Positions 1 through 64,000 of a DNA stretch of 64,000 nucleotides are shown piece after piece; position 1 is the first letter of the stretch, and each line of letters begins with the position of its first letter. The DNA is from Pseudomonadales bacterium. Lineage in GTDB: Bacteria; Pseudomonadota; Gammaproteobacteria; Pseudomonadales; JAHRWD01. A program made the position numbers and the translations under genes. The DNA lies in assembly GCA_029210125.1 (NCBI GenBank), contig JARGPR010000002.1:82919-146918 (forward strand), read 5' to 3'. The notes beneath the pieces were generated by a model. That model had not been told where the DNA came from, did no database searches, and was given only the letters and a program-made list of their open reading frames with translations.

Positions 1-339
1 TTTGATTTTACGGGTTATTTTATCCAGGCCGGCCATTTTTTCGGTGATGTTACCGAGAACTTTAATCGTAAAACTGGTCGTTTCAAGCGCTTTAAACCAC
101 CGGCCGGCGAGTCAGTGTGGCAGTTGATAGTGCGTTATGGCGATATCGATCTAAATGATGCCGGCCAGGGCGTCCACGATAAAGAGTTCACCGTTGGGCT
201 ATCGTGGTACGCGAATCGCTCTGTACGGCTCATGGGAAACTACACCCGATTAAAAGTATCAGGCGATGACGCAGCAGCCATTGTAGGAAGTGATACGAGC
301 GGCGAAACTGCTTCCGTACGGGTTCAATATTTCTTCTAG
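1..339 (+). CDS. C-terminal end of a phosphate-selective porin (OprO/OprP-like), partial
   Basis: The reading frame is open from the first base and ends with a stop at 337-339, so about 112 C-terminal residues of a longer protein are visible. The sequence alternates hydrophobic and polar residues as in outer-membrane beta strands and ends in aromatic residues (VQYFF), the usual signal for outer-membrane insertion. The pattern GHFFGDVTENFNRKTGRF, followed by W-Q-L-I-V-R-Y, resembles the last strands of the OprO/OprP porin family, which take up phosphate or polyphosphate. The family call comes from recalled resemblance; the substrate cannot be told from this fragment. No clear terminator follows. 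Confidence 0.72.
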   Translation, partial: FDFTGYFIQAGHFFGDVTENFNRKTGRFKRFKPPAGESVWQLIVRYGDIDLNDAGQGVHDKEFTVGLSWYANRSVRLMGNYTRLKVSGDDAAAIVGSDTSGETASVRVQYFF

Positions 340-470
340 TTTCTCCGGCCGCACAAATAAGAAACACCTGATAGCGGAGCACCTAATCAAAGATCAGCTA
401 CTCGATAATCCCCCACACTTAACCGCTGGTATAGTTCCAGAACTCAGCTATGCTCAATAAGTATTTATTG

Positions 471-476
471 TATAAT
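471..476 (+). promoter_or_regulatory. Candidate sigma-70 -10 box for the DUF1631/PilZ/HDOD genes
   Basis: A perfect TATAAT preceded directly by TG lies about 125 bases before the chosen start of the DUF1631 gene. No good -35 hexamer is visible at 16-18 bases upstream, so the call rests on the -10 alone. Confidence 0.4.
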
Positions 477-488
477 TCCTCAACCATA

Positions 489-513
489 AATAGGTGCGTA
501 GGCAATAGGTGCG
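489..513 (+). repeat. Two direct copies of AATAGGTGCG, 15-base period
   Basis: AATAGGTGCG occurs at 489-498 and again at 504-513, just downstream of the candidate -10 box. Two in-register copies near a start site could be an operator, but no regulator is known and chance is possible. Confidence 0.35.
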
Positions 514-602
514 GTGGATCACAACCTGAAACCCCTTATTAATGAGGCAAAAAAACCAGATGCTAGTCCTTCGTGTTTGCTCAGGATAAAAGGATACCAC
601 CC

Positions 603-3008
603 GTGCAGCCCAGCCATATAAAACTATTCACTGACATCACCTCGACGGTCGCGGAATATATCGAGCCGCTATACGCAAATTGCTTTGAAGAGGTCAACGA
701 CGAGCTTTTTGAGCTGGCTGAACAAGCGGCAAACAATAAAGCCCAGTCTGAAGTTTTTGATGGAATGCGCGAAATTCGCTCAAATCGACAACAGCTTGAA
801 GAAAATTTCTGTAAATCAATAAAATCAAATGCCGACATTTTTAGCGGCAGCACTAAATTTGAGCAAAAGCCTCTCGATATCCTCATACCTGAATCCTCAA
901 AGGGAGAGCTTTCTCTTGTAGATCTTAAGGATTTAGACGAAAAAATTGCCTTTGGAACCGTTATTCAAAAGGCAAACGAACAGTACTTCCATGCCTTGTT
1001 TGAGTTAAACCAACGTTTATCGATTCTCAATCACGGATACAAGCTTGATGATCACTCCAATCCCTTTGGGCCTGCTCGCCTAACTCAGATTTTTTCTGAC
1101 ATCAGTGCCGATCTTGACTTGCCTCAGGCGCACAAAGACTTACTACTTAAATCATTCAACCACTCAGTGCTTGAAAAGCTCGAACCATTGTACTCACAAT
1201 GCAATGCAATGCTGATCGATGCCGGAATACTTCCCGATCTAAAATTCACTATAAAAAAACGAAAAGTTTCTGCCGTGCCGACACCTGCTGATACAGCAGA
1301 GACTAATTCAGAAGGACTTCATAATGATCTGACTAGCAACGCAGAACACGTATCCGGCGCGGAACCTACCTCGCCAGCGAGTTACGCCGAGCAACACGAA
1401 AATTCCGCTCCACAGTTATACCATTCAATCCAGGAAATCATGTCGGCACGACCGATAACAGACTCGTCATGGAACACTCAACCGAGCGCAAACCCGCCAA
1501 CACCAGCAGCTGGTAATAGGATTGAAAATACTGCGCCCGAACGACAGCCCGGTTCAGAACAGACGGGTGCGGCACCTGTTAATGTTTTTGGTAGCGGGGC
1601 TCCGGCATTTGTGCAAAGCCAACCTGGCTCCTTGACCACAGCCCCCGGCCCAGCAGTACAGTACTATAACAATCATCAACTGGTTAACGTCATCAGTGCG
1701 ATGCAGCAGCAACAACTGCCGGAACAACTGGTATTTGACCCTCACCATATTGAGAACACAAAAAGGCAATTCGTTCAGGAACTTAGGGAATCAAACGATC
1801 CATCCAAGCCTCAAGAGATTAACGGGCTAGACGCCGATACCATCGACCTTATCGGTATGCTGTTCGAATTCATGCTGAATGACCAGGATCTTTGCCCATC
1901 CGTTAAAGCACTATTAAGCCATCTCCACACACCTTTTTTGAAAGTTGCGTTACTAGATAAGGATTTCTTTACACAACACAATCACCCGGCCAGATTACTA
2001 CTCAATAGTATGGCTAAAGCTGGTGCTCGCTGGGTAGAGGAAAACGACAGAGATCGCGGCGTTTTCCCAAAAATGAAATCAGTAGTGGATCGTGTCCTGC
2101 TAGAATTCGAGATCAACCTAGAGCTATTCTCTGAACTTAATTTGGACTTCGAAAAATTCATACATCAAATTGAAAAACGTGCGGAAATTGCTGAAAAACG
2201 CGCTTCAGAATCGATAAAAGGCAAGGACAAGCTACGACTAGCAAGGGATCAGGCTATACAGGAGATCAATCGTCGAACTCAAAAAATCCCGCCCCCTGAA
2301 TGTGTAGATCAGTTTCTTCGTCAGTGTTGGCTCGACATTCTAGTATTTACGCTATTACGCAAGGGTGATGATCACCCACTTTGGGCAGAGCAGAAGACCC
2401 TGATAGAGCAACTTATCTGGAGCACGACCCCAAAATCCAGCGAACAGGAGCTACAGCAAGTACGAAACAAAATAGAAGATATCAATCAGGTTATCGCGCG
2501 CGGTTTCGAACAGCTCGGCGGTTACCCTGGCAACAGCAAGGCGTTGTTACGAGAAATTTCAGCGCAACAAAAAGAGTTGCTGAACAACCCCCCAACACAA
2601 GAGCAAACCTCCCCCAAGACCTCAACGACTGAAACTGAAGCAGTTGAAACTAACTCCGCTGATACGAGCAAGGAAGCACCTAAACCAGCAGAAAAAAAAT
2701 ATTCACCGGAACTGCTGGCGGCTATCAAACAGCTTCGGGGAATACCCTTTGGCACTTGGTTCCAGTTTACTACCAACGCTCAGGGCGACACGATAAAAGG
2801 GAAACTCTCGTGGTATAGCCCGGCAACCTCTCGCTATATGTTCGTCAACGTCCAGGGTAAACAGATAGCGGTGCGCTCTATGCTATCACTTGCCAACAGT
2901 ATGCGATTAGGTGATGCGGTCGTCATTGAGGAAAAGAAAAAACCCATGGTTGACCGAGCAATGCTTGCGATCTACGAACTTATAAAAGTAGGTAAACCTG
3001 TTGCGTAA
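603..3008 (+). CDS. DUF1631 family protein (copy 1)
   Basis: Large soluble protein of about 801 residues with no signal peptide or membrane segment. The N-terminal region has the DUF1631 pattern LFELAEQAANNKAQSEVFDG followed by MREIR, and the middle has a low-complexity Pro/Ala/Thr linker (about residues 235-360). The C-terminal ~90 residues form a beta-rich module resembling a degenerate PilZ domain. Function is unknown; pseudomonads carry a homologue near nadC/ampD. The GTG at 603 is preferred over the GTG at 573 because AAAGGA lies about 9 bases before it. A paralogue is encoded at 19952-22324 and shares the N-terminal motif and general plan. The next gene encodes PilZ and follows after 12 bases, which suggests an operon linked to c-di-GMP signalling (inference). 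Confidence 0.8.
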   Translation: MQPSHIKLFTDITSTVAEYIEPLYANCFEEVNDELFELAEQAANNKAQSEVFDGMREIRSNRQQLEENFCKSIKSNADIFSGSTKFEQKPLDILIPESSKGELSLVDLKDLDEKIAFGTVIQKANEQYFHALFELNQRLSILNHGYKLDDHSNPFGPARLTQIFSDISADLDLPQAHKDLLLKSFNHSVLEKLEPLYSQCNAMLIDAGILPDLKFTIKKRKVSAVPTPADTAETNSEGLHNDLTSNAEHVSGAEPTSPASYAEQHENSAPQLYHSIQEIMSARPITDSSWNTQPSANPPTPAAGNRIENTAPERQPGSEQTGAAPVNVFGSGAPAFVQSQPGSLTTAPGPAVQYYNNHQLVNVISAMQQQQLPEQLVFDPHHIENTKRQFVQELRESNDPSKPQEINGLDADTIDLIGMLFEFMLNDQDLCPSVKALLSHLHTPFLKVALLDKDFFTQHNHPARLLLNSMAKAGARWVEENDRDRGVFPKMKSVVDRVLLEFEINLELFSELNLDFEKFIHQIEKRAEIAEKRASESIKGKDKLRLARDQAIQEINRRTQKIPPPECVDQFLRQCWLDILVFTLLRKGDDHPLWAEQKTLIEQLIWSTTPKSSEQELQQVRNKIEDINQVIARGFEQLGGYPGNSKALLREISAQQKELLNNPPTQEQTSPKTSTTETEAVETNSADTSKEAPKPAEKKYSPELLAAIKQLRGIPFGTWFQFTTNAQGDTIKGKLSWYSPATSRYMFVNVQGKQIAVRSMLSLANSMRLGDAVVIEEKKKPMVDRAMLAIYELIKVGKPVA

Positions 3009-3020
3009 ATGTGAAATCAT

Positions 3021-3353
3021 ATGACCGATAACCGAACTAATGATAGAAAAACCACCGACTCCAAAATAGTTGTTGTTGACCTCGATAGCGGTGAAAATAT
3101 CGGCAGCCTGCTCAATATCTCGATTAGCGGCTTAATGCTACTAAGCCAATCCCCGATTGAGCTAGACAAACTCTATCGGCTTGAAATTCGACTTACATCT
3201 AAAATTAACGGGAAATCAGTTCTGCAGGTGGGCGCAGATGCCCTCTGGAACAACGCGTTAAGCGGTGACCAATATTTCTGGACAGGTTTTCAAATCATTG
3301 ATATCTCAGAAAATGATCTAACAATTATTCGACAATTCCTCGTTGACGAATAA
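3021..3353 (+). CDS. PilZ domain protein
   Basis: A 110-residue single-domain protein. R5-x3-R9 near the N-terminus and the N-I-S-I-S-G stretch at about residues 33-38 together match the RxxxR and D/NxSxxG c-di-GMP binding motifs of PilZ, so ligand binding looks possible. The rest is a beta-barrel-like sequence ending in a short helix. It sits 12 bases after the DUF1631 gene and 86 bases before an HDOD gene. It probably works as a c-di-GMP-dependent adaptor; the target is not indicated. Confidence 0.82.
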   Translation: MTDNRTNDRKTTDSKIVVVDLDSGENIGSLLNISISGLMLLSQSPIELDKLYRLEIRLTSKINGKSVLQVGADALWNNALSGDQYFWTGFQIIDISENDLTIIRQFLVDE

Positions 3354-3439
3354 CCCACTATTTCTTCGGTAATGTGTGGCTGCGATACTCAGTCGTCGCG
3401 CAATATAAATTAAATGTATAACTGACAAAAAAAGATGCC

Positions 3440-4756
3440 ATGGAACTTCAAGAAGACAATAGCCTGACACCAGACCAGCTGCGGAAATTTAAACCCTTCA
3501 GTGAGTTTGATCACGACAATTTAATGCGTGTATGCGCCGCGTTAGAAGTTCATGTTGAATCGCCCAGAAAGCGAATAGTCGAGATCGGCTCAACGGACCC
3601 GATGGAATTATTCCTTCTGGAAGGGAAGCTTGGACTCGAAGCTCGAGATGGAAAGAAATCAGTTATAACAAGCGATTCAGAAAGTGCTGAGCTACCGATC
3701 GCAAAGATGCGACCACGCATGTACAACATCATCACCCTATCGGAGGTTAAATATTTACTGGTCGAGCCAACCCTATTAAAACCGGGCAATGCGCCCGCAC
3801 CGATCACAAGCCTGTCTCCTGAGCAGAACACGCCAACCTCTGATGGCTATCAAGTCGATATACTATCGGATGGTGGCGCTTATCAGGTTGAAGAACTGGA
3901 GCAGGCCGAGGAATATCAGATTGATGAAATCTATTTCTCGATTGGAAGCGATCTGAAAAACGACAAACTACCACTTCCTTCATTACCTGATGTAGCGGTT
4001 CGCATCCACAGCCTGATCGAAAGCGAGTCCGCTAATGCAGAGACCATCGCAAACGCCGTCAATTCAGACCCGGCAATCGCGGCCAAATTACTCAAAACAG
4101 CGAACAGCCCACTCTACCGCGGCACATCCACCTTCGAATCAACGCAAGCAGCTATTGTCCGATTAGGCCTTGGAACCACTCGCCAACTGGTGACTACATT
4201 TGCCATGCGTTCCGTGTTTCAAAGTGATAATCCTTTGCTAAACGAGCATATGAACCATATATGGAAACATAGTATTGACGTCGCATCGATAGCTTATGTT
4301 CTAGCACGGGTCACTCGCGGTCTAAACCCGGAACAGGCGCTACTGGCGGGACTGCTTCATGATGTTGGCGATATCGCAATTATCGCTTACGCCGAAAACC
4401 ATCCTTATATGCTAGCAAATGAAGACACCCTGGCTACCGTAATGGATACCATGCGCAGTGAAATCGGCAGTATGATTTTGCGCAAGTGGGAATTTCCAAA
4501 TGAGCTATGTGAAGCAGCAGAACTAGCCGAAGAATGGATGCATCCAGGGAATATAAACCTCGAATATGCTGATTTGGTAATATTGGCGCAACTTCACCTC
4601 GGGGAATCCGACTCAATCGAAGAACTGCCGCCCATTCATTCCGTCCCGGCTTTTTCTAAATTGAAAAATCAAGCCCTAACCGAAGATGGTCAGTTAGCGA
4701 TACTGGATGAAGCAGAAGACCAGATATCAGAAATAAAACAACTGCTTACCGCCTAA
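3440..4756 (+). CDS. HDOD domain protein with N-terminal cyclic-nucleotide-binding-like domain
   Basis: About 438 residues. The N-terminal ~110 residues (FKPFSEFDHDNL...) resemble a cNMP-binding fold, followed by an acidic linker. Residues about 170-370 form an HDOD domain, with the typical DPAIAAKLLKTANSPLYRG stretch. The HD pair is kept in LLHDVGD (about residue 305). HDOD proteins act in signal output, often downstream of c-di-GMP or stress signals, and most lack proven phosphodiesterase activity. Together with the upstream PilZ gene this suggests a signalling unit. A strong hairpin follows the stop codon. Confidence 0.83.
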   Translation: MELQEDNSLTPDQLRKFKPFSEFDHDNLMRVCAALEVHVESPRKRIVEIGSTDPMELFLLEGKLGLEARDGKKSVITSDSESAELPIAKMRPRMYNIITLSEVKYLLVEPTLLKPGNAPAPITSLSPEQNTPTSDGYQVDILSDGGAYQVEELEQAEEYQIDEIYFSIGSDLKNDKLPLPSLPDVAVRIHSLIESESANAETIANAVNSDPAIAAKLLKTANSPLYRGTSTFESTQAAIVRLGLGTTRQLVTTFAMRSVFQSDNPLLNEHMNHIWKHSIDVASIAYVLARVTRGLNPEQALLAGLLHDVGDIAIIAYAENHPYMLANEDTLATVMDTMRSEIGSMILRKWEFPNELCEAAELAEEWMHPGNINLEYADLVILAQLHLGESDSIEELPPIHSVPAFSKLKNQALTEDGQLAILDEAEDQISEIKQLLTA

Positions 4757-4764
4757 ACTCTATT

Positions 4765-4799
4765 GCTATACCCAGCCTCCCTCACAGGCTGGGTATAGC
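4765..4799. terminator. 14-bp perfect stem-loop between convergent genes
   Basis: GCTATACCCAGCCT at 4765-4778 pairs perfectly with 4786-4799 around a 7-base loop. It lies between the HDOD gene and pepN, which converge. Neither side has a run of T, so it may stall transcription in both directions or protect 3' ends rather than be a classic intrinsic terminator. Confidence 0.6.
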
Positions 4800-4843
4800 G
4801 TCATCAACCCTCTGCCGAACACCATCAGCATACCCTCCTGCTA

Positions 4844-7510
4844 CTAACCCAGGCTTTTGCTCGCCACTTCGTAAACATCCTTCGAAAGATTGCCCTTTTC
4901 GAGAATCTTCGACAAAGATTGCTTCATTAAAGTTTGGCGGGGTTTATTGTGTTTACCCCATTGAGTTAAGGGGGTTAACAATCGTGATGCAATCTGCGGA
5001 TTAATACCGTCAAGCCGAATAACCTGCTGCTCAAGAAATCGGTAGCCATTGCCATCTATATGATGAAAATGAATCCTGTTTTGAGCACAAAATACACCTA
5101 CAACTGAGCGTACCTTATTCGGATTTCGAATATCAAAAGCATCATGTTCGAGTAACTTTTCAACCCGCTGCAATGCCCCTTCTCGCGGGCAACCCGCCTG
5201 CAATGCAAGCCATTGATTTACCACCAACGGTTCGTGTTTCCAGTTTAGATAGAACTGATCCAAAGCCTTGTCAGAAAGTTGCCCAGCCTGTGGAGCCATT
5301 GAATTTACTATAGCCCCCAGCGCAGCGCTGACATCTGTCATATTACTCCCACTAGATGCCTGCTCCGTAGCCATTTGAAGCCAGCGCTCCTCGCCGCTCC
5401 AAACAAGGTATTGCATCGCAAGATTTTTCAGGCTACGACGCGCCATCTGTTGCGATGTTGCCTGGTATAATTCGTTGCTGGATTGCTCTCGATATACCCT
5501 TAATAAAGGCTCATTCAAAGCCGTTGCCAACTCTTGTTTCACAAACTCGCGAGCCCTATGAATGGATTCCACATCAATTTCATCAACCAATTCCCACAAA
5601 TACGCTTCGGTTGGTATCGATAACATTTTGGCCGCAAGCTGGGGATCGTTTTCACTTTCAGCAAGCACTGATGAACAGATCGAAATCAGCTGTGTTGGTA
5701 GCTCCATCTCCTCACCCTGCCGAAGCTTCTCGGCAAAATCTAAAATCAGCACTACGAATCGTTTTTGCAATGCATCCCAGCGGTTAAAACCATCGCTATC
5801 ATGCTGCGCCAGGAATTCCAGATCCGTTGAACTGTAGTCATATTCAAGTTTAACCGGTGCGGAAAACCCCCGCAGCAGGGAAGGAGTTGGCCTCTCGGGG
5901 ATATTTTCAAAAACAAATTGCTGCTTCTCAGATGTGATTTCCAGTGTAAGGCTAGTACTACCATTAACGCCGGATAAATCATTTTGTAAAGATAACGGCA
6001 GATCAGTTCCATCTGTATCAAGTAAACCTATCAGCAGCGGTATATGGAATGGTTTTTTGTGCGGCTGCCCTGGTGTCGCTGGGCAGGATTGTTCAACGGT
6101 TAGTCGATACTGCTGATTCTGCGCATCGTATTGATCTGAAATTTTTAACACTGGAGTGCCTGATTGGGAGTACCAGCGACTGAATTGCGTCAGGTCTACC
6201 TGGTTGGCATCTTCCAGTGCCTTAACAAAGTCCTCCGTGGTTACCGCCTGCCCGTCGTGTCGATCAAAATACAAATCAGTGCCGCGCCGGAAGCCGGCAT
6301 CACCCACCAAATGATGCATCATACGAATCAGCTCTGCGCCTTTTTCGTAGATCGTTACGGTATAAAAATTAGAGATCTCCATAAAGGAGTCTGGGCGCAC
6401 GGGATGCGCCATTGGACCAGCATCTTCAGCGAATTGCACCGTACGCAACAATGCAACATCATCGATTCGTTTAACCGTTTTAGAGCCCATATCAGCGGAG
6501 AATTGACTATCACGATAAACCGTTAAACCTTCTTTTAAGCTCAACTGAAACCAGTCACGACAGGTCACCCTGTTTCCAGACCAGTTGTGAAAGTACTCGT
6601 GGGCTACAATCGCTTCAATACGCTGGTAGGTTAGGTCTGTGGTGGTTTCGGGTTTTGCAAGTACGCAGGAACTATTAAAAATATTGAGCCCTTTATTTTC
6701 CATCGCGCCCATGTTGAATGCATCTACGGCTACGATCATAAAAATATCGAGATCATATTCGCGACCGTACACCTCTTCATCCCATTTCATGGAATTTTTC
6801 AACGATTCAATAGCATGATCACATTTGTCGAGGTCCTTGGCTTCTACAAAAATGCGCAGGGTCACTTCACGACCCGAACAGGTGACAAAAAGATCTTCAA
6901 TAAACTCCAATTTTCCCGCCACCAGCGCAAAAAGATAGGCTGGTTTCATATGAGGGTCGAGCCATTTAACCGAGTGGCGCCCCCCTGTTAACTCCTCACT
7001 TTCCAATAGATTACCGTTCGACAACAACACCGGATTACTGGCTTGGTCAGCAATAATTTCAGTGGTGAATCGCGACATCACATCAGGACGATCAAGATAG
7101 TAGGTGATACGCCGAAAACCCTGGGCCTCGCATTGGGTGCAGTGCATTCCATCGGAAATGTAGAGACCTTCAAGTGCGGTATTTTCGATCGGTTTAATGC
7201 GGACCTGAATCTCCAACACAAATTGATCAGGCACTGTAGCAATGATAAGGGACTCGGTATTCAGGGCGTAATCAGCATGACTCAGCACCTGGCCATCCAG
7301 CGTCACTGAAAGCAGTTCAAGTTCCTGACCATCCAGCACTAACGGCGGGCTATTCCAGCCCTCTACTTCCGGGTTCCTACGTAAGCTTAATTTAGAGGAA
7401 ACCAGAGTGAATTCATTGTCCAGTTCAAACTTTAAATCAGTGGTATCAATTAGATAATTAGGTGGCCGATAGTCCTTTAAATAGGTAGTGGTTGCCTGAC
7501 GCTCTCTCAT
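4844..7510 (-). CDS. pepN: Aminopeptidase N
   Basis: M1 zinc aminopeptidase of about 888 residues, close to the ~870-890 usual for the PepN group. It removes N-terminal residues from peptides in the cytoplasm. The substrate-binding G-A-M-E-N motif is at about residue 267 and the zinc motif H-E-Y-F-H-N-W at about 303, both intact. The frame is open up to 7576, but the Met at 7510 is preferred: AAGGG lies a few bases before it, it aligns with known PepN starts, and the extended start would overlap the rhomboid gene. It is the last gene of a reverse unit with nadK and the rhomboid gene, 13 bases behind the latter. Confidence 0.95.
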   Translation of the reverse strand: MRERQATTTYLKDYRPPNYLIDTTDLKFELDNEFTLVSSKLSLRRNPEVEGWNSPPLVLDGQELELLSVTLDGQVLSHADYALNTESLIIATVPDQFVLEIQVRIKPIENTALEGLYISDGMHCTQCEAQGFRRITYYLDRPDVMSRFTTEIIADQASNPVLLSNGNLLESEELTGGRHSVKWLDPHMKPAYLFALVAGKLEFIEDLFVTCSGREVTLRIFVEAKDLDKCDHAIESLKNSMKWDEEVYGREYDLDIFMIVAVDAFNMGAMENKGLNIFNSSCVLAKPETTTDLTYQRIEAIVAHEYFHNWSGNRVTCRDWFQLSLKEGLTVYRDSQFSADMGSKTVKRIDDVALLRTVQFAEDAGPMAHPVRPDSFMEISNFYTVTIYEKGAELIRMMHHLVGDAGFRRGTDLYFDRHDGQAVTTEDFVKALEDANQVDLTQFSRWYSQSGTPVLKISDQYDAQNQQYRLTVEQSCPATPGQPHKKPFHIPLLIGLLDTDGTDLPLSLQNDLSGVNGSTSLTLEITSEKQQFVFENIPERPTPSLLRGFSAPVKLEYDYSSTDLEFLAQHDSDGFNRWDALQKRFVVLILDFAEKLRQGEEMELPTQLISICSSVLAESENDPQLAAKMLSIPTEAYLWELVDEIDVESIHRAREFVKQELATALNEPLLRVYREQSSNELYQATSQQMARRSLKNLAMQYLVWSGEERWLQMATEQASSGSNMTDVSAALGAIVNSMAPQAGQLSDKALDQFYLNWKHEPLVVNQWLALQAGCPREGALQRVEKLLEHDAFDIRNPNKVRSVVGVFCAQNRIHFHHIDGNGYRFLEQQVIRLDGINPQIASRLLTPLTQWGKHNKPRQTLMKQSLSKILEKGNLSKDVYEVASKSLG

Positions 7511-7523
7511 AAATCGACCCTTA

Positions 7524-8393
7524 TTATTTTCGAAAATATTCCATCGCCTTAGTGAGCGAAACAAAAACCGCCGCAATCACTAAACCCGCAACTAAACCCG
7601 AAAGGTGCGCTGTATTAGCAATAGCCCCGAAACCCAGCATCGTAATCAGGCCCGAGTATCCCAATGCCAGCCAAAACAGCAAAAAGAATACCACTGCTTT
7701 ATTTAGAGCAAATTCCGCCCGGGGTGATAGCAGATTCCACAACCAACAGTAGCCAAGAAGCCCGTAGATCACGCCAGACATACCGCCAAATAGGCCACCT
7801 TTGACGGCAATGGCTTGGGCAATATTTGAAGCCAGGCCAATAGCTAACACCAAGAATAGTGCCGCCAAACTACCCTGCACCTCTTCGATGCGTCGTCCTA
7901 GCTCCCACAACCAAAGCATATTAAAAGAGATATGCAATACGCTAAAATGGAGAAAGATCGGGGTGATCATACGCCATGGCTGCCCCTGTGGCATCGATAG
8001 CAGCATATCACGCTGAATATGGGTGATTTCTAAGAAGCTAAAGATACCGACGAAATCAAGTCGATCACCGAGCTGGGTCAGAAAAGCCACGACCAGACAA
8101 GCTACGATTAATAGCAGGGTCACGGGGAAACGTGAAATTTGAAGCAGTAGCAACCAACCTTCAATCCCGGAAGGGGCATCCATTTTCCGGGTCGATTTCA
8201 GCTCTTCTTCAAACTGCCCGTTCTGAAAGTCGGTGTAGAGTTGCTGCACCAGCCTGATATCTGCCGGCTGTGGCACCCAAATTATCTGTTTACCCGAACT
8301 CTCACTGATTCGGTGCCGCAGGCCGTGGCGGCTTAATATAATACTGAAACCGCTTAGATCCAGATCGCTCGCCACTTCCAACGAATTAATCAT
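7524..8393 (-). CDS. Rhomboid family intramembrane serine protease (GlpG-like)
   Basis: About 289 residues. A soluble N-terminal domain of ~85 residues resembles the GlpG cytoplasmic domain, followed by about six membrane segments. The catalytic serine lies in G-G-M-S-G (about residue 204) and the histidine in A-H-L-S-G (about 261); the HISFNMLWLWELG stretch is typical of the GlpG branch. The enzyme cuts membrane protein segments within the inner membrane. It lies between nadK (25-base gap) and pepN (13-base gap), so the three are probably co-transcribed. Confidence 0.9.
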   Translation of the reverse strand: MINSLEVASDLDLSGFSIILSRHGLRHRISESSGKQIIWVPQPADIRLVQQLYTDFQNGQFEEELKSTRKMDAPSGIEGWLLLLQISRFPVTLLLIVACLVVAFLTQLGDRLDFVGIFSFLEITHIQRDMLLSMPQGQPWRMITPIFLHFSVLHISFNMLWLWELGRRIEEVQGSLAALFLVLAIGLASNIAQAIAVKGGLFGGMSGVIYGLLGYCWLWNLLSPRAEFALNKAVVFFLLFWLALGYSGLITMLGFGAIANTAHLSGLVAGLVIAAVFVSLTKAMEYFRK

Positions 8394-8418
8394 ATGAAGT
8401 TCATTCCGTCGAAAATTC

Positions 8419-9297
8419 TCAAGCTAAACGGCTACCCCAGCCCAGTTTATTGCGACACACTTCGTAATAGTTGTGATCCATCAGGTGAATCAATCGGAGT
8501 TTATGGGGGTACTTTCGAATATAGATAACATCTCCAGGAATCACCGTGAAATTATCCTGGCCATCACAACTGATTTGGAGGTCCGAGTGGTTTTCTTCAC
8601 TCAGTACTACTTTGATTTCGCTGCCACCAGACACCACAATGGGTCGATTAGTAAGTGTGTGAGGGAACATGGGGACCAATACCATCGCATCCAGGGAGGG
8701 GTGCATAATCGGACCACCCGCAGACAATGCATAGGCTGTCGAGCCCGTGGGCGTAGCGAGAATCAAGCCATCCGAACGCTGACTATATACAAACAACTCG
8801 TCAATAAACATCTCAAATTCAATCATTCGAGTTGCCATACCTGGGTGTAAAACCACATCGTTCAGCGCATGCCCAACCTCAACAGGTTCACCATTTCGCT
8901 GAATAGTGGCCTCCAGTAAAAAGCGGCTCTCAAGAATATAGTGACCGCGCAACACTTGCTCAAGGCCTTCCTCGAGGTTAGAGGGGTTAATATCGGTTAG
9001 GAAACCCAGACGACCACGATTCACGCCTAATACTGGTACTTTGTGACGCGCCAATGCACGCGCTGCTCCAAGCATACTTCCGTCGCCGCCAACTACAATT
9101 ACGAGGTCTGCGGTTTTACCCAGTAGTTGGTGACTACAAATCTGCAGGCCATGACCCGACAACGCAGCGGCGGTCTCTTCATCAATAACGACATTTAAGC
9201 CCTGGGAGAGAAGATAGTCTTTAATGACGATGATTGATTCAATAACCTCGGCGTTTTCTACTCGGCCAATCAAACCAATATTTTTGTATTGTTCCAT
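8419..9297 (-). CDS. nadK: NAD kinase
   Basis: About 292 residues, standard length. It phosphorylates NAD to NADP with ATP or polyphosphate. The G-G-D-G-S motif (VVGGDGSMLGAAR) and the TPTGSTAYALSAGGP motif of the NAD kinase family are both intact. It is the first gene of the reverse unit nadK, rhomboid, pepN. Confidence 0.96.
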   Translation of the reverse strand: MEQYKNIGLIGRVENAEVIESIIVIKDYLLSQGLNVVIDEETAAALSGHGLQICSHQLLGKTADLVIVVGGDGSMLGAARALARHKVPVLGVNRGRLGFLTDINPSNLEEGLEQVLRGHYILESRFLLEATIQRNGEPVEVGHALNDVVLHPGMATRMIEFEMFIDELFVYSQRSDGLILATPTGSTAYALSAGGPIMHPSLDAMVLVPMFPHTLTNRPIVVSGGSEIKVVLSEENHSDLQISCDGQDNFTVIPGDVIYIRKYPHKLRLIHLMDHNYYEVCRNKLGWGSRLA

Positions 9298-9427
9298 CCA
9301 CTAGTCCCGTCACGATAAGGGTGTAATTATCCAAGACTATGGGAGGAGGAGCAAACCCTTTAGTTAAAACAAGCGGGGCTAGCTAAAACATCTACTTTCG
9401 TAGGTTGGGTCAGCCCAATGATAAGCT

Positions 9428-11632
9428 CTATTTATTGCTCAACGTGCTTATATGATTTCCTTTAGCTTTTTGAGGACTGCCCATAAAATCTGCAATCCAC
9501 AGATCAAAATCATCAACATTTAAGGGTCGTGAATAATAATAACCTTGAATTTCATCACATCCTAAATCTGATAGCATTTTAACTTGAACTTCTTGCTCAA
9601 CACCCTCTGCAACCACCTTTAGCTCAAGCGCGTGCGCTAGTGCGATTGTCGCCTCCACAATGGCTACTGGATTTTCGTCATCAAGCAATAAATCAATAAA
9701 TGATTTGTCAATTTTGAGCACATCCAGGGGTAGCTGAGACAGGTAGGCCATCGAGGAATAACCGGTACCAAAATCATCAATAGCGATGGTTACGCCAAGG
9801 TCACGTAATATCTGCATCTTCTGGCTATTATCGTCCATCGAATCCATCAACATCGATTCGACTAATTCAAGCTGAATTAAACTCGACTCGAGCTGGTATT
9901 TTTGTAGCATGCTAGAAACCAGCTCGCAAAATTCATAATCACGCAACTGCAGCATCGAAACATTTACCGAAATGCACAGCGGTGTACCTTGATCCGCCCA
10001 AGCTTTCGCCTGTTTACACGCGGTTTCCAACACCCATTTTCCAATCTGCAATATCTGCCCAGTCTCCTCGGCAACCGGAATAAATTCTCCTGGTGAAACA
10101 AAACCCTGCTCCGGGTGATCCCAGCGAATCAGCGCTTCTACTCCGGATACTCGACCATCAGCAATTTTGACCTTGGGCTGGTAATGTAACGAAAACTCCT
10201 GATTCTCCACAGCTTGGCGCATATCTGCTTCAAGTTTCAAGCGGCGAGTCGACTGCCAACTCATCGATTCGCTAAAGAGCTGATAGCAATCTTTACCCGC
10301 ACTCTTTGCATAATGCATGGCCACTTCGGCGTTTTTAAGCAGCATATCAGGCTCACTACCATCAAGCGGGAAAAAAGTGATACCAATACTGCAGGTAACC
10401 ACAATTTCCTGGCCATTAAGATCGATAGGGGCCTTTATCAAGTGCGAAATAGTGCTTGCTATCCACCCCGCTTCCTCTGCTTGCCTCACCCCCCATAAGG
10501 CCAATGCAAATTCATCACCACCAAGACTGGCAAGCAGATCATTTTCACAATTTGGATTTATATTTTTCCTTACCTCTGCTCGAGAGGTAAGATTTTTATT
10601 GGAGTTTCTTGTGCGAACAAAACGCTCCAAACGTTTCGATAGCTCTATCAATAACTGGTTGCCCTCGGCATGGCCTAAAGACTGGTGTACTACCTTAAAA
10701 TTGTCGAGCCCCAACATAAAAACTGCGACACTTTTACGTCTTTCATTCGCATATTTTATTTTATTTAGCGCTTTATCCAAAAAACGCGCCCTGTTAGCTA
10801 AACCGGTAACTTCATCATAGTTCGAAAGCTGGTAAATATGTTTTTCAGCGTTTCGGCGGTCAGAAATATCCTGAAAAACACCGACGATTTTTACCACCTC
10901 ACCATTTTTCACGAGGGGTTCAAGGTCGAGGAATACAATTCGCTGCCCCCCATCTTCCTTATTTAGGATGAACTCAAATTGAACACGTGAAGCCGTATCG
11001 ACTCCGATCTGTAACTGGCGCTGATATGCTTCAACGTCATCCGGAGCCATTTGCCCGAATAGTTTTTTTTTCGAAATTTTAGAGCCTTCAAAACTTTCAC
11101 CCAATATGCTCCTAGCGGTATTGGAGACATAAACAAAAGGATCCCCTGGGATTGTCTCCCAATGGCCTAGTAGTGCGGTCTGTTGGGTCAGCGCCAGCCT
11201 CTTTTCGCTGATTCGGAGCTGGTCGGTAATTTCCTTTTGCCGCAAAATATAGCGTATCCGATGAGTCAATATCGGATAGTTGAGGGGTTTGGTAATAAAG
11301 TCTGTAGCACCCGTATCGTAAGCTCGATCAATGGAGCTAACATCCTCTAGGCCTGTCATAATCAGCACTGGCGTTGCCTGGTCATTCTGCTCCGTACGCA
11401 GCCAGGAGCAGACCTCGAAACCGCTCATGCCCGGCATCAAAACATCCAACAAAATTAGATCAGGCTCACACTCTTGAATAAGCCCCATTGCTTCTTCGCC
11501 ATCGGCTGCCTCAATTGGTTCGAATCCAGCCTGCCGAAGTGATTCACACACCAAAACCCGCATCATCATCTCGTCATCTACAACAAGAATCCTAGGGCGA
11601 GCCGGTTTAAGTTTATTTTCTTCCTTGAGCAT
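9428..11632 (-). CDS. Receiver-PAS-GGDEF-EAL two-component c-di-GMP protein
   Basis: About 734 residues with no membrane segment. An N-terminal receiver domain (residues ~14-130) has the acidic pair D19/D20, phosphoacceptor D63 and K115. A PAS domain follows (about 150-265). The GGDEF domain has an intact G-G-D-E-F near residue 370 and carries an unusual extra basic/polar stretch just before it. The EAL domain begins with E-A-L-I-R near residue 497 and keeps the DDFGTGYSS motif. It could both make and break c-di-GMP; which activity dominates cannot be told. No adjacent histidine kinase is seen. Confidence 0.92.
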   Translation of the reverse strand: MLKEENKLKPARPRILVVDDEMMMRVLVCESLRQAGFEPIEAADGEEAMGLIQECEPDLILLDVLMPGMSGFEVCSWLRTEQNDQATPVLIMTGLEDVSSIDRAYDTGATDFITKPLNYPILTHRIRYILRQKEITDQLRISEKRLALTQQTALLGHWETIPGDPFVYVSNTARSILGESFEGSKISKKKLFGQMAPDDVEAYQRQLQIGVDTASRVQFEFILNKEDGGQRIVFLDLEPLVKNGEVVKIVGVFQDISDRRNAEKHIYQLSNYDEVTGLANRARFLDKALNKIKYANERRKSVAVFMLGLDNFKVVHQSLGHAEGNQLLIELSKRLERFVRTRNSNKNLTSRAEVRKNINPNCENDLLASLGGDEFALALWGVRQAEEAGWIASTISHLIKAPIDLNGQEIVVTCSIGITFFPLDGSEPDMLLKNAEVAMHYAKSAGKDCYQLFSESMSWQSTRRLKLEADMRQAVENQEFSLHYQPKVKIADGRVSGVEALIRWDHPEQGFVSPGEFIPVAEETGQILQIGKWVLETACKQAKAWADQGTPLCISVNVSMLQLRDYEFCELVSSMLQKYQLESSLIQLELVESMLMDSMDDNSQKMQILRDLGVTIAIDDFGTGYSSMAYLSQLPLDVLKIDKSFIDLLLDDENPVAIVEATIALAHALELKVVAEGVEQEVQVKMLSDLGCDEIQGYYYSRPLNVDDFDLWIADFMGSPQKAKGNHISTLSNK

Positions 11633-11762
11633 ATGGATTCTTCATTGATAAGCTACCAAATCTGGTATTAGTTTCGTATACGTTTGAGTTTAGACAAAAA
11701 CTCAAATAAGTTAACAAAACCACACTGGATTGAAGCAAAAAAATAATGCGCTAAAAGCCCGG

Positions 11763-12947
11763 CTACAGCTCTATCGATATTACTTCCGAACAACGAATTG
11801 CCTTAGCAAGCGCATCATCAATAGAGTTCCCCAGCGCCAGGCCGACACCCATACGGCGTTGACCCTTCACCTCTGGTTTTCCGAACAACCTCAGCTGAGT
11901 ATCGGGCTCAGAGAGAGCGGCTTGCAAATTGCCAAACTGAACTTCAGAAGATTCCCCTTCAACCAAGATTACCGAAGAAGCCGCCGGCCCAAACTGACGG
12001 ATAGCTGGAATAGGTAACCCAAGAATAGCCCGTGCATGCAGCGCAAATTCCGACAGATCCTGGGAGATCAACGTGACCATCCCGGTATCATGAGGCCGGG
12101 GTGAAACTTCGCTGAATAACACCTCGTCTCCTTTGACAAATAGCTCAACACCGAATAAGCCGCGACCTCCCAGTGCCTCAGTAATGGTTTTGGCCACCTG
12201 CTGAGAACGCTCTAACGCTAATGAACTCATAGCCTGAGGCTGCCATGATTCGCGGTAATCGCCCCCTTCCTGTCGGTGCCCAATCGGTTCACAATAACTT
12301 GTGCCACCTTCGTAGCGCACGGTCAACAGGGTAATTTCGTAATCAAAATCGACGAAGCCTTCAACGATGATACGTCCTGCACCCGCTCGGCCACCCTCCT
12401 GAGCGTAAGTCCATGCAGCATCAATATCGGCCTCGGATCTGATCAAGGACTGCCCTTTGCCTGAAGAACTCATCACCGGCTTGATGACGCAGGGAATCCC
12501 GATCTCTTCGATCAATTTTCGATACTCTGCTTCGGTGTCTGCAAACCCGTAGGGGGAGGTCTTAATCCCCAGCTGCTCGGATGCTAACCTTCGAATACCT
12601 TCGCGATCCATCGTTAACCTGGCCGCTGCTGCAGTGGGGATGACGTGATACCCCTCTGACTCAAGCTCGACCAGGGTATCGGTGGCAATCGCTTCTATTT
12701 CTGGCACGATGTAGTCTGGTTTTTCCAGTTCGATAATTGCCCTTAGCGCATCCCCATCAAGCATCGAGATAACATGGCTGCGGTGAGCTACCTGCATCGC
12801 CGGGGCATTCTCGTAGCGATCCACCGCTATGACCTCAACACCCAGCCGCTGAAGTTCAATGGTCACCTCCTTTCCAAGTTCACCGGAGCCACATAACAGG
12901 ACGCGGGTCGCAGAGGGGGAAAGTGGTGTGCCTATAGTTTGAGTCAT
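11763..12947 (-). CDS. purT: Formate-dependent phosphoribosylglycinamide formyltransferase
   Basis: ATP-grasp enzyme of 394 residues, the usual PurT length. It converts GAR to formyl-GAR using formate and ATP in purine synthesis. The N-terminal [13 protein letters not shown] nucleotide-binding motif and the ATP-grasp stretch [10 protein letters not shown] are clear. It is monocistronic by spacing (gaps of >75 bases on both sides). Confidence 0.95.
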
Positions 12948-13008
12948 AATTTATCCAAGGGTTGCAGTTCTTAGAGAATTGGGGAGTGACATCTGATGCT
13001 ATTGGAGG

Positions 13009-13233
13009 TCAGAAATATGCTCCTGCATCCCGAGCACGCTGCTCGCTTTTTGCTATGGTTTCGCGTCGCTGGTCATTGTCCATTTTTCCCCAGGCTAAAA
13101 TTTCATCAGCGGAGCGGTGACAGCCGATGCAAATATCGTCTTCATCCAACGAGCATATTGACACACAGGGCGAGGCTACCGGTTTTTCTTTCGGTTGTTT
13201 TGCGTCCAGGGAGTTTTCTCTTTTTTTAAACAT
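13009..13233 (-). CDS. DUF1289 domain protein
   Basis: Small protein of 74 residues. It has the four-cysteine pattern SPCVSICSLDEDDICIGCHR, as in DUF1289, which looks like a small metal-binding module; function unknown. Its ATG overlaps by one base the stop codon of the gamma-carbonic anhydrase gene (TGATG), so translation is probably coupled. Confidence 0.85.
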   Translation of the reverse strand: MFKKRENSLDAKQPKEKPVASPCVSICSLDEDDICIGCHRSADEILAWGKMDNDQRRETIAKSEQRARDAGAYF

Positions 13234-13757
13234 CAGGATTGTGGTTTCAAATTTTGCTTAAAACTTTTGAAGTTATTGACGTAGTGAAGCGCACTACCCT
13301 CCAACATCATTTTTTGTTCTTCGGACAGCTGCTTAACGATCTTCCCCGGCGAACCCATTACCAAAGAGCCGTCGGGAATCACTTTACCCTCTGGAATAAG
13401 CGTATTCGCGCCAATCAAACAGTGGTTGCCGATTTTTGCTCCGTTGAGAATGACGGAGTTAATTCCAACCAAGGTATTGTCGCCGATGGTGCAACCATGC
13501 AACATCACCTTATGGCCTACAGTGACGTTGCGCCCTACGATTAACTCAACACCCGTATCGGTATGCAGCACTGAGCCATCCTGAATATTTGAGTTTTCGC
13601 CAATTATAATGCGGTCACAATCACCACGTAATACCGCGTTAAACCAGATATTGGCATTATTTTCCAACACCACAGATCCAATTACATCGGCACTATCCGC
13701 TACCCAATAATCATCTCCTCGTATTTCAACTTCTCGATCGCCTAAGCTATAGATCAT
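13233..13757 (-). CDS. Gamma-carbonic anhydrase family protein (YrdA/PaaY-like)
   Basis: A 174-residue left-handed beta-helix protein with hexapeptide repeats (e.g. [20 protein letters not shown]). Three histidines typical of zinc binding in this family are present: one in VLHTDTG, then GHKVMLHG. Many members have weak or no proven anhydrase activity, so the reaction is uncertain. It is followed by DUF1289 with a one-base overlap. Confidence 0.88.
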
Positions 13758-14210
13758 TCCAACTCTCCATTGTTTTTCGTGATTACCAGTGGTGGTTACC
13801 AGTAGGTAACGTGCAAAACTAGCATTGTATCAGGATGGCGATCAGCCTGGGGCCGGATAGGGTCCAAATGAAATAGGGACACCAGCAAAATAACCAAAAA
13901 AAACACATAGAAGAATCGCTTATAACAATTAATTCTAAGAAGCTAATGGCCAAATCAACCTATAAACAAACATGATCATAAAATAACCATATCTAGTTGT
14001 AATCACACAGTTTTTAACTTTATCTCGACATTAGAGTGTCAGATTTTTTTACACTATTTGCGGCTAGTTAATATTTTATCTTTTAAGTTCAATAAGTTAC
14101 GACTTGCCTCAAGCAAAAATATCGGTGTAGTATAAATTCCACACAAAGCAAGAAACTCATTTTTAACCCGCTTGACGCAGCAGATAGAAATCTACGCTTG
14201 GAGAACTTCA
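13758..14210. other. AT-rich intergenic region between divergent genes
   Basis: About 450 bases, AT-rich, separating the reverse gamma-carbonic anhydrase gene from the forward DUF3135 gene. A weak promoter candidate is listed separately; otherwise no gene, repeat or structured RNA is recognised. Confidence 0.5.
14104..14133 (+). promoter_or_regulatory. Weak sigma-70 promoter candidate for the DUF3135 gene
   Basis: TTGCCT (14104-14109) and TAGTAT (14128-14133) are separated by 18 bases. Both hexamers deviate from consensus. Confidence 0.3.
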
Positions 14211-14627
14211 ATGCAGCAGTTCACACCGATACCTGAATTTGATCAACTCAAGGAAATGGCCCAAAAAAATCCGGAGCAACTTGAGGCACTTAGGCTTCAA
14301 CTCATTGAGGAAACGATCTCCCTTGCCGATGAACGTACCCAGCGTAAACTTCGAGGGCTTCAATTTCATATCGACATGGAGGTCCGCCGAGCGAAATCGC
14401 CAATAGCCGCCTGCGTGAAAATTTCCGAAATGATGCATCAATCACTTAACCAGCTTCGCAGCATGCTCAATAATGAAGTTCAGGAAACCAGCTCTGCGGT
14501 TATTAGCTCCCGAGTCAGAGATATCTCAGTAGACGATTATCCCATGGAGACTGCAAGTTTGAGCCCAGACTCAGCGTCCACCCCTACGAAAAAGTCAGCC
14601 AAGATACTTATGTTTCCAGTCATTTAA
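14211..14627 (+). CDS. DUF3135 domain protein
   Basis: About 138 residues. The N-terminal ~90 residues (FDQLKEMAQKNPEQLEALR followed by LRGLQFHIDME) fit DUF3135, a small helical family of unknown function in gammaproteobacteria. The C-terminal tail is polar and probably disordered. The ATG at 14211 is chosen over an upstream TTG at 14172 because GGAGAA lies eight bases before it and the domain starts there. Confidence 0.75.
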   Translation: MQQFTPIPEFDQLKEMAQKNPEQLEALRLQLIEETISLADERTQRKLRGLQFHIDMEVRRAKSPIAACVKISEMMHQSLNQLRSMLNNEVQETSSAVISSRVRDISVDDYPMETASLSPDSASTPTKKSAKILMFPVI

Positions 14628-14778
14628 GCAGAGCTTAAGCGTTTTTAACAAAACTTTACTGGCGACTATGCATGCCGCATAGGTTTATACTGTTTCCATC
14701 TGCCCAAACGACCTGTTTCGACGAGAGCCTGTTCGAAACACAACAACTGCGCTACAGCGCTGGGAACTCGTAAACACC

Positions 14779-15318
14779 ATGAAATTCTGCAGCCAGTGTG
14801 GCAATAGCGTGTCAACACGTATACCCGAAGGTGACTCCTACGAACGCCACGTTTGTGATGACTGCGGTGTCATCCATTATCAAAACCCAAAAATCATCGT
14901 TGGCTGCTTGCCCGTATATGGCGACCAGGTTCTGCTGTGTAAACGGGCTATCGAACCACGCCTGGGTTACTGGACGTTGCCTGCCGGCTTTATGGAAAAC
15001 AGTGAAACCACCCAGCAAGGCGCGCTGCGTGAGACCTGGGAAGAAGCCAAAGCAGAGCCGGTTATAGATGACCTTTATACACTTTTCAACCTGCCCCACA
15101 TCAGTCAGGTTTATATGTTTTACCTTGCTCGCTTATCGGAGCCGGAATTTGCTGCGGGGGATGAAAGCCTGGAAGTAAAACTATTTAATGAGGATGAAAT
15201 CCCCTGGGATAATCTGGCATTCCCAGTTGTAAACGAAACCCTCAAATACTATTTTGGCGATCGTAAGGTCGGTGAATTTCCTATTCGTGTTTGCGATATC
15301 GAACGCAAGCCACGCTAG
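14779..15318 (+). CDS. NUDIX hydrolase with N-terminal zinc ribbon
   Basis: A 179-residue protein. Two C-x2-C pairs (CSQCG at residues 4-8 and CDDCG at about 33) form a zinc ribbon as in the NudC/YfcD-like group. The NUDIX box starts at GFMENSE and contains RETWEE, with the last conserved glycine replaced by lysine. It probably hydrolyses a nucleoside diphosphate derivative; the substrate is unknown. It stands alone. Confidence 0.86.
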
Positions 15319-15520
15319 AAAGGTCCTCTACTCTAATTTAACCCAGTATATTTACCCGCAATATTATTCCGCAACGACATACGCAACTGAGCTTAGCATT
15401 GCCCGATAGAACAATTCAGATGATTGATGTAGCCCGAACCAGAACGATGTAAAGCTAGGATCAGGCACCCTTTTATTTAAAGCCGTAAATTTAGCTGTTT
15501 TTTAGTACCTTTGGATCCTC

Positions 15521-17221
15521 ATGTCACAAATACGCATTTCACATGGAAGCCATTCGGTTGCCGGCCCCAAACCCGTTAACGAAGATGCCTGCGGCATACA
15601 TATACCCGAAGCTCCGTTGCTTGATGGGAAGGGAGTCGTTGCGGTAATAGCTGATGGCATGAGCGGCGCAGTGGCCGGCCATGAGGCCAGTCAAACCAGC
15701 GTTACTAACTTCCTGTCAGACTATTTTTCCACCTCTGAAACATGGTCAGTCAAAAAATCAGCCCATACTATTTTGGCTGCGTTAAACCGTTGGTTATACA
15801 GTCAGGGACACGCCAGCTATGGCACGTCAAAGGGGCTAGTCTGCACCTTTGATGCGGTGGTCATTAAATCAACTACCGCACACATATTTCACGTCGGCGA
15901 CAGCCGGGTGTACCTTTACCGAAATAATAGCCTCGAGTGTTTGACCAACGACCACCAAACCCAGATCGGCAACCGCAGCTTCCTTTCACGTGCGCTCGGT
16001 ATCGATATCAATATCGATATCGACTACAAAACCATAGCCGTTGAAGTCGGCGATCGGTTCCTGTTAACCACCGATGGTATGCATGGGTTTCTAAATGACA
16101 CGCTTATTTCCAAAACCCTTTCAGCAGGGATAAACAATACTGAAATCTGCCAAAACCTGGTCGAACAAGCGCTGGCCAACAATAGTGATGACAACCTTAC
16201 CTGCCTGACTTTCGTCATTGATCAGCTGCCATCCTCCGACGAAGACGCGTTTTACCAGCAGCTAACCGCGTTGCCATTCCCCCCCTCCCTGGAGCCGGGC
16301 ATGATCCTTGACGGTTATCGCATTATCCGCGAGATTCATTCGTCAAAACGTACCGAGCTTTATTTGGCGCTAGATATTGAAAATGACCAGCAAGTAGTGA
16401 TGAAAGCACCTTCGGTAAACTACGAAGATGACCCGCTGTTCATCGACCTGTTCCTGCATGAAGAGTGGATTGGTCGGCGTGCCAACAACCCGCACATCAT
16501 GAAAGTGAAAAAAGCAGAACGGAAACGCCAATGCCTGTACACCATTACCGAATATATTGAGGGGCAAACCCTACGGGAGTGGATGAATCAGCACCCGCTA
16601 CCGGCACCGCTTGAAGTTCAGAATATTATTGCCCAGCTTATAAAGGGTCTACGGGCCTTCCAACGGCTTGATATGATTCATCAAGATCTTAAGCCTGAAA
16701 ACATCATGATTGATCTTGATGGTACGGTAAAAATCATCGATTTCGGCTCCACCAGGGTGGCTGGGCTCGCAGAAATCAACACCCCTATTGATCAGAATAG
16801 TTTACTGGGTACCGAAAACTATACCGCGCCTGAATATCTGCTCGGACAAAAACCTAGCAATCGCTCGGATATTTTTTCTTTGGGTGTAATTATTTACGAA
16901 ATGTACACTGGAAAATTGCCCTATTCAGAGACCCTTACCAAACGGAACCTGAATAGAGTTCAATACCAACACGCCTGCGATATCAATGATCGGCTTCCAC
17001 CCTGGATGGATCAAACACTAGCAAAAGCGGTGCAGAGAAAACCTGAAATGCGGTACGAAAGCCTGTCTGAGCTGCAGCGGGATCTTACCCAGGCAAACCC
17101 GGAGTTTGTGCGACACAACCGAGCGCCTCTAATTGAGCGCAATCCTCTATTATTCTGGAAGGGTGCCGCCGCAGTTCTGTGTATCGTAAATTTAATACAG
17201 TTGATTGTATATTTTGGTTAG
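15521..17221 (+). CDS. PP2C phosphatase / Ser-Thr protein kinase fusion
   Basis: About 566 residues. The N-terminal ~240 residues are a PP2C-type phosphatase with metal-binding motifs VIADGMSG, HVGDSRVYLY, TTDGMHGF and SDDNLTC. A kinase domain follows (about 260-530) with the catalytic loop HQDLKPEN, the DFG motif and a VMK lysine; one hydrophobic segment at the C-terminus (about 545-565) likely anchors it with the enzymes in the cytoplasm. Having opposing activities in one chain suggests a reversible switch; the substrate is unknown. Homologues are annotated as bifunctional kinase/phosphatase in pseudomonads. Confidence 0.9.
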   Translation: MSQIRISHGSHSVAGPKPVNEDACGIHIPEAPLLDGKGVVAVIADGMSGAVAGHEASQTSVTNFLSDYFSTSETWSVKKSAHTILAALNRWLYSQGHASYGTSKGLVCTFDAVVIKSTTAHIFHVGDSRVYLYRNNSLECLTNDHQTQIGNRSFLSRALGIDINIDIDYKTIAVEVGDRFLLTTDGMHGFLNDTLISKTLSAGINNTEICQNLVEQALANNSDDNLTCLTFVIDQLPSSDEDAFYQQLTALPFPPSLEPGMILDGYRIIREIHSSKRTELYLALDIENDQQVVMKAPSVNYEDDPLFIDLFLHEEWIGRRANNPHIMKVKKAERKRQCLYTITEYIEGQTLREWMNQHPLPAPLEVQNIIAQLIKGLRAFQRLDMIHQDLKPENIMIDLDGTVKIIDFGSTRVAGLAEINTPIDQNSLLGTENYTAPEYLLGQKPSNRSDIFSLGVIIYEMYTGKLPYSETLTKRNLNRVQYQHACDINDRLPPWMDQTLAKAVQRKPEMRYESLSELQRDLTQANPEFVRHNRAPLIERNPLLFWKGAAAVLCIVNLIQLIVYFG

Positions 17222-17268
17222 CTCATTGAACCGCCCTTCATATTTGTTGAGCACAGATCATTTGGCGC

Positions 17269-18225
17269 TCACCATCCTCTGCTTACCCTAACCCTTTGCA
17301 GTTGCTGACACATATACTCCGCACCCTTAATCAAACGTGGTGAAGGGCGATTAAGCCATTCCTCGGGTAATGCAATCAGATGATCATTCTTCACTGCGGG
17401 AAGTTGGGGAAACCGCTGCCAAAATTGGTTATTTGTTTTTCGATCTCTCGGACGATTCAAACCACCAAATAGTATCACCTCCGGCTTAGCTAAAATTACT
17501 GCTTCCAGTTGTGTTCTGAAAACAGCCTGGGGCTGACCAGAGAAAATATTCTCCCCGCCACAAGTTTCAATGACGCTACCAATGATATGAGGGCTGCTGA
17601 TCGTAAACAGCGGCTCATACCAAATTTGGTAAAACACTCGAACAGGTGATTTAGACAGGTACATTTTTTGAAGGCTTTGCCAACGCTGCAGCAATTGCTC
17701 CGCCCGCTGATTCGCTTGCAGAGGGTCGCCAGCGATACGCCCAAAAACTTGCAACGATTCAATCATGTTCTCTACAGTTTTAGGTTCACTGAGGAAATAT
17801 CGAATACCCAAACGCTCTAGCATCTCAATAGTACGATGGCTAACCCCTGACTGCCAGGCCACTACAAGATCAACATTCAATGCCAGCAACGCTTCCATAT
17901 TCACTGAGTGCGCGTCACCAATAGTGGGGATATCCTTCGCAGCCGCCGGATAGTCTGAAAATCGGCTGGTGGCTACAATACGATCACCGGCACCCGCAGC
18001 AAATAGAAGTTCAGTAATATGAGGAGCCAGGCTGACAATCCGCTGACTGCGTTGAGGAAAGACCAACCTGCGGCCGCTGTCATCGACCGCAACAAATGGT
18101 GCTGTGGAGGAGCTTTTAGACTCAATAGGAGTAGCCGCACCAAAACCCTGAACAGGGAGCAGCAGATATAAAAAAAGACCCGCGATCAGCTTGATCAATT
18201 TGACTAACCCAGCCGACCTAAGCAA
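17269..18225 (-). CDS. ABC-type cobalamin/metal-chelate binding protein (BtuF-like)
   Basis: A 318-residue periplasmic protein. An N-terminal hydrophobic stretch (LIAGLFLYLLLPVQGFGAA) acts as a signal peptide. The body has the helical-backbone metal receptor pattern: RIVSLAPHITELLFAAGAGD followed by the GDAHSVNMEALLALNVDLVV stretch. The closest known group is BtuF, the vitamin B12-binding protein. No permease or ATPase gene is adjacent, and no B12 riboswitch is visible upstream. Confidence 0.82.
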   Translation of the reverse strand: MLRSAGLVKLIKLIAGLFLYLLLPVQGFGAATPIESKSSSTAPFVAVDDSGRRLVFPQRSQRIVSLAPHITELLFAAGAGDRIVATSRFSDYPAAAKDIPTIGDAHSVNMEALLALNVDLVVAWQSGVSHRTIEMLERLGIRYFLSEPKTVENMIESLQVFGRIAGDPLQANQRAEQLLQRWQSLQKMYLSKSPVRVFYQIWYEPLFTISSPHIIGSVIETCGGENIFSGQPQAVFRTQLEAVILAKPEVILFGGLNRPRDRKTNNQFWQRFPQLPAVKNDHLIALPEEWLNRPSPRLIKGAEYMCQQLQRVRVSRGW

Positions 18226-18303
18226 AGCTATGGAGCAGTATTTGTAAGAGGGATCTTACTCTATGCCGATGTCCGGACCATATGCCGCAGAACCTGTAAA
18301 AAA

Positions 18304-19215
18304 TCAGGAAGACCAGCCAACTATGGTTAATATTGACAGCCCCGCCAACCAGACCACCAAGCTGCGAAACAACATCCTTTTAGTATCTTCAACCTCCTCG
18401 ACTAATTGAATATAACCTTCTCCCTCCTGCGCCGATTCTGACGGATACTCAGACTCGGAATCATCAACCGCAAGGCCCAGCGCGGCAAAACCACAGGTGG
18501 TTAACAATAACTGCGCTGGCATTGATTTTTCGTCAAGCTCATACTCACGGGAGCTTTTTTTATAGGATTGGTAAACACTTTCAAAATTACCGACCAGACC
18601 AAAGGTAATCGCAAGAATCCGCACCGGAATCCACTCCGCCGCCGCTAAAAAACGTGCAATAAGATGCTTTGAATTTTTCGCTTCCGAGTGTGTACACTGA
18701 AACAACAAACCAAGGCAGATAAACAGAGCACCAAACACGCCTAGTACCAAATACCAGAAAAACACCAGGTACAAACGTAAAAACTCCTGATACATCAAAC
18801 CAGATAATACCTGTTGATTCATCTGCGGCGCACTTTCTACGACCTGATCTTCGTTCAACAGCCCCGCAGCGAGCGCAACGTTGCAAGCGGCTTCAACATC
18901 CTTATTTTTAAACTTGTCGAGATAACTGGATATTTGTATCGAGAGGTCACCCCGACCAAAGCAGTACAGGAGGATCAATATATTTAGCCCCAACCCAACA
19001 ATGCCGAACAACCAATCCTGAACCCAGTAGACAACAAGAGCTATAAGAGCAGAGGGTAACAATAACCCAAGCACGAGTTGCCGGTTTTGGGATGATTCAT
19101 CCGTCGACAACCAGCGTTTTAGATAATTATCGTACCAACGATCCTGATGAACAAACCCTCTGAAATCAGCCAATTTCAGAATCATTACGGCAACGATGAT
19201 AGTTATTAGTTTCAT
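18304..19215 (-). CDS. ampE: AmpE-family inner-membrane signalling modulator
   Basis: About 303 residues with at least four hydrophobic segments. The start at 19215 (MKLITIIVAVMILKLADF) gives the usual AmpE N-terminus; the longer frame begins at 19239. AmpE is associated with AmpD in regulation of chromosomal beta-lactamase in other bacteria, though its mechanism is unclear. It follows ampD by 90 bases on the same strand, as in enterobacteria and pseudomonads. Confidence 0.9.
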   Translation of the reverse strand: MKLITIIVAVMILKLADFRGFVHQDRWYDNYLKRWLSTDESSQNRQLVLGLLLPSALIALVVYWVQDWLFGIVGLGLNILILLYCFGRGDLSIQISSYLDKFKNKDVEAACNVALAAGLLNEDQVVESAPQMNQQVLSGLMYQEFLRLYLVFFWYLVLGVFGALFICLGLLFQCTHSEAKNSKHLIARFLAAAEWIPVRILAITFGLVGNFESVYQSYKKSSREYELDEKSMPAQLLLTTCGFAALGLAVDDSESEYPSESAQEGEGYIQLVEEVEDTKRMLFRSLVVWLAGLSILTIVGWSS

Positions 19216-19305
19216 CCGACTAACATTCCATTTATACAAACGAACCCTATGTTAACCTGAAATTGATGACTTGGCACAACGCAGCAAAAAATCAATTAGC
19301 AGGAA

Positions 19306-19875
19306 TCAAGTTTGGCTGTGTTCGGCTACCAAGCTTTTGAAATAGTGCCAGTCAAACACTGAACCAGGGTCTGTTTTTCGAGTTGGTGCAATGTCTGAGT
19401 GACCAACCATTCGATCAATGTTCATTTCAGGATATTCAGCGATCAAAGCACTGGCAACCGCAGCCAGTTGAAGGTACTGATTTTGTTCATAGGGCTGTTG
19501 ATCCGTACCTTCCAGCTCAATCCCTATCGAGAAATTATTGCAGTTTTCATCATCATTAAAACAGGAAACACCCGCATGCCAGGCGCGTTGTTGGAATGAT
19601 ACAAATTGAACGATCTCACCACTACGTTTGATCAACAAGTGAGCGGATACTTTCTGGTCAGCTATCGATGCGAAATAGGGATGCTGATCTGGGTTGAGCT
19701 TATTTAGAAAAAAATCCTCAATAAATTGTCCGCCAAAAACCCCTGGCGGCAAACTAATATTGTGGATAACCAGCAGGGAGATTGGCGTATCAGCTGGACG
19801 CTCGTTCTGATTAGGCGAAGGCTTGCGCTCTACCATTTCAGGTTCATTCAGCCAACCATGCAGATCAATCTTCAA
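19306..19875 (-). CDS. ampD: 1,6-anhydro-N-acetylmuramyl-L-alanine amidase
   Basis: A 189-residue cytoplasmic amidase that cleaves the peptide from anhydro-muramyl fragments during cell-wall recycling. LLVIHNISLPPGVFGG contains the first zinc histidine; RAWHAGVS and VGHSDIAPTRKTDPG contain the other conserved residues. It lies between ampE and a DUF1631 gene, an order also seen in pseudomonads. Confidence 0.95.
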   Translation of the reverse strand: MKIDLHGWLNEPEMVERKPSPNQNERPADTPISLLVIHNISLPPGVFGGQFIEDFFLNKLNPDQHPYFASIADQKVSAHLLIKRSGEIVQFVSFQQRAWHAGVSCFNDDENCNNFSIGIELEGTDQQPYEQNQYLQLAAVASALIAEYPEMNIDRMVGHSDIAPTRKTDPGSVFDWHYFKSLVAEHSQT

Positions 19876-19951
19876 ATACCCATCCCCGAAATTTAGTTCG
19901 AAGAAATTGTAGAAGTTTTTTGATCGGGATGCGAATGCAGCCCGGTACTAA

Positions 19952-22324
19952 CTACGCCGCGCCGTTACGCTCTCGAAGCCCGACAATCACTGACTCCAAT
20001 GCACGATCAAACAACTGACTATCGTCAAGGATTTCGAGTTCGCCAGTATGCAGCATAGCTGCCAGTTCGGTGCGCACCCGTTCTTCCACTTTGACACCAT
20101 TGCGGTTGACGAAAATAAATTGCCCAGCTGGCTGTAATATAGCGACGAGCTTACAGCGAAAAGCCGTACTCTCTTCCCGAGAGAAATTCACCCAATTTCC
20201 AATCTCCAACGCATCTACTTTTTTGAGGTAGCTATTGGCAATCTCAGATTCTGGGCCATTCTTCAATTCTACTGGAGCTGGGGTTTGATCTGCCTCACGG
20301 GAGCTTTCGACTGACTCTACTGGTGGCTCTTTAACTTGAACCGAATCTGCCACAAGCACTTCAATTTCAGCTTCGGTTGCCGAGATCTCCTCCACCACCA
20401 TTGATGAAACATCGACCTTATCCTTTGACGGCAATTCCTTTTTAGCAGACATTGCTGCTGAGGGTTTAACAAGTTTTTGGTCCGCAACACCTGTGCGACC
20501 AAACTGTAGATGGACCTCTTCCAATCTCGAGAAGAATTCATCCATTTCCGCTGGATTAAAAGAGATCTCCTTAAGCCCATTTTTTAGGCTTGCGAGCAAG
20601 CCAGGTAGTCGTTGAAATAACTCCTCGCGAGCACTCTCCTGATTGGGTAGAACACTCCATACCAAAGTTTCAACCGTACCCTGAACCTCATTCCACGCTT
20701 CACTCTCTTTTCCTTCCTTAAGCAATACCAGGAACATCCAGTTGCTCCAGGCGTTACGTAAAAAACTAACAACAAAACCTGGTAACTGTTTACCTACGGC
20801 ATACTGATTAATAGCTTCCTGAACCAAAAATCTGGCATGTTCCTTACGAGCTCTGCCTCTCTCGGCCTCGCGGGTACGGGTTTCGACTCGCTCTGCACGG
20901 CGCCGGTCGGCGCCCACAAATTCCATAAACTCCTGCAGCAGTGTATCAATTAAGGATGCATCATCATCAAATTCGTTGACGATGCGATCAACAACTTCGT
21001 CGATTTTTTTGTACAGGGGATCGTCAGATAGATCGACTGTTTCACTCCAGCCAATTGTAGAGGTAGCGATTTCGTTTAGGAGCTTTCGAGCCGGATGGCT
21101 CTTACGGGTAAAAAAGGACTCATCCAGCAGGGCGATACGGATCATCGGAATCTGCAGACGACCTATAAGCACTTTCATTGCATCCGCAAGATTTCGATCA
21201 TTCAACACAACATCAAATAGCATCGAAACCAATTGGATCATATCCTGATCCGATTGACCTATAGATTCATCAGTGCCAGCGTCTTGCGCTACCAGCTCAT
21301 TAAGTTGACCCAACGTGTCAATCACTTTAGCTTTTGATACAGGTACACCTCCCTCTCTTTGCACAGCAGCATTATTTTTTTGAATGCCAGATAACAACGT
21401 CAGTAGATGATTACTGGAAACGGTTACACCACGATCTGCAGGTATCTCAGGATCACTTATTTGGCGCTGAACTGGATGAGTGTTACTACCATTAATCAGC
21501 TCGTGAAGCAGATCCAGTACAACAAGATCCTCTTTGGTTGATTCGTTATCAGAGGACTGATTGACCGTATTGCGTGATGGATCGCCGGTTTGAACCAAAG
21601 GATTACTGCCGTTTGGTGTGACCACCCCAGTAAAATCCGGTAGCACACCCATCTCAATCAGGTAGTTATTTGCGACTGAGATGGTTTTATCAAGCGGTAG
21701 AAGAACTCGCTGCTCAAAGAATTTTAGCAATATCAGTTTCGAGGTGATCTCGATATCTAGGACCTCCAGAGCTTTAGACATGGCCTGGCAAACCATGGTT
21801 GGGCCAAGGGGGTTCGTTTCAAGCTGAGTATTTTGGTTGCCCAGAATACAATTCAGTCGGGTATTTAATTGCATCAATGAAGTTGAGATACGTTCGGTAG
21901 TTTTCGACACCATTGCCGAGAATGCGACGTTCTCCTCAAGTACATCATTTTGCAGCAAGCTCAATTTATCAAAGCTAACAACCAATATATCGTCAGCCTC
22001 TTCGGATACGATCGTGCCCACAACCAGTTTGCGAAAACCATCATGAACATTTTGATTAAAACGTTTCTCCACTCCTTTACGTTTAATCCGAATTTCACGC
22101 ATCGCATCAAAATGACGACTTTGATCTATGTTATTTTCAGCCTGGTTTGCAAGTTGAAACAGGTTGTCATCAATATTATCCAGAAGCCCTCGGAAATTTT
22201 TTGCCAGCAGGGGTAGTGTTTTCTCCGCAACTTGCTCAAGCTGAGCTGGTATCTTTATGGATTGACCCGCAGCAACACTCGCGCCAGAAACTCCAACATC
22301 GGTAATATTTTTCACATTACTCAT
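19952..22324 (-). CDS. DUF1631 family protein (copy 2)
   Basis: About 790 residues, paralogue of the protein encoded at 603-3008. The shared N-terminal region reads LFQLANQAENNIDQSRHFDA then MREIR; the C-terminal module (LEIGNWVNFSREESTAFRCK) parallels the end of copy 1. The middle has a charged coiled-coil-like stretch (ERVETRTREAERGRARKEHA). ATG at 22324 is preferred to a TTG 9 bases upstream because GGAG sits nine bases before it. Its place beside ampD matches the pseudomonad arrangement, so this is likely the ancestral copy. Function unknown. Confidence 0.85.
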   Translation of the reverse strand: MSNVKNITDVGVSGASVAAGQSIKIPAQLEQVAEKTLPLLAKNFRGLLDNIDDNLFQLANQAENNIDQSRHFDAMREIRIKRKGVEKRFNQNVHDGFRKLVVGTIVSEEADDILVVSFDKLSLLQNDVLEENVAFSAMVSKTTERISTSLMQLNTRLNCILGNQNTQLETNPLGPTMVCQAMSKALEVLDIEITSKLILLKFFEQRVLLPLDKTISVANNYLIEMGVLPDFTGVVTPNGSNPLVQTGDPSRNTVNQSSDNESTKEDLVVLDLLHELINGSNTHPVQRQISDPEIPADRGVTVSSNHLLTLLSGIQKNNAAVQREGGVPVSKAKVIDTLGQLNELVAQDAGTDESIGQSDQDMIQLVSMLFDVVLNDRNLADAMKVLIGRLQIPMIRIALLDESFFTRKSHPARKLLNEIATSTIGWSETVDLSDDPLYKKIDEVVDRIVNEFDDDASLIDTLLQEFMEFVGADRRRAERVETRTREAERGRARKEHARFLVQEAINQYAVGKQLPGFVVSFLRNAWSNWMFLVLLKEGKESEAWNEVQGTVETLVWSVLPNQESAREELFQRLPGLLASLKNGLKEISFNPAEMDEFFSRLEEVHLQFGRTGVADQKLVKPSAAMSAKKELPSKDKVDVSSMVVEEISATEAEIEVLVADSVQVKEPPVESVESSREADQTPAPVELKNGPESEIANSYLKKVDALEIGNWVNFSREESTAFRCKLVAILQPAGQFIFVNRNGVKVEERVRTELAAMLHTGELEILDDSQLFDRALESVIVGLRERNGAA

Positions 22325-22552
22325 CGAATACAACTCCGGTCATTAGCGACCTATACCACGTTTTTCATACATGGGCTCAACCTGATAGATATGGCTTTTA
22401 CCCCTGAATAATTAGTATAATAGGAAGAACAAATTGTGGTTGTGTAGTTGCCAAAAATCGTGAACGGACTCACACAATCTACTCTAGTCCCTGTCCTGAG
22501 AAAAACCTAAGCCAATTCCCTGCTTCGATAACCTCACCTTCAATCCAGCCAG

Positions 22553-23092
22553 ATGAATCAACCCCTCCCTCAAGCCGGTAAAAAAACGGGGAAAATCATG
22601 CTGATCTGCGCCTGGGTGATCGGATTAATGTTGCTGACGCAATTTTTTGGTGACTGGCAAACCGACCAGAACAACCCAAATCAGACACCATTTAGCGAAA
22701 TAACTGCAGATGACACCCGTGAAGTCCAACTACTGCGTAACCGAAGTGGGCACTATATAAGTAGCGGTGAAATCAACGGGGCAAGCGTAATATTTCTGCT
22801 CGATACGGGAGCTACCGATGTCGTAATCCCTGAAAAAATTGCTCAAAAACTGAATCTCGAATACGGCTATGCTAGTCGAGCCAACACCGCCAACGGTGTA
22901 GTGACCACCTACAACACCCTAATCGAGTCGCTTCAGCTCGGTACAATAGAGATGAAAAACGTAAAAGGAAGCATCAACCCTCATATGGACATGGATTCCA
23001 TTTTGCTGGGCATGAGCGCACTCAAACAGCTTGACTTGATTCAGCGGGATCGAACCCTCACACTCAGGCAGTATGCTCCGAGCAACCCATAA
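22553..23092 (+). CDS. Retropepsin-like membrane-anchored aspartic protease
   Basis: A 179-residue protein with one N-terminal membrane segment (IMLICAWVIGLMLLTQFFG) and a periplasmic domain with the aspartic protease motif F-L-L-D-T-G-A-T-D. Only one D-T-G is present, as expected for homodimeric clan AA enzymes (TIGR02281-like). The conserved ILLGMSALKQL near the C-terminus also fits. Substrates are unknown. It is followed 41 bases later by nadC, a pairing known from other gammaproteobacteria. Confidence 0.85.
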   Translation: MNQPLPQAGKKTGKIMLICAWVIGLMLLTQFFGDWQTDQNNPNQTPFSEITADDTREVQLLRNRSGHYISSGEINGASVIFLLDTGATDVVIPEKIAQKLNLEYGYASRANTANGVVTTYNTLIESLQLGTIEMKNVKGSINPHMDMDSILLGMSALKQLDLIQRDRTLTLRQYAPSNP

Positions 23093-23133
23093 TATTTCAA
23101 GCTTTTTAATCCATCTAAAACATCTATGACCTT

Positions 23134-23973
23134 ATGATATCTGAACAATTACAGCGAGAGATCACCCGCTCCGTCACACAGGCTCTTGAGGAAGATATCG
23201 GCACAGGTGATATTACCGCGCAACTGATACCAGAGAATGCACATGCTGAAGGCCTCGTTATTACCCGCAACACCGCAATCGTTTGTGGAAAACCATGGGT
23301 TGATGAGGTTTTTCGACAATTCGATCCAGCAGTAAAACTAACATGGCACGTCACCGACGGCGATTTAGTTGAACCTGACCAGCCGCTTTTCTCACTTTCC
23401 GGGTCAACACGAAGCCTGTTAAGCGGTGAACGCTGCGCACTCAATTTTTTGCAAACACTTTCCGGTACAGCCACCACAAGTCACTACTACGCATCGCTGG
23501 TTGCAGATACTAACGTTCGGCTACTCGATACGCGAAAAACTGTTCCTGGACTGCGATTAGCGCAGAAATATGCCGTACTTGCAGGGGGTTGCCACAACCA
23601 CAGAACCGGCCTATTTGATGCCTATTTAATTAAAGAAAATCATATTGCTGGCTGTGGCTCGATTACCGCTGCGATAATTGCCGCAAAACAGAATGAACCG
23701 GGCAAGTCAGTAGAGATAGAAGTTGAGTGTCTGGATGGGTTGGCTGAAGCATTGGCGGCTAAAGCCGACATCATCATGCTGGATAACTTCTCCCTCGCTG
23801 ATATGCGTGAAGCGGTCGCCATTAATAATGGCCAATCAAAATTAGAAGCTTCCGGCAATATCACCGAAGAGGGTTTGGTGGATGTTGCCAAAACCGGTGT
23901 TGATTACATCTCAATTGGTGCATTAACCAAGCATGTTAAAGCGGTGGATTTGTCAATGCGACTGCTCGATTAG
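23134..23973 (+). CDS. nadC: Nicotinate-nucleotide pyrophosphorylase (carboxylating)
   Basis: A 279-residue quinolinate phosphoribosyltransferase that makes nicotinate mononucleotide in NAD synthesis. Key stretches include [15 protein letters not shown], the [12 protein letters not shown] motif with binding Arg/Lys, [10 protein letters not shown] and the IMLDNF motif. Length and order match the family. A strong intrinsic terminator follows. Confidence 0.96.
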
Positions 23974-24003
23974 GCCTCGCCAAAATCCTATCTAACAAAC
24001 AAT

Positions 24004-24032
24004 AAAAAAGGGCGCACGAAGCGCCCTTTTTT
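24004..24032 (+). terminator. Intrinsic terminator of nadC
   Basis: GGGCGC and GCGCCC pair around ACGAA, flanked by six A and six T, giving a 12-bp stem ending in TTTTTT. It can work in both directions but lies directly after nadC. Confidence 0.9.
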
Positions 24033-24052
24033 ATATCTCATTGTTTCTTCCA

Positions 24053-24083
24053 CCCTCACACGAAACTGGCTTCCGTGTGAGGG
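24053..24083. repeat. Perfect 10-bp inverted repeat
   Basis: CCCTCACACG (24053-24062) and CGTGTGAGGG (24074-24083) form a stem with an 11-base loop, 20 bases beyond the nadC terminator. No T run follows on either strand. It may be a second stop for transcripts or a protein site; role unknown. Confidence 0.5.
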
Positions 24084-24236
24084 CTAGAATGTTAGGGTGC
24101 TTTAAAAATAGTGATTTTTTTCGTGATAGCCAGGAAGCACCGTACACAGAACCACAATGTATAAACGCATACATGAGGATTCGAGTACGGAGCTGACGCC
24201 GCTATCGCGTAAAAAGTGCATTTTTAGAGCTGCCCG

Positions 24237-26252
24237 TTACAACAACGGCGCGATCACCAAACTTACGATCGCCATTACGTTGATTACAATATTCATTGAT
24301 GGGCCAGAGGTGTCCTTGAAAGGGTCACCAACGGTATCCCCCACAACAGCAGCCGCATGAACGTCTGAACCCTTACCACCGTGATTACCTTTTTCAACAA
24401 ACTTTTTAGCGTTATCCCAGGCACCACCAGCATTTGACATCATCAAGGCTAGCAATACACAGCTAAGCAGAGCGCCGCCCAACATACCGCCCAACGCCTC
24501 GGCACCGAGGATAAACCCAACCACCGGAGGAGCTGATACCGCAATCACACCGGGTAGAATCATGCGTTTCAAGGCAGCAGTGGTGGCAATATCAACACAA
24601 CGAGCGGTATCTGGATCTGCGGTACCTTCAAGCAACCCGGTTATTTCACGGAACTGGCGTCGAATTTCAACAATCATCTCCATCGCCGCATCACCAACTG
24701 CTGTCATGGTAATCGACGCGATCAAAAATGGAAGCATGCCGCCAATAAACATACCAACAAGTACAATGGGATTACCAATGTGAAGCACAAACTCTCTGCC
24801 CCCAGTTGACATCGTTTCAACAAAAGCAGCGATAATCGCCAATGCAGCCAAGGCCGCCGCACCAATCGCAAAGCCTTTACCAATAGCCGCTGTGGTATTA
24901 CCCAGCTCATCGAGTGAATCGGTGATCGCTCGGGTATCTTCACCCAGGCCACCCATCTCTGCAATACCGCCGGCATTATCCGCAACGGGACCATAAGCAT
25001 CAATCGCCATGGTAATACCCACTGTTGCCAACATACCCACCGCAGCAATCCCAACACCATATAGGCCAGCTAAGCTGGTAGCCGCAAAAATAATCCCGCA
25101 GATAGTGATAATAGGAATAGTCACCGATTCCATACCCACCGCCAGGCCGGTAATCATTACAGTAGCTGAACCTGTCTCACCCGCCGCAGCGATTTTGCGC
25201 ACCGGTTTGCTAGAGGTGTAATACTCTGTAATTAACCCGATAATCATGCCGCCCACTGCACCGGATACCACTGCCCACCATACGGCGCTAGATATTCCGG
25301 TTTGCTGAATTACAAAATAGGACGCGATAATAAAAACCAAAGCCGCCGACATGGTTCCACTACGCAGTGCAACCTCGGGACTTTTTGCAGACATCTGCTT
25401 CACCATCACAATACCTAGAACCGAACAGAGCAGCCCGGCCGCAGCCAGGGCCAAAGGTAGGAACATCAGCGCAGGCTGACCACCACCCGGTGCCATTGTG
25501 CTTACAGTATCAACGGCCATGGTAGATGCAATTGCGATGCTCGCAATCATCGAGCCACAATAGGATTCAAAAATATCCGACCCCATACCCGCTACGTCAC
25601 CAACATTGTCACCCACGTTGTCTGCAATAACACCTGGGTTTCGTGGATCATCCTCAGGAATACCCGCTTCAATTTTCCCTACCAGGTCAGCACCCACATC
25701 GGCACTCTTGGTAAAAATGCCACCGCCAACACGTGAAAATAGTGCCACCGAAGAAGCACCCATACCAAACCCATGAATGGCATGAACCGTTTCAGGATCA
25801 CCACCAAAGTACCAGTAGAGGGAACCCAACCCAATCAACCCCAGAGAGGCCACGCATAGACCCATTATTGAACCGCCAAAAAAGGCAATCGTTAACGCTT
25901 GTGGCGCACCTTCAGTATGAGCAGCCGTTGTGGTCCGCACATTCGCTTTGGTAGCAGCAAACATACCGAGGTAGCCAGCCAGCGCAGAGGCCAGCGCCCC
26001 GACCAAGAAGGATAAAGCGGTTTTCCACCCTAATGGCGAAAAGAAAATGATAACCAACAAGACGCTGGCAAAGATTGCCAGCATTCGATATTCCCGATGC
26101 ATAAAGACCATGGCGCCTTCATGAATTGCATCAGCAATTTTTTTAACTACAGAATCACCTTCGGGATATTTGACCATCATCCCATAAATCAAAAAAGCGA
26201 TCACCAGACCAATAATACCGGCCAGGGCAGGTACATACATTAAACTACTCAT
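24237..26252 (-). CDS. hppA: Membrane-bound ion-pumping pyrophosphatase
   Basis: About 671 residues with ~16 membrane segments. It couples hydrolysis of pyrophosphate to export of H+ or Na+. The catalytic stretch [17 protein letters not shown] (about residue 210) and the loop [12 protein letters not shown] are intact. The [10 protein letters not shown] motif near residue 450 has Ala where K+-independent enzymes have Lys, which points to the K+-dependent class; whether it moves Na+ or H+ is not settled. The Met at 26252 ([12 protein letters not shown]) is preferred to the open frame start at 26315. It is divergent from the soluble pyrophosphatase gene. Confidence 0.93.
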
Positions 26253-26566
26253 ACAGCTATTTCTCCCAGGACTTCCTGTTTCATTATTGTCAGCTGAAGA
26301 GAAAGGGCCTAACACTACGACTACAGAACCAGGCCATCACTCAAACAGGCTTGCTTGTTATTGTCGAAACATCTAGCCCCAAACGTGCAACGAGTATGCA
26401 CTCACGTCTGGGAACGACGGATTTATAGTAACGAGAAACCCTTTGATTGCAAACTCCAGAATCAGACAAACGCGATATAAATACTACCTAATTGATTTCA
26501 ACGTGATATCAAACGACTAATTTCGGAATAAGTGAATAGGGCTACATAAACCCAGTGATATTCCTG

Positions 26567-26572
26567 TATAAT
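26567..26572 (+). promoter_or_regulatory. Candidate -10 box for ppa
   Basis: A perfect TATAAT preceded by TG lies about 50 bases before the ppa start codon. The -35 region (TACATA-like) is weak. The remaining part of the 368-base gap to hppA shows no further feature. Confidence 0.45.
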
Positions 26573-26619
26573 ATCGCGTTTTTTCTAGCTCTCCGCAGTA
26601 ATCAAGAGGTTAATACCCA

Positions 26620-27153
26620 ATGGCATTAAGCATGGTTCCGCCAGGTCGCAACGTCCCAAACGAAATCAATGTAATCATTGAAATTCCGGCTCACAGTGAC
26701 CCCGTCAAATATGAAGTGGATAAAAACAGCTCAGCGATGTTTGTAGACCGGTTCCTGTCAGCGGCTATGTTCTACCCCTGCAACTACGGCTACATCCCTT
26801 ACACACTGTCTGACGATGGTGATCCGGCTGACGTATTGGTGGTTACACCCCATGCACTCATCAGCGGTTCTGTGATTCGCTGCCGACCAGTTGGCGTACT
26901 GAATATGACCGACGAAGCTGGCGGTGATGCCAAACTGCTCGCGGTACCCGTCAGCAGCCTGACCCCTGTTTACGACAATATTCAAGAATATTCAGATCTA
27001 CCCATCCAGCTCACCCTACAAATTGAGCACTTCTTTCAACACTACAAAGATCTGGAAGAGGGCAAATGGGTTAAAATCGACGGCTGGGGTTCCAGCGAAG
27101 ATGCCAAAAAAGAGATCATTCAATCAATCAAAAACCATCAGGATAATCAGTAA
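26620..27153 (+). CDS. ppa: Soluble inorganic pyrophosphatase
   Basis: A 177-residue family I pyrophosphatase in the cytoplasm. Conserved pieces: [16 protein letters not shown], the [20 protein letters not shown] active-site stretch with the metal-binding aspartates, and the FFQHYKDLE motif near the C-terminus. It lies divergently to the membrane pyrophosphatase, so the cell can either waste or store pyrophosphate energy. Confidence 0.96.
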
Positions 27154-27188
27154 CGGCTTTTCGTAAGCTGCACCTACGGCAACTGAGA

Positions 27189-27230
27189 ACGGCGCCACTA
27201 CCTCACAAAGAGGCAATAGTGCCGTTTTTA
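27189..27230 (+). terminator. Imperfect intrinsic terminator after ppa
   Basis: ACGGCGCCACTACCTC pairs imperfectly with GAGGCAATAGTGCCGT, followed by a T run. It lies 35 bases after the ppa stop. Confidence 0.65.
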
Positions 27231-27464
27231 CATGATTGCCTAACACCCTTCCCTCAGCTCGTTATTACCCTCCACACAAAGCGAACATAATTTCGCTCTC
27301 GGACCTGCTTCAATACATACCCCGAAAGATGCCAACAACTCTTAATAGATGTTAATCTAACTCATTATCTGTTGAGTACCAGCGCCAACCTTGGTGAAAT
27401 ATGCTCGCTACTTAAAACCACTTCAATACAGCATCAAACTGACTTTCAAGGAGAAGGTCGAACC

Positions 27465-28739
27465 ATGACAAATACAACACAGAGCGCTAAATTTTACGGC
27501 TGGGCTAACCTACGCACCCTATTCACAATCTACCTGCTCATCATGGGAATGGTGTTCTACGGCTTTAACGTGATCTTTCCAGAAATGATCACCGACATGG
27601 GCTGGAGCCGGGGCGATGCATCCTGGGCACAATCCATCAGGGGGATTTTAATTGGGCTATCAACACCGTTAGTCGCCCTATTTATTAATCGATATGGAAC
27701 CCAAAAATCACTGTTATTAGGGTTGTCGATACTCACTATCGGGTTATTCCTGTTAGGCACCGTAACCAACCAGCTGTGGCAGTGGATTGTACTGTGGGGG
27801 TTATTCATGCCACTGGGATTTGCTTTTGGTGGTGTAGTGCCCATTCAAACCACCATCAGTTACTGGTTCAACAGAAAACGAAGCATGGCACTGGGTTTAG
27901 TGATGACCGCAGGGGGCGTCGGCGGGTTTATCGCACAACCATTTTACGCCTGGTTAATCGACCACTTTGGCAACTGGCAGATCGGCTGGTTAATCGCCTG
28001 CTGCTGCGCGTTGGGCGCGGCCCTGTGCGCACTGATGATCAAAGGAAAACCGGAAGAATATGGGCAAATTCCAGATGGAACCCATGAACAGGTCAAAGGG
28101 CTATCAGCCACCCAAAGCGCGGCAAAAACCTACCAGAGCAAGATATCCTGGTCTCTTTCAGATGCAATTCGCACCCCCGCACTGTGGTTTATTCTGATCA
28201 TTGTGATGTCTCAGGTAATGCCGCTTTACATGATCACAGTTCACGGTATTTTCCACTTGCGTGATGCCGGTTATGAGCGCATGCAAGCAGCCAGCATTCT
28301 CAGCTTTCTTATTGCTGGAAGTGCCGTCGCTCGTTTTCCAGTTGGCTGGTTAGGGGATAGAATTGAACCCCGTTACATCATCGCAGCACTACATAGCATC
28401 ATGCTGATAGCCTTTTTGATTCTATGGAAAGCACCCAGCCTCGCCATGTTAACCATTGCCGCACCCATTTTTGGCTTCGCCTTTGGTGGCGGTGTAGTTA
28501 TGGCACCATCAATGGTTGCCAACTATTTTGGCCGCGAATCTTTTGCAACCATCAACGGCTTTCTTCTCCCCATACAAGTCATCTTCGCTTCTGCGGTACC
28601 CGTTGGTGCAGGCTATTTAGTAGAGATGGCAGGGAACTACGACCTGGCATTTATCATACTATCTGGGTTTATTGCTGCCTCAGTCGCCTGCGCAGTACTA
28701 GCGTTACCACCAGCCTCAAAAGAGCAGGCTGCTGATTGA
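27465..28739 (+). CDS. MFS transporter, OFA-like
   Basis: About 424 residues with 12 predicted membrane segments, probably moving a small carboxylate or similar solute across the inner membrane. The sequence near the N-terminus (YGFNVIFPEMITDMGWSRGD) and the central loop resemble the oxalate/formate antiporter branch, but the substrate is not determined. ATG at 27465 has AAGGAGAAGG upstream and is preferred over a TTG at 27372. It is flanked by terminators, so it is monocistronic. Confidence 0.85.
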   Translation: MTNTTQSAKFYGWANLRTLFTIYLLIMGMVFYGFNVIFPEMITDMGWSRGDASWAQSIRGILIGLSTPLVALFINRYGTQKSLLLGLSILTIGLFLLGTVTNQLWQWIVLWGLFMPLGFAFGGVVPIQTTISYWFNRKRSMALGLVMTAGGVGGFIAQPFYAWLIDHFGNWQIGWLIACCCALGAALCALMIKGKPEEYGQIPDGTHEQVKGLSATQSAAKTYQSKISWSLSDAIRTPALWFILIIVMSQVMPLYMITVHGIFHLRDAGYERMQAASILSFLIAGSAVARFPVGWLGDRIEPRYIIAALHSIMLIAFLILWKAPSLAMLTIAAPIFGFAFGGGVVMAPSMVANYFGRESFATINGFLLPIQVIFASAVPVGAGYLVEMAGNYDLAFIILSGFIAASVACAVLALPPASKEQAAD

Positions 28740-28956
28740 TATTAAAACAGAAGCTACCAGCCGAAGGAGAAAACGCTTTCCTTGCTGTGTAACCGAGATA
28801 CAACACCACAACCATAACTGAACGAAATTGGTGATCGTTATAAGAAACTCTACTCTACGATCAGTAGAATAGTAAACCGGACGGATATGGCAGAGGAAAA
28901 CCTCGTATCTGACCCGGCGCTCACTATAGCAGCAGTAGTAGCTGTGCTTGGAGCAC

Positions 28957-28984
28957 AAAAAAGCCCGCACTAGGCGGGCTTTTT
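28957..28984. terminator. Bidirectional intrinsic terminator
   Basis: AGCCCGC and GCGGGCT pair around ACTAG, flanked by A6 and T4 runs. It lies between the MFS gene and the PEP-CTERM gene, which converge, and probably ends both. Confidence 0.85.
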
Positions 28985-28998
28985 ATAATGCTGTACTT

Positions 28999-29580
28999 CT
29001 AGACTTTTTTTCTGCGTCCAAAGCCGAAGGTGGCCAAACCGAGGCTAAGCAATGCCAATGTACCAGGCGCTGGCACACCGTTGGTAACAGTACCAGGGCC
29101 TGTACCGACTGGGACACTGGAAATACCTGTGATTGTAAATTGACCAGGAACAGTCATTGTATCGATGCAGCAATTGGTGCCAGTAAACAGACCCCATGTG
29201 CCATTGCCCAATACCAGGGGATCAGTGTAAAACCAGTCATTTTCGGATGGATCATCAGAAAAATTTGCATCTGTATCCCAGCCGTCAATAATACCTGCGG
29301 TTACCATGGCGTCCATACCTACTGTGGTTCCACCTAAATTGTTCTGATATCCTGTCCACTGGAACACTGGCCATAAGGTTTCGTCCGTACCGAATACGCC
29401 AATTCTAACACCGCCGTTGGCGGTAGAAGGTGCGGTTTGATCTCCGTGCCAGTGTTGCCCCCACATGGTGATTGAGCCATTACCGTTGTCTTTCCAGCCA
29501 AAAGCCACCAAGTGTGCTTGTGCTGATCCTGCAGCGAAAGAACATGCAAGCAGAGCTGCAAATAACTTAATTTTTTTCAT
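28999..29580 (-). CDS. PEP-CTERM sorted secreted protein
   Basis: About 193 residues. The N-terminal MKKIKLFAALLACSFAAGSA is a Sec signal peptide. The mature part is rich in Gly, Asn and Thr. The C-terminus VPAPGTLALLSLGLATFGFG followed by RRKKV has the PEP-CTERM layout (short Pro motif, membrane span, basic tail), so it is a likely exosortase substrate, with PAP in place of the usual PEP. The Met at 29580 is preferred because GAGGG lies before it; a GTG at 29595 is possible. Mature function unknown, probably surface or matrix. A sigma-54 promoter is upstream. Confidence 0.88.
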   Translation of the reverse strand: MKKIKLFAALLACSFAAGSAQAHLVAFGWKDNGNGSITMWGQHWHGDQTAPSTANGGVRIGVFGTDETLWPVFQWTGYQNNLGGTTVGMDAMVTAGIIDGWDTDANFSDDPSENDWFYTDPLVLGNGTWGLFTGTNCCIDTMTVPGQFTITGISSVPVGTGPGTVTNGVPAPGTLALLSLGLATFGFGRRKKV

Positions 29581-29680
29581 TTTTATTACCCTCACGGTTT
29601 AAATACTAATTTCAATAATGCTTATCCGCATGGTCGAAAATGCGATATCTGCATCTTGGCCTTGCTTAACAGGACAGAAA

Positions 29681-29695
29681 GCAAAGCTTGTGCCA
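29681..29695 (-). promoter_or_regulatory. Sigma-54 (-24/-12) promoter of the PEP-CTERM gene
   Basis: Read on the reverse strand, TGGCAC (29695-29690), five bases, then TTGC (29684-29681) is an exact match to the RpoN consensus TGGCAC-N5-TTGC. The predicted start of transcription is about 90 bases before the start codon at 29580. It agrees with known control of PEP-CTERM genes by sigma-54 and the PrsK/PrsR pair. Confidence 0.85.
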
Positions 29696-30067
29696 AAAAA
29701 ATAATTTCTTTATAAAACAATAAGATAAAGAGTATCTGCAAGGTAAGAATGGTTCACCAAAAAAAAAATGTAAAAAATGCTGACAGTTTTTTTGCCTTAT
29801 AATCATAAATTATAAAAACAGTGCATCCATAAGGGAACGGGGTCTTTCAATGCCATGATAAACAGAATGGTTTTAGCTAGCGACTAGCCCCTAAGGCTAG
29901 AATATGCTGATGCTATCTATCACGCATAAAACACGGGATGGCATTTCTACACCACTCCTCTCTTTGTCATTAAAAACCTGATAACAAAACCAGAGGTAAC
30001 ATTTCCCGCCTCCCTAAGTCCCTATGACTTAATTTGTAAACCCTTGCAGATCAAAACAACCTAGATA
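29696..30067. other. AT-rich intergenic region upstream of PEP-CTERM and imuA genes
   Basis: AT-rich stretch with A/T tracts between two divergent units. It could hold enhancer sites for the sigma-54 promoter, but no clear repeat pair was found. A short CTAGCC/GGCTAG hairpin is near 29885. No gene is seen. Confidence 0.4.
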
Positions 30068-30087
30068 TACTGACTATATAAACACTG
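30068..30087 (+). promoter_or_regulatory. Degenerate LexA (SOS) box upstream of imuA
   Basis: TACTGACTATATAAACACTG matches the E. coli-type SOS consensus TACTGTATATATATACAGTA at 15 of 20 positions, with CTG and ACA kept. It lies 40 bases before the imuA start, where a repressor would block transcription. imuA-imuB-dnaE2 cassettes are LexA-controlled elsewhere. Confidence 0.6.
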
Positions 30088-30126
30088 TTAATAAAAGCAC
30101 TTACTCGAGTAGATTCTATCGGTTTT

Positions 30127-30786
30127 ATGAACACCTCAACCACGCCATCACTTGATCAATTAATCCACAGTCAGCCTCACTTGTGGCGTGGTCGAAGCCG
30201 CTCAAGCCATCATAAAATCGCGGTTATCAGCACCGGATTTCCTCAGCTGGATGCCGCACTGCCGGATGGTGGCTGGCCAGCCAGCGGTTTGATGGAGTGG
30301 ATTGTGCCCCACTGGGGAGTGGGCGAACTGCGTTTACTATTGCCGCTGTTGTTGCATCTGAATCGCCAGTCACGTTGGTGCGCATGGCTTTCTGCACCCT
30401 ATATGCCCTATGCACCGGCATTGGTACAACAGGGCTTTGATCTGCGTTATCTGCTTATTGTTAACCGATCAACAACAGCTAAAACAAAACAAGCTGATCA
30501 GAATCTGTTTTGGAGCATGGAAAAACTGCTGAATAACCCAAACTGTGGCATTGTGTTGGCCTGGCCTCAACGCCCTTCCCTTCACCATTTGCGACGTTTG
30601 CAATCAGCCGCCACCACAGCCGACCATTTAGCTATTGTGTTTCAGCAGCAGGCTTTGGCCAACACCCCTACTCCGCTACGTATTCGGCTAACGGCAGAAA
30701 CGGCTTCAACCGGAAAGGCCCTGAATATCGAGATACTAAAGGCTCGCGGCTCTTTGTACCGCCGCTCCCTGCGGCTGGTTCTGTGA
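30127..30786 (+). CDS. imuA: Translesion synthesis-associated protein ImuA
   Basis: A 219-residue RecA/SulA-like protein that works with ImuB and DnaE2 in mutagenic translesion DNA synthesis. Typical stretches: TGFPQLDAALPDGGWPASGL and GVGELRLLLPLLLHL. The nucleotide-binding loop is degenerate, as usual for the family. First gene of the cassette, with imuB starting 12 bases after it. Confidence 0.9.
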   Translation: MNTSTTPSLDQLIHSQPHLWRGRSRSSHHKIAVISTGFPQLDAALPDGGWPASGLMEWIVPHWGVGELRLLLPLLLHLNRQSRWCAWLSAPYMPYAPALVQQGFDLRYLLIVNRSTTAKTKQADQNLFWSMEKLLNNPNCGIVLAWPQRPSLHHLRRLQSAATTADHLAIVFQQQALANTPTPLRIRLTAETASTGKALNIEILKARGSLYRRSLRLVL

Positions 30787-30798
30787 GCTATTGCTCCG

Positions 30799-32382
30799 AT
30801 GGCAACTCCCCGACAGGCGCAACTTGCGCTAACACTGGCCCCTCCGCCCACTTTACCGGCGGCTACTTCCAGCTCTTCGGAACAACCCCCTGCGGAATCC
30901 AAACAGCCACTATGGCTCTGTATTTATTTTCCCCATTTATCATTAGAGGTGATCGCGCAAAACCCTGATGCTCAGTCGGTACACAACCTTCAAAAACCAT
31001 TGGCCGTCACCGAGGAGGTTAGAGGCCACTCCCATATTTTAACGGCCTCTCGCACCGCCAGGCAGGCTGGAGTGGTGGCGGGATTGAGCAGCAGCGCTGC
31101 GCTTGCACTCTGCCCGGAACTCACCCTTTGTCCACGCCAGATCAATGCGGAACAGCGGGTATTGGGCCAGCTAGCCCAGTGGAGTTATCAATTTACCCCA
31201 AAACTGAGCCTGGAGTTCCCACAGGCATTGCTGCTTGAGGTCAAAAGCAGCCTTCTATTATTTGGTGGATTAAATAATCTAAGCCAACGTATCCGCGAAG
31301 GTTGCCAGCAACAGGGATACCGTCCCTGCCTAACCGTAACACCCAGCCCGCGAGCCAGTTGGTTATTGGCACGTGCCGGCATCAATGTTCAGATTAATCA
31401 AATCGATGCGCTGCGCAGTACGCTGGGCCAACTGCCATTAGCCAACCTTGATCTGGCTCCGCGTACATTGCAACGGCTACATAAAACCGGGCTCAACAAC
31501 CTGCGCGATCTTTGGCGTTTACCCCGAGCTGATCTGGGTCGACGTTATGGTCTTGAGCTGCTCAAAACACTGGATCAAATCAGTGCCGATCAAAGCCATT
31601 TATTAGCTACATTTGAGCAGCCACTCATATTCAACGCCGAGCAGGAGCTGCCTATTGCGATGGAAAACTGGTCGCAATTTTGGCCTGCTATTCAGCACCT
31701 TTTAAAAACCCTGACTGATTTTTTACAGCGTCGTAATGTTGCTACCGCTTACTTTGAATTGAGTTTTTTTCACGCCAACAATGCCCGTTCAGAACTGTGT
31801 ATTGGCTTACGGAAACCCAGCCAAAATTTAGATCATCTCTGCTTACTGGTTCGGGAAAGACTCAACCATTATTCGCTGCCTGCCTCGGTGATTGCCGTCA
31901 AACTCACTACTAAATCAATACAACCCTATCAAGCGGAAGAACGGCATCTGTTCCAGCCACACAGCTATCATCAAAATGATGAAAGCTGGCAAAATCTACT
32001 CGACCAACTACAGGCGCGGCTTGGCCCGGGGAGCATTCAAACCCTAGCGTTAAACGATGATCATCGGCCGGAGCGCTGTCAAAGTTTTGCGCTGTACGGT
32101 ACAACCGAACCGAAGGTTAAAAATCCCGCGCAGCCGCCCACGCAATCATTCGCACACCCCACCAACCCCCGGCCCTACTGGTTACTACCCCAACCCAAAC
32201 CACTCAGAATTACCGATTATCAAATTCAGCCCCAGGGCGAGCGCATTGAATCCGGCTGGTGGGACCAACAACCCATACGCCGTGACTACCATGTTGCAAC
32301 GGATCATCACGGCAGCCGCTGCTGGATATTTCGGGAGCTGCAACAACCTGAACGCTGGTACCTGCATGGCTTGTTTGGGTAG
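30799..32382 (+). CDS. imuB: Y-family polymerase-like protein ImuB
   Basis: A 527-residue protein related to Y-family DNA polymerases. The opening LCIYFPHLSLEVIAQ and the FGGLNNLSQRI stretch align with the family, but the metal-binding acidic residues expected around the palm are not preserved (EVKSSLLLFGG), which fits ImuB acting as an adaptor and not a polymerase. It bridges ImuA, DnaE2 and the sliding clamp. imuA lies 12 bases upstream and dnaE2 6 bases downstream. Confidence 0.9.
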   Translation: MATPRQAQLALTLAPPPTLPAATSSSSEQPPAESKQPLWLCIYFPHLSLEVIAQNPDAQSVHNLQKPLAVTEEVRGHSHILTASRTARQAGVVAGLSSSAALALCPELTLCPRQINAEQRVLGQLAQWSYQFTPKLSLEFPQALLLEVKSSLLLFGGLNNLSQRIREGCQQQGYRPCLTVTPSPRASWLLARAGINVQINQIDALRSTLGQLPLANLDLAPRTLQRLHKTGLNNLRDLWRLPRADLGRRYGLELLKTLDQISADQSHLLATFEQPLIFNAEQELPIAMENWSQFWPAIQHLLKTLTDFLQRRNVATAYFELSFFHANNARSELCIGLRKPSQNLDHLCLLVRERLNHYSLPASVIAVKLTTKSIQPYQAEERHLFQPHSYHQNDESWQNLLDQLQARLGPGSIQTLALNDDHRPERCQSFALYGTTEPKVKNPAQPPTQSFAHPTNPRPYWLLPQPKPLRITDYQIQPQGERIESGWWDQQPIRRDYHVATDHHGSRCWIFRELQQPERWYLHGLFG

Positions 32383-32388
32383 CCAATC

Positions 32389-35300
32389 GTGAATAACTGT
32401 TCTTCAACTTTCCCATCACCGCCCTCATCAATACCCACATCAACCCTGCCATCAAAACCGGCTTTTGCTGAGCTGCACTGCTTGACCAATTTCAGTTTTT
32501 TACGGGGTGCATCCCACCCGGAAGAACTGGTTACACAGGCAAAAAAACTGGGTTATCAAGCACTGGCAATTACCGATGAATGCTCACTTGCCGGAGTTGT
32601 ACGCGCACATGTTGAGGCCAAAAAGCAGGGGTTAAAGTTAATTATCGGCAGTGAATTCAAGCTTGAAGACGGCTTACATTTTTTGCTGCTAGCGACCAGC
32701 CGACACAGCTACGGACGTTTATCCCAGCTCATTACCGTAGCCCGGCGGCGGGCAGAAAAAGGCCAATACAAGCTGACCAGATCACTAGTTGAACAGCATC
32801 ATCCCAGCGGTTGTTTGGCTATTTGGCTACCGGGACAGTCGCTCGAAGCCATAACAACGACTACGGCAGAAACTACAACAGCAAGCGCGCAAATAAACTG
32901 GTTAAAACAACAGTTCGGCAATGATTGCTGGATGGGTGTAGAGCTGTTTCGCGGCCCCCAGGACTCGCTATTGTTAGCCCGATCGCAACAACTGGCAAAG
33001 CAGTATCAATTATCACGAGTAGCCTGCAACGATGTACAGATGCACCGCCGCAATCGTCAACCATTGCAAGATGTACTCACCGCAATTCGCCACAGAAAAC
33101 CGGTTACTGAGCTAGGTTATGAACTGTTTAAAAATGCCGAGCATTACCTGCGCCCAATCCCGGATATACAAAATTTATACCCACCAGAGCTACTGGCAGA
33201 AACCATTAAAATTAGTAAGCGCTGCCAATTTTCACTGGATGAATTGCGTTACCAATACCCCAGCGAGCTGGTGCCCGATGGTCATACCAGCGGTAGCTGG
33301 TTACGGCAACTCACCGAACAGGGCATGGCGGCACGCTGGCCCGACGGCACACCAAAAAAGGTACTGGACCAAATCGAACATGAGCTACGTCTGATTGCAG
33401 AAATGGCCTATGAACCCTATTTTTTAACGGTGCACGATATCGTTCGGTTTGCTCGCAGCCAAGGTATTTTGTGTCAGGGTCGTGGCTCGGCGGCTAACTC
33501 GGCGGTCTGCTACTGCCTGTTTATTACTGAGGTTGACCCTGCCCGAATGAACCTGCTGTTCGAGCGATTCATCTCAAAAGAGCGCAATGAACCACCGGAT
33601 ATCGATGTTGATTTTGAGCATGAACGCCGCGAAGAGGTGATCCAATATATCTACCAAAAATATGGCCGTGATCGCGCCGCGCTGGCCGCCAGCATCACCA
33701 CCTATCGTACCCGCAGCGCAGTACGTGACGTTGGCAAAGCGCTGGCGCTGAACACCCACCAGATTGACCGACTGGCCCGGGGCGTAGACCGCTGGGATCA
33801 CTACGAATTACTACCGGAGCGACTGCGTGAATATGGATTAAACCCAAACAGCCCGGTGGTAAAACAGATGGGCTGGCTGATTTCAACCCTGATCGGATTC
33901 CCGCGACACCTGTCCCAGCATGTTGGCGGATTTGTAATTTCCGAACACAATTTGTCCCAGCTAGTACCGATCGAAAATGCCAACATGGCGGATCGCACGG
34001 TGATCCAATGGGATAAAAATGATCTAGAAGCACTAGGATTAATGAAGGTCGATGTACTGGCACTGGGTATGCTCAGCGCGATTCGCAAAGCCCTGACTTA
34101 CCTCAGCGAAATCAGCCATAAAACCGTGACCCTGCAGGATATACCAGCGGAAGATCCAGCGGTGTATGCCATGCTGCAACGGGGCGAAAGCATTGGTATT
34201 TTTCAGATTGAGTCCCGCGCCCAGATGTCGATGTTACCGCGCCTCAAACCCGCAAATTATTACGATTTAGTGGTACAGATTGCCATCGTACGGCCCGGCC
34301 CAATTCAGGGCGATATGGTGCACCCCTACCTTGCCAGACGCGCCGGTCAAGAGCCGATTGATTACCCCAGCCCCGAGGTACAAAAGGTACTCCAGCGCAC
34401 ACTGGGCATACCCATATTTCAGGAACAGGTGATGCAACTGGCCATTGTTGCTGCTGGTTTCACCCCCGGCGAAGCAGACCAGCTACGCCGTGCAATGGCA
34501 GCCTGGAAGCGTAAAGGTGGGCTAGAACCCTTTGAGATCAAACTCAAAAAAGGTATGCGAGAACGGGGTTACGCCGATGATTTTGCCGAGCGTATTTTTA
34601 ATCAGATCAAAGGTTTTGGTGACTACGGATTTCCCGAATCCCACTCCGCCAGTTTTGCGCTGCTGGCCTACGTATCCTCCTGGTTCAGATGCCATCACCC
34701 TGCACTCTTTACCTGCGCTCTGCTCAATAGCCAACCGATGGGTTTTTACCGACCCTCACAACTAATTCAGGATGCGCAAACACAGGGGGTCAATGTCCGG
34801 CCAGTCGATGTTCGTTTTAGTGAATACGACTGCTCACTGGAAGATACCCACAATAATCCGCCAACACTGCGACTTGGGTTACGTATGGTAAAAGGTTTTT
34901 CCGCCGCTGCAGCAGAACTACTCATCATCAGCCGCAAGCAAAAGCCCTTTGCCGATATCACCGACCTGGTGATTCGCAGTCAGATGGATCGCGGCAGTAT
35001 TGAAAACCTCGCCGCTGCTGATGCACTTGCCGGCCTAAGCGGCAACCGCCACAACGCCTACTGGGAGGTCGCCGGTGTTGAACAACCGCCACCACTGTTT
35101 GAGCGGCTAGAGTTCCACGAAGGCAAACCACTACTGCCAATTCCCACCGAAAGGCAATCAGTGATCGCCGACTACGCCACTACCGGTGCTTCATTAAGGA
35201 AGCACCCGCTGGCGCTACTACGGTCCCGTTTTAATGAAAAGCGAGTACATCAAGCCAGTGATCTTTGGTCATTACGCAATGGCTGTTTAGCACGGGTCGC

Positions 35301-35565
35301 GGGTTTGGTCATCTGTCGCCAGCGTCCCCAAACCGCCTCCGGCGTGACCTTCGTCACCCTGGAAGATGAAAGCGGCCAAACCAATATTATCGTCTGGCCC
35401 AGCGTCGGCCAGGCTCAGCGAAAAGCACTGCTCAGTGCCCAGCTATTGCTCGTCACCGGCACCGTACAACAGGAAGATCAGGTACTACATTTGATCGCAG
35501 GAAAGTTAGAAGACTGCAGTGATTGGCTGGGCGGACTGGATACGAATTCTCGGGATTTCCATTGA
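32389..35565 (+). CDS. dnaE2: Error-prone DNA polymerase DnaE2
   Basis: A C-family polymerase of 1058 residues, typical for DnaE2 (shorter than DnaE1). It has an N-terminal PHP domain (FAELHCLTNFSFLRGASHPE), the polymerase core with PPDIDVDFEHERREE carrying catalytic aspartates, and a C-terminal OB fold (VAGLVICRQRPQTASGVTFV). The GTG at 32389 lies six bases after imuB. It inserts bases opposite lesions during SOS-induced repair. Confidence 0.95.
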   Translation: MNNCSSTFPSPPSSIPTSTLPSKPAFAELHCLTNFSFLRGASHPEELVTQAKKLGYQALAITDECSLAGVVRAHVEAKKQGLKLIIGSEFKLEDGLHFLLLATSRHSYGRLSQLITVARRRAEKGQYKLTRSLVEQHHPSGCLAIWLPGQSLEAITTTTAETTTASAQINWLKQQFGNDCWMGVELFRGPQDSLLLARSQQLAKQYQLSRVACNDVQMHRRNRQPLQDVLTAIRHRKPVTELGYELFKNAEHYLRPIPDIQNLYPPELLAETIKISKRCQFSLDELRYQYPSELVPDGHTSGSWLRQLTEQGMAARWPDGTPKKVLDQIEHELRLIAEMAYEPYFLTVHDIVRFARSQGILCQGRGSAANSAVCYCLFITEVDPARMNLLFERFISKERNEPPDIDVDFEHERREEVIQYIYQKYGRDRAALAASITTYRTRSAVRDVGKALALNTHQIDRLARGVDRWDHYELLPERLREYGLNPNSPVVKQMGWLISTLIGFPRHLSQHVGGFVISEHNLSQLVPIENANMADRTVIQWDKNDLEALGLMKVDVLALGMLSAIRKALTYLSEISHKTVTLQDIPAEDPAVYAMLQRGESIGIFQIESRAQMSMLPRLKPANYYDLVVQIAIVRPGPIQGDMVHPYLARRAGQEPIDYPSPEVQKVLQRTLGIPIFQEQVMQLAIVAAGFTPGEADQLRRAMAAWKRKGGLEPFEIKLKKGMRERGYADDFAERIFNQIKGFGDYGFPESHSASFALLAYVSSWFRCHHPALFTCALLNSQPMGFYRPSQLIQDAQTQGVNVRPVDVRFSEYDCSLEDTHNNPPTLRLGLRMVKGFSAAAAELLIISRKQKPFADITDLVIRSQMDRGSIENLAAADALAGLSGNRHNAYWEVAGVEQPPPLFERLEFHEGKPLLPIPTERQSVIADYATTGASLRKHPLALLRSRFNEKRVHQASDLWSLRNGCLARVAGLVICRQRPQTASGVTFVTLEDESGQTNIIVWPSVGQAQRKALLSAQLLLVTGTVQQEDQVLHLIAGKLEDCSDWLGGLDTNSRDFH

Positions 35566-35592
35566 GCTTATTCCTATTTCGCACTATCAAAC

Positions 35593-35811
35593 TTACCGAC
35601 TTTGCTTCACGTTATCAGAGAACCAAACTTTGATTAGAGATTGATAGGACATGTCTAGTTTGTTTGATTCTATCTTAATGCTATCCAATAAACCTTCTGG
35701 TAATCTCGGCGAAACTGTTTTGGTTGAGGGTTTTAATTTTGGTAATGCAACTGACGCTGCAAGCCCCCAGTTCAGACAACCAATAGAATCATTTCCCCCA
35801 AAAAGCATCAA
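35593..35811 (-). CDS. Orphan CopG/BrnA-like antitoxin
   Basis: A 72-residue reading frame whose second half (SPRLPEGLLDSIKIESNKLD then MSYQSLIKVW) resembles the C-terminal ribbon-helix-helix or BrnA-type antitoxin sequences. The first ~25 residues do not look like an antitoxin and the true start is uncertain. No toxin-like frame is seen within 400 bases upstream, so it may be a remnant of a lost pair. Confidence 0.55.
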   Translation of the reverse strand: MMLFGGNDSIGCLNWGLAASVALPKLKPSTKTVSPRLPEGLLDSIKIESNKLDMSYQSLIKVWFSDNVKQSR

Positions 35812-36202
35812 CAGGTGAGCAAGGGGTTAAGGCGAAAAATGAGTTACTAGGTATTGTGTCTGGAAAAGCTATGAACCCTGAAAAAAAATATCCAATACAA
35901 GTATTGGGTTCTTGGCTAGCGGGCCTTTTTCCATAGATAGTTGCTTATTAACTTGCCGCATCAAACATGGTGCGAGGCTCACTAGAATAACCTGCATGGA
36001 CATTCGCAGTTATAATTAATGTGCCCTTATTTTTACTGGCAGCTTCCTTTCTACAAACACGGTTTCATCCTGAATTGCAGGAAGGTTCGTATCACTCGGC
36101 ATATTTAAGTCAGAAGACAGATCAAAAATTAATATCCCAAGGAGTGATGTGCACTTTTCCGAAAACAGTTTGCAGTTATATAACAAAGCTACGGAAGTTA
36201 AT
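35812..36202. other. Intergenic region upstream of antitoxin and PAS genes
   Basis: About 390 bases with a reverse-strand terminator-like hairpin (listed separately) and a TATAAT at 36011-36016 on the forward strand with no good -35 partner. No intact gene is seen, including no toxin. Confidence 0.4.
35881..35907 (-). terminator. Reverse-strand intrinsic terminator-like hairpin
   Basis: On the reverse strand CCAATAC-TT-GTATTGG is followed shortly by eight T (seen as A8 at 35881-35888). It looks like a terminator for a transcript coming from about 35910-36000, but no gene is visible there, so it may be left over from a lost toxin gene. Confidence 0.5.
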
Positions 36203-36673
36203 ATGAAATATCAATCAACAATGGAGCTGGTTGAATACGATTTTGGAGAACAATTACAAATGAACGAAATAATCATCGAACAATGCCCTGACGCCATTAT
36301 TTTTTCCGATCAGGCGGGATTGATTAATATATGGAATAACGCTGCTGAGCGAATATTTGGATTTTCAAAAATAGATGCCATCGGCTCAAGCCTAGATATC
36401 ATCATTCCCGAGCCGTTTCGTAAATCCCATTGGCAGGGATTCGACCGTGCGATTGCTGAACGAGCTACTAAGTACATGGGGCAGTCCTTACCAACAAAAG
36501 CGATTCGGAAGGATGGAACAACGATATACGTCGAACTCAGCTTTTCTATAGTAATTGACCATTCTGATGCCGTTCTCGGGGCACTTTCTACGGCTAGAGA
36601 CATCACCGCTCGCTTTGAACAAGAGCGCCGAGATCGCCGACGCTTGAAAGAACTTGAGAGCAACGCAGAGTAG
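36203..36673 (+). CDS. PAS domain protein
   Basis: About 156 residues holding a single PAS domain (QCPDAIIFSDQAGLINIWNN to the GALSTARDITAR end) and a charged C-terminal helix. No output domain (kinase, GGDEF, HTH) is attached; it stops before one would begin. Met at 36203 has GGAAG five bases upstream; the frame is open to 36149. It may sense a small ligand or redox state and signal through a partner, or be the surviving sensor of a truncated kinase. Confidence 0.75.
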   Translation: MKYQSTMELVEYDFGEQLQMNEIIIEQCPDAIIFSDQAGLINIWNNAAERIFGFSKIDAIGSSLDIIIPEPFRKSHWQGFDRAIAERATKYMGQSLPTKAIRKDGTTIYVELSFSIVIDHSDAVLGALSTARDITARFEQERRDRRRLKELESNAE

Positions 36674-36708
36674 GTTGAGAAGAGCAAGTGCAGCTACGCG
36701 GATAATGA

Positions 36709-36822
36709 TCCTCTTGGTTTGTTAATTGGCAATATCTGTTTGATTGTCTCGATCGAGAACTGATTGACCACATAAATCAAAACTATCCACAATTTTATAC
36801 GCTGATCAATATCGCGGAGTAA
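36709..36822 (+). pseudogene. Possible gene remnant, unrecognised
   Basis: An open stretch without a start codon ends in a stop at 36820. Its last ~30 residues (WQYLFDCLDRELIDHINQNY then PQFYTLINIAE) have protein-like composition and no overlap with other genes. It may be the C-terminus of a deleted gene. Weak support only. Confidence 0.3.
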
Positions 36823-36919
36823 TCTACCGTTGCACCTCTTTTTGGTGAATAGCGCCAAGTCATTTATGGTCGTGAAAATAATTTATATCTGAAAACATAA
36901 CGTTTTAAGAAGTCATATC

Positions 36920-36946
36920 GGAGGGTTTCCCAATGGGAAGCACTCC
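36920..36946. terminator. Imperfect hairpin after the ParA-like gene
   Basis: GGAGGGTTTCCC and GGGAAGCACTCC pair imperfectly around AAT, at the 3' end of the reverse ParA-like gene. No T run follows. Confidence 0.4.
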
Positions 36947-37656
36947 TAAATAGATGCAGTCTGAAGTTGAGCCAGGGCATTTTGTAAACCGGCATAAGCT
37001 TTATTCATCCAAACTTTGGTTCTCTGCCGCTCCATCAGTGAAAGATGGGGTGTGTCACTGCTGCGTATGTTTTGTGCCCCCCAAAAACTGAAACTGAGTT
37101 TGTCAATTTTATTCATGGTTGCCGGGTGTAAAGCGGGCAGTTGTGTTGCGATGACACGACTATCAGCTCCCAGATTGCTGATTATCTGGTCAATACTCTC
37201 AAAATTGCTGCCACGACCGAGGTTTTTCACAACAATACAATTTAACTTGCCATTGTATTTTTCGAGGAATTGCTCCAGTAAACCAGCGGAATCAGTACCA
37301 TCGTCGATCATATACCAATAAGCTAAGGGGATTCCCATCTCCTGACAGAGCTCTAGTACACCACTCTCTTCGAACCAGCGATCCAGAAAGCGTTCACTTT
37401 GAGCTGGCAGATCGAGAAGAATATTAATATCCTCTTCAACGGCAGCTTCGATAATTGCATCACTGCTCTCAAACTCGTCCAGCTGCACTGGCTGAGTATA
37501 CTCTCCGTAGAAGCGGCTCAATGTCGCATGTGACTGGTCGGCATCCAGCCCCAGGTACTTTTGACCCCCATCGAGAAAATACTGAGACAGGAGTCTCGCA
37601 CATACAGATTTTCCAACGCCGCCTTTTTCGCCACCGATAACATGGATAGTACTCAT
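36946..37656 (-). CDS. ParA/MinD-like ATPase
   Basis: About 236 residues. GGEKGGVGKS is a deviant Walker A as in ParA/MinD proteins. The later switch-like LDADQSHA and ILLDLPAQ stretches match less well to typical family signatures. The frame is open to 37695 but ATG at 37656 (MSTIHVIGGEKGG) starts directly at the domain. No ParB or plasmid gene is nearby, so it is an orphan; a role in positioning or accessory function is only inferred. Confidence 0.75.
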   Translation of the reverse strand: MSTIHVIGGEKGGVGKSVCARLLSQYFLDGGQKYLGLDADQSHATLSRFYGEYTQPVQLDEFESSDAIIEAAVEEDINILLDLPAQSERFLDRWFEESGVLELCQEMGIPLAYWYMIDDGTDSAGLLEQFLEKYNGKLNCIVVKNLGRGSNFESIDQIISNLGADSRVIATQLPALHPATMNKIDKLSFSFWGAQNIRSSDTPHLSLMERQRTKVWMNKAYAGLQNALAQLQTASI

Positions 37657-38113
37657 TCTGTAGTTTCCTCTGCTGAATGATAAATTCCGCTGCAAAAATA
37701 GCGGGTAAAGTGCCGGCCATATAACAGCATTTTGTCACAGGTATTCGGCTTGAACTGGTATTGAAGGCTCGATTGTACTCGACATTGCCGACCCATTTCC
37801 TCTGCTTTTAACGCTTCATTTTGTGACATACTGATAAGCGCTCTATTAAAGGCCTTCTATTATTTTGGCCGAATAATTATGGCTGTGACGATAGGCTTTA
37901 TGCGCGACAGTGCTGCTTATTCATTAATCAATACTTTTAGAAAAGTAACTAGCCGGACATCGTTGTGGCCCTGGCAAACACACACAAAACAGAATCGGTT
38001 ATACCCGGGTAAACTCAAACTCCAATTCTACTTATAGTCTTAGCTAATTTGCAGATTTGGAAAGCAGCAGTGTAACCTGCCCAAACCATACAAAGATAAA
38101 AAAGGATACTAAA
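37657..38113. other. Intergenic region with no recognised feature
   Basis: About 450 bases between the divergent ParA-like gene and a broken SDR gene. No gene, tRNA or clear repeat is recognised. Confidence 0.4.
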
Positions 38114-38955
38114 ATGCAAAACACATCGACTGACATGACCGGGAAAACCTGCCTCGTCACAGGCGCCAACTCTGGAATTGGTTTGGAAACGGCTAAGGGT
38201 TTGGCTGCATTGGGTGCTGACTTGATTCTTGTCTGCCGGGATCCTCAACGGGGAGAAAATGCCCGAAAGGAGATTATTGCGACTACCGGTGTTGATCGCA
38301 TTGATCTATTAATTGCGGATATCTCTCTGATGGCATCGGTACGAGAACTCGCAGATCAAATAAACCGAGACTACCCGCAGCTTCATGTGCTGATCAATAA
38401 CGCTGGTGTGATGTTAAGCAAGCGACAATTAACTTCCGAAGGCTATGAGATGCAGTACGCGGTGCACCATCTGGCTCCCTTCTTACTTACGCATCTGCTT
38501 CTAGATAAGTTAAAGGCAAGTAGTCCTGCACGCATCATCAATCTCACCTCAAAAATGCACACATGAATAGAATTGATTTTGATAACCTGCAAGCAGAAAA
38601 AAAATTCGGATCGTTTAAAACCTACGCTGCATCAAAACTAGCAAATATAATGTTCACCTACTCCCTTGCGGAACGTATAGAGGGCACGGGGGTCACTGTG
38701 AATTGCCTTCATCCCGGCGTCATCGCCTCCAATATTGGCTCAACACCGGGTTTTATTAAGATGTTCATGAAGTCACCACGAAAAGGTGCAGAAACATCTA
38801 TTTATTTGGCTACCGAACCTGAGTTAGAAGATATAAACGGCAAGTATTTTATGGATAAAAAACCACGTACTTCATCAAAAGACAGCTACGATAAAGTGGT
38901 AGCCAACAAGCTTTGGGCACTCAGTTTGGAGCAAACCGAGCTAATTGAGCTATAA
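38114..38955 (+). pseudogene. Short-chain dehydrogenase split by a frameshift
   Basis: Two overlapping frames together make one SDR of the retinol-dehydrogenase-like group. The first (from ATG 38114, AAAGGA upstream) holds the NAD(P)-binding TGANSGIGLETAKGL and NNAGV; it ends at a TGA at 38564-38566. The second starts in a different frame at 38563 and holds the catalytic Y-A-A-S-K and the rest. A one-base loss near 38560 would restore continuity. The ATGA overlap could allow re-initiation, but neither half would be active alone, so loss of function is likely. A sequencing error cannot be ruled out. Confidence 0.7.
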
Positions 38956-39245
38956 GGCGAGTGAGACAAAACCCGCCATGTACTAAATCTTTACCTCAGG
39001 CGGATGTTGCTCCAATTAACTTGCGACAGCATACAATACCGCGAGTCACCAATTTGTGATGGATACCCAGCATCCAGTGGTTACGAATATTGCCGGAACC
39101 ATGAACGAGCGGTTTACCTCAAACATAACAAACTCAAATACTGACTGAATGATAATTGAAATACGGTGATGCTAGCAACGCCATGACCGAAGCCACTGTT
39201 TGCCCCCAACAACGGAACAAAAACCATTTAGCAGGGACGCGTAAA

Positions 39246-42200
39246 ATGTCATTTTTTAAACGCTCTTTTATCCGCTCATTAATAGGGTGCTGCCTAATCT
39301 ACACAGCACCTGTTTTTAGTGAGGTCGCACTTTCCAATAATGACAACGTGATCCCGGAGGCGCTAAAGGCCTGGGTACCCTGGGTGCTAAAAAACCATAC
39401 TGACCATGGTTGTCCGCATATCGCTTCTACCCCCCGCTCAAAGAGTGACTCAAAGCCATGCGCCTGGCCGGGCCAACTAACGGTGGAGCTATCAAATAAC
39501 ACTGCCCGTTTTAATCAAAGTTGGCAACTATTTGGTAAAGACTGGGTGGTACTCCCCAGCGCAAACGGACACTGGCCGACCCAAGTTGTGGTCAACAATA
39601 AACCCGCTACTGTGGTTGAAAAAAATGGACAACCCGCACTGCAACTTGCACAGGGTAACTACCAGGTTAGCGGTGAGTTCAACTGGCACAAAGCACCACA
39701 GTACCTTTCCGTTGCACCTGAAACGGCGCTGGTTCGTTTGCTACGAAAGGATCAAACGATACCCACTCAATTAGATGAGCAGGGCCGGCTCTGGCTACGC
39801 GATCAACAAACTAACCGCAAAAATAACCAGGAAAGCGATCAGCTCAAGGTTGAGGTGTTCCGTATGTTGCAGGATGATATTCCCGTGCAGCTGGAAACCG
39901 AGCTACGGTTGGCGGTAGCGGGTAAACCACGCGAAATAGTATTGGGTCAGCTATTGCCCGATGGCAGTGAGATTATACAGTTCAGCTCATCGCTTCCCGC
40001 ACGTATTGAAGATGATGGCCGTTTGCGCATTCAGGCCCGAGCCGGTCAGTGGGTCATTCATCTGACCTCAAGGTACCTAAATCCGGCACCACAATTGAAG
40101 ATGAAAAAGATGGATGCGCGATGGCCCGATCAGGAAATCTGGAGCTTCAGAGCGAACCCTGGTTTACGCGGAGTTAACGTGTCGGGTGCGCCCGCCATTG
40201 ATCCATCACAGATCAATATTCCAGCCCGGTTTGCCAATTTACCAACCTACCTATTATCTAGTGAACAGACATTGGTTCTGACGGAACAGTACCGTGGTGA
40301 TGCATCGCCCGCTGCTAATCGGCTCAACTTAGATCGCGAGCTTTGGCTTGATTTTGATGGTCAGGGTGCCACCACAAAGGATCTGATTAACGGTACGTTT
40401 ACCCACGGCTGGCGTTTGAGCTCATCCCCTGAATTGCAATTGGGCCGGATTGTCGCCAATGGCAGGCCTCAACTAGTGACACGGATGCCTGGTGAGCCAG
40501 GGGCGGGTATTGAGATCCGCCATCCGCAGGTTGAAATAGAAGCGATCAGTCGTATTGAAGGTTTTTCTTCCGTTTCCGCTTCTATTTTAGCTACCGGTTG
40601 GCAACATAATTTTGACAGCGTGAATACACGCATGCATCTGCCCCCTGGCTGGCAATTATGGCATGTGGTGGGCCCGGATCGAATCCAGAATTCCTGGTTT
40701 TCACACTGGGATTTATGGAGTCTATTTATCTGTCTATTGATTGTTGGCGCGCTATTTCGTGTGCTCAACTGGCGCTGGGCAGCGGTAGGTGCCATGACGC
40801 TTGCGCTCACCTATCATCAATCCGGTGCACCGCTGGTTGGCTGGGTAATATTGGTAACACTACTTCCGTTGTTAAAAGTGGTACCGGAGGGAAAACTAAA
40901 ACAACTGCTGAACTGGGGCGCTCATCTAACCTTTACAGCCACCGTACTGGTGGTGATTGGTTTTGCGGTGACCCAGATCCGCATTGGAATATACCCTCAA
41001 CTGGAACGGCATCAAGCTATCAATACAGGAATCTACCGTTCCAGTGTCACCACCGATAGCGTAAAACAAAATGCAGCTACGATGGAGTTGGCCGAACAAT
41101 CCGATCATATGCTGAGCAAGGGATCCAGACTCGAGTACTCAAAACGACGATCGCTACCTGAACCCCAAACTAAACAACGCTATCAACCCGCGGACAATGT
41201 GCAGACTGGCCCAGGTCAGCCTTCGTGGCAATGGCAGCAGATGAGGCTTGGCTGGACAGGTCCGGTCAAAATAGATGCGCCATTAACCCTGTACCTGTCA
41301 CCCCCCTGGTTAACCCGCTCGCTGAAATTTGTTCAAATTGCGCTGGTGTGCCTGCTGCTTTATGGTCTTGGAGGTCGGTTGTTAAAGGAGCACTGGATCT
41401 TTGCTTCCCGTTCTTCCAAAAAAGAAGGGGGTAGCGAACCAACTGACCAAAATAACGGGTCTGGCGGCGGAGTCCTGACGACTGTGCTGTTCTTCTGTCT
41501 GGTTTCTCTGGGGCAGTTTGCCAGCCCGGATCTACAAGCCAGCCCATTCCCACCCCCTGCTCTATTAAAGGAGCTTGAAACCAGACTAACCAAAGCGCCC
41601 ACCTGCGTGCCCCACTGCGCCTCGATACAGAGCAGCCATATTTCTATCAACAAGCAGGACATGATATTGCGGCAACGGATCAGTGCTGCCACTTCATTGG
41701 CGTTCCCTCTACCCTTCGATAACAGCTGGCGCCCTGTTTCGGTTTTAATCGATGGCCTGGCCAGTCCGCTGGCAAGAAATAATGCTAAACACTGGATCAA
41801 TGTAACCGCAGGCAACCATGAAATCATCATGACTGCTGCCTTGAATGGCGATAACATTTCCATCCCCTTTGCCCTTACCCCTCACAATACCTCGGTCAAA
41901 GCACCGGGCTGGAATATCAGCGGTCTGCGAAACGGGCAGGTAACCGGTGGTACCTTACAGTTGGATAAAAAGGTAAAGCAGGTAAAACAGGACAGCCTGC
42001 AGCCAACAGCGATCAAACCCTTTGTGCGGATACAACGGCAACTTAATGCCGACCTCGACTGGAAATTAATCACTACCGTTACCCGTATAGCACCCATTAA
42101 CGGCACCATTAATTTGCGTATCCCGCTGTTGCCTGGTGAGTCAGTAGTGACACAAAACACCGTTGTCGAGCAACAACACGTATTGGTAAACCTTGCCAAT

Positions 42201-43472
42201 AATCAACGGCAGATACGCTGGCACTCGGTGATCAAACCTGAAGAGTTGCGGGTTTTACAAGCATCCAATAGCATCCACGGGGTTGAGCACTGGCAGATTA
42301 TGGCCTCCACTCGCTGGCATATTACTGGTGAAGGCATAGCACCGGTGAAAACCAACCGTTCGAATGGTCCCGCGATCCAGCTATGGCGCCCCTGGCCCGG
42401 CGAATCACTCACGCTAAAAGCAGTAAGGCCTGACCCCGTAGCTGGCCCTACCACTACCATCGAAAGTGTTGAACTGGATCACCGGCCCGGTGCAAACAAC
42501 GCTGCATTAAAGCTGTCGATGAAAATGCGTACCAGCCTCGGTGGTGACTACCGTATTCCTCAACCTGCCGGTGCAGAATTACAATCCGTTGTGATTGATG
42601 GTCGTGAGCAAACATCACCGACCCAGAATGAATATGTGGTCATTCCGCTGCGTCCAGGCTTACAAAAAATTGTAGTGAACTGGCAGCTCAGTTCCGGCAT
42701 AGATCAAACCACCATGACACCTGGGTTTAAGCTACCGACACCGGCTAATAATATCGATATCAAACTCACCTTGCCCCACGATCGCTGGCCTATATTCATC
42801 AATGGTCCCAACATCGGCCCAGCCATGCTCTATTGGGGTGTACTGGCGGTAATATTGGCGATTGCGGTTGGCCTGGGGCTGTTGATTAAGCGGCAGGCCC
42901 TGTCAATCCCGTTGAACACACTGCAATGGCTGCTGCTTGCCCTGGGAATGAGTACCGTCAATATGGCCGGCAGTATCCCGGTAGTGCTGTGGTTTTTTGC
43001 GATGGAAGCGCGGCGACATAAACCCGTTCCTGCATCCTCACGCTGGTTTAATATCAGCCAGATTGGTCTGATAGGCTTATCCGCCATCGCGCTGGTAAGC
43101 CTGTTCTCCACCATTCCCCAAAGCCTGTTATCGGCACCGGATATGCAGGTAACCGGCAATGGCTCAAGCAACTATTTTTATCAGTGGTATCAGGATCACA
43201 GCAGTGATCAACTACCCCAAGCCTGGGTGTTTAGTGTTCCTTTATACGTGTTTAGAATCGCCATGTTGCTATGGTCAATCTGGATTGTATTTGCACTACT
43301 GAACTGGATTAAATGGGGCTGGCAATCAATTTCGGCTGGGCAGCTGTGGGATCACACAGCCTCAGTTCGAACGAAAAAATCTAAAAGAAAAATGAAAGAT
43401 AAAAACGAAGCGGCCGAAGAAGGAGCCAAAGAAAATGCCGAGCCTGTATCTGAAGATAAATGGCTTGAGTAA
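39246..43472 (+). CDS. Large membrane-anchored protein of unknown function with two similar halves
   Basis: About 1408 residues. I do not recognise the family. A signal peptide (FIRSLIGCCLIYTAPVFSEV) is followed by a ~450-residue beta-rich periplasmic region and a cluster of hydrophobic segments (about 490-610). A second, similar layout follows: another membrane span, a beta-rich region beginning SPFPPPALLKELETRL, and a second cluster of segments near the end (about 1200-1370). The halves share patterns, e.g. MHLPPGWQLWHVVGPDR versus LTLPHDRWPIFINGPN just before the membrane clusters. The C-terminal tail is highly charged. The frame extends to 39156, but ATG 39246 gives the signal peptide. 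A role in envelope assembly is only a guess. Confidence 0.75.
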   Translation: MSFFKRSFIRSLIGCCLIYTAPVFSEVALSNNDNVIPEALKAWVPWVLKNHTDHGCPHIASTPRSKSDSKPCAWPGQLTVELSNNTARFNQSWQLFGKDWVVLPSANGHWPTQVVVNNKPATVVEKNGQPALQLAQGNYQVSGEFNWHKAPQYLSVAPETALVRLLRKDQTIPTQLDEQGRLWLRDQQTNRKNNQESDQLKVEVFRMLQDDIPVQLETELRLAVAGKPREIVLGQLLPDGSEIIQFSSSLPARIEDDGRLRIQARAGQWVIHLTSRYLNPAPQLKMKKMDARWPDQEIWSFRANPGLRGVNVSGAPAIDPSQINIPARFANLPTYLLSSEQTLVLTEQYRGDASPAANRLNLDRELWLDFDGQGATTKDLINGTFTHGWRLSSSPELQLGRIVANGRPQLVTRMPGEPGAGIEIRHPQVEIEAISRIEGFSSVSASILATGWQHNFDSVNTRMHLPPGWQLWHVVGPDRIQNSWFSHWDLWSLFICLLIVGALFRVLNWRWAAVGAMTLALTYHQSGAPLVGWVILVTLLPLLKVVPEGKLKQLLNWGAHLTFTATVLVVIGFAVTQIRIGIYPQLERHQAINTGIYRSSVTTDSVKQNAATMELAEQSDHMLSKGSRLEYSKRRSLPEPQTKQRYQPADNVQTGPGQPSWQWQQMRLGWTGPVKIDAPLTLYLSPPWLTRSLKFVQIALVCLLLYGLGGRLLKEHWIFASRSSKKEGGSEPTDQNNGSGGGVLTTVLFFCLVSLGQFASPDLQASPFPPPALLKELETRLTKAPTCVPHCASIQSSHISINKQDMILRQRISAATSLAFPLPFDNSWRPVSVLIDGLASPLARNNAKHWINVTAGNHEIIMTAALNGDNISIPFALTPHNTSVKAPGWNISGLRNGQVTGGTLQLDKKVKQVKQDSLQPTAIKPFVRIQRQLNADLDWKLITTVTRIAPINGTINLRIPLLPGESVVTQNTVVEQQHVLVNLANNQRQIRWHSVIKPEELRVLQASNSIHGVEHWQIMASTRWHITGEGIAPVKTNRSNGPAIQLWRPWPGESLTLKAVRPDPVAGPTTTIESVELDHRPGANNAALKLSMKMRTSLGGDYRIPQPAGAELQSVVIDGREQTSPTQNEYVVIPLRPGLQKIVVNWQLSSGIDQTTMTPGFKLPTPANNIDIKLTLPHDRWPIFINGPNIGPAMLYWGVLAVILAIAVGLGLLIKRQALSIPLNTLQWLLLALGMSTVNMAGSIPVVLWFFAMEARRHKPVPASSRWFNISQIGLIGLSAIALVSLFSTIPQSLLSAPDMQVTGNGSSNYFYQWYQDHSSDQLPQAWVFSVPLYVFRIAMLLWSIWIVFALLNWIKWGWQSISAGQLWDHTASVRTKKSKRKMKDKNEAAEEGAKENAEPVSEDKWLE

Positions 43473-43512
43473 AGGTGTTCAAGAGCCAGTTCCTACGTAT
43501 CAGGATTTGGTT

Positions 43513-43548
43513 AACGAATGAAGCCGAACGGAACGGGCTTCATTCGTT
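43513..43548. terminator. 13-bp perfect stem-loop between convergent genes
   Basis: AACGAATGAAGCC (43513-43525) pairs with GGCTTCATTCGTT (43536-43548) around a 10-base loop. It sits between the 1408-residue protein gene and the ABC exporter gene, which converge. No T run on either side. Confidence 0.55.
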
Positions 43549-43581
43549 GCCTGTGATTAGGTATGGATATGCTGAGTGACC

Positions 43582-45411
43582 TTAAACAAGTTCCACCTGC
43601 TCAACCGCGCCCTCTACCCTACCCTCTACGATGGCATCTGGCTCACGGAACTGAAGCGCTGCGAGTCGTGCGTAGAGTGGGCAGCTTTGTAATAGCTGCT
43701 GATGCTGGCCAATTTCGACTAATTTTCCGTCATCCAATACAGCAATCGATTGGGCATGAACAACGGTTGCCAGGCGATGGGCAATGACCAGCGTGGTACG
43801 GTTTTTCATCAAATGATCAAGTGCCTTCTGCACCACGTGCTCGCTCTCTGCATCCAGCGCACTGGTCGCCTCATCCAGCAATAATATCTGCGGGTCTTTG
43901 AGGATAGCCCGAGCTATCGCAATGCGTTGACGCTGGCCACCGGATAACCGGATTCCGCCTTGCCCAAGGAAGCTGTCGTAACCATCCGGTAGTGCCTCAA
44001 GAAAATCATGTGCGTAAGCCGCCTTGGCCGCAGCAATCACCTCTTCATCACTGGCATCGGGCTTGCTATAACGGATATTGTCCCAGGCGTTGGTACTGAA
44101 CAGTGAAGGTTGCTGGGGTACGACAGCAATACGCTCTCGTAGTTGCTGCAGTTTCATCTCTCTGATATCGACACCGTTGATTCGAATCGCACCTTTTTGC
44201 GGATCGTAAAAACGCAATATCAAATCAAACAGGGTACTTTTACCTGCACCGGAAGGGCCAACAATAGCGAGCTGTGCGCCCTTCTCAATCTTCAATTCCA
44301 GCTTATCGATCGCCTTGGCATTGGGCCTTGATGGGTAGTTAAAACTGAGTTGTTCAATATGGATTTCACTGCCACCGGTCTCAGGAATTTGGGCAATTTG
44401 ATTCGGCTCAATCAACAGGCTTTCTGTCGCCAGCAGCTCAAGTAACCGTTCGGTTGCACCGGCAGCGCGCTGCAGGTCGCCGTACACTTCGCTGATTGCT
44501 CCCAGCGAAGCCGCGACCATCATCGCGTAAAAAACAAAGGCCACCAGTTCTCCTCCGGTGATTCGGCCTGCAAGCACATCATGCCCACCGACCCAAAACA
44601 TAAAACCGATAGCACCAAAAATCAGCATCATCACCAGTGCCATTAACCAGGCACGCTGACGGATGCGATACACCGCTACCCTGAAGGCATTTTGGGTTAC
44701 CTGAAGGAAATTGTCCTGATCGATGCGCTGGTGACTAAAGGCATGAACGGTTTTAATATTGGTTAGGGTTTCCGCAACATATACGCCGATATCGGCAATC
44801 TTATCCTGACTGGAGCGGGCTAGCCTTCGCACTCGCCTACCAAAGAAAAGTACCGGCGCCAGAATCAGCGGCATGGTACCCAGTACGATACCAGTGAGCT
44901 TTGGGTTAGTGATCAGCAGCAGCGTAATACCACCGAAAAACATGATGACGTTACGAACTGCTATGGAAAAAGAGGAGCCGATCACAGTTTGTAGAAGCGT
45001 GGTATCGGTAGTGATCCGACTCTGAATTTCCGCACCATCGTTGGTTTCAAAGAAAGAGGGGTGCAGCTGTAACAAGTGGTTGAATACTGAAATTCGGATA
45101 TCGTTGGAGATACGCTCACCAATCCATGATACGTAGAAAAAACGTATAAAAGTACCTATTGAAAGGCAAACCACCAAACCCAAAAAGATAAAAATACTGT
45201 GGTTTAACATCTCTGGTGAACCCGTCGCAAACCCATCGTCCACCAATAACCTCATCCCCTGCCCAAGAGACAACATCAACCCAGCGGTAATCAACAAAGC
45301 AGTCGTGGCAATCACCACCTTTACTTTGTAGGGCTTTAAAAAAACCAACAAAGACTTAAGGGTACGGATACCTGGTTTTGGATCTGGGTTTTGGGTTAGT
45401 TGCTCTGTCAT
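43582..45411 (-). CDS. ABC exporter, fused permease and ATPase (MsbA-type)
   Basis: About 609 residues: an N-terminal six-helix membrane domain followed by an ATPase domain. Walker A GPSGAGKST, the signature LSGGQRQRIAIARA and Walker B ILLLDEATSALD are intact. It most resembles half-transporters of the MsbA/multidrug group, which move lipid-linked or amphipathic compounds outward. ATG 45411 (MTEQLTQ) is chosen; an in-frame ATG at 45507 adds 32 residues without family resemblance. No clear ribosome site is seen for either. Confidence 0.88.
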   Translation of the reverse strand: MTEQLTQNPDPKPGIRTLKSLLVFLKPYKVKVVIATTALLITAGLMLSLGQGMRLLVDDGFATGSPEMLNHSIFIFLGLVVCLSIGTFIRFFYVSWIGERISNDIRISVFNHLLQLHPSFFETNDGAEIQSRITTDTTLLQTVIGSSFSIAVRNVIMFFGGITLLLITNPKLTGIVLGTMPLILAPVLFFGRRVRRLARSSQDKIADIGVYVAETLTNIKTVHAFSHQRIDQDNFLQVTQNAFRVAVYRIRQRAWLMALVMMLIFGAIGFMFWVGGHDVLAGRITGGELVAFVFYAMMVAASLGAISEVYGDLQRAAGATERLLELLATESLLIEPNQIAQIPETGGSEIHIEQLSFNYPSRPNAKAIDKLELKIEKGAQLAIVGPSGAGKSTLFDLILRFYDPQKGAIRINGVDIREMKLQQLRERIAVVPQQPSLFSTNAWDNIRYSKPDASDEEVIAAAKAAYAHDFLEALPDGYDSFLGQGGIRLSGGQRQRIAIARAILKDPQILLLDEATSALDAESEHVVQKALDHLMKNRTTLVIAHRLATVVHAQSIAVLDDGKLVEIGQHQQLLQSCPLYARLAALQFREPDAIVEGRVEGAVEQVELV

Positions 45412-45757
45412 ATTTTGATGAATCGCAGTATCAAGGTAAAAACACCACCGTAGTCGACCAACCACTACCGATCTAAAAGCAGCGGTATGAACACGGATGG
45501 AATACATTTTTTCGGAAAGCGGAGCCCACCAGATAAGTGAACAGCCTTACAAATTGAAGGGGGTAGGCTAGCAGATTACGCGGAATGAATATATAAGGAC
45601 TGCCGAGATTTGATTCTACTCGAAATAAGTTAAAAATCACCCCTCTCAACAAATACTAAACTGAGGAGAAAAATTTTAGGAGACGAGTAGCTGGCCAGAA
45701 AAATAAACCTATTCCAAATGATCACTGAACGTAACACAATGAAATATAGAGGGAAAA
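45412..45757. other. Gap between ABC exporter and tRNA-Lys
   Basis: About 345 bases; part could code for the alternative N-terminus of the ABC exporter (up to 45507). No other gene or clear tRNA terminator is seen. Confidence 0.4.
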
Positions 45758-45833
45758 TGGTGGGCCGTGATGGATTCGAACCATCGACCAATTGGTTAAA
45801 AGCCAACTGCTCTACCAACTGAGCTAACGGCCC
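45758..45833 (-). tRNA. tRNA-Lys (anticodon TTT)
   Basis: Reverse strand: acceptor GGGCCGT pairs with ACGGCCC, then discriminator A and an encoded CCA, 76 bases in all. D-loop TTAGCTCAGTTGGTAGAGC, anticodon loop CTTTTAA with TTT, and the T-loop GTTCGAATC are all present. Cloverleaf pairing is intact. Confidence 0.97.
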
Positions 45834-45849
45834 CTCAAAAGAGCGGCAT

Positions 45850-45877
45850 ATCATAATGCTTTCTTAATAAATTACAA
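45850..45877 (-). promoter_or_regulatory. Sigma-70 promoter of tRNA-Lys
   Basis: Reverse strand: TTGTAA (45877-45872), 16 bases, TATGAT (45855-45850), about 17 bases before the mature 5' end of the tRNA, with a GC-rich stretch after the -10 as is common for stringently controlled RNA genes. Confidence 0.65.
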
Positions 45878-46077
45878 GCACTGTACGACATCTATTTCTA
45901 TAATTCTGTGGTCACTCGAATCCATTACTCTGAGTAACGCGAATGAGGTAAATATATGCTATTTTTAGACCTTGGTACATTTAATCTCGCGACCGCGATT
46001 TAAACTACAAATTAGTCACCGGCTCGTAAGCAGCGAGGCCGCTAAACTCAGGCTAACCGATCTCAAGGATCTTAGAT

Positions 46078-48930
46078 ATGCCCAGCAAAAGACACCGTAA
46101 TAATAAGAACATATGGCCGGCAAGACTCAAGTTTTCCGCTATCACAATTGCTGTCATTTCGCCTCTAGTAGCGGCGATCTATTTTTTTGTTTTTTACGAG
46201 CCTAGCCTTACGGACCAACAATATTTCGACAACGCCCAACAACATTATCAAAACGGTGAATCTCGCGTTGCTATCATCGAGCTAAAAAACGCAATACAAA
46301 CCAACCCTAATAATAAAGAGGCTCGGTTTCTTCTTGGGAAAATATACCTTGAGTTAGAGCAGGGAGCTTCCGCCGAAAAAGAACTGGAACGCTCCGCCGG
46401 GTTCAAAACAGACCCCCGTGAACTAAAACAGATGCTAGCCCAGGCAAAATTATTACAAGGTAAACCCAAGGAAGCATTGGAGAAATTAACCTCAAGCGCA
46501 ACTGGGTCAACGCCATTTTCCTACCAGGAAAACCTTTTAGTCGGCCGAGCGTATTTTGACATGCGTGAGTGGGCTAATGCCACCGATGCGTACAACCTGG
46601 CCCTAACCCAACGCCAGGGTTCAATCAAAGCAACCGTTGCACTGGCACGAATTGCATTTATTAAGGGCGATGTAGCCATTGCCAAAACACATTTGGATAA
46701 ACTCGGCGAGCGTGCAAATAACAACTGGCAGATATGGTCGTTAAAAGGTGATATCGCACGGACAGAAAAACAGATGGCAATCGCAAAACAAGCCTATCAA
46801 AAGGCCTTCGAGCTCAAAACCAACGCAATTGAACCGCGGCTTTTTCACGCGATAATTGCGCTTGCAGAAAAGAGCTTCGATGAAGCAAGCCAAGATGCAA
46901 AGATGCTATTAAAAATCAACCCGAAACATCCCGCAGGGCACTATATTCAAGGACAACTGCATCTCAGTAAAAAACAATTGAAGGAAGCACAATCCAGCTT
47001 CGAAGAGGCCATCCGATATATCGATTATATGCCTGCATTTCGTCAACTAGGTATCGCCCATTTCCAGCAAGGAAACCTTATTCAGGCTGAGGAGTACCTG
47101 AAAAAATACGTCGCGCTCGCTCCCAAGGATATCGATGCCCAAAAGGTACTTTCTGCTATTTATGTCAAACAAAACAAGCTCGATGATGCCAAAAGCACCC
47201 TGAAGTCAGTTGCGAGCGATGCGACCCTTAATGAGCCGTTGCAGCGGATGATGGCGGGACTTGAGCAAGCCACCGGCGAGCCGGAAAAAGCGACCGATAT
47301 CCTCAACGATCTTCTCGGCAAGAATCCGGAGTCACTTGAAACACGCCTTCAACTTGGGCAAACCCTTCTACGACAAGGCAAGACCGAGGAAGCACTGGCG
47401 GTGTTAACACAAGCAGATAGTAATGATCCTGCTTCCGTAAAAATCAAACTGCTTATCATCAATGCACAGCTACAACTAAAGCAATATGAAGCAGCACTCG
47501 CTGTTTCCAGGCAGATACAACACCTCGAACCTAACAACCCACAATTTTCTTCCATTGATGGGCTTATATATTTGGCTAGCGGCAACCAGAAACAAGCTAT
47601 AAAAGTTTTCGAGCAAAGCCAAGCCAAATACCCTGGCGAGATCATCTCCGGCAGTCAACTTGGCACCATTGCCATCCGAGCCAAGCAGTACGAAAAGGCA
47701 AAAAATTATTACGAGACTATTCTCTCTCACCATGAGAACCACCTACGTAGCCAGATTCAGCTTGGGTTAGTTGAAAGGGCGCTAGGGCATCCTGAACAGG
47801 CACAAAACATTCTGGAAGCGGCTATTCAAGCGCACCCTAAAAATCCAAGACCAAAACTAATGCTGGCTCATTATTACCTTGTGAACAACGAGCCTCAAAA
47901 AGCATTCAACTGGCTGGGACAAATCAGTGAAAATGGAAAGCAATCGGCAAACTATTTGCGCACTCTAGGGCAAGCCTACTTACTCAACCAGCAAGCTGAG
48001 CAAGCTACGGATGCATTGGTCAAATTGAACGCGATCCAACCTACCCCTGCTAACTATTGGCTGGAGGCAAAGGCACGGTTTCTACAAAAAGACCTTGAAG
48101 GTAGCCGGAAGGCATTATTACAGGCTAAAAAAATGGACCCCGACAATAGTCAGGATTCAATCAATGCCGCACTGTTTGAAATTTTGGTAACTGAAACTGA
48201 AATAGCTATTCAACAGAAAAACTACGCTGTAGCCAAAAAAGGGCTCGCAGAAATAAAAGGTCGCCAAAACCCCCTTCCCTACCTGGTTTTACGCGCCCGC
48301 TTCGAGCAATCGAAAGGAAATCTTGATACCTCTGCCGAGCACTATCAAAAAGCGTTGGATATAAACCCGCAGTCGGAAATAATGGCATCCTTGCTAATGG
48401 TTTTAAGTCAATCCGGACATACGGATGAGGCAGAAAAAAAAGCCAGGCAATGGCTGAAAACACATCCTGAGGATGACGAAATTGCATTGCTGCTAGCGAA
48501 CACACTACTAAACAGCGATCGTACTGCAGAAACCATTCAACACTACGAAGAGCTCCTTCCCAAACAGCCCGATAATGTCATTGTGCTTAACAACCTCGCC
48601 TTTCTTTATATCGATAGAGACCTCGAAAAAGCGGCACAATATGCAGAGAAAGCCTATAAACTAGCCCCCAAATTTCCTGCCGTAGTAGATACCTATGGCT
48701 GGATTACGCTTAAGCGGGGGCAACACCACAAAGCTCTTAGTGCCTTATCCAAGGCCCACACATTAGATCCAAATGAACCCAGTATCCAATATCATCTTGC
48801 TGCCGCGCAGGCTAAAAATGACAAAAAACTGGCTGCGATAAAATTGCTTCGAGAGTTATCGAATAAAGATTTTCCGGAAAAAACTGAAGCCAACGCGTTA
48901 CTCTCCTCCCTTGAATGGAAGCCTGAGTAA
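46078..48930 (+). CDS. prsT: XrtA-system TPR-repeat protein, PrsT-like
   Basis: About 950 residues, nearly all TPR repeats from residue ~50 on (e.g. AIIELKNAIQTNPNNKEARF, with similar units repeated through the chain). The pattern matches PrsT, the TPR protein of PEP-CTERM/exosortase A loci, thought to help export or assemble the exopolymer. Known PrsT proteins begin with a lipoprotein signal; here the N-terminus is KFSAITIAVISPLVAAIYFF, a membrane anchor with no lipobox cysteine. It starts the XrtA-associated cluster. Confidence 0.85.
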   Translation: MPSKRHRNNKNIWPARLKFSAITIAVISPLVAAIYFFVFYEPSLTDQQYFDNAQQHYQNGESRVAIIELKNAIQTNPNNKEARFLLGKIYLELEQGASAEKELERSAGFKTDPRELKQMLAQAKLLQGKPKEALEKLTSSATGSTPFSYQENLLVGRAYFDMREWANATDAYNLALTQRQGSIKATVALARIAFIKGDVAIAKTHLDKLGERANNNWQIWSLKGDIARTEKQMAIAKQAYQKAFELKTNAIEPRLFHAIIALAEKSFDEASQDAKMLLKINPKHPAGHYIQGQLHLSKKQLKEAQSSFEEAIRYIDYMPAFRQLGIAHFQQGNLIQAEEYLKKYVALAPKDIDAQKVLSAIYVKQNKLDDAKSTLKSVASDATLNEPLQRMMAGLEQATGEPEKATDILNDLLGKNPESLETRLQLGQTLLRQGKTEEALAVLTQADSNDPASVKIKLLIINAQLQLKQYEAALAVSRQIQHLEPNNPQFSSIDGLIYLASGNQKQAIKVFEQSQAKYPGEIISGSQLGTIAIRAKQYEKAKNYYETILSHHENHLRSQIQLGLVERALGHPEQAQNILEAAIQAHPKNPRPKLMLAHYYLVNNEPQKAFNWLGQISENGKQSANYLRTLGQAYLLNQQAEQATDALVKLNAIQPTPANYWLEAKARFLQKDLEGSRKALLQAKKMDPDNSQDSINAALFEILVTETEIAIQQKNYAVAKKGLAEIKGRQNPLPYLVLRARFEQSKGNLDTSAEHYQKALDINPQSEIMASLLMVLSQSGHTDEAEKKARQWLKTHPEDDEIALLLANTLLNSDRTAETIQHYEELLPKQPDNVIVLNNLAFLYIDRDLEKAAQYAEKAYKLAPKFPAVVDTYGWITLKRGQHHKALSALSKAHTLDPNEPSIQYHLAAAQAKNDKKLAAIKLLRELSNKDFPEKTEANALLSSLEWKPE

Positions 48931-48986
48931 CCCTCGATAGCCATACACCTAAATAATGAATAACCACTGAGCCAAACTCATATTTT

Positions 48987-50588
48987 ATGCCTACACTGTT
49001 ACACAATCTGCTCACAAACAGCACCAACCAACGACCAGATGCGACAGCACTCGTTCACAAAAAACAAAGCTGGAGCTATCAAGAGCTTACCCGCCTGACC
49101 TCTGATCAGGCCCATGCGCTGGTCGCTGCCGGCCTGACCAAACAGCACCGTGTTGCGATATACCTACCCAAACAACTGGAAACAGTTAGCAGCATGCTCG
49201 CTACTTCGATGGCCGGAGGCGTATTTGTACCTATCAATCCGGTACTCAAAGCGTCACAAACGGGCCATATACTGAACGACTGCAACGTACAAATTTTAGT
49301 CACATCAAAAAACCGTTTAAACATGCTGGCGGAAGTACTTGGGCAATGTCCTGACCTCAAAACGGTTATTTTGGTCGATTCTGAAAACACCCAAGTTGAA
49401 ACATTAAAGCGTATTGAAATACTCAGCTGGTCACTATTCTTGCAGGGTGGACATAGCGAAACCACTTTACCCTCGGTGATCGATACCGATATAGCCGCCA
49501 TTCTTTATACATCCGGAAGCACTGGAAAACCCAAAGGTGTAGTGCTATCTCATCTTAATATGGTTGCCGGAGCACACAGTGTCGCAGAGTACCTGGGCAT
49601 CACCAACACGGATCGCTTACTAGCGGTTTTACCCTTCAGTTTCGATTACGGATTAAACCAGCTCACCAGCTCCTTACTGCAGGGCGGTTGCTGCGTAATC
49701 ATGGACTACCTATTGCCACGGGATGTCATCAAAGCAGTACAAAAGCATCAAATCACCGGCCTCGCAGCAGTACCACCTTTGTGGCTACAACTGGCGGGAT
49801 TGGAGTGGCCCGAGGGTATCAGCCAGCATCTTCGCTACATGACCAACTCCGGCGGAAAAATGCCGACCCCTGCGTTAAATAGCCTGCGCGAATCCGTACC
49901 TGGGTGTCAGTTCTTTCTGATGTATGGGCTCACGGAAGCGTTTCGTTCTACCTATTTGCCTCCAAATCAAATTGATCGTCGCCCAGATTCCATCGGTAAA
50001 GCTATTCCCAACGCTGAAATCAATGTCGTCAGACCTGACGGCAGCCTATGTAACCCCGGCGAAACTGGCGAACTTGTTCACCGTGGCTCCCTGGTTGCAA
50101 TGGGTTACTGGAACGACCCGGAAAAAACCGCTGAACGTTTCAAACCCTGCCCCTCGCCAGTAGCCGGATTACCTCTGACCGAAATGGCCGTGTGGTCAGG
50201 CGACAGTGTCACAATAGATGAGGAGGGTTATCTCTATTTTGTTGGACGCGAAGATGAGATGATCAAAACCTCCGGCTACCGGGTCAGCCCTTCGGAGGTT
50301 GAAGAGGTCATTTATGCCAGCAAGCTGGTTCCCGAAGTCGCGGTACTGGGTGTCCCACACCCAACTCTTGGGCAGGCGATTATTGCGGTCATTGATGCGG
50401 GGGAAGCCTCCAATTTTAATCCCGATGAAATTACCAACTTTTGTAAGCGTGAGCTACCCAATTTCATGGTTCCCTCTGAGATCAAAGTAATCGGCCCGTT
50501 GCCCAAAAACCCTAACGGAAAAATCGACCGCTCACTACTAAAAAAACAGTATCAAGATTTTTACACTTCGACTGCATCCAACGTTTAG
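48987..50588 (+). CDS. AMP-forming acyl-CoA ligase, exosortase A system-associated
   Basis: A 533-residue adenylate-forming enzyme matching TIGR03098-type ligases. The phosphate-binding ILYTSGSTGKPKG begins at residue 172; the conserved VGREDEMIKTSGYR and NPNGKIDRS (carrying the catalytic Lys) lie near the C-terminus. It likely activates an acyl group and loads it on the acyl carrier protein encoded nearby. The PLP decarboxylase follows 10 bases later, so both are one operon, behind prsT. Confidence 0.92.
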   Translation: MPTLLHNLLTNSTNQRPDATALVHKKQSWSYQELTRLTSDQAHALVAAGLTKQHRVAIYLPKQLETVSSMLATSMAGGVFVPINPVLKASQTGHILNDCNVQILVTSKNRLNMLAEVLGQCPDLKTVILVDSENTQVETLKRIEILSWSLFLQGGHSETTLPSVIDTDIAAILYTSGSTGKPKGVVLSHLNMVAGAHSVAEYLGITNTDRLLAVLPFSFDYGLNQLTSSLLQGGCCVIMDYLLPRDVIKAVQKHQITGLAAVPPLWLQLAGLEWPEGISQHLRYMTNSGGKMPTPALNSLRESVPGCQFFLMYGLTEAFRSTYLPPNQIDRRPDSIGKAIPNAEINVVRPDGSLCNPGETGELVHRGSLVAMGYWNDPEKTAERFKPCPSPVAGLPLTEMAVWSGDSVTIDEEGYLYFVGREDEMIKTSGYRVSPSEVEEVIYASKLVPEVAVLGVPHPTLGQAIIAVIDAGEASNFNPDEITNFCKRELPNFMVPSEIKVIGPLPKNPNGKIDRSLLKKQYQDFYTSTASNV

Positions 50589-50598
50589 CATCTAAAAA

Positions 50599-51840
50599 AT
50601 GGCCAAAACCCCACCAAAACACCATCCGAGTATCATTGACTCCTTCGCGATAAAAAAACATAACCTTACAGTAGGTAATCAGTCACTCTCACAACTGGCT
50701 GAGCGAGTGGGACAAACCCCGTTTTACGCCTACGATCGCTCAAAGATGACACACCGACTCAGACAGCTTCGCAGCCAGATGCCTGATGATTTGAAGATTC
50801 ACTACGCAATGAAAGCCAACCCAATGCCGGCGGTCGTTCAACATATGGCAGGCATTGTCGATGGTTTAGATGTTGCCTCAGCGGGTGAGATGAAAGTAGC
50901 GTTAGACACCGGCATGTCGGCGCAACAGATCAGCATGGCCGGTCCAGGAAAGCGCCCCGTTGAACTGGCACAAGCCGTCGCCGCGGGCATCACGATTAAC
51001 GTCGAATCCTTTAACGAACTTGAAGAATTAGCCCGACAGTCAAATCGCCTAGGAATTGCAGCCACTGTCGCGGTGCGGATTAACCCGGCATTTGAGCTTA
51101 AATCCTCGGGCATGAAGATGGGCGGTGGCCCCAAACAGTTTGGGGTGGATGAAGAACAGGTTCCCATTCTGCTCAAACGAATAGCTGAGCTTGAGCTCGA
51201 CTTTGCAGGTTTTCATATTTTCAGTGGTTCACAAAGCCTGAAACCTGAAGCGATCATTGAAGCACAACACAAAAGTATTGAGCTGGCTATCCAGCTCGCA
51301 GATAGCTGCCCCGGGCCTATTCGAAAACTGAATATCGGTGGTGGGCTTGGGATCCCCTATTTCCCCGGCGAATCACCTCTGGAGATTGAACCGATAGGTC
51401 ATGCACTGGCCAAACAGATGCAACGGGCCAAACAATACCTGCCGGAAGCATCCGTAATTGTTGAACTTGGCCGCTATCTAGTTGGAGAAGCGGGGGTCTA
51501 TGTAACCCGGATCGTGGATCGTAAGGTATCGCACGAACAATTTTTTTTGATTACCGATGGAGGCCTTAATCATCATCTGTCAGCTTCCGGAAACTTTGGT
51601 CAAACGATTCGCAAAAACTATCCAGTGGCCATTGGAAATAAAATGAACTGGCCACAAAAGGAGATTGCATCAGTAGGAGGACCACTCTGTACTCCATTAG
51701 ATTTACTTGCAGACAAAATGGAATTATCAAAAGCGGAAGTTGGAGATCTATTTGTTATTTTTCAATCCGGAGCTTATGGATACAGTGCGAGCCCAGCGAT
51801 GTTTTTGAATCAAACCAAGGTTATCGAAGTGCTGGTCTGA
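50599..51840 (+). CDS. PLP-dependent decarboxylase, exosortase A system-associated
   Basis: A 413-residue fold-type III decarboxylase (ornithine/DAP/arginine decarboxylase 2 family), matching TIGR03099. PLP lysine is K72 in HYAMKANP; the glycine-rich phosphate site is LNIGGGLGIPYFPGE and the C-terminal GAYGYSASPAMFLN completes the active site. It belongs to XrtA loci; its substrate is unknown. It converges on hydrolase 1 with a 27-base gap. Confidence 0.92.
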   Translation: MAKTPPKHHPSIIDSFAIKKHNLTVGNQSLSQLAERVGQTPFYAYDRSKMTHRLRQLRSQMPDDLKIHYAMKANPMPAVVQHMAGIVDGLDVASAGEMKVALDTGMSAQQISMAGPGKRPVELAQAVAAGITINVESFNELEELARQSNRLGIAATVAVRINPAFELKSSGMKMGGGPKQFGVDEEQVPILLKRIAELELDFAGFHIFSGSQSLKPEAIIEAQHKSIELAIQLADSCPGPIRKLNIGGGLGIPYFPGESPLEIEPIGHALAKQMQRAKQYLPEASVIVELGRYLVGEAGVYVTRIVDRKVSHEQFFLITDGGLNHHLSASGNFGQTIRKNYPVAIGNKMNWPQKEIASVGGPLCTPLDLLADKMELSKAEVGDLFVIFQSGAYGYSASPAMFLNQTKVIEVLV

Positions 51841-51867
51841 TATGAAGATTCTTGGCCATCATTCGAA

Positions 51868-52710
51868 CTATTTCAATCCTAGTATCCAGTCGCTGACCCA
51901 CATACTAACCTGATCACGCCATTCACGTCTGGAAAAAGTATGGTCGGCATCAACAAGATTTTTTTGTACTACATTCTTCCGTTTTAGCAGAGTTTTCCAC
52001 CTCCTATCGGATTTAATGCTATCTTGAAACTCTCTCCCGGTTAGATCATTACCACTAATTACAATAAGTACGGGGTGACTAAAACTCTCGAATCCAGCCA
52101 ACATTTTGTCAGGAAATAACTCAGCTTCAGTATATGCCTTCAAACCAGATTTTGATCTGAAAATTATTTTCAATAAGCCAAAAAATGAAGATATAGACAT
52201 TCCAGCTTCAAATTGTCCTTTGATTACTTTTCTCCAAAAACCCACATTCAGCAATCTCTGAAAGTAGTAGTATTTCAATCGCGTTTTAGCTTCTCCGGCA
52301 ACAGTACGAACCCATGGATTCAATAACACCAAACCTTCTACACGTTTTGCACGCTGGGCATAAATCAGTGCTGAAGACGCGGCATCACACAAGCCTAATA
52401 ACACAATACTTGTCATCTTCGGCATTTCGACAAAGAATTGGTCGATAGCCGCTTCTATATCTTCATCTACTTCTTCGAAACCACGCATTTCACCAGATGA
52501 ATCACCCATTCCTCTGTAGTCAAACCGTAGTACCGGTATACCTTTATCAGCCAATAATCTTGCGAGTAGTACAAACTGTCGATGGCTACCAACTCGCGTT
52601 TGCGGTCCACCGGTTAGTATAAGTACGCCCGTTTCATAGGGGCTATCCACGCCATGCAGCACTCCACAAAGCAGGTCTGTTCCAATAGATATTTTTACAG
52701 GTGTTTCCAA
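51868..52710 (-). CDS. Hydrolase 1, exosortase A system-associated
   Basis: A 280-residue alpha/beta hydrolase matching TIGR03100. The nucleophile elbow is GLCDA with Cys108, a cysteine where most hydrolases have serine. The likely histidine is in DADHTFSRREW. The oxyanion region GMGDSSGEM is clear. It may act on an acyl or thioester intermediate. Hydrolase 2 is upstream on the same strand, 58 bases away. Confidence 0.9.
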   Translation of the reverse strand: METPVKISIGTDLLCGVLHGVDSPYETGVLILTGGPQTRVGSHRQFVLLARLLADKGIPVLRFDYRGMGDSSGEMRGFEEVDEDIEAAIDQFFVEMPKMTSIVLLGLCDAASSALIYAQRAKRVEGLVLLNPWVRTVAGEAKTRLKYYYFQRLLNVGFWRKVIKGQFEAGMSISSFFGLLKIIFRSKSGLKAYTEAELFPDKMLAGFESFSHPVLIVISGNDLTGREFQDSIKSDRRWKTLLKRKNVVQKNLVDADHTFSRREWRDQVSMWVSDWILGLK

Positions 52711-52768
52711 ATTTAGGACTTCCGTAACAAGGCTAATACCAACAAACAGCTCTATTTTTTATGAATCA

Positions 52769-53629
52769 TTAAGTCAGCAGTGCAGTAGTCATATCAATCA
52801 ATTCCTGGTTGATATGACTTTCGCGCGCATTCCAAAAATTCTCACCTACTAGCGTATGCATGTCAGCAGCCGGCCAGTGCTCAATCAAATTAGACACCGG
52901 CAGTGAGTTCTTTTTATCCTTGTTAGAAACCAGCTCTACCAGTTCGATTTTGACAGATAGAGGGGGTAAAGAATGTTCATTTTGATTTATTTGCTGATCA
53001 ATCAACGCCTTCCCTAACTCGGGGTGAATATCATAGCCCGCAACCTCAATGGTCTCTCCTCCCAACAAGCGCTCAAGAAGCCCCTGAGTATTTTCATTGC
53101 TAGGCTGATTCTTTAAAAGCATGCCCTGAGTTGTACGTAAGCGTAAAATCTGTATCAAATAGTTTTCACCAGTCAGCACGGGTTGCCACCAGACAATTTT
53201 TTTGATTGGAGTATCATCAACCTTCGCCGCAGCCACTGCCAATAGCCCGCTCAACCGAACGCCGAGACAACTAATACTCGAATATCCTTGCTCACGCAAC
53301 CAGCTTACCGATTTTTGGATATTATCCACCCAAATATGCCAACGGGCTTCGGAAAAATCACCGCTACTGTCACCTGTTCCAAATAGATCAATCATTAGAC
53401 TCGATATACCTGCACTTGCCATAGCTCGTGCTTGCAGTGACATCATATGACGAGACTTATTCATCTCTTCTGCAAATGGTGGGATAAAAAGTACAGCTTC
53501 CTTCCCCGAAGAACCTTTTTCATCGGCATCCTTACCAATAGCCTGGACTGCCGGGTAATAAATGCAAAATAACGACTCATCAGAGTTGCCATCGGAATGA
53601 ATAAAAAAAGGTGTGAAATCTATCGACAT
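52769..53629 (-). CDS. Hydrolase 2, exosortase A system-associated
   Basis: A 286-residue alpha/beta hydrolase-like protein matching TIGR03101. At the nucleophile-elbow position the sequence is GVRLSG with Arg125 in place of Ser/Cys, so it may be catalytically silent or use Ser127. FGTGDSSGD is the oxyanion region. It is encoded between hydrolase 1 and the acyl carrier protein gene, 9 bases behind the latter. Confidence 0.88.
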   Translation of the reverse strand: MSIDFTPFFIHSDGNSDESLFCIYYPAVQAIGKDADEKGSSGKEAVLFIPPFAEEMNKSRHMMSLQARAMASAGISSLMIDLFGTGDSSGDFSEARWHIWVDNIQKSVSWLREQGYSSISCLGVRLSGLLAVAAAKVDDTPIKKIVWWQPVLTGENYLIQILRLRTTQGMLLKNQPSNENTQGLLERLLGGETIEVAGYDIHPELGKALIDQQINQNEHSLPPLSVKIELVELVSNKDKKNSLPVSNLIEHWPAADMHTLVGENFWNARESHINQELIDMTTALLT

Positions 53630-53638
53630 AGGTCGGAA

Positions 53639-53890
53639 CTAGGAGTTGTATTTATCTTCAATAAACTGCACAAGCGAACCAACCGTCTCAAATGTATCAG
53701 CGTTGACCTCATCATCAGCGATGATGAAACCGTAATGTTCCTCCAGTGCAACTAATACGGTCACCACTGCCATTGAATCAAATTCAGGGATCACACCCAA
53801 CAAACCTGATTCAGAATTCAGCTGAGCCATACCTTCGTCTAGCTGAAGAGCAGACTGAAGTATTTCAGACACATCCAAATATATTGACAT
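53639..53890 (-). CDS. Acyl carrier protein, exosortase A system-associated
   Basis: About 83 residues, acidic. The phosphopantetheine serine lies in E-F-D-S-M. ATG 53890 has AGGAAG six bases before it; the frame is open to 54007 but the shorter start matches the ACP N-terminus. It probably carries the acyl group activated by the nearby ligase and is first in a three-gene reverse unit with hydrolases 2 and 1. Confidence 0.88.
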   Translation of the reverse strand: MSIYLDVSEILQSALQLDEGMAQLNSESGLLGVIPEFDSMAVVTVLVALEEHYGFIIADDEVNADTFETVGSLVQFIEDKYNS

Positions 53891-53969
53891 CCGTACTTCC
53901 TTGCATAACATTAAAAGAACTGTTTTTGAATTATAATTGTAGAACAAATTAAAGGCCACCAACGAACGA

Positions 53970-55172
53970 ATGAACGGTACTAGCACAACATTTCCTCCAC
54001 CGCGCATTCCTCTTTCCCCTGTACTTTCACGTTTTCCGATGATGACAAACGTTCAAGGAAAACAGCCACCACCTTCATTGCTTGCTGCCAAATACAAACG
54101 GCACATATCCAGTGGTCGAGCAGGTATCGCACTCGCCTTAGAATCCGCCAATATCGTGGCTGGTGATGAGGTTCTAATCCCTGCATACCACACAGATTCT
54201 ATGATTGCACCGGTACGTCGGATTGGCGCTACCCCGATATTTTATAAAGTTGGACCGGATGCCAAAATAGACTTAGATGACATAAAAATAAAGGTCAACA
54301 CTAGGACAAAAGCATTACTGGTGACCCATTACTTTGGTTTCATGCAGGATTTAACCCTACTAAAAACTGTATGTAATACACGTAAGATCACCCTAATAGA
54401 AGACTGTGCTCATACCTTCTTTGGAAGCATAAATGGAAAAATAGTTGGGCAGATCGGTGACTACGCAATTGCCAGCAGTATGAAATTTTTCCCCATCTAT
54501 GATGGCGGATTACTGGTTTCGCAATCATGCCCACTCAACTCTATCCAACTTGATACTCCCCCATTTGTATTTCAGGTGAAAGCGATCCTCAATATTCTTG
54601 GTAAAGCAACGGAGTATCGCCGGTTTGGGCTGTTAGGAAAACTTCTACGAGTTCTGCTAGCAGGGCAAGCCATCCTGTGGCGGCGCATCAAAACATCAGT
54701 CAATAGTAACGATTCAGGGATCAGTAGCGGCCCCGCCTCTGCGGATGGTGGGTACGGGCTCGATGAAAACTGGATTAATAAGTCTACGTCATGGCCCTCA
54801 AAAAAGATAATAGAACATACAGACCTTGACCAGCTGGTGCGTACCAGAAGGAAGAACTACCAGACGATCCATAACGCACTGTTAAATATTACGGGATGCC
54901 ATCCGTTATACGCTACTTTACCCGATGGCGCAGTCCCATTAGTCTGCCCTATATACATTGACGACCCACACAAGCACTTCGTTAAACTCAAACAACTCGG
55001 GGTGCCCATATGGCGGTTTGGCGAGTACCTGGATGATGAGGTCGATATCGAACTATGCAAAAATAGCGTTGAACTATCTGCACATATATTCCAGTTTCCT
55101 TGTCATCAGGAACTATCCGATAATGAACTCGACTGGATGATCCAGACGATTCGAACTCAACTTGAGCAATAA
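53970..55172 (+). CDS. DegT/DnrJ/EryC1/StrS-family aminotransferase
   Basis: A 400-residue PLP enzyme. Typical pieces: GRAGIALALESANIVAGDEV, LIEDCAHTFFG with the PLP-contacting Asp, and the lysine in SSMKFF, which forms the Schiff base. This family transaminates nucleotide-activated keto-sugars, or related compounds, in surface polysaccharide synthesis. It is divergent from the ACP gene (79-base gap, shared promoter region) and its end overlaps or abuts the next gene. In XrtA loci such enzymes are common. Confidence 0.87.
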   Translation: MNGTSTTFPPPRIPLSPVLSRFPMMTNVQGKQPPPSLLAAKYKRHISSGRAGIALALESANIVAGDEVLIPAYHTDSMIAPVRRIGATPIFYKVGPDAKIDLDDIKIKVNTRTKALLVTHYFGFMQDLTLLKTVCNTRKITLIEDCAHTFFGSINGKIVGQIGDYAIASSMKFFPIYDGGLLVSQSCPLNSIQLDTPPFVFQVKAILNILGKATEYRRFGLLGKLLRVLLAGQAILWRRIKTSVNSNDSGISSGPASADGGYGLDENWINKSTSWPSKKIIEHTDLDQLVRTRRKNYQTIHNALLNITGCHPLYATLPDGAVPLVCPIYIDDPHKHFVKLKQLGVPIWRFGEYLDDEVDIELCKNSVELSAHIFQFPCHQELSDNELDWMIQTIRTQLEQ

Positions 55173-55176
55173 CCAC

Positions 55177-56160
55177 ATGGACTGGACGCTATACCCCATT
55201 CAAGAATTTAATACTCATCGCGATCAATGGGATCAACTTAACCAAAAAACTTTCCAAGCCCCAACGCTGAATAGTGCATTTGTTGGCTCCACTTTGAAAC
55301 ACTTTTCTAGCGGCGATGAAAAACTAGCGTTATATGGCAACCCTCAACGTCCGGCCGCCGCAACTATTGTTCAAAAAGATAAATTCGGTGTATGGAGCAC
55401 CTTCCAGCCATCTCAAAATCCTCTGGGAGCGTGGCTACAGGACCAAACAAATACAACAGAAGAACTGGCAAAAAAACTGATAAAAACAATACCTGGAATG
55501 TGCCTGATTATGGGCATTACCCAACAAGATCCAGATCTTCAAATCCGCCCACAGCAGAACAAATCGCTCAACACGATTGACTACATAACTACCGCACGGG
55601 TGACTATAGATGATAGTTTTGAAAACTACTGGGCTAAGCGCGGAAAAAACCTACGTCAAAATCTACGCAGACAACTCAACCGTTTAAGAAAGGAACAAAC
55701 TGAAGTTGTATTAAAATGCATCACAGATGCCGATCAGGTATATGATGCAGTTACTGCGTACGGGCTATTAGAAATTGCAGGCTGGAAAAACCAGTCAGGA
55801 ACTGCTGTCAATATACACAATGCTCAAGGTCGTTTCTATGTAGAGATGCTAGAGGAATTTTGTCGTAACAATCAGGGCCGAATCTACCAATATTGGTACG
55901 ATGATAAACTGGTCTCATCAGAGTTATGTATTACTGGCCACGATGAAATAATCATCCTAAAAACCACTTACGACGAAAGCATCAGAACATCGTCACCAAC
56001 AATGCTGATGCGAAAAGAGGTATTTGAAAAAATATTTAGCGAAACTGCGCTCTCTCGTATTGAATTTTATGGCCCAGTAATGGACTGGCATACCAAATGG
56101 ACCAACGATATACGCACCATGTACCATGCAAACATCTGCCGATACAGCTTACTTTCTTAA
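55177..56160 (+). CDS. FemAB/CelD-type GNAT acyltransferase, XrtA-associated
   Basis: About 327 residues. The central domain (KRGKNLRQNLRRQLNRLRKE and following GRFYVEMLEEFC) matches BioF2-like/FemAB acetyltransferases found in PEP-CTERM loci. It probably adds an acyl group to a sugar or lipid precursor. ATG 55177 is chosen; a TTG 15 bases upstream would overlap the end of the aminotransferase gene. Confidence 0.8.
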   Translation: MDWTLYPIQEFNTHRDQWDQLNQKTFQAPTLNSAFVGSTLKHFSSGDEKLALYGNPQRPAAATIVQKDKFGVWSTFQPSQNPLGAWLQDQTNTTEELAKKLIKTIPGMCLIMGITQQDPDLQIRPQQNKSLNTIDYITTARVTIDDSFENYWAKRGKNLRQNLRRQLNRLRKEQTEVVLKCITDADQVYDAVTAYGLLEIAGWKNQSGTAVNIHNAQGRFYVEMLEEFCRNNQGRIYQYWYDDKLVSSELCITGHDEIIILKTTYDESIRTSSPTMLMRKEVFEKIFSETALSRIEFYGPVMDWHTKWTNDIRTMYHANICRYSLLS

Positions 56161-56197
56161 ACGGATAAACTACGGTACAGCCAGTGCCCTGCTATAA

Positions 56198-57145
56198 TTA
56201 AAACCGTGGTTTAAGATACCTTGAGCCAATAAACCCTAGATACAACCAATACGAAAATTTGAAAGGGTTGTGCTTTAGGCTAAGAAAAATTGAATTACGC
56301 GCAACATTTATACTACCGCTACTCAAGTGATAGTATGCAAATGAAAAACACACTTCTGCTAAATATCGTTCAACCAACTTTTTATCAACTGCCTTTCCAC
56401 TAACACACTGATAACCCCACTTATTTATCGCATTTGTCAGCACCTTGTACCCAAAATTAATTTCATTGGGTCGGTTCGTCACGCTTTGATTATTCATGCG
56501 ATATATCGCATAAACTTGATCTAGTTTATGCATTTTTGTTATCCGAGAAGCACGGATCCAATAATCGTAATCCTGCCCCCGTCGAAGGTGTGCATTAAAG
56601 TCACCAACTTGCTCAAAAATAGTTCGGCGTATTAGTACGCTGCTAGTCCAGACTACGCAATCAAATAGAAGGTCACAGTACAACCAACCTGAAAAATGTC
56701 TACCGTCCTGTGAAGCTAGATGATCATCTCCGACTTCAATACTATGGAAATCGCCATTTTCATCGGGAGACCATGTCACCCAATTGCTGCAAACCAGCCC
56801 AAAACCCAAATTTTGCTCAAGAAAGTTGACCTGCGCCTGAAGCTTGCCCGGCAACCACTTATCATCTGAGTCCAAAAATGCAATATAGTCTCCTTTCGCT
56901 ATAGCCATACCTGCATTTCGAGCAACCGCTGACCCTGAATTAGATTGATCTAAAATGGTGATTTTATGCTTATATTCTTTGAGTAGCTCTAATGTTGTAT
57001 CAGTTGAGCCATCGTTAATTACAATCACCTCAAGATTGACATAATCCTGAGCAAATACACTATCGAGTGCCTCAACTATATATCTTTCACACTCATATGC
57101 AGGTATGACGACACTCACAAGTGGCAATAGCGGTTGTGACATCAA
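56198..57145 (-). CDS. Glycosyltransferase family 2
   Basis: A 315-residue GT-A enzyme. The N-terminal VSVVIPAYECERYIVEALDS and the D-x-D-like FLDSDDKW are standard. It adds a sugar from a nucleotide donor to a growing polymer on the inner membrane; the sugar is unknown. It follows the flippase gene by 71 bases on the same strand. Confidence 0.88.
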   Translation of the reverse strand: MMSQPLLPLVSVVIPAYECERYIVEALDSVFAQDYVNLEVIVINDGSTDTTLELLKEYKHKITILDQSNSGSAVARNAGMAIAKGDYIAFLDSDDKWLPGKLQAQVNFLEQNLGFGLVCSNWVTWSPDENGDFHSIEVGDDHLASQDGRHFSGWLYCDLLFDCVVWTSSVLIRRTIFEQVGDFNAHLRRGQDYDYWIRASRITKMHKLDQVYAIYRMNNQSVTNRPNEINFGYKVLTNAINKWGYQCVSGKAVDKKLVERYLAEVCFSFAYYHLSSGSINVARNSIFLSLKHNPFKFSYWLYLGFIGSRYLKPRF

Positions 57146-57216
57146 TATGCCCTATATCCAGGATAAAACGGGGATGCAGGAATCGGAGTTTACACGCGAC
57201 TCAACCAAGCGCAATG

Positions 57217-58665
57217 CTACTTCGCATTTATAATTCCTAAAACGGTATACACTTTCACAAGCTCATCCCCTATTTCGTGTTTCGTGAGGTGCACAGCGAT
57301 CAACCAACAAAAAACGGCAAGTAGTGCACTGATAAATAACGACATGACGATATTCATGCTATCAAAATACGGGGTCAGGTACATAATCACGGGTGCGACC
57401 ATTGAAAAAAACGTAACCACAGAAACTTTTATCAGCAGCCTTCCAAATTCTTCAAGGGAGGTATTCAGATCTTTGAAAATATCCCAGCTATAGCAACAGG
57501 TTCTTAATATCCTATCCGCCACAATTGCAAAACAGACATACTGAAGACTCACCATCGCACCCAGGAGAATGGTACTCACTCCAAAACTGAAAAATATAAT
57601 TTGAAGTTTAGCAATTCGTCCTACTTTTCCAACACTGACCAGGTAAGTCGGTACAAAAGAGGTAATTGCCTGGATCATCGCGGCAACACACATAATTTGA
57701 AGGAAAGGAACGGCCTCTACCCATTGGGCTCCGAATAAAAACAGGATAATTCCATCCGCATGAAGCGCCATGAAAGAAAAAAAGGGCCAGGAAATAGCTA
57801 TTAGGCAACTGGTTGCGAAAAGAAATGGGGATTTAGTGCTTCCACCCTCTCTATTGTTCTCGGCAAAAACGGGCTCCGCAACATTTGCTATAGCCTGGAA
57901 AATAAGCTGACGAAACATGGTTGTGCTGGAGGTAGCCTTTCCAAGGATCGCGACAGCCGGTGCACCAAATACTTTACCGACGATTATCTCTGGTGCCACA
58001 CCCATCAAATGACCCGTAATATTAGCAGTAGTAATTTTCCACCCAAACGATACTACGTTTCGGATTTCAGAAAATCCGATAAGCCAGGGCATACTAGCCG
58101 GCCGCAAGAACACCAATATCCCAATGGACGTTGATATCCCAGCAAAGGATGCCCACGCCAGACTCATGTAACCGTACCCCAAATAGGCTGCGGTAATACC
58201 TACCGTAGCATGAACCGCGGCGCTAGACACATCTACAACAAGTATTTTTTTGAACTCCATTTGGCGCTTTAACATAGCCTTTGATAGTGCACCAAATGGC
58301 ATGATAAAAAAGCAAAGCTCTAGCCAGAAGAAAATATCGTTTAGTTCTTCCCGTCCATAAAAATCACTAATAAAACCGCTACTCAAAATAAATAACAGGC
58401 CTAACGACCAACAAACACCGATCGAAAGTGAAAAAGCAGACATTAATTTTTCTTTCGTCAGGTTTTTTTCCTGAACAATGTAGGATCCAATACCAAAATC
58501 CCGGAAATGCTGCCCTATTGTGAAAAAGGCTGCAGCTATCGAGTATATTCCAATCTGTTCTGGGGTAAGGAGCCGCGCAAGCACCACCACAGAGCCAAAA
58601 GCAAGAATGGTCGTTAGGTATTTAGACGTGAAAGACCACACAATACTGGAACGTACGTTACTCAA
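57217..58665 (-). CDS. Polysaccharide flippase (Wzx/MOP-type)
   Basis: A 482-residue protein with ~12-14 hydrophobic segments. The opening WSFTSKYLTTILAFGSVVVL and the LLTPEQIGIYSIAAAFFTIG stretch match lipopolysaccharide/O-antigen flippases. It would move lipid-linked repeat units across the inner membrane. It lies between two GT2 genes, which supports a Wzx role. Confidence 0.86.
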   Translation of the reverse strand: MSNVRSSIVWSFTSKYLTTILAFGSVVVLARLLTPEQIGIYSIAAAFFTIGQHFRDFGIGSYIVQEKNLTKEKLMSAFSLSIGVCWSLGLLFILSSGFISDFYGREELNDIFFWLELCFFIMPFGALSKAMLKRQMEFKKILVVDVSSAAVHATVGITAAYLGYGYMSLAWASFAGISTSIGILVFLRPASMPWLIGFSEIRNVVSFGWKITTANITGHLMGVAPEIIVGKVFGAPAVAILGKATSSTTMFRQLIFQAIANVAEPVFAENNREGGSTKSPFLFATSCLIAISWPFFSFMALHADGIILFLFGAQWVEAVPFLQIMCVAAMIQAITSFVPTYLVSVGKVGRIAKLQIIFFSFGVSTILLGAMVSLQYVCFAIVADRILRTCCYSWDIFKDLNTSLEEFGRLLIKVSVVTFFSMVAPVIMYLTPYFDSMNIVMSLFISALLAVFCWLIAVHLTKHEIGDELVKVYTVLGIINAK

Positions 58666-58706
58666 ACATGACCTCTGAAAATTTTAAAAAAATATATTTT
58701 GTGCAT

Positions 58707-59642
58707 TTAGCTACGCCGTACAGAAGATAGCAATCGCCGCATTTTTCGCTTCACCGTCCTATGGGACTTCGGTAATTCAGAATAAATTTTTCTAGCATCG
58801 TGGTAGTGGTATTCCCAAAAAGCGCTATCGAATGCTTCACCACGCGCATCCAGGATGAGTCTACGTGCATGATCAAGATTATGTTCCGGAACAATATTGG
58901 TATCGATATGTTCCTGGATTATGCGCGCTTTGGCATAAAGGTTCTTCCAATGTTTGGCGGAAAAATTATTGGCATGTCTTCTGTAATGCCAGGTAATATC
59001 AGTATCCATTACCAAACGTGCTGATTCTTGAGCCACCATACGCCTTGTAAATTCTGAATCCTCTGCCTGCCAGTCCCGGTAAGCCAGATTTATACCACCA
59101 GCCAGTTGATACAACTCTGAGCTGATTGCCAAACCTGACAAATACATCGAATTAAAATCTAGCATTGCCCCGTAGGGTTCGTGCAGTAGCCGAAATTTTT
59201 CACGCTGAACGCCGGTATATCGTTCAAGCCATCCCTCAGGTGCTACGCCCAGGCGGGTTTGACCCGACACTGCGGTAGGGCCAAAAGATACAAAATTGGA
59301 ACAAACAATATTCGTTTCCGGAAACAACTCAATTGCACGATGCTTATTCGCAAGATGATTTTTGCACCAGATATCATCACTATCACAGAGCGCAATCCAG
59401 CTATTTTTGCACTGATCGATCGCATACTTTCTGGCAGCCCCAGGCCCGCTATTGGCAATCCGTGTACTTTTTACCTTCTCACCAAACTTGGCGATCACAT
59501 CAGGGGTGGTATCCGTAGACCCATCATCAACAATGATAATTTCATCGGGAGGAAGCTCCTGGTCAAGGATGGAACGTAAGGTCTCTTCTAAATAAGGAGC
59601 ACAATTGTAGGCAGGAATCGCCACTGAAAATTTGGTTGACAT
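58707..59642 (-). CDS. Glycosyltransferase family 2
   Basis: A 311-residue GT-A enzyme with VAIPAYNCAPYLEETLRS and the metal-binding ALCDSDDIW. A second GT2 in this unit, starting 41 bases before the flippase gene on the reverse strand. Donor and acceptor unknown. Confidence 0.88.
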   Translation of the reverse strand: MSTKFSVAIPAYNCAPYLEETLRSILDQELPPDEIIIVDDGSTDTTPDVIAKFGEKVKSTRIANSGPGAARKYAIDQCKNSWIALCDSDDIWCKNHLANKHRAIELFPETNIVCSNFVSFGPTAVSGQTRLGVAPEGWLERYTGVQREKFRLLHEPYGAMLDFNSMYLSGLAISSELYQLAGGINLAYRDWQAEDSEFTRRMVAQESARLVMDTDITWHYRRHANNFSAKHWKNLYAKARIIQEHIDTNIVPEHNLDHARRLILDARGEAFDSAFWEYHYHDARKIYSELPKSHRTVKRKMRRLLSSVRRS

Positions 59643-59845
59643 TCAGCCCTCGATTACCGAATAAAAACTGCGTAAGAAGGATCTATACTCATCTTATTTG
59701 AGGAAGAACCTCTTGTTGGAAGCCAACACACGAATGCAAACAGACTCTAATCGAATAGACACATATAACATTACAGTCTAGCTCAACATCGATAAAATGG
59801 AGCCCAAATTTATAGAAAAAATCTCAGCTATAGGCGAGAAACCGT

Positions 59846-60940
59846 TCAACTCAATATCTCACTTATCCGATCGACACAAGCTTCTGTTGCTACACCATTA
59901 TTGAACAGATAGTTGCTGATAAATGCCTGGCTGCTCAACTCAAAACCGTTATTTTCCAGCAAAGAGCTCATTTCCTGGGGTGATGTATTGCTCCAGTCAA
60001 TTGAGGGGCATGATTCCAGAATCTCATCATAAATGGCAAGTGCAGAAAATTCCTCAAAAATCCTTTGATTCTTTTCCAGGATCGCTTTTTTGCCCAAAGC
60101 CAATGATTCAAAAAAAATGGAACTGATATCACTAATCACTACATCAGCATATGCACAGAGCTCTAACGTAGTATGAATACTAGAATCCATATTATAGTGT
60201 AGTGTCTTGTACTCATCCCTACTACCAAAGAAATCCTTTCCGCCACAACGCTCGGGCATAAGAAGTAACGGGTGAGGGCTGACAATAACATTGACCTCTG
60301 TGAGTTTGTCCAACTCAACAAGTGCACCTGTAATATCACCTATACATTCAGTAATATTCGTCCAGCTTGGTGCGTAGACTATGGTCTTATTACCTTTATC
60401 CAGGTTAAATCGGCTTACGATCGATTCATTGTCCGAGCAGAGGTTATCCAAAATTGGCAATCCAATTTTGGATATTTTATCTTCAGGGATTAACTCGCTC
60501 TGAACCCTGTAAATTGGCTCACATGCAGTAAAAATATAGTCAAAACAGACAAGCTCTTCAACAGATTGATAACTAAGCTTGGGCCCAATACCGTGACCAA
60601 AATGAACTCTGGGAGCTGTAAGCCAATATGGAACCCCGTTAAAATCAGTCTTCACTATCAAACTAATTCTTTCCGTGATCGATAAATCAGCGTAACTATT
60701 GACGCATTTCACCATCGACATCCTGGGATCCAGCTTGAAATCCTCATCGCATACAATAATGATCCTAAAATCCATAGGTCTGGAATCCAGCATTTTTTCA
60801 ATGACAGGATAAACATGATGTAAATGGAATTTAGCAGGGGCGTCAAATATGACGGTCCTTCTTTTATCAAGGCAATGGACTAACTCCGAGACAACTCGGT
60901 GGAATATTGCTTTTTTACTGACAGGCACTGCAAACCTCAC
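59846..60940 (-). CDS. CDP-glycerol glycerophosphotransferase family protein (TagF/TarL/Bcs3-like)
   Basis: About 364 residues. The family motifs are visible: HFGHGIGPK, the VIVSPHPLL donor site and VVISDISSIFFESLALGKKA. These enzymes transfer glycerol- or ribitol-phosphate from CDP-polyols to a growing chain. Its neighbour encodes a CDP-polyol synthase-like fusion, which suggests a polyol-phosphate polymer. It is the most 5' gene of the reverse glycan unit. Confidence 0.82.
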   Translation of the reverse strand: MRFAVPVSKKAIFHRVVSELVHCLDKRRTVIFDAPAKFHLHHVYPVIEKMLDSRPMDFRIIIVCDEDFKLDPRMSMVKCVNSYADLSITERISLIVKTDFNGVPYWLTAPRVHFGHGIGPKLSYQSVEELVCFDYIFTACEPIYRVQSELIPEDKISKIGLPILDNLCSDNESIVSRFNLDKGNKTIVYAPSWTNITECIGDITGALVELDKLTEVNVIVSPHPLLLMPERCGGKDFFGSRDEYKTLHYNMDSSIHTTLELCAYADVVISDISSIFFESLALGKKAILEKNQRIFEEFSALAIYDEILESCPSIDWSNTSPQEMSSLLENNGFELSSQAFISNYLFNNGVATEACVDRISEILS

Positions 60941-61191
60941 TTTCGGACATATTATTTCGGGGTAACAACCACCAGGCGCCGTAGGAGAGCAGCCTTAGGA
61001 GCCTCCGAGTACACAGTGACCCCCTAAAAAATCATACCAACCTAAGCCTGATGCACCCGCAAAATCTACCTGATGAGCATAACTCATTTCAACATGTATG
61101 CTAGTATTAATGGGCTAGAATAGCTGGTCTTGCACACTTATTTAGACGTACAAATACCAACTTAAACATGACATAAATATGGATATAGCAC

Positions 61192-62568
61192 ATGAAGACT
61201 GTAGCAGTAGTTTTGGCTGGAGGGTTTGGAGAGCGTTTCGGGCACGAAACGCCTAAGCAGCTGGTTAAACTTGCTGGCTTGAGCATTATCGATCACACCA
61301 TCAAAGCATTTAATGACTCTCCTCTGATCGATGAAATCGTCATCATTATCAAAGATGGATTTCAAGAAAAAATACGCGAATCGAATAACTTACTGGGGTT
61401 TCACAAAGTATCAAAAGTTTTGGCAGGTGGACAGGAACGTAGTGACTCGTCCCTTGCTGCAATTAACGCATTAGCTCAAGAGCAAGGCTCTGAAGACTAT
61501 AAACTCCTCTTCCATGATGCGGTCAGGCCTTTCGTCGACAACAATATAATCCAGCGATGCGTCGACGCATTAACGCATTTTGATGCGGTTGATGTTGCTA
61601 TCCCAACAGCCGATACAATTATTCGCGTCAAAGATGACGTTATCTCCGATATCCCAACTCGATCGAGCCTTAGAAGAGGCCAAACACCGCAAGCTTTTCG
61701 GCTAAAAACAATCCGATCTGCGTATGAGGCTGCATCAAAGGATGAAAATTTCACCGCGACAGATGATTGCGGCGTTATCGTAAAATATCTTCCTGACATC
61801 CCTGTTTATGTCGTTGATGGACATGAGTCAAATATAAAAATAACTCATGAACAAGATATATTTGTGGCCGACAAGCTATTCCAGCTGCGTAGCAATAATA
61901 ACGCTATACCTCGTAGTGATAATTACTACAAACAACATTTCAATAACAAAACACTGGTTGTTTTTGGAGGCAATCAGGGTATCGGTCTGGAAATAATAAA
62001 TGCAGCGAAAAACTATGGCGCCAATGTATTCAGCTTCAGCCGAACACAAACGGGAACTAATATTGAAAACTCTTCAGCTGTATCGTCAGCCTTGGAAGAT
62101 GTATTTCAACAGACCGGACAAATCGATTTCGTCGTTAACACAGCAGCAATATTGATTACCAAATCACTGGCTAATCTAGCCCACAAGGAAATAATTGACT
62201 CCATTAATATTAACTACCTTGGGGTAATTAATGTAACTAAACATGCGTACGAATACCTGGATAAAACCAAAGGTAGCCTACTTTTATTCACTTCTAGTTC
62301 CTATACGCGCGGCAGAGCAAATTATGCGCTTTATTCATCAAGTAAGGCTGCTGTCGTTAACTTTACACAGGCGATTTCAGAGGAGTGGGCGCCTCAATCC
62401 ATTAATGTAAATTGCATCAACCCCGAGAGAACAGATACACCTATGCGCGTTGCCAATTTTGGAAATGAACCCAAGGAAACATTGCTGGACGCTAAACAGG
62501 TAGCGATAAACTCACTAGACACATTGATCTCAAAGTTCACAGGACAGGTTATCGATGTTAGAAGATAA
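61192..62568 (+). CDS. IspD-like cytidylyltransferase fused to short-chain dehydrogenase (CDP-ribitol synthase-like)
   Basis: About 458 residues. The N-terminal ~235 residues are an IspD-like cytidylyltransferase (VVLAGGFGERFGHETPKQL, HDAVRPFVD, RGQTPQAF). The C-terminal ~205 residues are an SDR (VVFGGNQGIGLEI, Y-x3-K in LYSSSKAAV). This order is known from Haemophilus Bcs1, which reduces ribulose-5-phosphate and makes CDP-ribitol. It is divergent from the phosphotransferase gene. The exact polyol is inferred. Confidence 0.82.
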   Translation: MKTVAVVLAGGFGERFGHETPKQLVKLAGLSIIDHTIKAFNDSPLIDEIVIIIKDGFQEKIRESNNLLGFHKVSKVLAGGQERSDSSLAAINALAQEQGSEDYKLLFHDAVRPFVDNNIIQRCVDALTHFDAVDVAIPTADTIIRVKDDVISDIPTRSSLRRGQTPQAFRLKTIRSAYEAASKDENFTATDDCGVIVKYLPDIPVYVVDGHESNIKITHEQDIFVADKLFQLRSNNNAIPRSDNYYKQHFNNKTLVVFGGNQGIGLEIINAAKNYGANVFSFSRTQTGTNIENSSAVSSALEDVFQQTGQIDFVVNTAAILITKSLANLAHKEIIDSININYLGVINVTKHAYEYLDKTKGSLLLFTSSSYTRGRANYALYSSSKAAVVNFTQAISEEWAPQSINVNCINPERTDTPMRVANFGNEPKETLLDAKQVAINSLDTLISKFTGQVIDVRR

Positions 62569-62692
62569 TTATGAGATGTTACGCAGAACACTTCTGAGGC
62601 CGAGATGGGGCCGTGCACTTAAACGTGAAAGCTTAACCAACAAAACACCCCTGCTGATGCATTAAAAGGGTTGGATACAGTTTTACAAACCA

Positions 62693-63502
62693 ATGGCTAT
62701 GACCCAACCATTATTTGTCCTCTCTGCTGGCTGGCGATCTGGATCGACCCTTCTTCAGCGGATGTTAATAGGAAATGAACAATTGATGATTTGGGGTGAC
62801 CCCTACCATCGATCAAACATCGTTGAATCCATGCTCGGGCAGCTAGCCCTATTACATGGTGGATGGCCTCCAGCGGAATACTACTTCGATAATTCTGATG
62901 CTAACCTCAGTGAGTAGTGGTTAGCTAATTGCTTGCCAGAGCTACATTTACTTCGTAGTGCGCATTTGAGCTACTGGAAAACGTTGCTTGAATCTCCGTT
63001 GGCTCAACTGAATAAATCCCGATGGGGTATTAAAGAAGTACGTTGGGGCGCTAAACATGCTCATTACTTGTCATGGTTATATCCCAATGCCAAATTTGTG
63101 TATTTATACAGAAACCCTTATAACGCATATGCATCATTCTACGACTACCTATCCGCTGGCTTTTTATCTTGGTCAACTAAAGCCATTTTAACGGGTAGAG
63201 ATTACGGCGCCATGTGGGTTATAGGCTTGTTTACGAATTTAATGCCCTAACGGAGCAGGGTAAAGGAGTTGTAGTACGATATGAAGATTTGAAGAAACCT
63301 AAAACAAGACAAGACCTTATAGGCTATCTTGAGGTAGATCTTGTAGATGCCAATACGCTATCACGTATTGTGAAACCTGGTTTAATAGACAATGAACCAT
63401 CCCAAAAAAAGATACTTTCCAAAACTTGAAAAACTTGCGCTGGATTTAGCAGTTAGGAATACTGCCAAAAACTACGGTTATGATGATAGCGAATATTCAT
63501 AA
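62693..63502 (+). pseudogene. Decayed sulfotransferase gene
   Basis: Sulfotransferase-like: LSAGWRSGSTLLQRML carries the PAPS phosphate-binding loop, and FVYLYRNPYNAYASF the 3'-phosphate site. The frame is broken by an in-frame TAG at 62915-62917, a frameshift near 63220-63250 (continuing as EFNALTEQGKGVVVRYEDL), and another near 63420 (continuing as EKLALDLAVRNTAKNYG). Three lesions indicate a pseudogene. A sulfated polymer may once have been made here. Confidence 0.8.
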
Positions 63503-63524
63503 CTTAGATTTATTAATAATTAAC

Positions 63525-64000
63525 CTAATCAATACTCCATTTTTTTAGCCATTTTCCTGCGGCTGATAACATTGCCTCTCTTGCTTCATGAGTGGAGAAC
63601 GCCTGATCTGCATTCTCAATACCCACTCGATCTACGTTGGTACGGTTAAGCACTTTTTTCCATTCATCGGAATGCAATAAAAGCTCATCAAACTCATTAG
63701 CAGTGAGACTCAAACCGCTCATCATGAAAAGCATATTTCCTTTAAATTTGGTAGCCCCTATCAGCATTTTTTCCGGAAATGGTAGTGTATCTATCGATGT
63801 ACTGGCGTCACTTGCTACCATTTTCTTTTTACTGAACCCCAACCCACTAACAATGGTTTTCATAGCTGGAATTGGGTTGTATTCAAACCTCGCTACTTTC
63901 AACCAGAATGACGGTTCGAAAACTCGTTTTGCGTAGTGATCGCGTACAATCACTTTAGCGAAGCTTTCTTGTGTTCTGACCCATGGGTTGGCTAAAATCA
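63525..64000 (-). CDS. Second hydrolase 1 (exosortase A system-associated), partial
   Basis: The reverse frame is open past 63953 to the window edge, so the 5' part lies outside. The visible stretch LANPWVRTQESFAKVIVRDH matches the region LLNPWVRTVAGEAKT of hydrolase 1 encoded at 51868-52710. The C-terminus reads ENADQAFSTHEAREA where the other copy has DADHTFSRREW, so the expected catalytic His is Gln here. It may be a diverged or inactive paralogue. Confidence 0.75.
   Translation of the reverse strand, partial: ILANPWVRTQESFAKVIVRDHYAKRVFEPSFWLKVARFEYNPIPAMKTIVSGLGFSKKKMVASDASTSIDTLPFPEKMLIGATKFKGNMLFMMSGLSLTANEFDELLLHSDEWKKVLNRTNVDRVGIENADQAFSTHEAREAMLSAAGKWLKKWSID

Follow-up and report, generated by a model that had tools for sequence, protein, structure and literature searches.

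The window analysed here, a stretch of 64,000 nucleotides of DNA, encodes a large bacterial membrane protein built from an anciently duplicated unit; it is best explained, with a probability of roughly 0.6, as a duplicated and fused inner-membrane polyprotein that would be cut at an internal signal into two paralogous subunits. The gene (39246..43472, + strand) comprises 1408 codons plus stop and runs from the ATG at 39246 to the stop at 43472, in agreement with the 1408-residue protein described in an earlier note on this DNA. A Shine-Dalgarno-like AGGGA can be read 8 bases 5′ of this ATG (39233..39237, +), and the open frame could begin farther upstream, at the TTG at 39156. The family, which neither Pfam nor NCBIfam names, counts hundreds of members across several phyla. 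Our alignment of it derives from 89 loci, from which ORFs outside 1250-1550 aa (L008, L010, L022 and L086, partial or broken) were excluded, leaving 85 near-full-length members of 1322-1523 aa. The structure alignments used 71 rows, namely the window protein and 70 of 78 others after removal of seven near-duplicates (80% identity) and of L031, which contains unknown residues; six further rows were left out.

In the AlphaFold models, both halves adopt a common layout consisting of a helix with a cysteine pair, about three beta domains, four transmembrane (TM) helices and, beyond a periplasmic beta-hairpin, a fifth TM helix. The models contain 34+2 strands in half A, 32+2 in half B and 4+1 TM helices in each. 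All features given below lie on the + strand. Half A is preceded by an N-terminal signal peptide (residues 1-25, 39246..39320), recognized by its hydrophobic segment, with a predicted cut between VFS and EV placed by eye. At this site, the score from a count matrix of prokaryotic signal cleavage sites, whose absolute values are approximate, is at least 3.5 in 82 of the 85 members. The helix carrying Cys56 and Cys72, both invariant (85/85), follows at 39327..39461, and the beta domains, divided by eye, occupy residues 73-486 (39462..40703, mean pLDDT 85.8). The motif LPPGWQLWHVVGP (residues 465-477, 40638..40676), in which P466, G468 and W469 are each conserved in at least 99% of the 85 members, directly precedes the four TM helices (residues 490-582, 40713..40991), which are seen both as hydrophobic segments and in the model. 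A QTGPG motif and the periplasmic hairpin (residues 653-685, 41202..41300) complete the last beta domain, and the fifth TM helix spans residues 687-725 of the model (41304..41420).

Between the halves lies a signal-peptide-like segment (residues 741-765, 41466..41540) with a predicted signal peptidase I cut after codon 765, that is, after LQA and ahead of S; site statistics and one split gene (L091/L092) point to it, as detailed below. Half B then repeats the layout, starting with the helix that bears the invariant Cys787 and Cys791 (85/85; 41556..41618), which, like that of half A, is defined by the family alignment and the model. Its beta domains cover residues 792-1186 (41619..42803, mean pLDDT 89.4, again divided by eye). 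The motif LPHDRWPIFINGP (residues 1176-1188, 42771..42809; R1180, W1181, G1187 and P1188 in at least 95% of the 85) directly precedes four TM helices at residues 1196-1295 (42831..43130). A PDM...GNGSS...WYQD segment with the periplasmic hairpin (residues 1298-1332, 43137..43241), assigned from conservation and the model, leads into the fifth TM helix (residues 1333-1362, 43242..43331), which, like the preceding four, appears as a hydrophobic segment and in the model. Residues 1293-1332 are among the most conserved stretches of the 85 members, with 11 of 40 columns at 90% or more.

Profile comparison establishes sequence homology between the periplasmic parts of the two halves. With hhalign, half A and half B align with a probability of 98.2% and an E value of 5e-14 over 483 columns, and independent alignment of the halves gives 5e-15 (483-494 columns across both comparisons). 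The periplasmic parts by themselves reach 5.6e-13 over 389 columns, and profiles of the halves drawn from non-overlapping organisms reach 6.1e-11 and 1e-13. Reversal of half B yields an E value of 0.11, and the best of 30 column shuffles 0.076; judged by these controls, the similarity is more than chance. Shuffling half B in 20-column blocks leaves E values down to 6.9e-8, with a score of 67 vs 105 unshuffled, probably since this treatment leaves homologous blocks and related beta domains intact. An HMM of half B also finds half A within the same ORF in five of 28 genomes with a match (E 3.4e-7 to 2.3e-4). The signal is distributed unevenly: half against half, domain 2 alone and domain 3 alone match weakly (E 0.005 and 2.9e-4), the TM parts compared alone stay below significance (E 0.049), and single-sequence BLASTP detects no significant similarity (E 0.34). 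The ancient internal duplication suspected in the earlier note thus finds support in the sequence profiles and in the architecture predicted for each half, the two comparisons that the note had called for. Its description of a beta-rich periplasmic region followed by a membrane cluster, twice over, is borne out by the hydrophobic segments and both models, and the two motifs that it had matched are paired in the half-versus-half alignment.

The same note had been unable to place the protein in a family, which holds for our sequence searches of Pfam, NCBIfam and the PDB; it overlooked, however, the fold of the beta domains and the signal-peptide-like nature of the junction. As modelled, the last beta domain of each half, together with its hairpin, has the fold of the M1-aminopeptidase N-domain, and the four TM helices are inserted inside this domain, an unusual arrangement for a membrane bundle. 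Half A superimposes on the M1 N-domain with a Z score of 12.6 (3.0 Å, 144 residues) and half B with 14.4 (2.7 Å, 149 residues), 1z1w and 4pw4 being examples of such M1 structures; among the listed VIA alignments of half A to M1 chains, the ends fall at model residue 657-659. The zinc motif HExxH occurs in 0 of the 85 members, Peptidase_M1 is absent from the Pfam matches, and the domain is interrupted here by the membrane bundle, unlike in M1 aminopeptidases. Despite the shared N-terminal domain fold, the protein is therefore almost certainly not an active M1-type peptidase.

The best structural match of each half is the eukaryotic oligosaccharyltransferase subunit Ost1/ribophorin I (for example 8agb chain E), with Z scores of 13.0 for half A and 15.2 for half B. 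In the Foldseek lists, antibody, integrin, axonemal and TRAPPII chains rank between the Ost1 and M1 rows, and we take them as chance. As in the Ost1 ectodomain, non-cytoplasmic beta domains stand ahead of a membrane anchor, but the halves differ from Ost1 in having four inserted TM helices within the last beta domain, a cysteine-pair helix and two copies per gene. Superposition on Ost1 gives an rmsd of 18-31 Å in the listed rows, so the domains match singly and not as a rigid body. The ranking invites the reading that the protein is a bacterial counterpart of Ost1, presenting substrates to an oligosaccharyltransferase. We regard this as extremely doubtful: the M1-N fold alone may account for the structural match, and there is no sequence match to Ost1. 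Nor does PF04597, which we take to be the Pfam family of ribophorin I/Ost1, match the window protein (E up to 1) or either half of the 71 members (E up to 0.1). An STT3 partner is likewise missing: the STT3-type catalytic subunit (PF02516) is found in 5 of 274 genomes from the class, none of which is among the 38 that carry the gene, and the STT3 link was rejected. If the assignment of the fold is right, the M1-N/ribophorin-like domains of the eukaryotic oligosaccharyltransferase would have counterparts in bacterial inner-membrane proteins.

The hydrophobic junction segment resembles a cleavable signal peptide. Its matrix score is at least 3.5 in all 85 members, with a median of 8.7 against 9.1 for the N-terminal signals, and this median is the highest of 11 hydrophobic segments; TM B5, whose scored end is expected to be cytoplasmic, comes close (median 7.9 vs 8.7). 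A small-x-Ala site follows the segment in 82 of the 85 members and in all 46 further rows (including the split gene, where the signal is N-terminal), although between this site and Cys787 the spacer ranges from 21 to 71 residues. Ala accounts for 76% of column 765, in a linker without any column at 90%. A site of this kind with A, V, S or T at −3 is present in 70/85 members and 36/46 further rows, whereas at the ends of the four other segments that face the periplasm this holds for 9, 4, 33 and 2 of the 85 members, and for 7/44 and for 10, 14 and 4 of 46 further rows. Ordinary TM segments A2 and B2 also satisfy the plain small-x-Ala rule (60/85 and 56/85; 37/44 and 28/46 in the further rows), mostly with L, I or V at −3, so it is the −3 residue and the matrix that set the junction apart; a looser small-x-small rule for signal sites has no discriminating power. 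The window's own site is modest, with a matrix score of 4.8 and rank 14 within the protein, and in 54 of the 85 proteins some position outside both signals outscores the internal site. Over their last 400 residues the further rows all differ from one another, and three rows already in the family set were excluded. A first automatic rule found the site in 34/46 of them and chose the wrong hydrophobic segment in several; the later rule, which takes the segment nearest the anchor, was written after these rows had been seen, so that they are no clean hold-out, and it may misplace a few with long spacers.

We propose that the protein is most likely a Sec-exported polyprotein, which a predicted signal peptidase I cut would divide into two paralogous subunits. 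The gene for one Sec-exported membrane protein would have been duplicated in tandem and the copies then fused. During export, the N-terminal signal would be removed and half A would insert so that the beta domains lie in the periplasm and the fifth TM helix ends in the cytoplasm, from where a short linker would lead into the second signal and re-start the export of half B. Cleavage after Ala765 would then leave two subunits. Less surely, and from conservation and topology only, these subunits may remain together as a pseudo-twofold heterodimer, in which LPPGW...D, QTGPG, RW...GP..GPA..FWG and GN.SS...WYQD would come together near the outer face of the membrane as a putative site for a membrane-bound or lipid-linked substrate. 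The M1-N/ribophorin-like domains would serve as binding or scaffolding surfaces, not as a peptidase. The fullest version of this proposal, in which a widespread polyprotein has kept its internal signal since the fusion and yields two ribophorin-I-like paralogues that form a pseudo-symmetric heterodimer round a conserved outer-face site, we put forward only tentatively, at clearly less than even odds. If the heterodimer reading is true, fusion would ensure that the partners are made in equal amounts and pair.

The junction segment could instead be an uncleaved signal-anchor TM helix, leaving a single chain with an RND-like topology of 2 × (1 TM + periplasmic domain + 5 TM). RND exporters arose by a parallel internal duplication and have 1 + 5 TM helices and a large periplasmic part per half, and the protein studied here likewise shows, twice, a hydrophobic segment followed by a large periplasmic part and five TM helices; moreover, its halves are fused in most members seen. 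Unlike in RND exporters, the periplasmic domains are beta-rich and include the M1-N-like one, a beta-hairpin lies between the last two TM helices, and sequence comparison of the window protein yields neither an RND family nor a PDB chain; RND folds are also missing from the listed structural matches of the whole halves. The make-up of the junction is that of a signal peptide, with a median hydrophobic length of 14 residues, compared with 15 for the N-terminal signal and 18-25 for A5, B1, B4 and B5 (A1 and A4 are also at 14-15), and the small-x-Ala site is found at its end although the spacer varies. Since the halves are also separate in one genome, we consider an uncleaved anchor unlikely, albeit a serious alternative to the cleaved polyprotein.

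That genome, G086 (100% complete), has a half A that stops after TM5 and, on another contig, a half B with its own Met and N-terminal signal (L091/L092). In the tree, where local support for the pairing is 0.995 and deeper forks are weak, its half B groups with a fused protein from the same GTDB family, and for this reason the split looks like a later fission. It is the only genuine split among the half-length or broken copies inspected. The check covered G086 and seven other copies. Five candidates were dismissed as contig ends (G499, G731, G736, G164 and G240), G737 as a copy interrupted by about 1 kb and G285 as a frame break.

Division of one gene product into two membrane proteins has a precedent in the cytochrome b/c1 polyprotein FbcH of Bradyrhizobium japonicum, where signal peptidase parts the two at an internal signal. 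The FbcH products are unrelated proteins, whereas those predicted here would be paralogues; if right, our proposal would add to the uncommon instances in bacteria in which signal peptidase turns the product of a single gene into two membrane proteins. A legend lists fbcH as one gene for a cytochrome b/c1 subunit (PMC12456017). Titles and abstract openings in the literature searched contained no description of the family or of FbcH processing, and the part of PMC3668242 consulted held nothing relevant.

The guess of the earlier note that the protein acts in envelope assembly finds no support beyond its location. The neighbourhood survey that the note had suggested reveals no conserved neighbour in 89 loci, the largest neighbour cluster reaching 12/89 (a lower bound, given short flanks at many loci). 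The distribution is patchy even within genera: the gene is missing from the one same-genus genome searched, and in two other genera it is present in 1/8 and 1/7 genomes, not all of which are complete. Together, these two observations speak against a core assembly factor. A role in the exosortase-A/PEP-CTERM surface-polymer system encoded just downstream is suggested by PrsT, an exosortase-A-associated ligase and a decarboxylase at 46078-51840 and by XrtA on the same contig, yet it is very improbable, as the gene's neighbours are not conserved and an exosortase match occurs in 16/38 gene-positive genomes vs 84/274 overall (p 0.13), or 10/38 vs 51/274 over the family cut-off (p 0.19). Co-occurrence with XrtA being not significant, the association was rejected. 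These counts use 38 positive genomes of 274, G060 and G102 having been dropped from 40 as weak partial matches. Neither the 89 loci nor the exosortase and STT3 counts over the 274 genomes thus yielded a partner gene or phylogenetic association.

By sequence, Pfam offers only DUF2846, below cut-off, for the window protein and scattered weak matches for the 71 members (for example YfhO in 2/71 and DUF2846 in 1/71). NCBIfam gives nothing near cut-off for the window protein, and the PDB gives 0 matches by single sequence and only E values above 0.3 by profile. The ORFs on the same strand within 150 bases of the gene are of many kinds (34 upstream and 28 downstream; these too are lower bounds, and the ORF calling was crude and admitted spurious frames). 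One locus, L096, encodes a protein of 1025 aa that was matched weakly and is a distant relative of one beta domain.

The duplicated membrane protein is encoded by one long open frame of 1408 codons on the forward strand, from the ATG at 39246 to the stop at 43472, with AGGGA 8 bases upstream of the start. The gene is single-copy in its host genome, a draft assembly of 3.13 Mb in 31 contigs (99.8% complete). To compare its N-terminal and C-terminal halves, A and B, 85 near-full-length members were aligned, cut at the linker and treated as profiles. The halves match with a probability of 98.2% and an E value of 5e-14 over 483 columns, which bears out the ancient duplication proposed in an earlier note from sequence alone; the motifs paired there, LPPGW-x-LWHVVGP and LPHDRW-x-IFINGP, fall opposite each other in this alignment. 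When the half alignments were built independently, E was 5e-15, and disjoint organism sets for the two halves gave 6.1e-11 and 1e-13. Reversal of half B reduced the match to E 0.11, and 30 column shuffles reached 0.076 at lowest; 30 shuffles in 20-column blocks went as low as 6.9e-8, with a score of 67 vs 105 in the true order. In 5 of 28 genomes the half-B HMM also detects the gene's own half A, at E 3.4e-7 to 2.3e-4. Similarity between the transmembrane (TM) parts alone lies below significance (E 0.049), and BLASTP with the single sequence detects none between the halves. Among the beta domains, A1 and B1 match clearly (E 8e-12), while A2-B2 and A3-B3 are weak singly (E 0.005 and 2.9e-4) and reach 7.6e-7 combined. 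B1 also resembles B3 (E 9e-9), which suggests repetition among some of the beta domains as well.

AlphaFold models of the halves, built on 71-row alignments, have mean pLDDT values of 85.8 (A, residues 28-735) and 89.4 (B, residues 758-1385). Both follow the order helix, long strand run (34 strands in A, 32 in B), four TM helices, two strands and a final long helix; half A has one extra helix inside a low-confidence loop. Near the start of each half lie two cysteines, 56 and 72 in A and 787 and 791 in B, invariant in 85/85 members, which may form disulphides. For both halves the top Foldseek match is Ost1/ribophorin I, and most of the remaining matches listed are M1 aminopeptidases. In a second structural comparison the M1 N-domain aligned with half A at Z 12.6 (3.0 Å, 144 residues, model 330-658) and with half B at Z 14.4 (2.7 Å, 149 residues, model 310-574). 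Ost1 scored Z 13.0 and 15.2, respectively, but with an rmsd of 18 Å and more, so that its domains match singly and not as a rigid body. Since the M1 ranges run from the last beta domain to the hairpin after the TM helices, the four-helix membrane bundle appears to be inserted in an M1-N-like domain. A zinc peptidase of the HExxH kind is ruled out, as the motif occurs in 0 of 85 members.

The junction between the halves is signal-like. The linker is variable, with no column reaching 90% conservation, and contains a hydrophobic stretch followed by small-x-Ala (AYA|E, VYA|D, VQA|A or AQA|E, for example). Scored with a prokaryotic cleavage matrix, the best junction site reaches at least 3.5 in all 85 members, with a median of 8.7 vs 9.1 for the N-terminal signals, and in equal windows it outscores ten other hydrophobic segments, the runner-up being TM B5 at 7.9. 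By a direct rule, a small-x-Ala site follows the junction segment in 82/85 members and in 46/46 further rows; in 70 of the members and 36 of the further rows its -3 residue is A, V, S or T. The four other segments ending in the periplasm satisfy the plain rule in 60, 5, 56 and 9 of 85 members (further rows, 37/44, 11/46, 28/46 and 9/46); restricted to these four residues at -3, the counts are 9, 4, 33 and 2 (further rows, 7, 10, 14 and 4). Two ordinary TM segments often satisfy the plain rule too, but their -3 residue is mostly L, I or V. The spacer between the site and Cys787 ranges in length from 21 to 71 residues, and even in long-spacer rows (L012-L015, L053 and L076, among others) the site adjoins the hydrophobic stretch, as expected of a signal peptide. 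Against a signal reading, some position beyond both signals outscores the junction in 54/85 proteins, and the window protein's own site is modest (score 4.8, rank 14 in the protein).

One genome, G086 (100% complete), is the only one found with the halves as separate genes; they lie on different contigs, with open frames flanking both. Half A (L091 931-3081, forward strand) is an open frame of 717 codons stopping just past the fifth TM helix; half B (L092 1356-3428, reverse strand) is one of 691 codons, with an internal Met beginning a signal peptide, MNFKRK...LTYAES, and then a spacer. In the B-half tree, this half B and a fused member from its GTDB family form a pair (local support 0.995, with weak forks deeper down), and the separate genes are therefore best read as a fission. 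Although one case is little, it demonstrates that separate genes can encode the halves and that an ordinary signal can take the place of the junction. Half B lies closely downstream of a 177-aa frame on the same strand and may share an operon with it. Seven other half-length or broken matches inspected as split candidates proved to be contig ends or broken copies. The copy at L166 (G737:C11) is broken around residue 500, where some 1 kb of other sequence intervenes, maybe a mobile element.

Taking together the duplication, the fold class of the last beta domain and the signal-like junction demonstrated here, we propose that the protein would be exported by Sec and cut at residue 765, and that the two paralogous subunits, of 5-6 TM helices each, would remain associated. 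Conservation is densest in the two periplasmic hairpins (12/45 and 11/40 columns at ≥90%) and TM B5 (9/36), followed by the last beta domain of half A (37/183) and the TM cluster of half B (20/112). This pattern places the putative working site at the membrane's outer face.

The family is common yet has no name. Searches of Pfam, NCBIfam and PDB sequences with the window protein gave no match reaching a cut-off, in agreement with the earlier failure to place it. A scan of named genomes returned at least 585 pattern matches, at least 566 of them encoding relatives. The best 80 of these, retained, belong by record titles to Gammaproteobacteria (many Methylococcaceae; also Chromatiaceae, Cellvibrionaceae, Thiotrichaceae and Aeromonadaceae), Mariprofundaceae, Thermodesulfobacteriota, Myxococcota, Nitrospirota and Acidobacteriota; the one plasmid record with a relative is from Azoarcus sp. 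KH32C, where it is annotated 'hypothetical protein'. In evenly drawn samples, the gene occurs in 40/274 genomes of the class (2 of the 40 being weak partial matches) and half B in 28/398 of the phylum (2 being short fragments). Among close relatives 8/56 genomes carry it, the window's own included; it is absent from the one other same-genus genome searched, and present in 1/8 and 1/7 genomes of two genera of another class. Such patchiness makes an accessory function more likely than a core one, and speaks against a core role in envelope assembly, the earlier guess at function. Open frames of ~1025 aa at L096 (250-3324, reverse strand) and ~1097 aa at G707:C159 weakly share one beta domain with half B (E 9.6e-6 and 5.3e-5) and are perhaps a distant single-copy relative family; by eye, the L096 frame starts with a likely signal peptide.

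No neighbour recurs widely, the biggest neighbour cluster being found in 12/89 loci. Next in the window, on the opposite strand, comes an MsbA-related ABC transporter, and further on lies an exosortase-A associated row (46078-51840) encoding a PrsT-type TPR protein (TIGR02917), an acyl-CoA ligase (TIGR03098) and a PLP decarboxylase (TIGR03099), with XrtA on the same contig beyond the window (G000:C8:163933). Co-occurrence with XrtA is not significant (16/38 genomes with the gene vs 84/274 overall, p 0.13), and STT3 occurs in 5/274 genomes, 0/38 of those carrying the gene. On the other side of the gene, an apparent short-chain dehydrogenase/reductase (38057-38955, by eye) spans two overlapping ORFs, 38057-38566 and 38563-38955, and is possibly frameshifted. 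A lone ParA/MinD-like ATPase (36946-37695, reverse strand), which matches the TraL conjugal transfer model NF010461 weakly and far under cut-off, may be a remnant of a plasmid or ICE.
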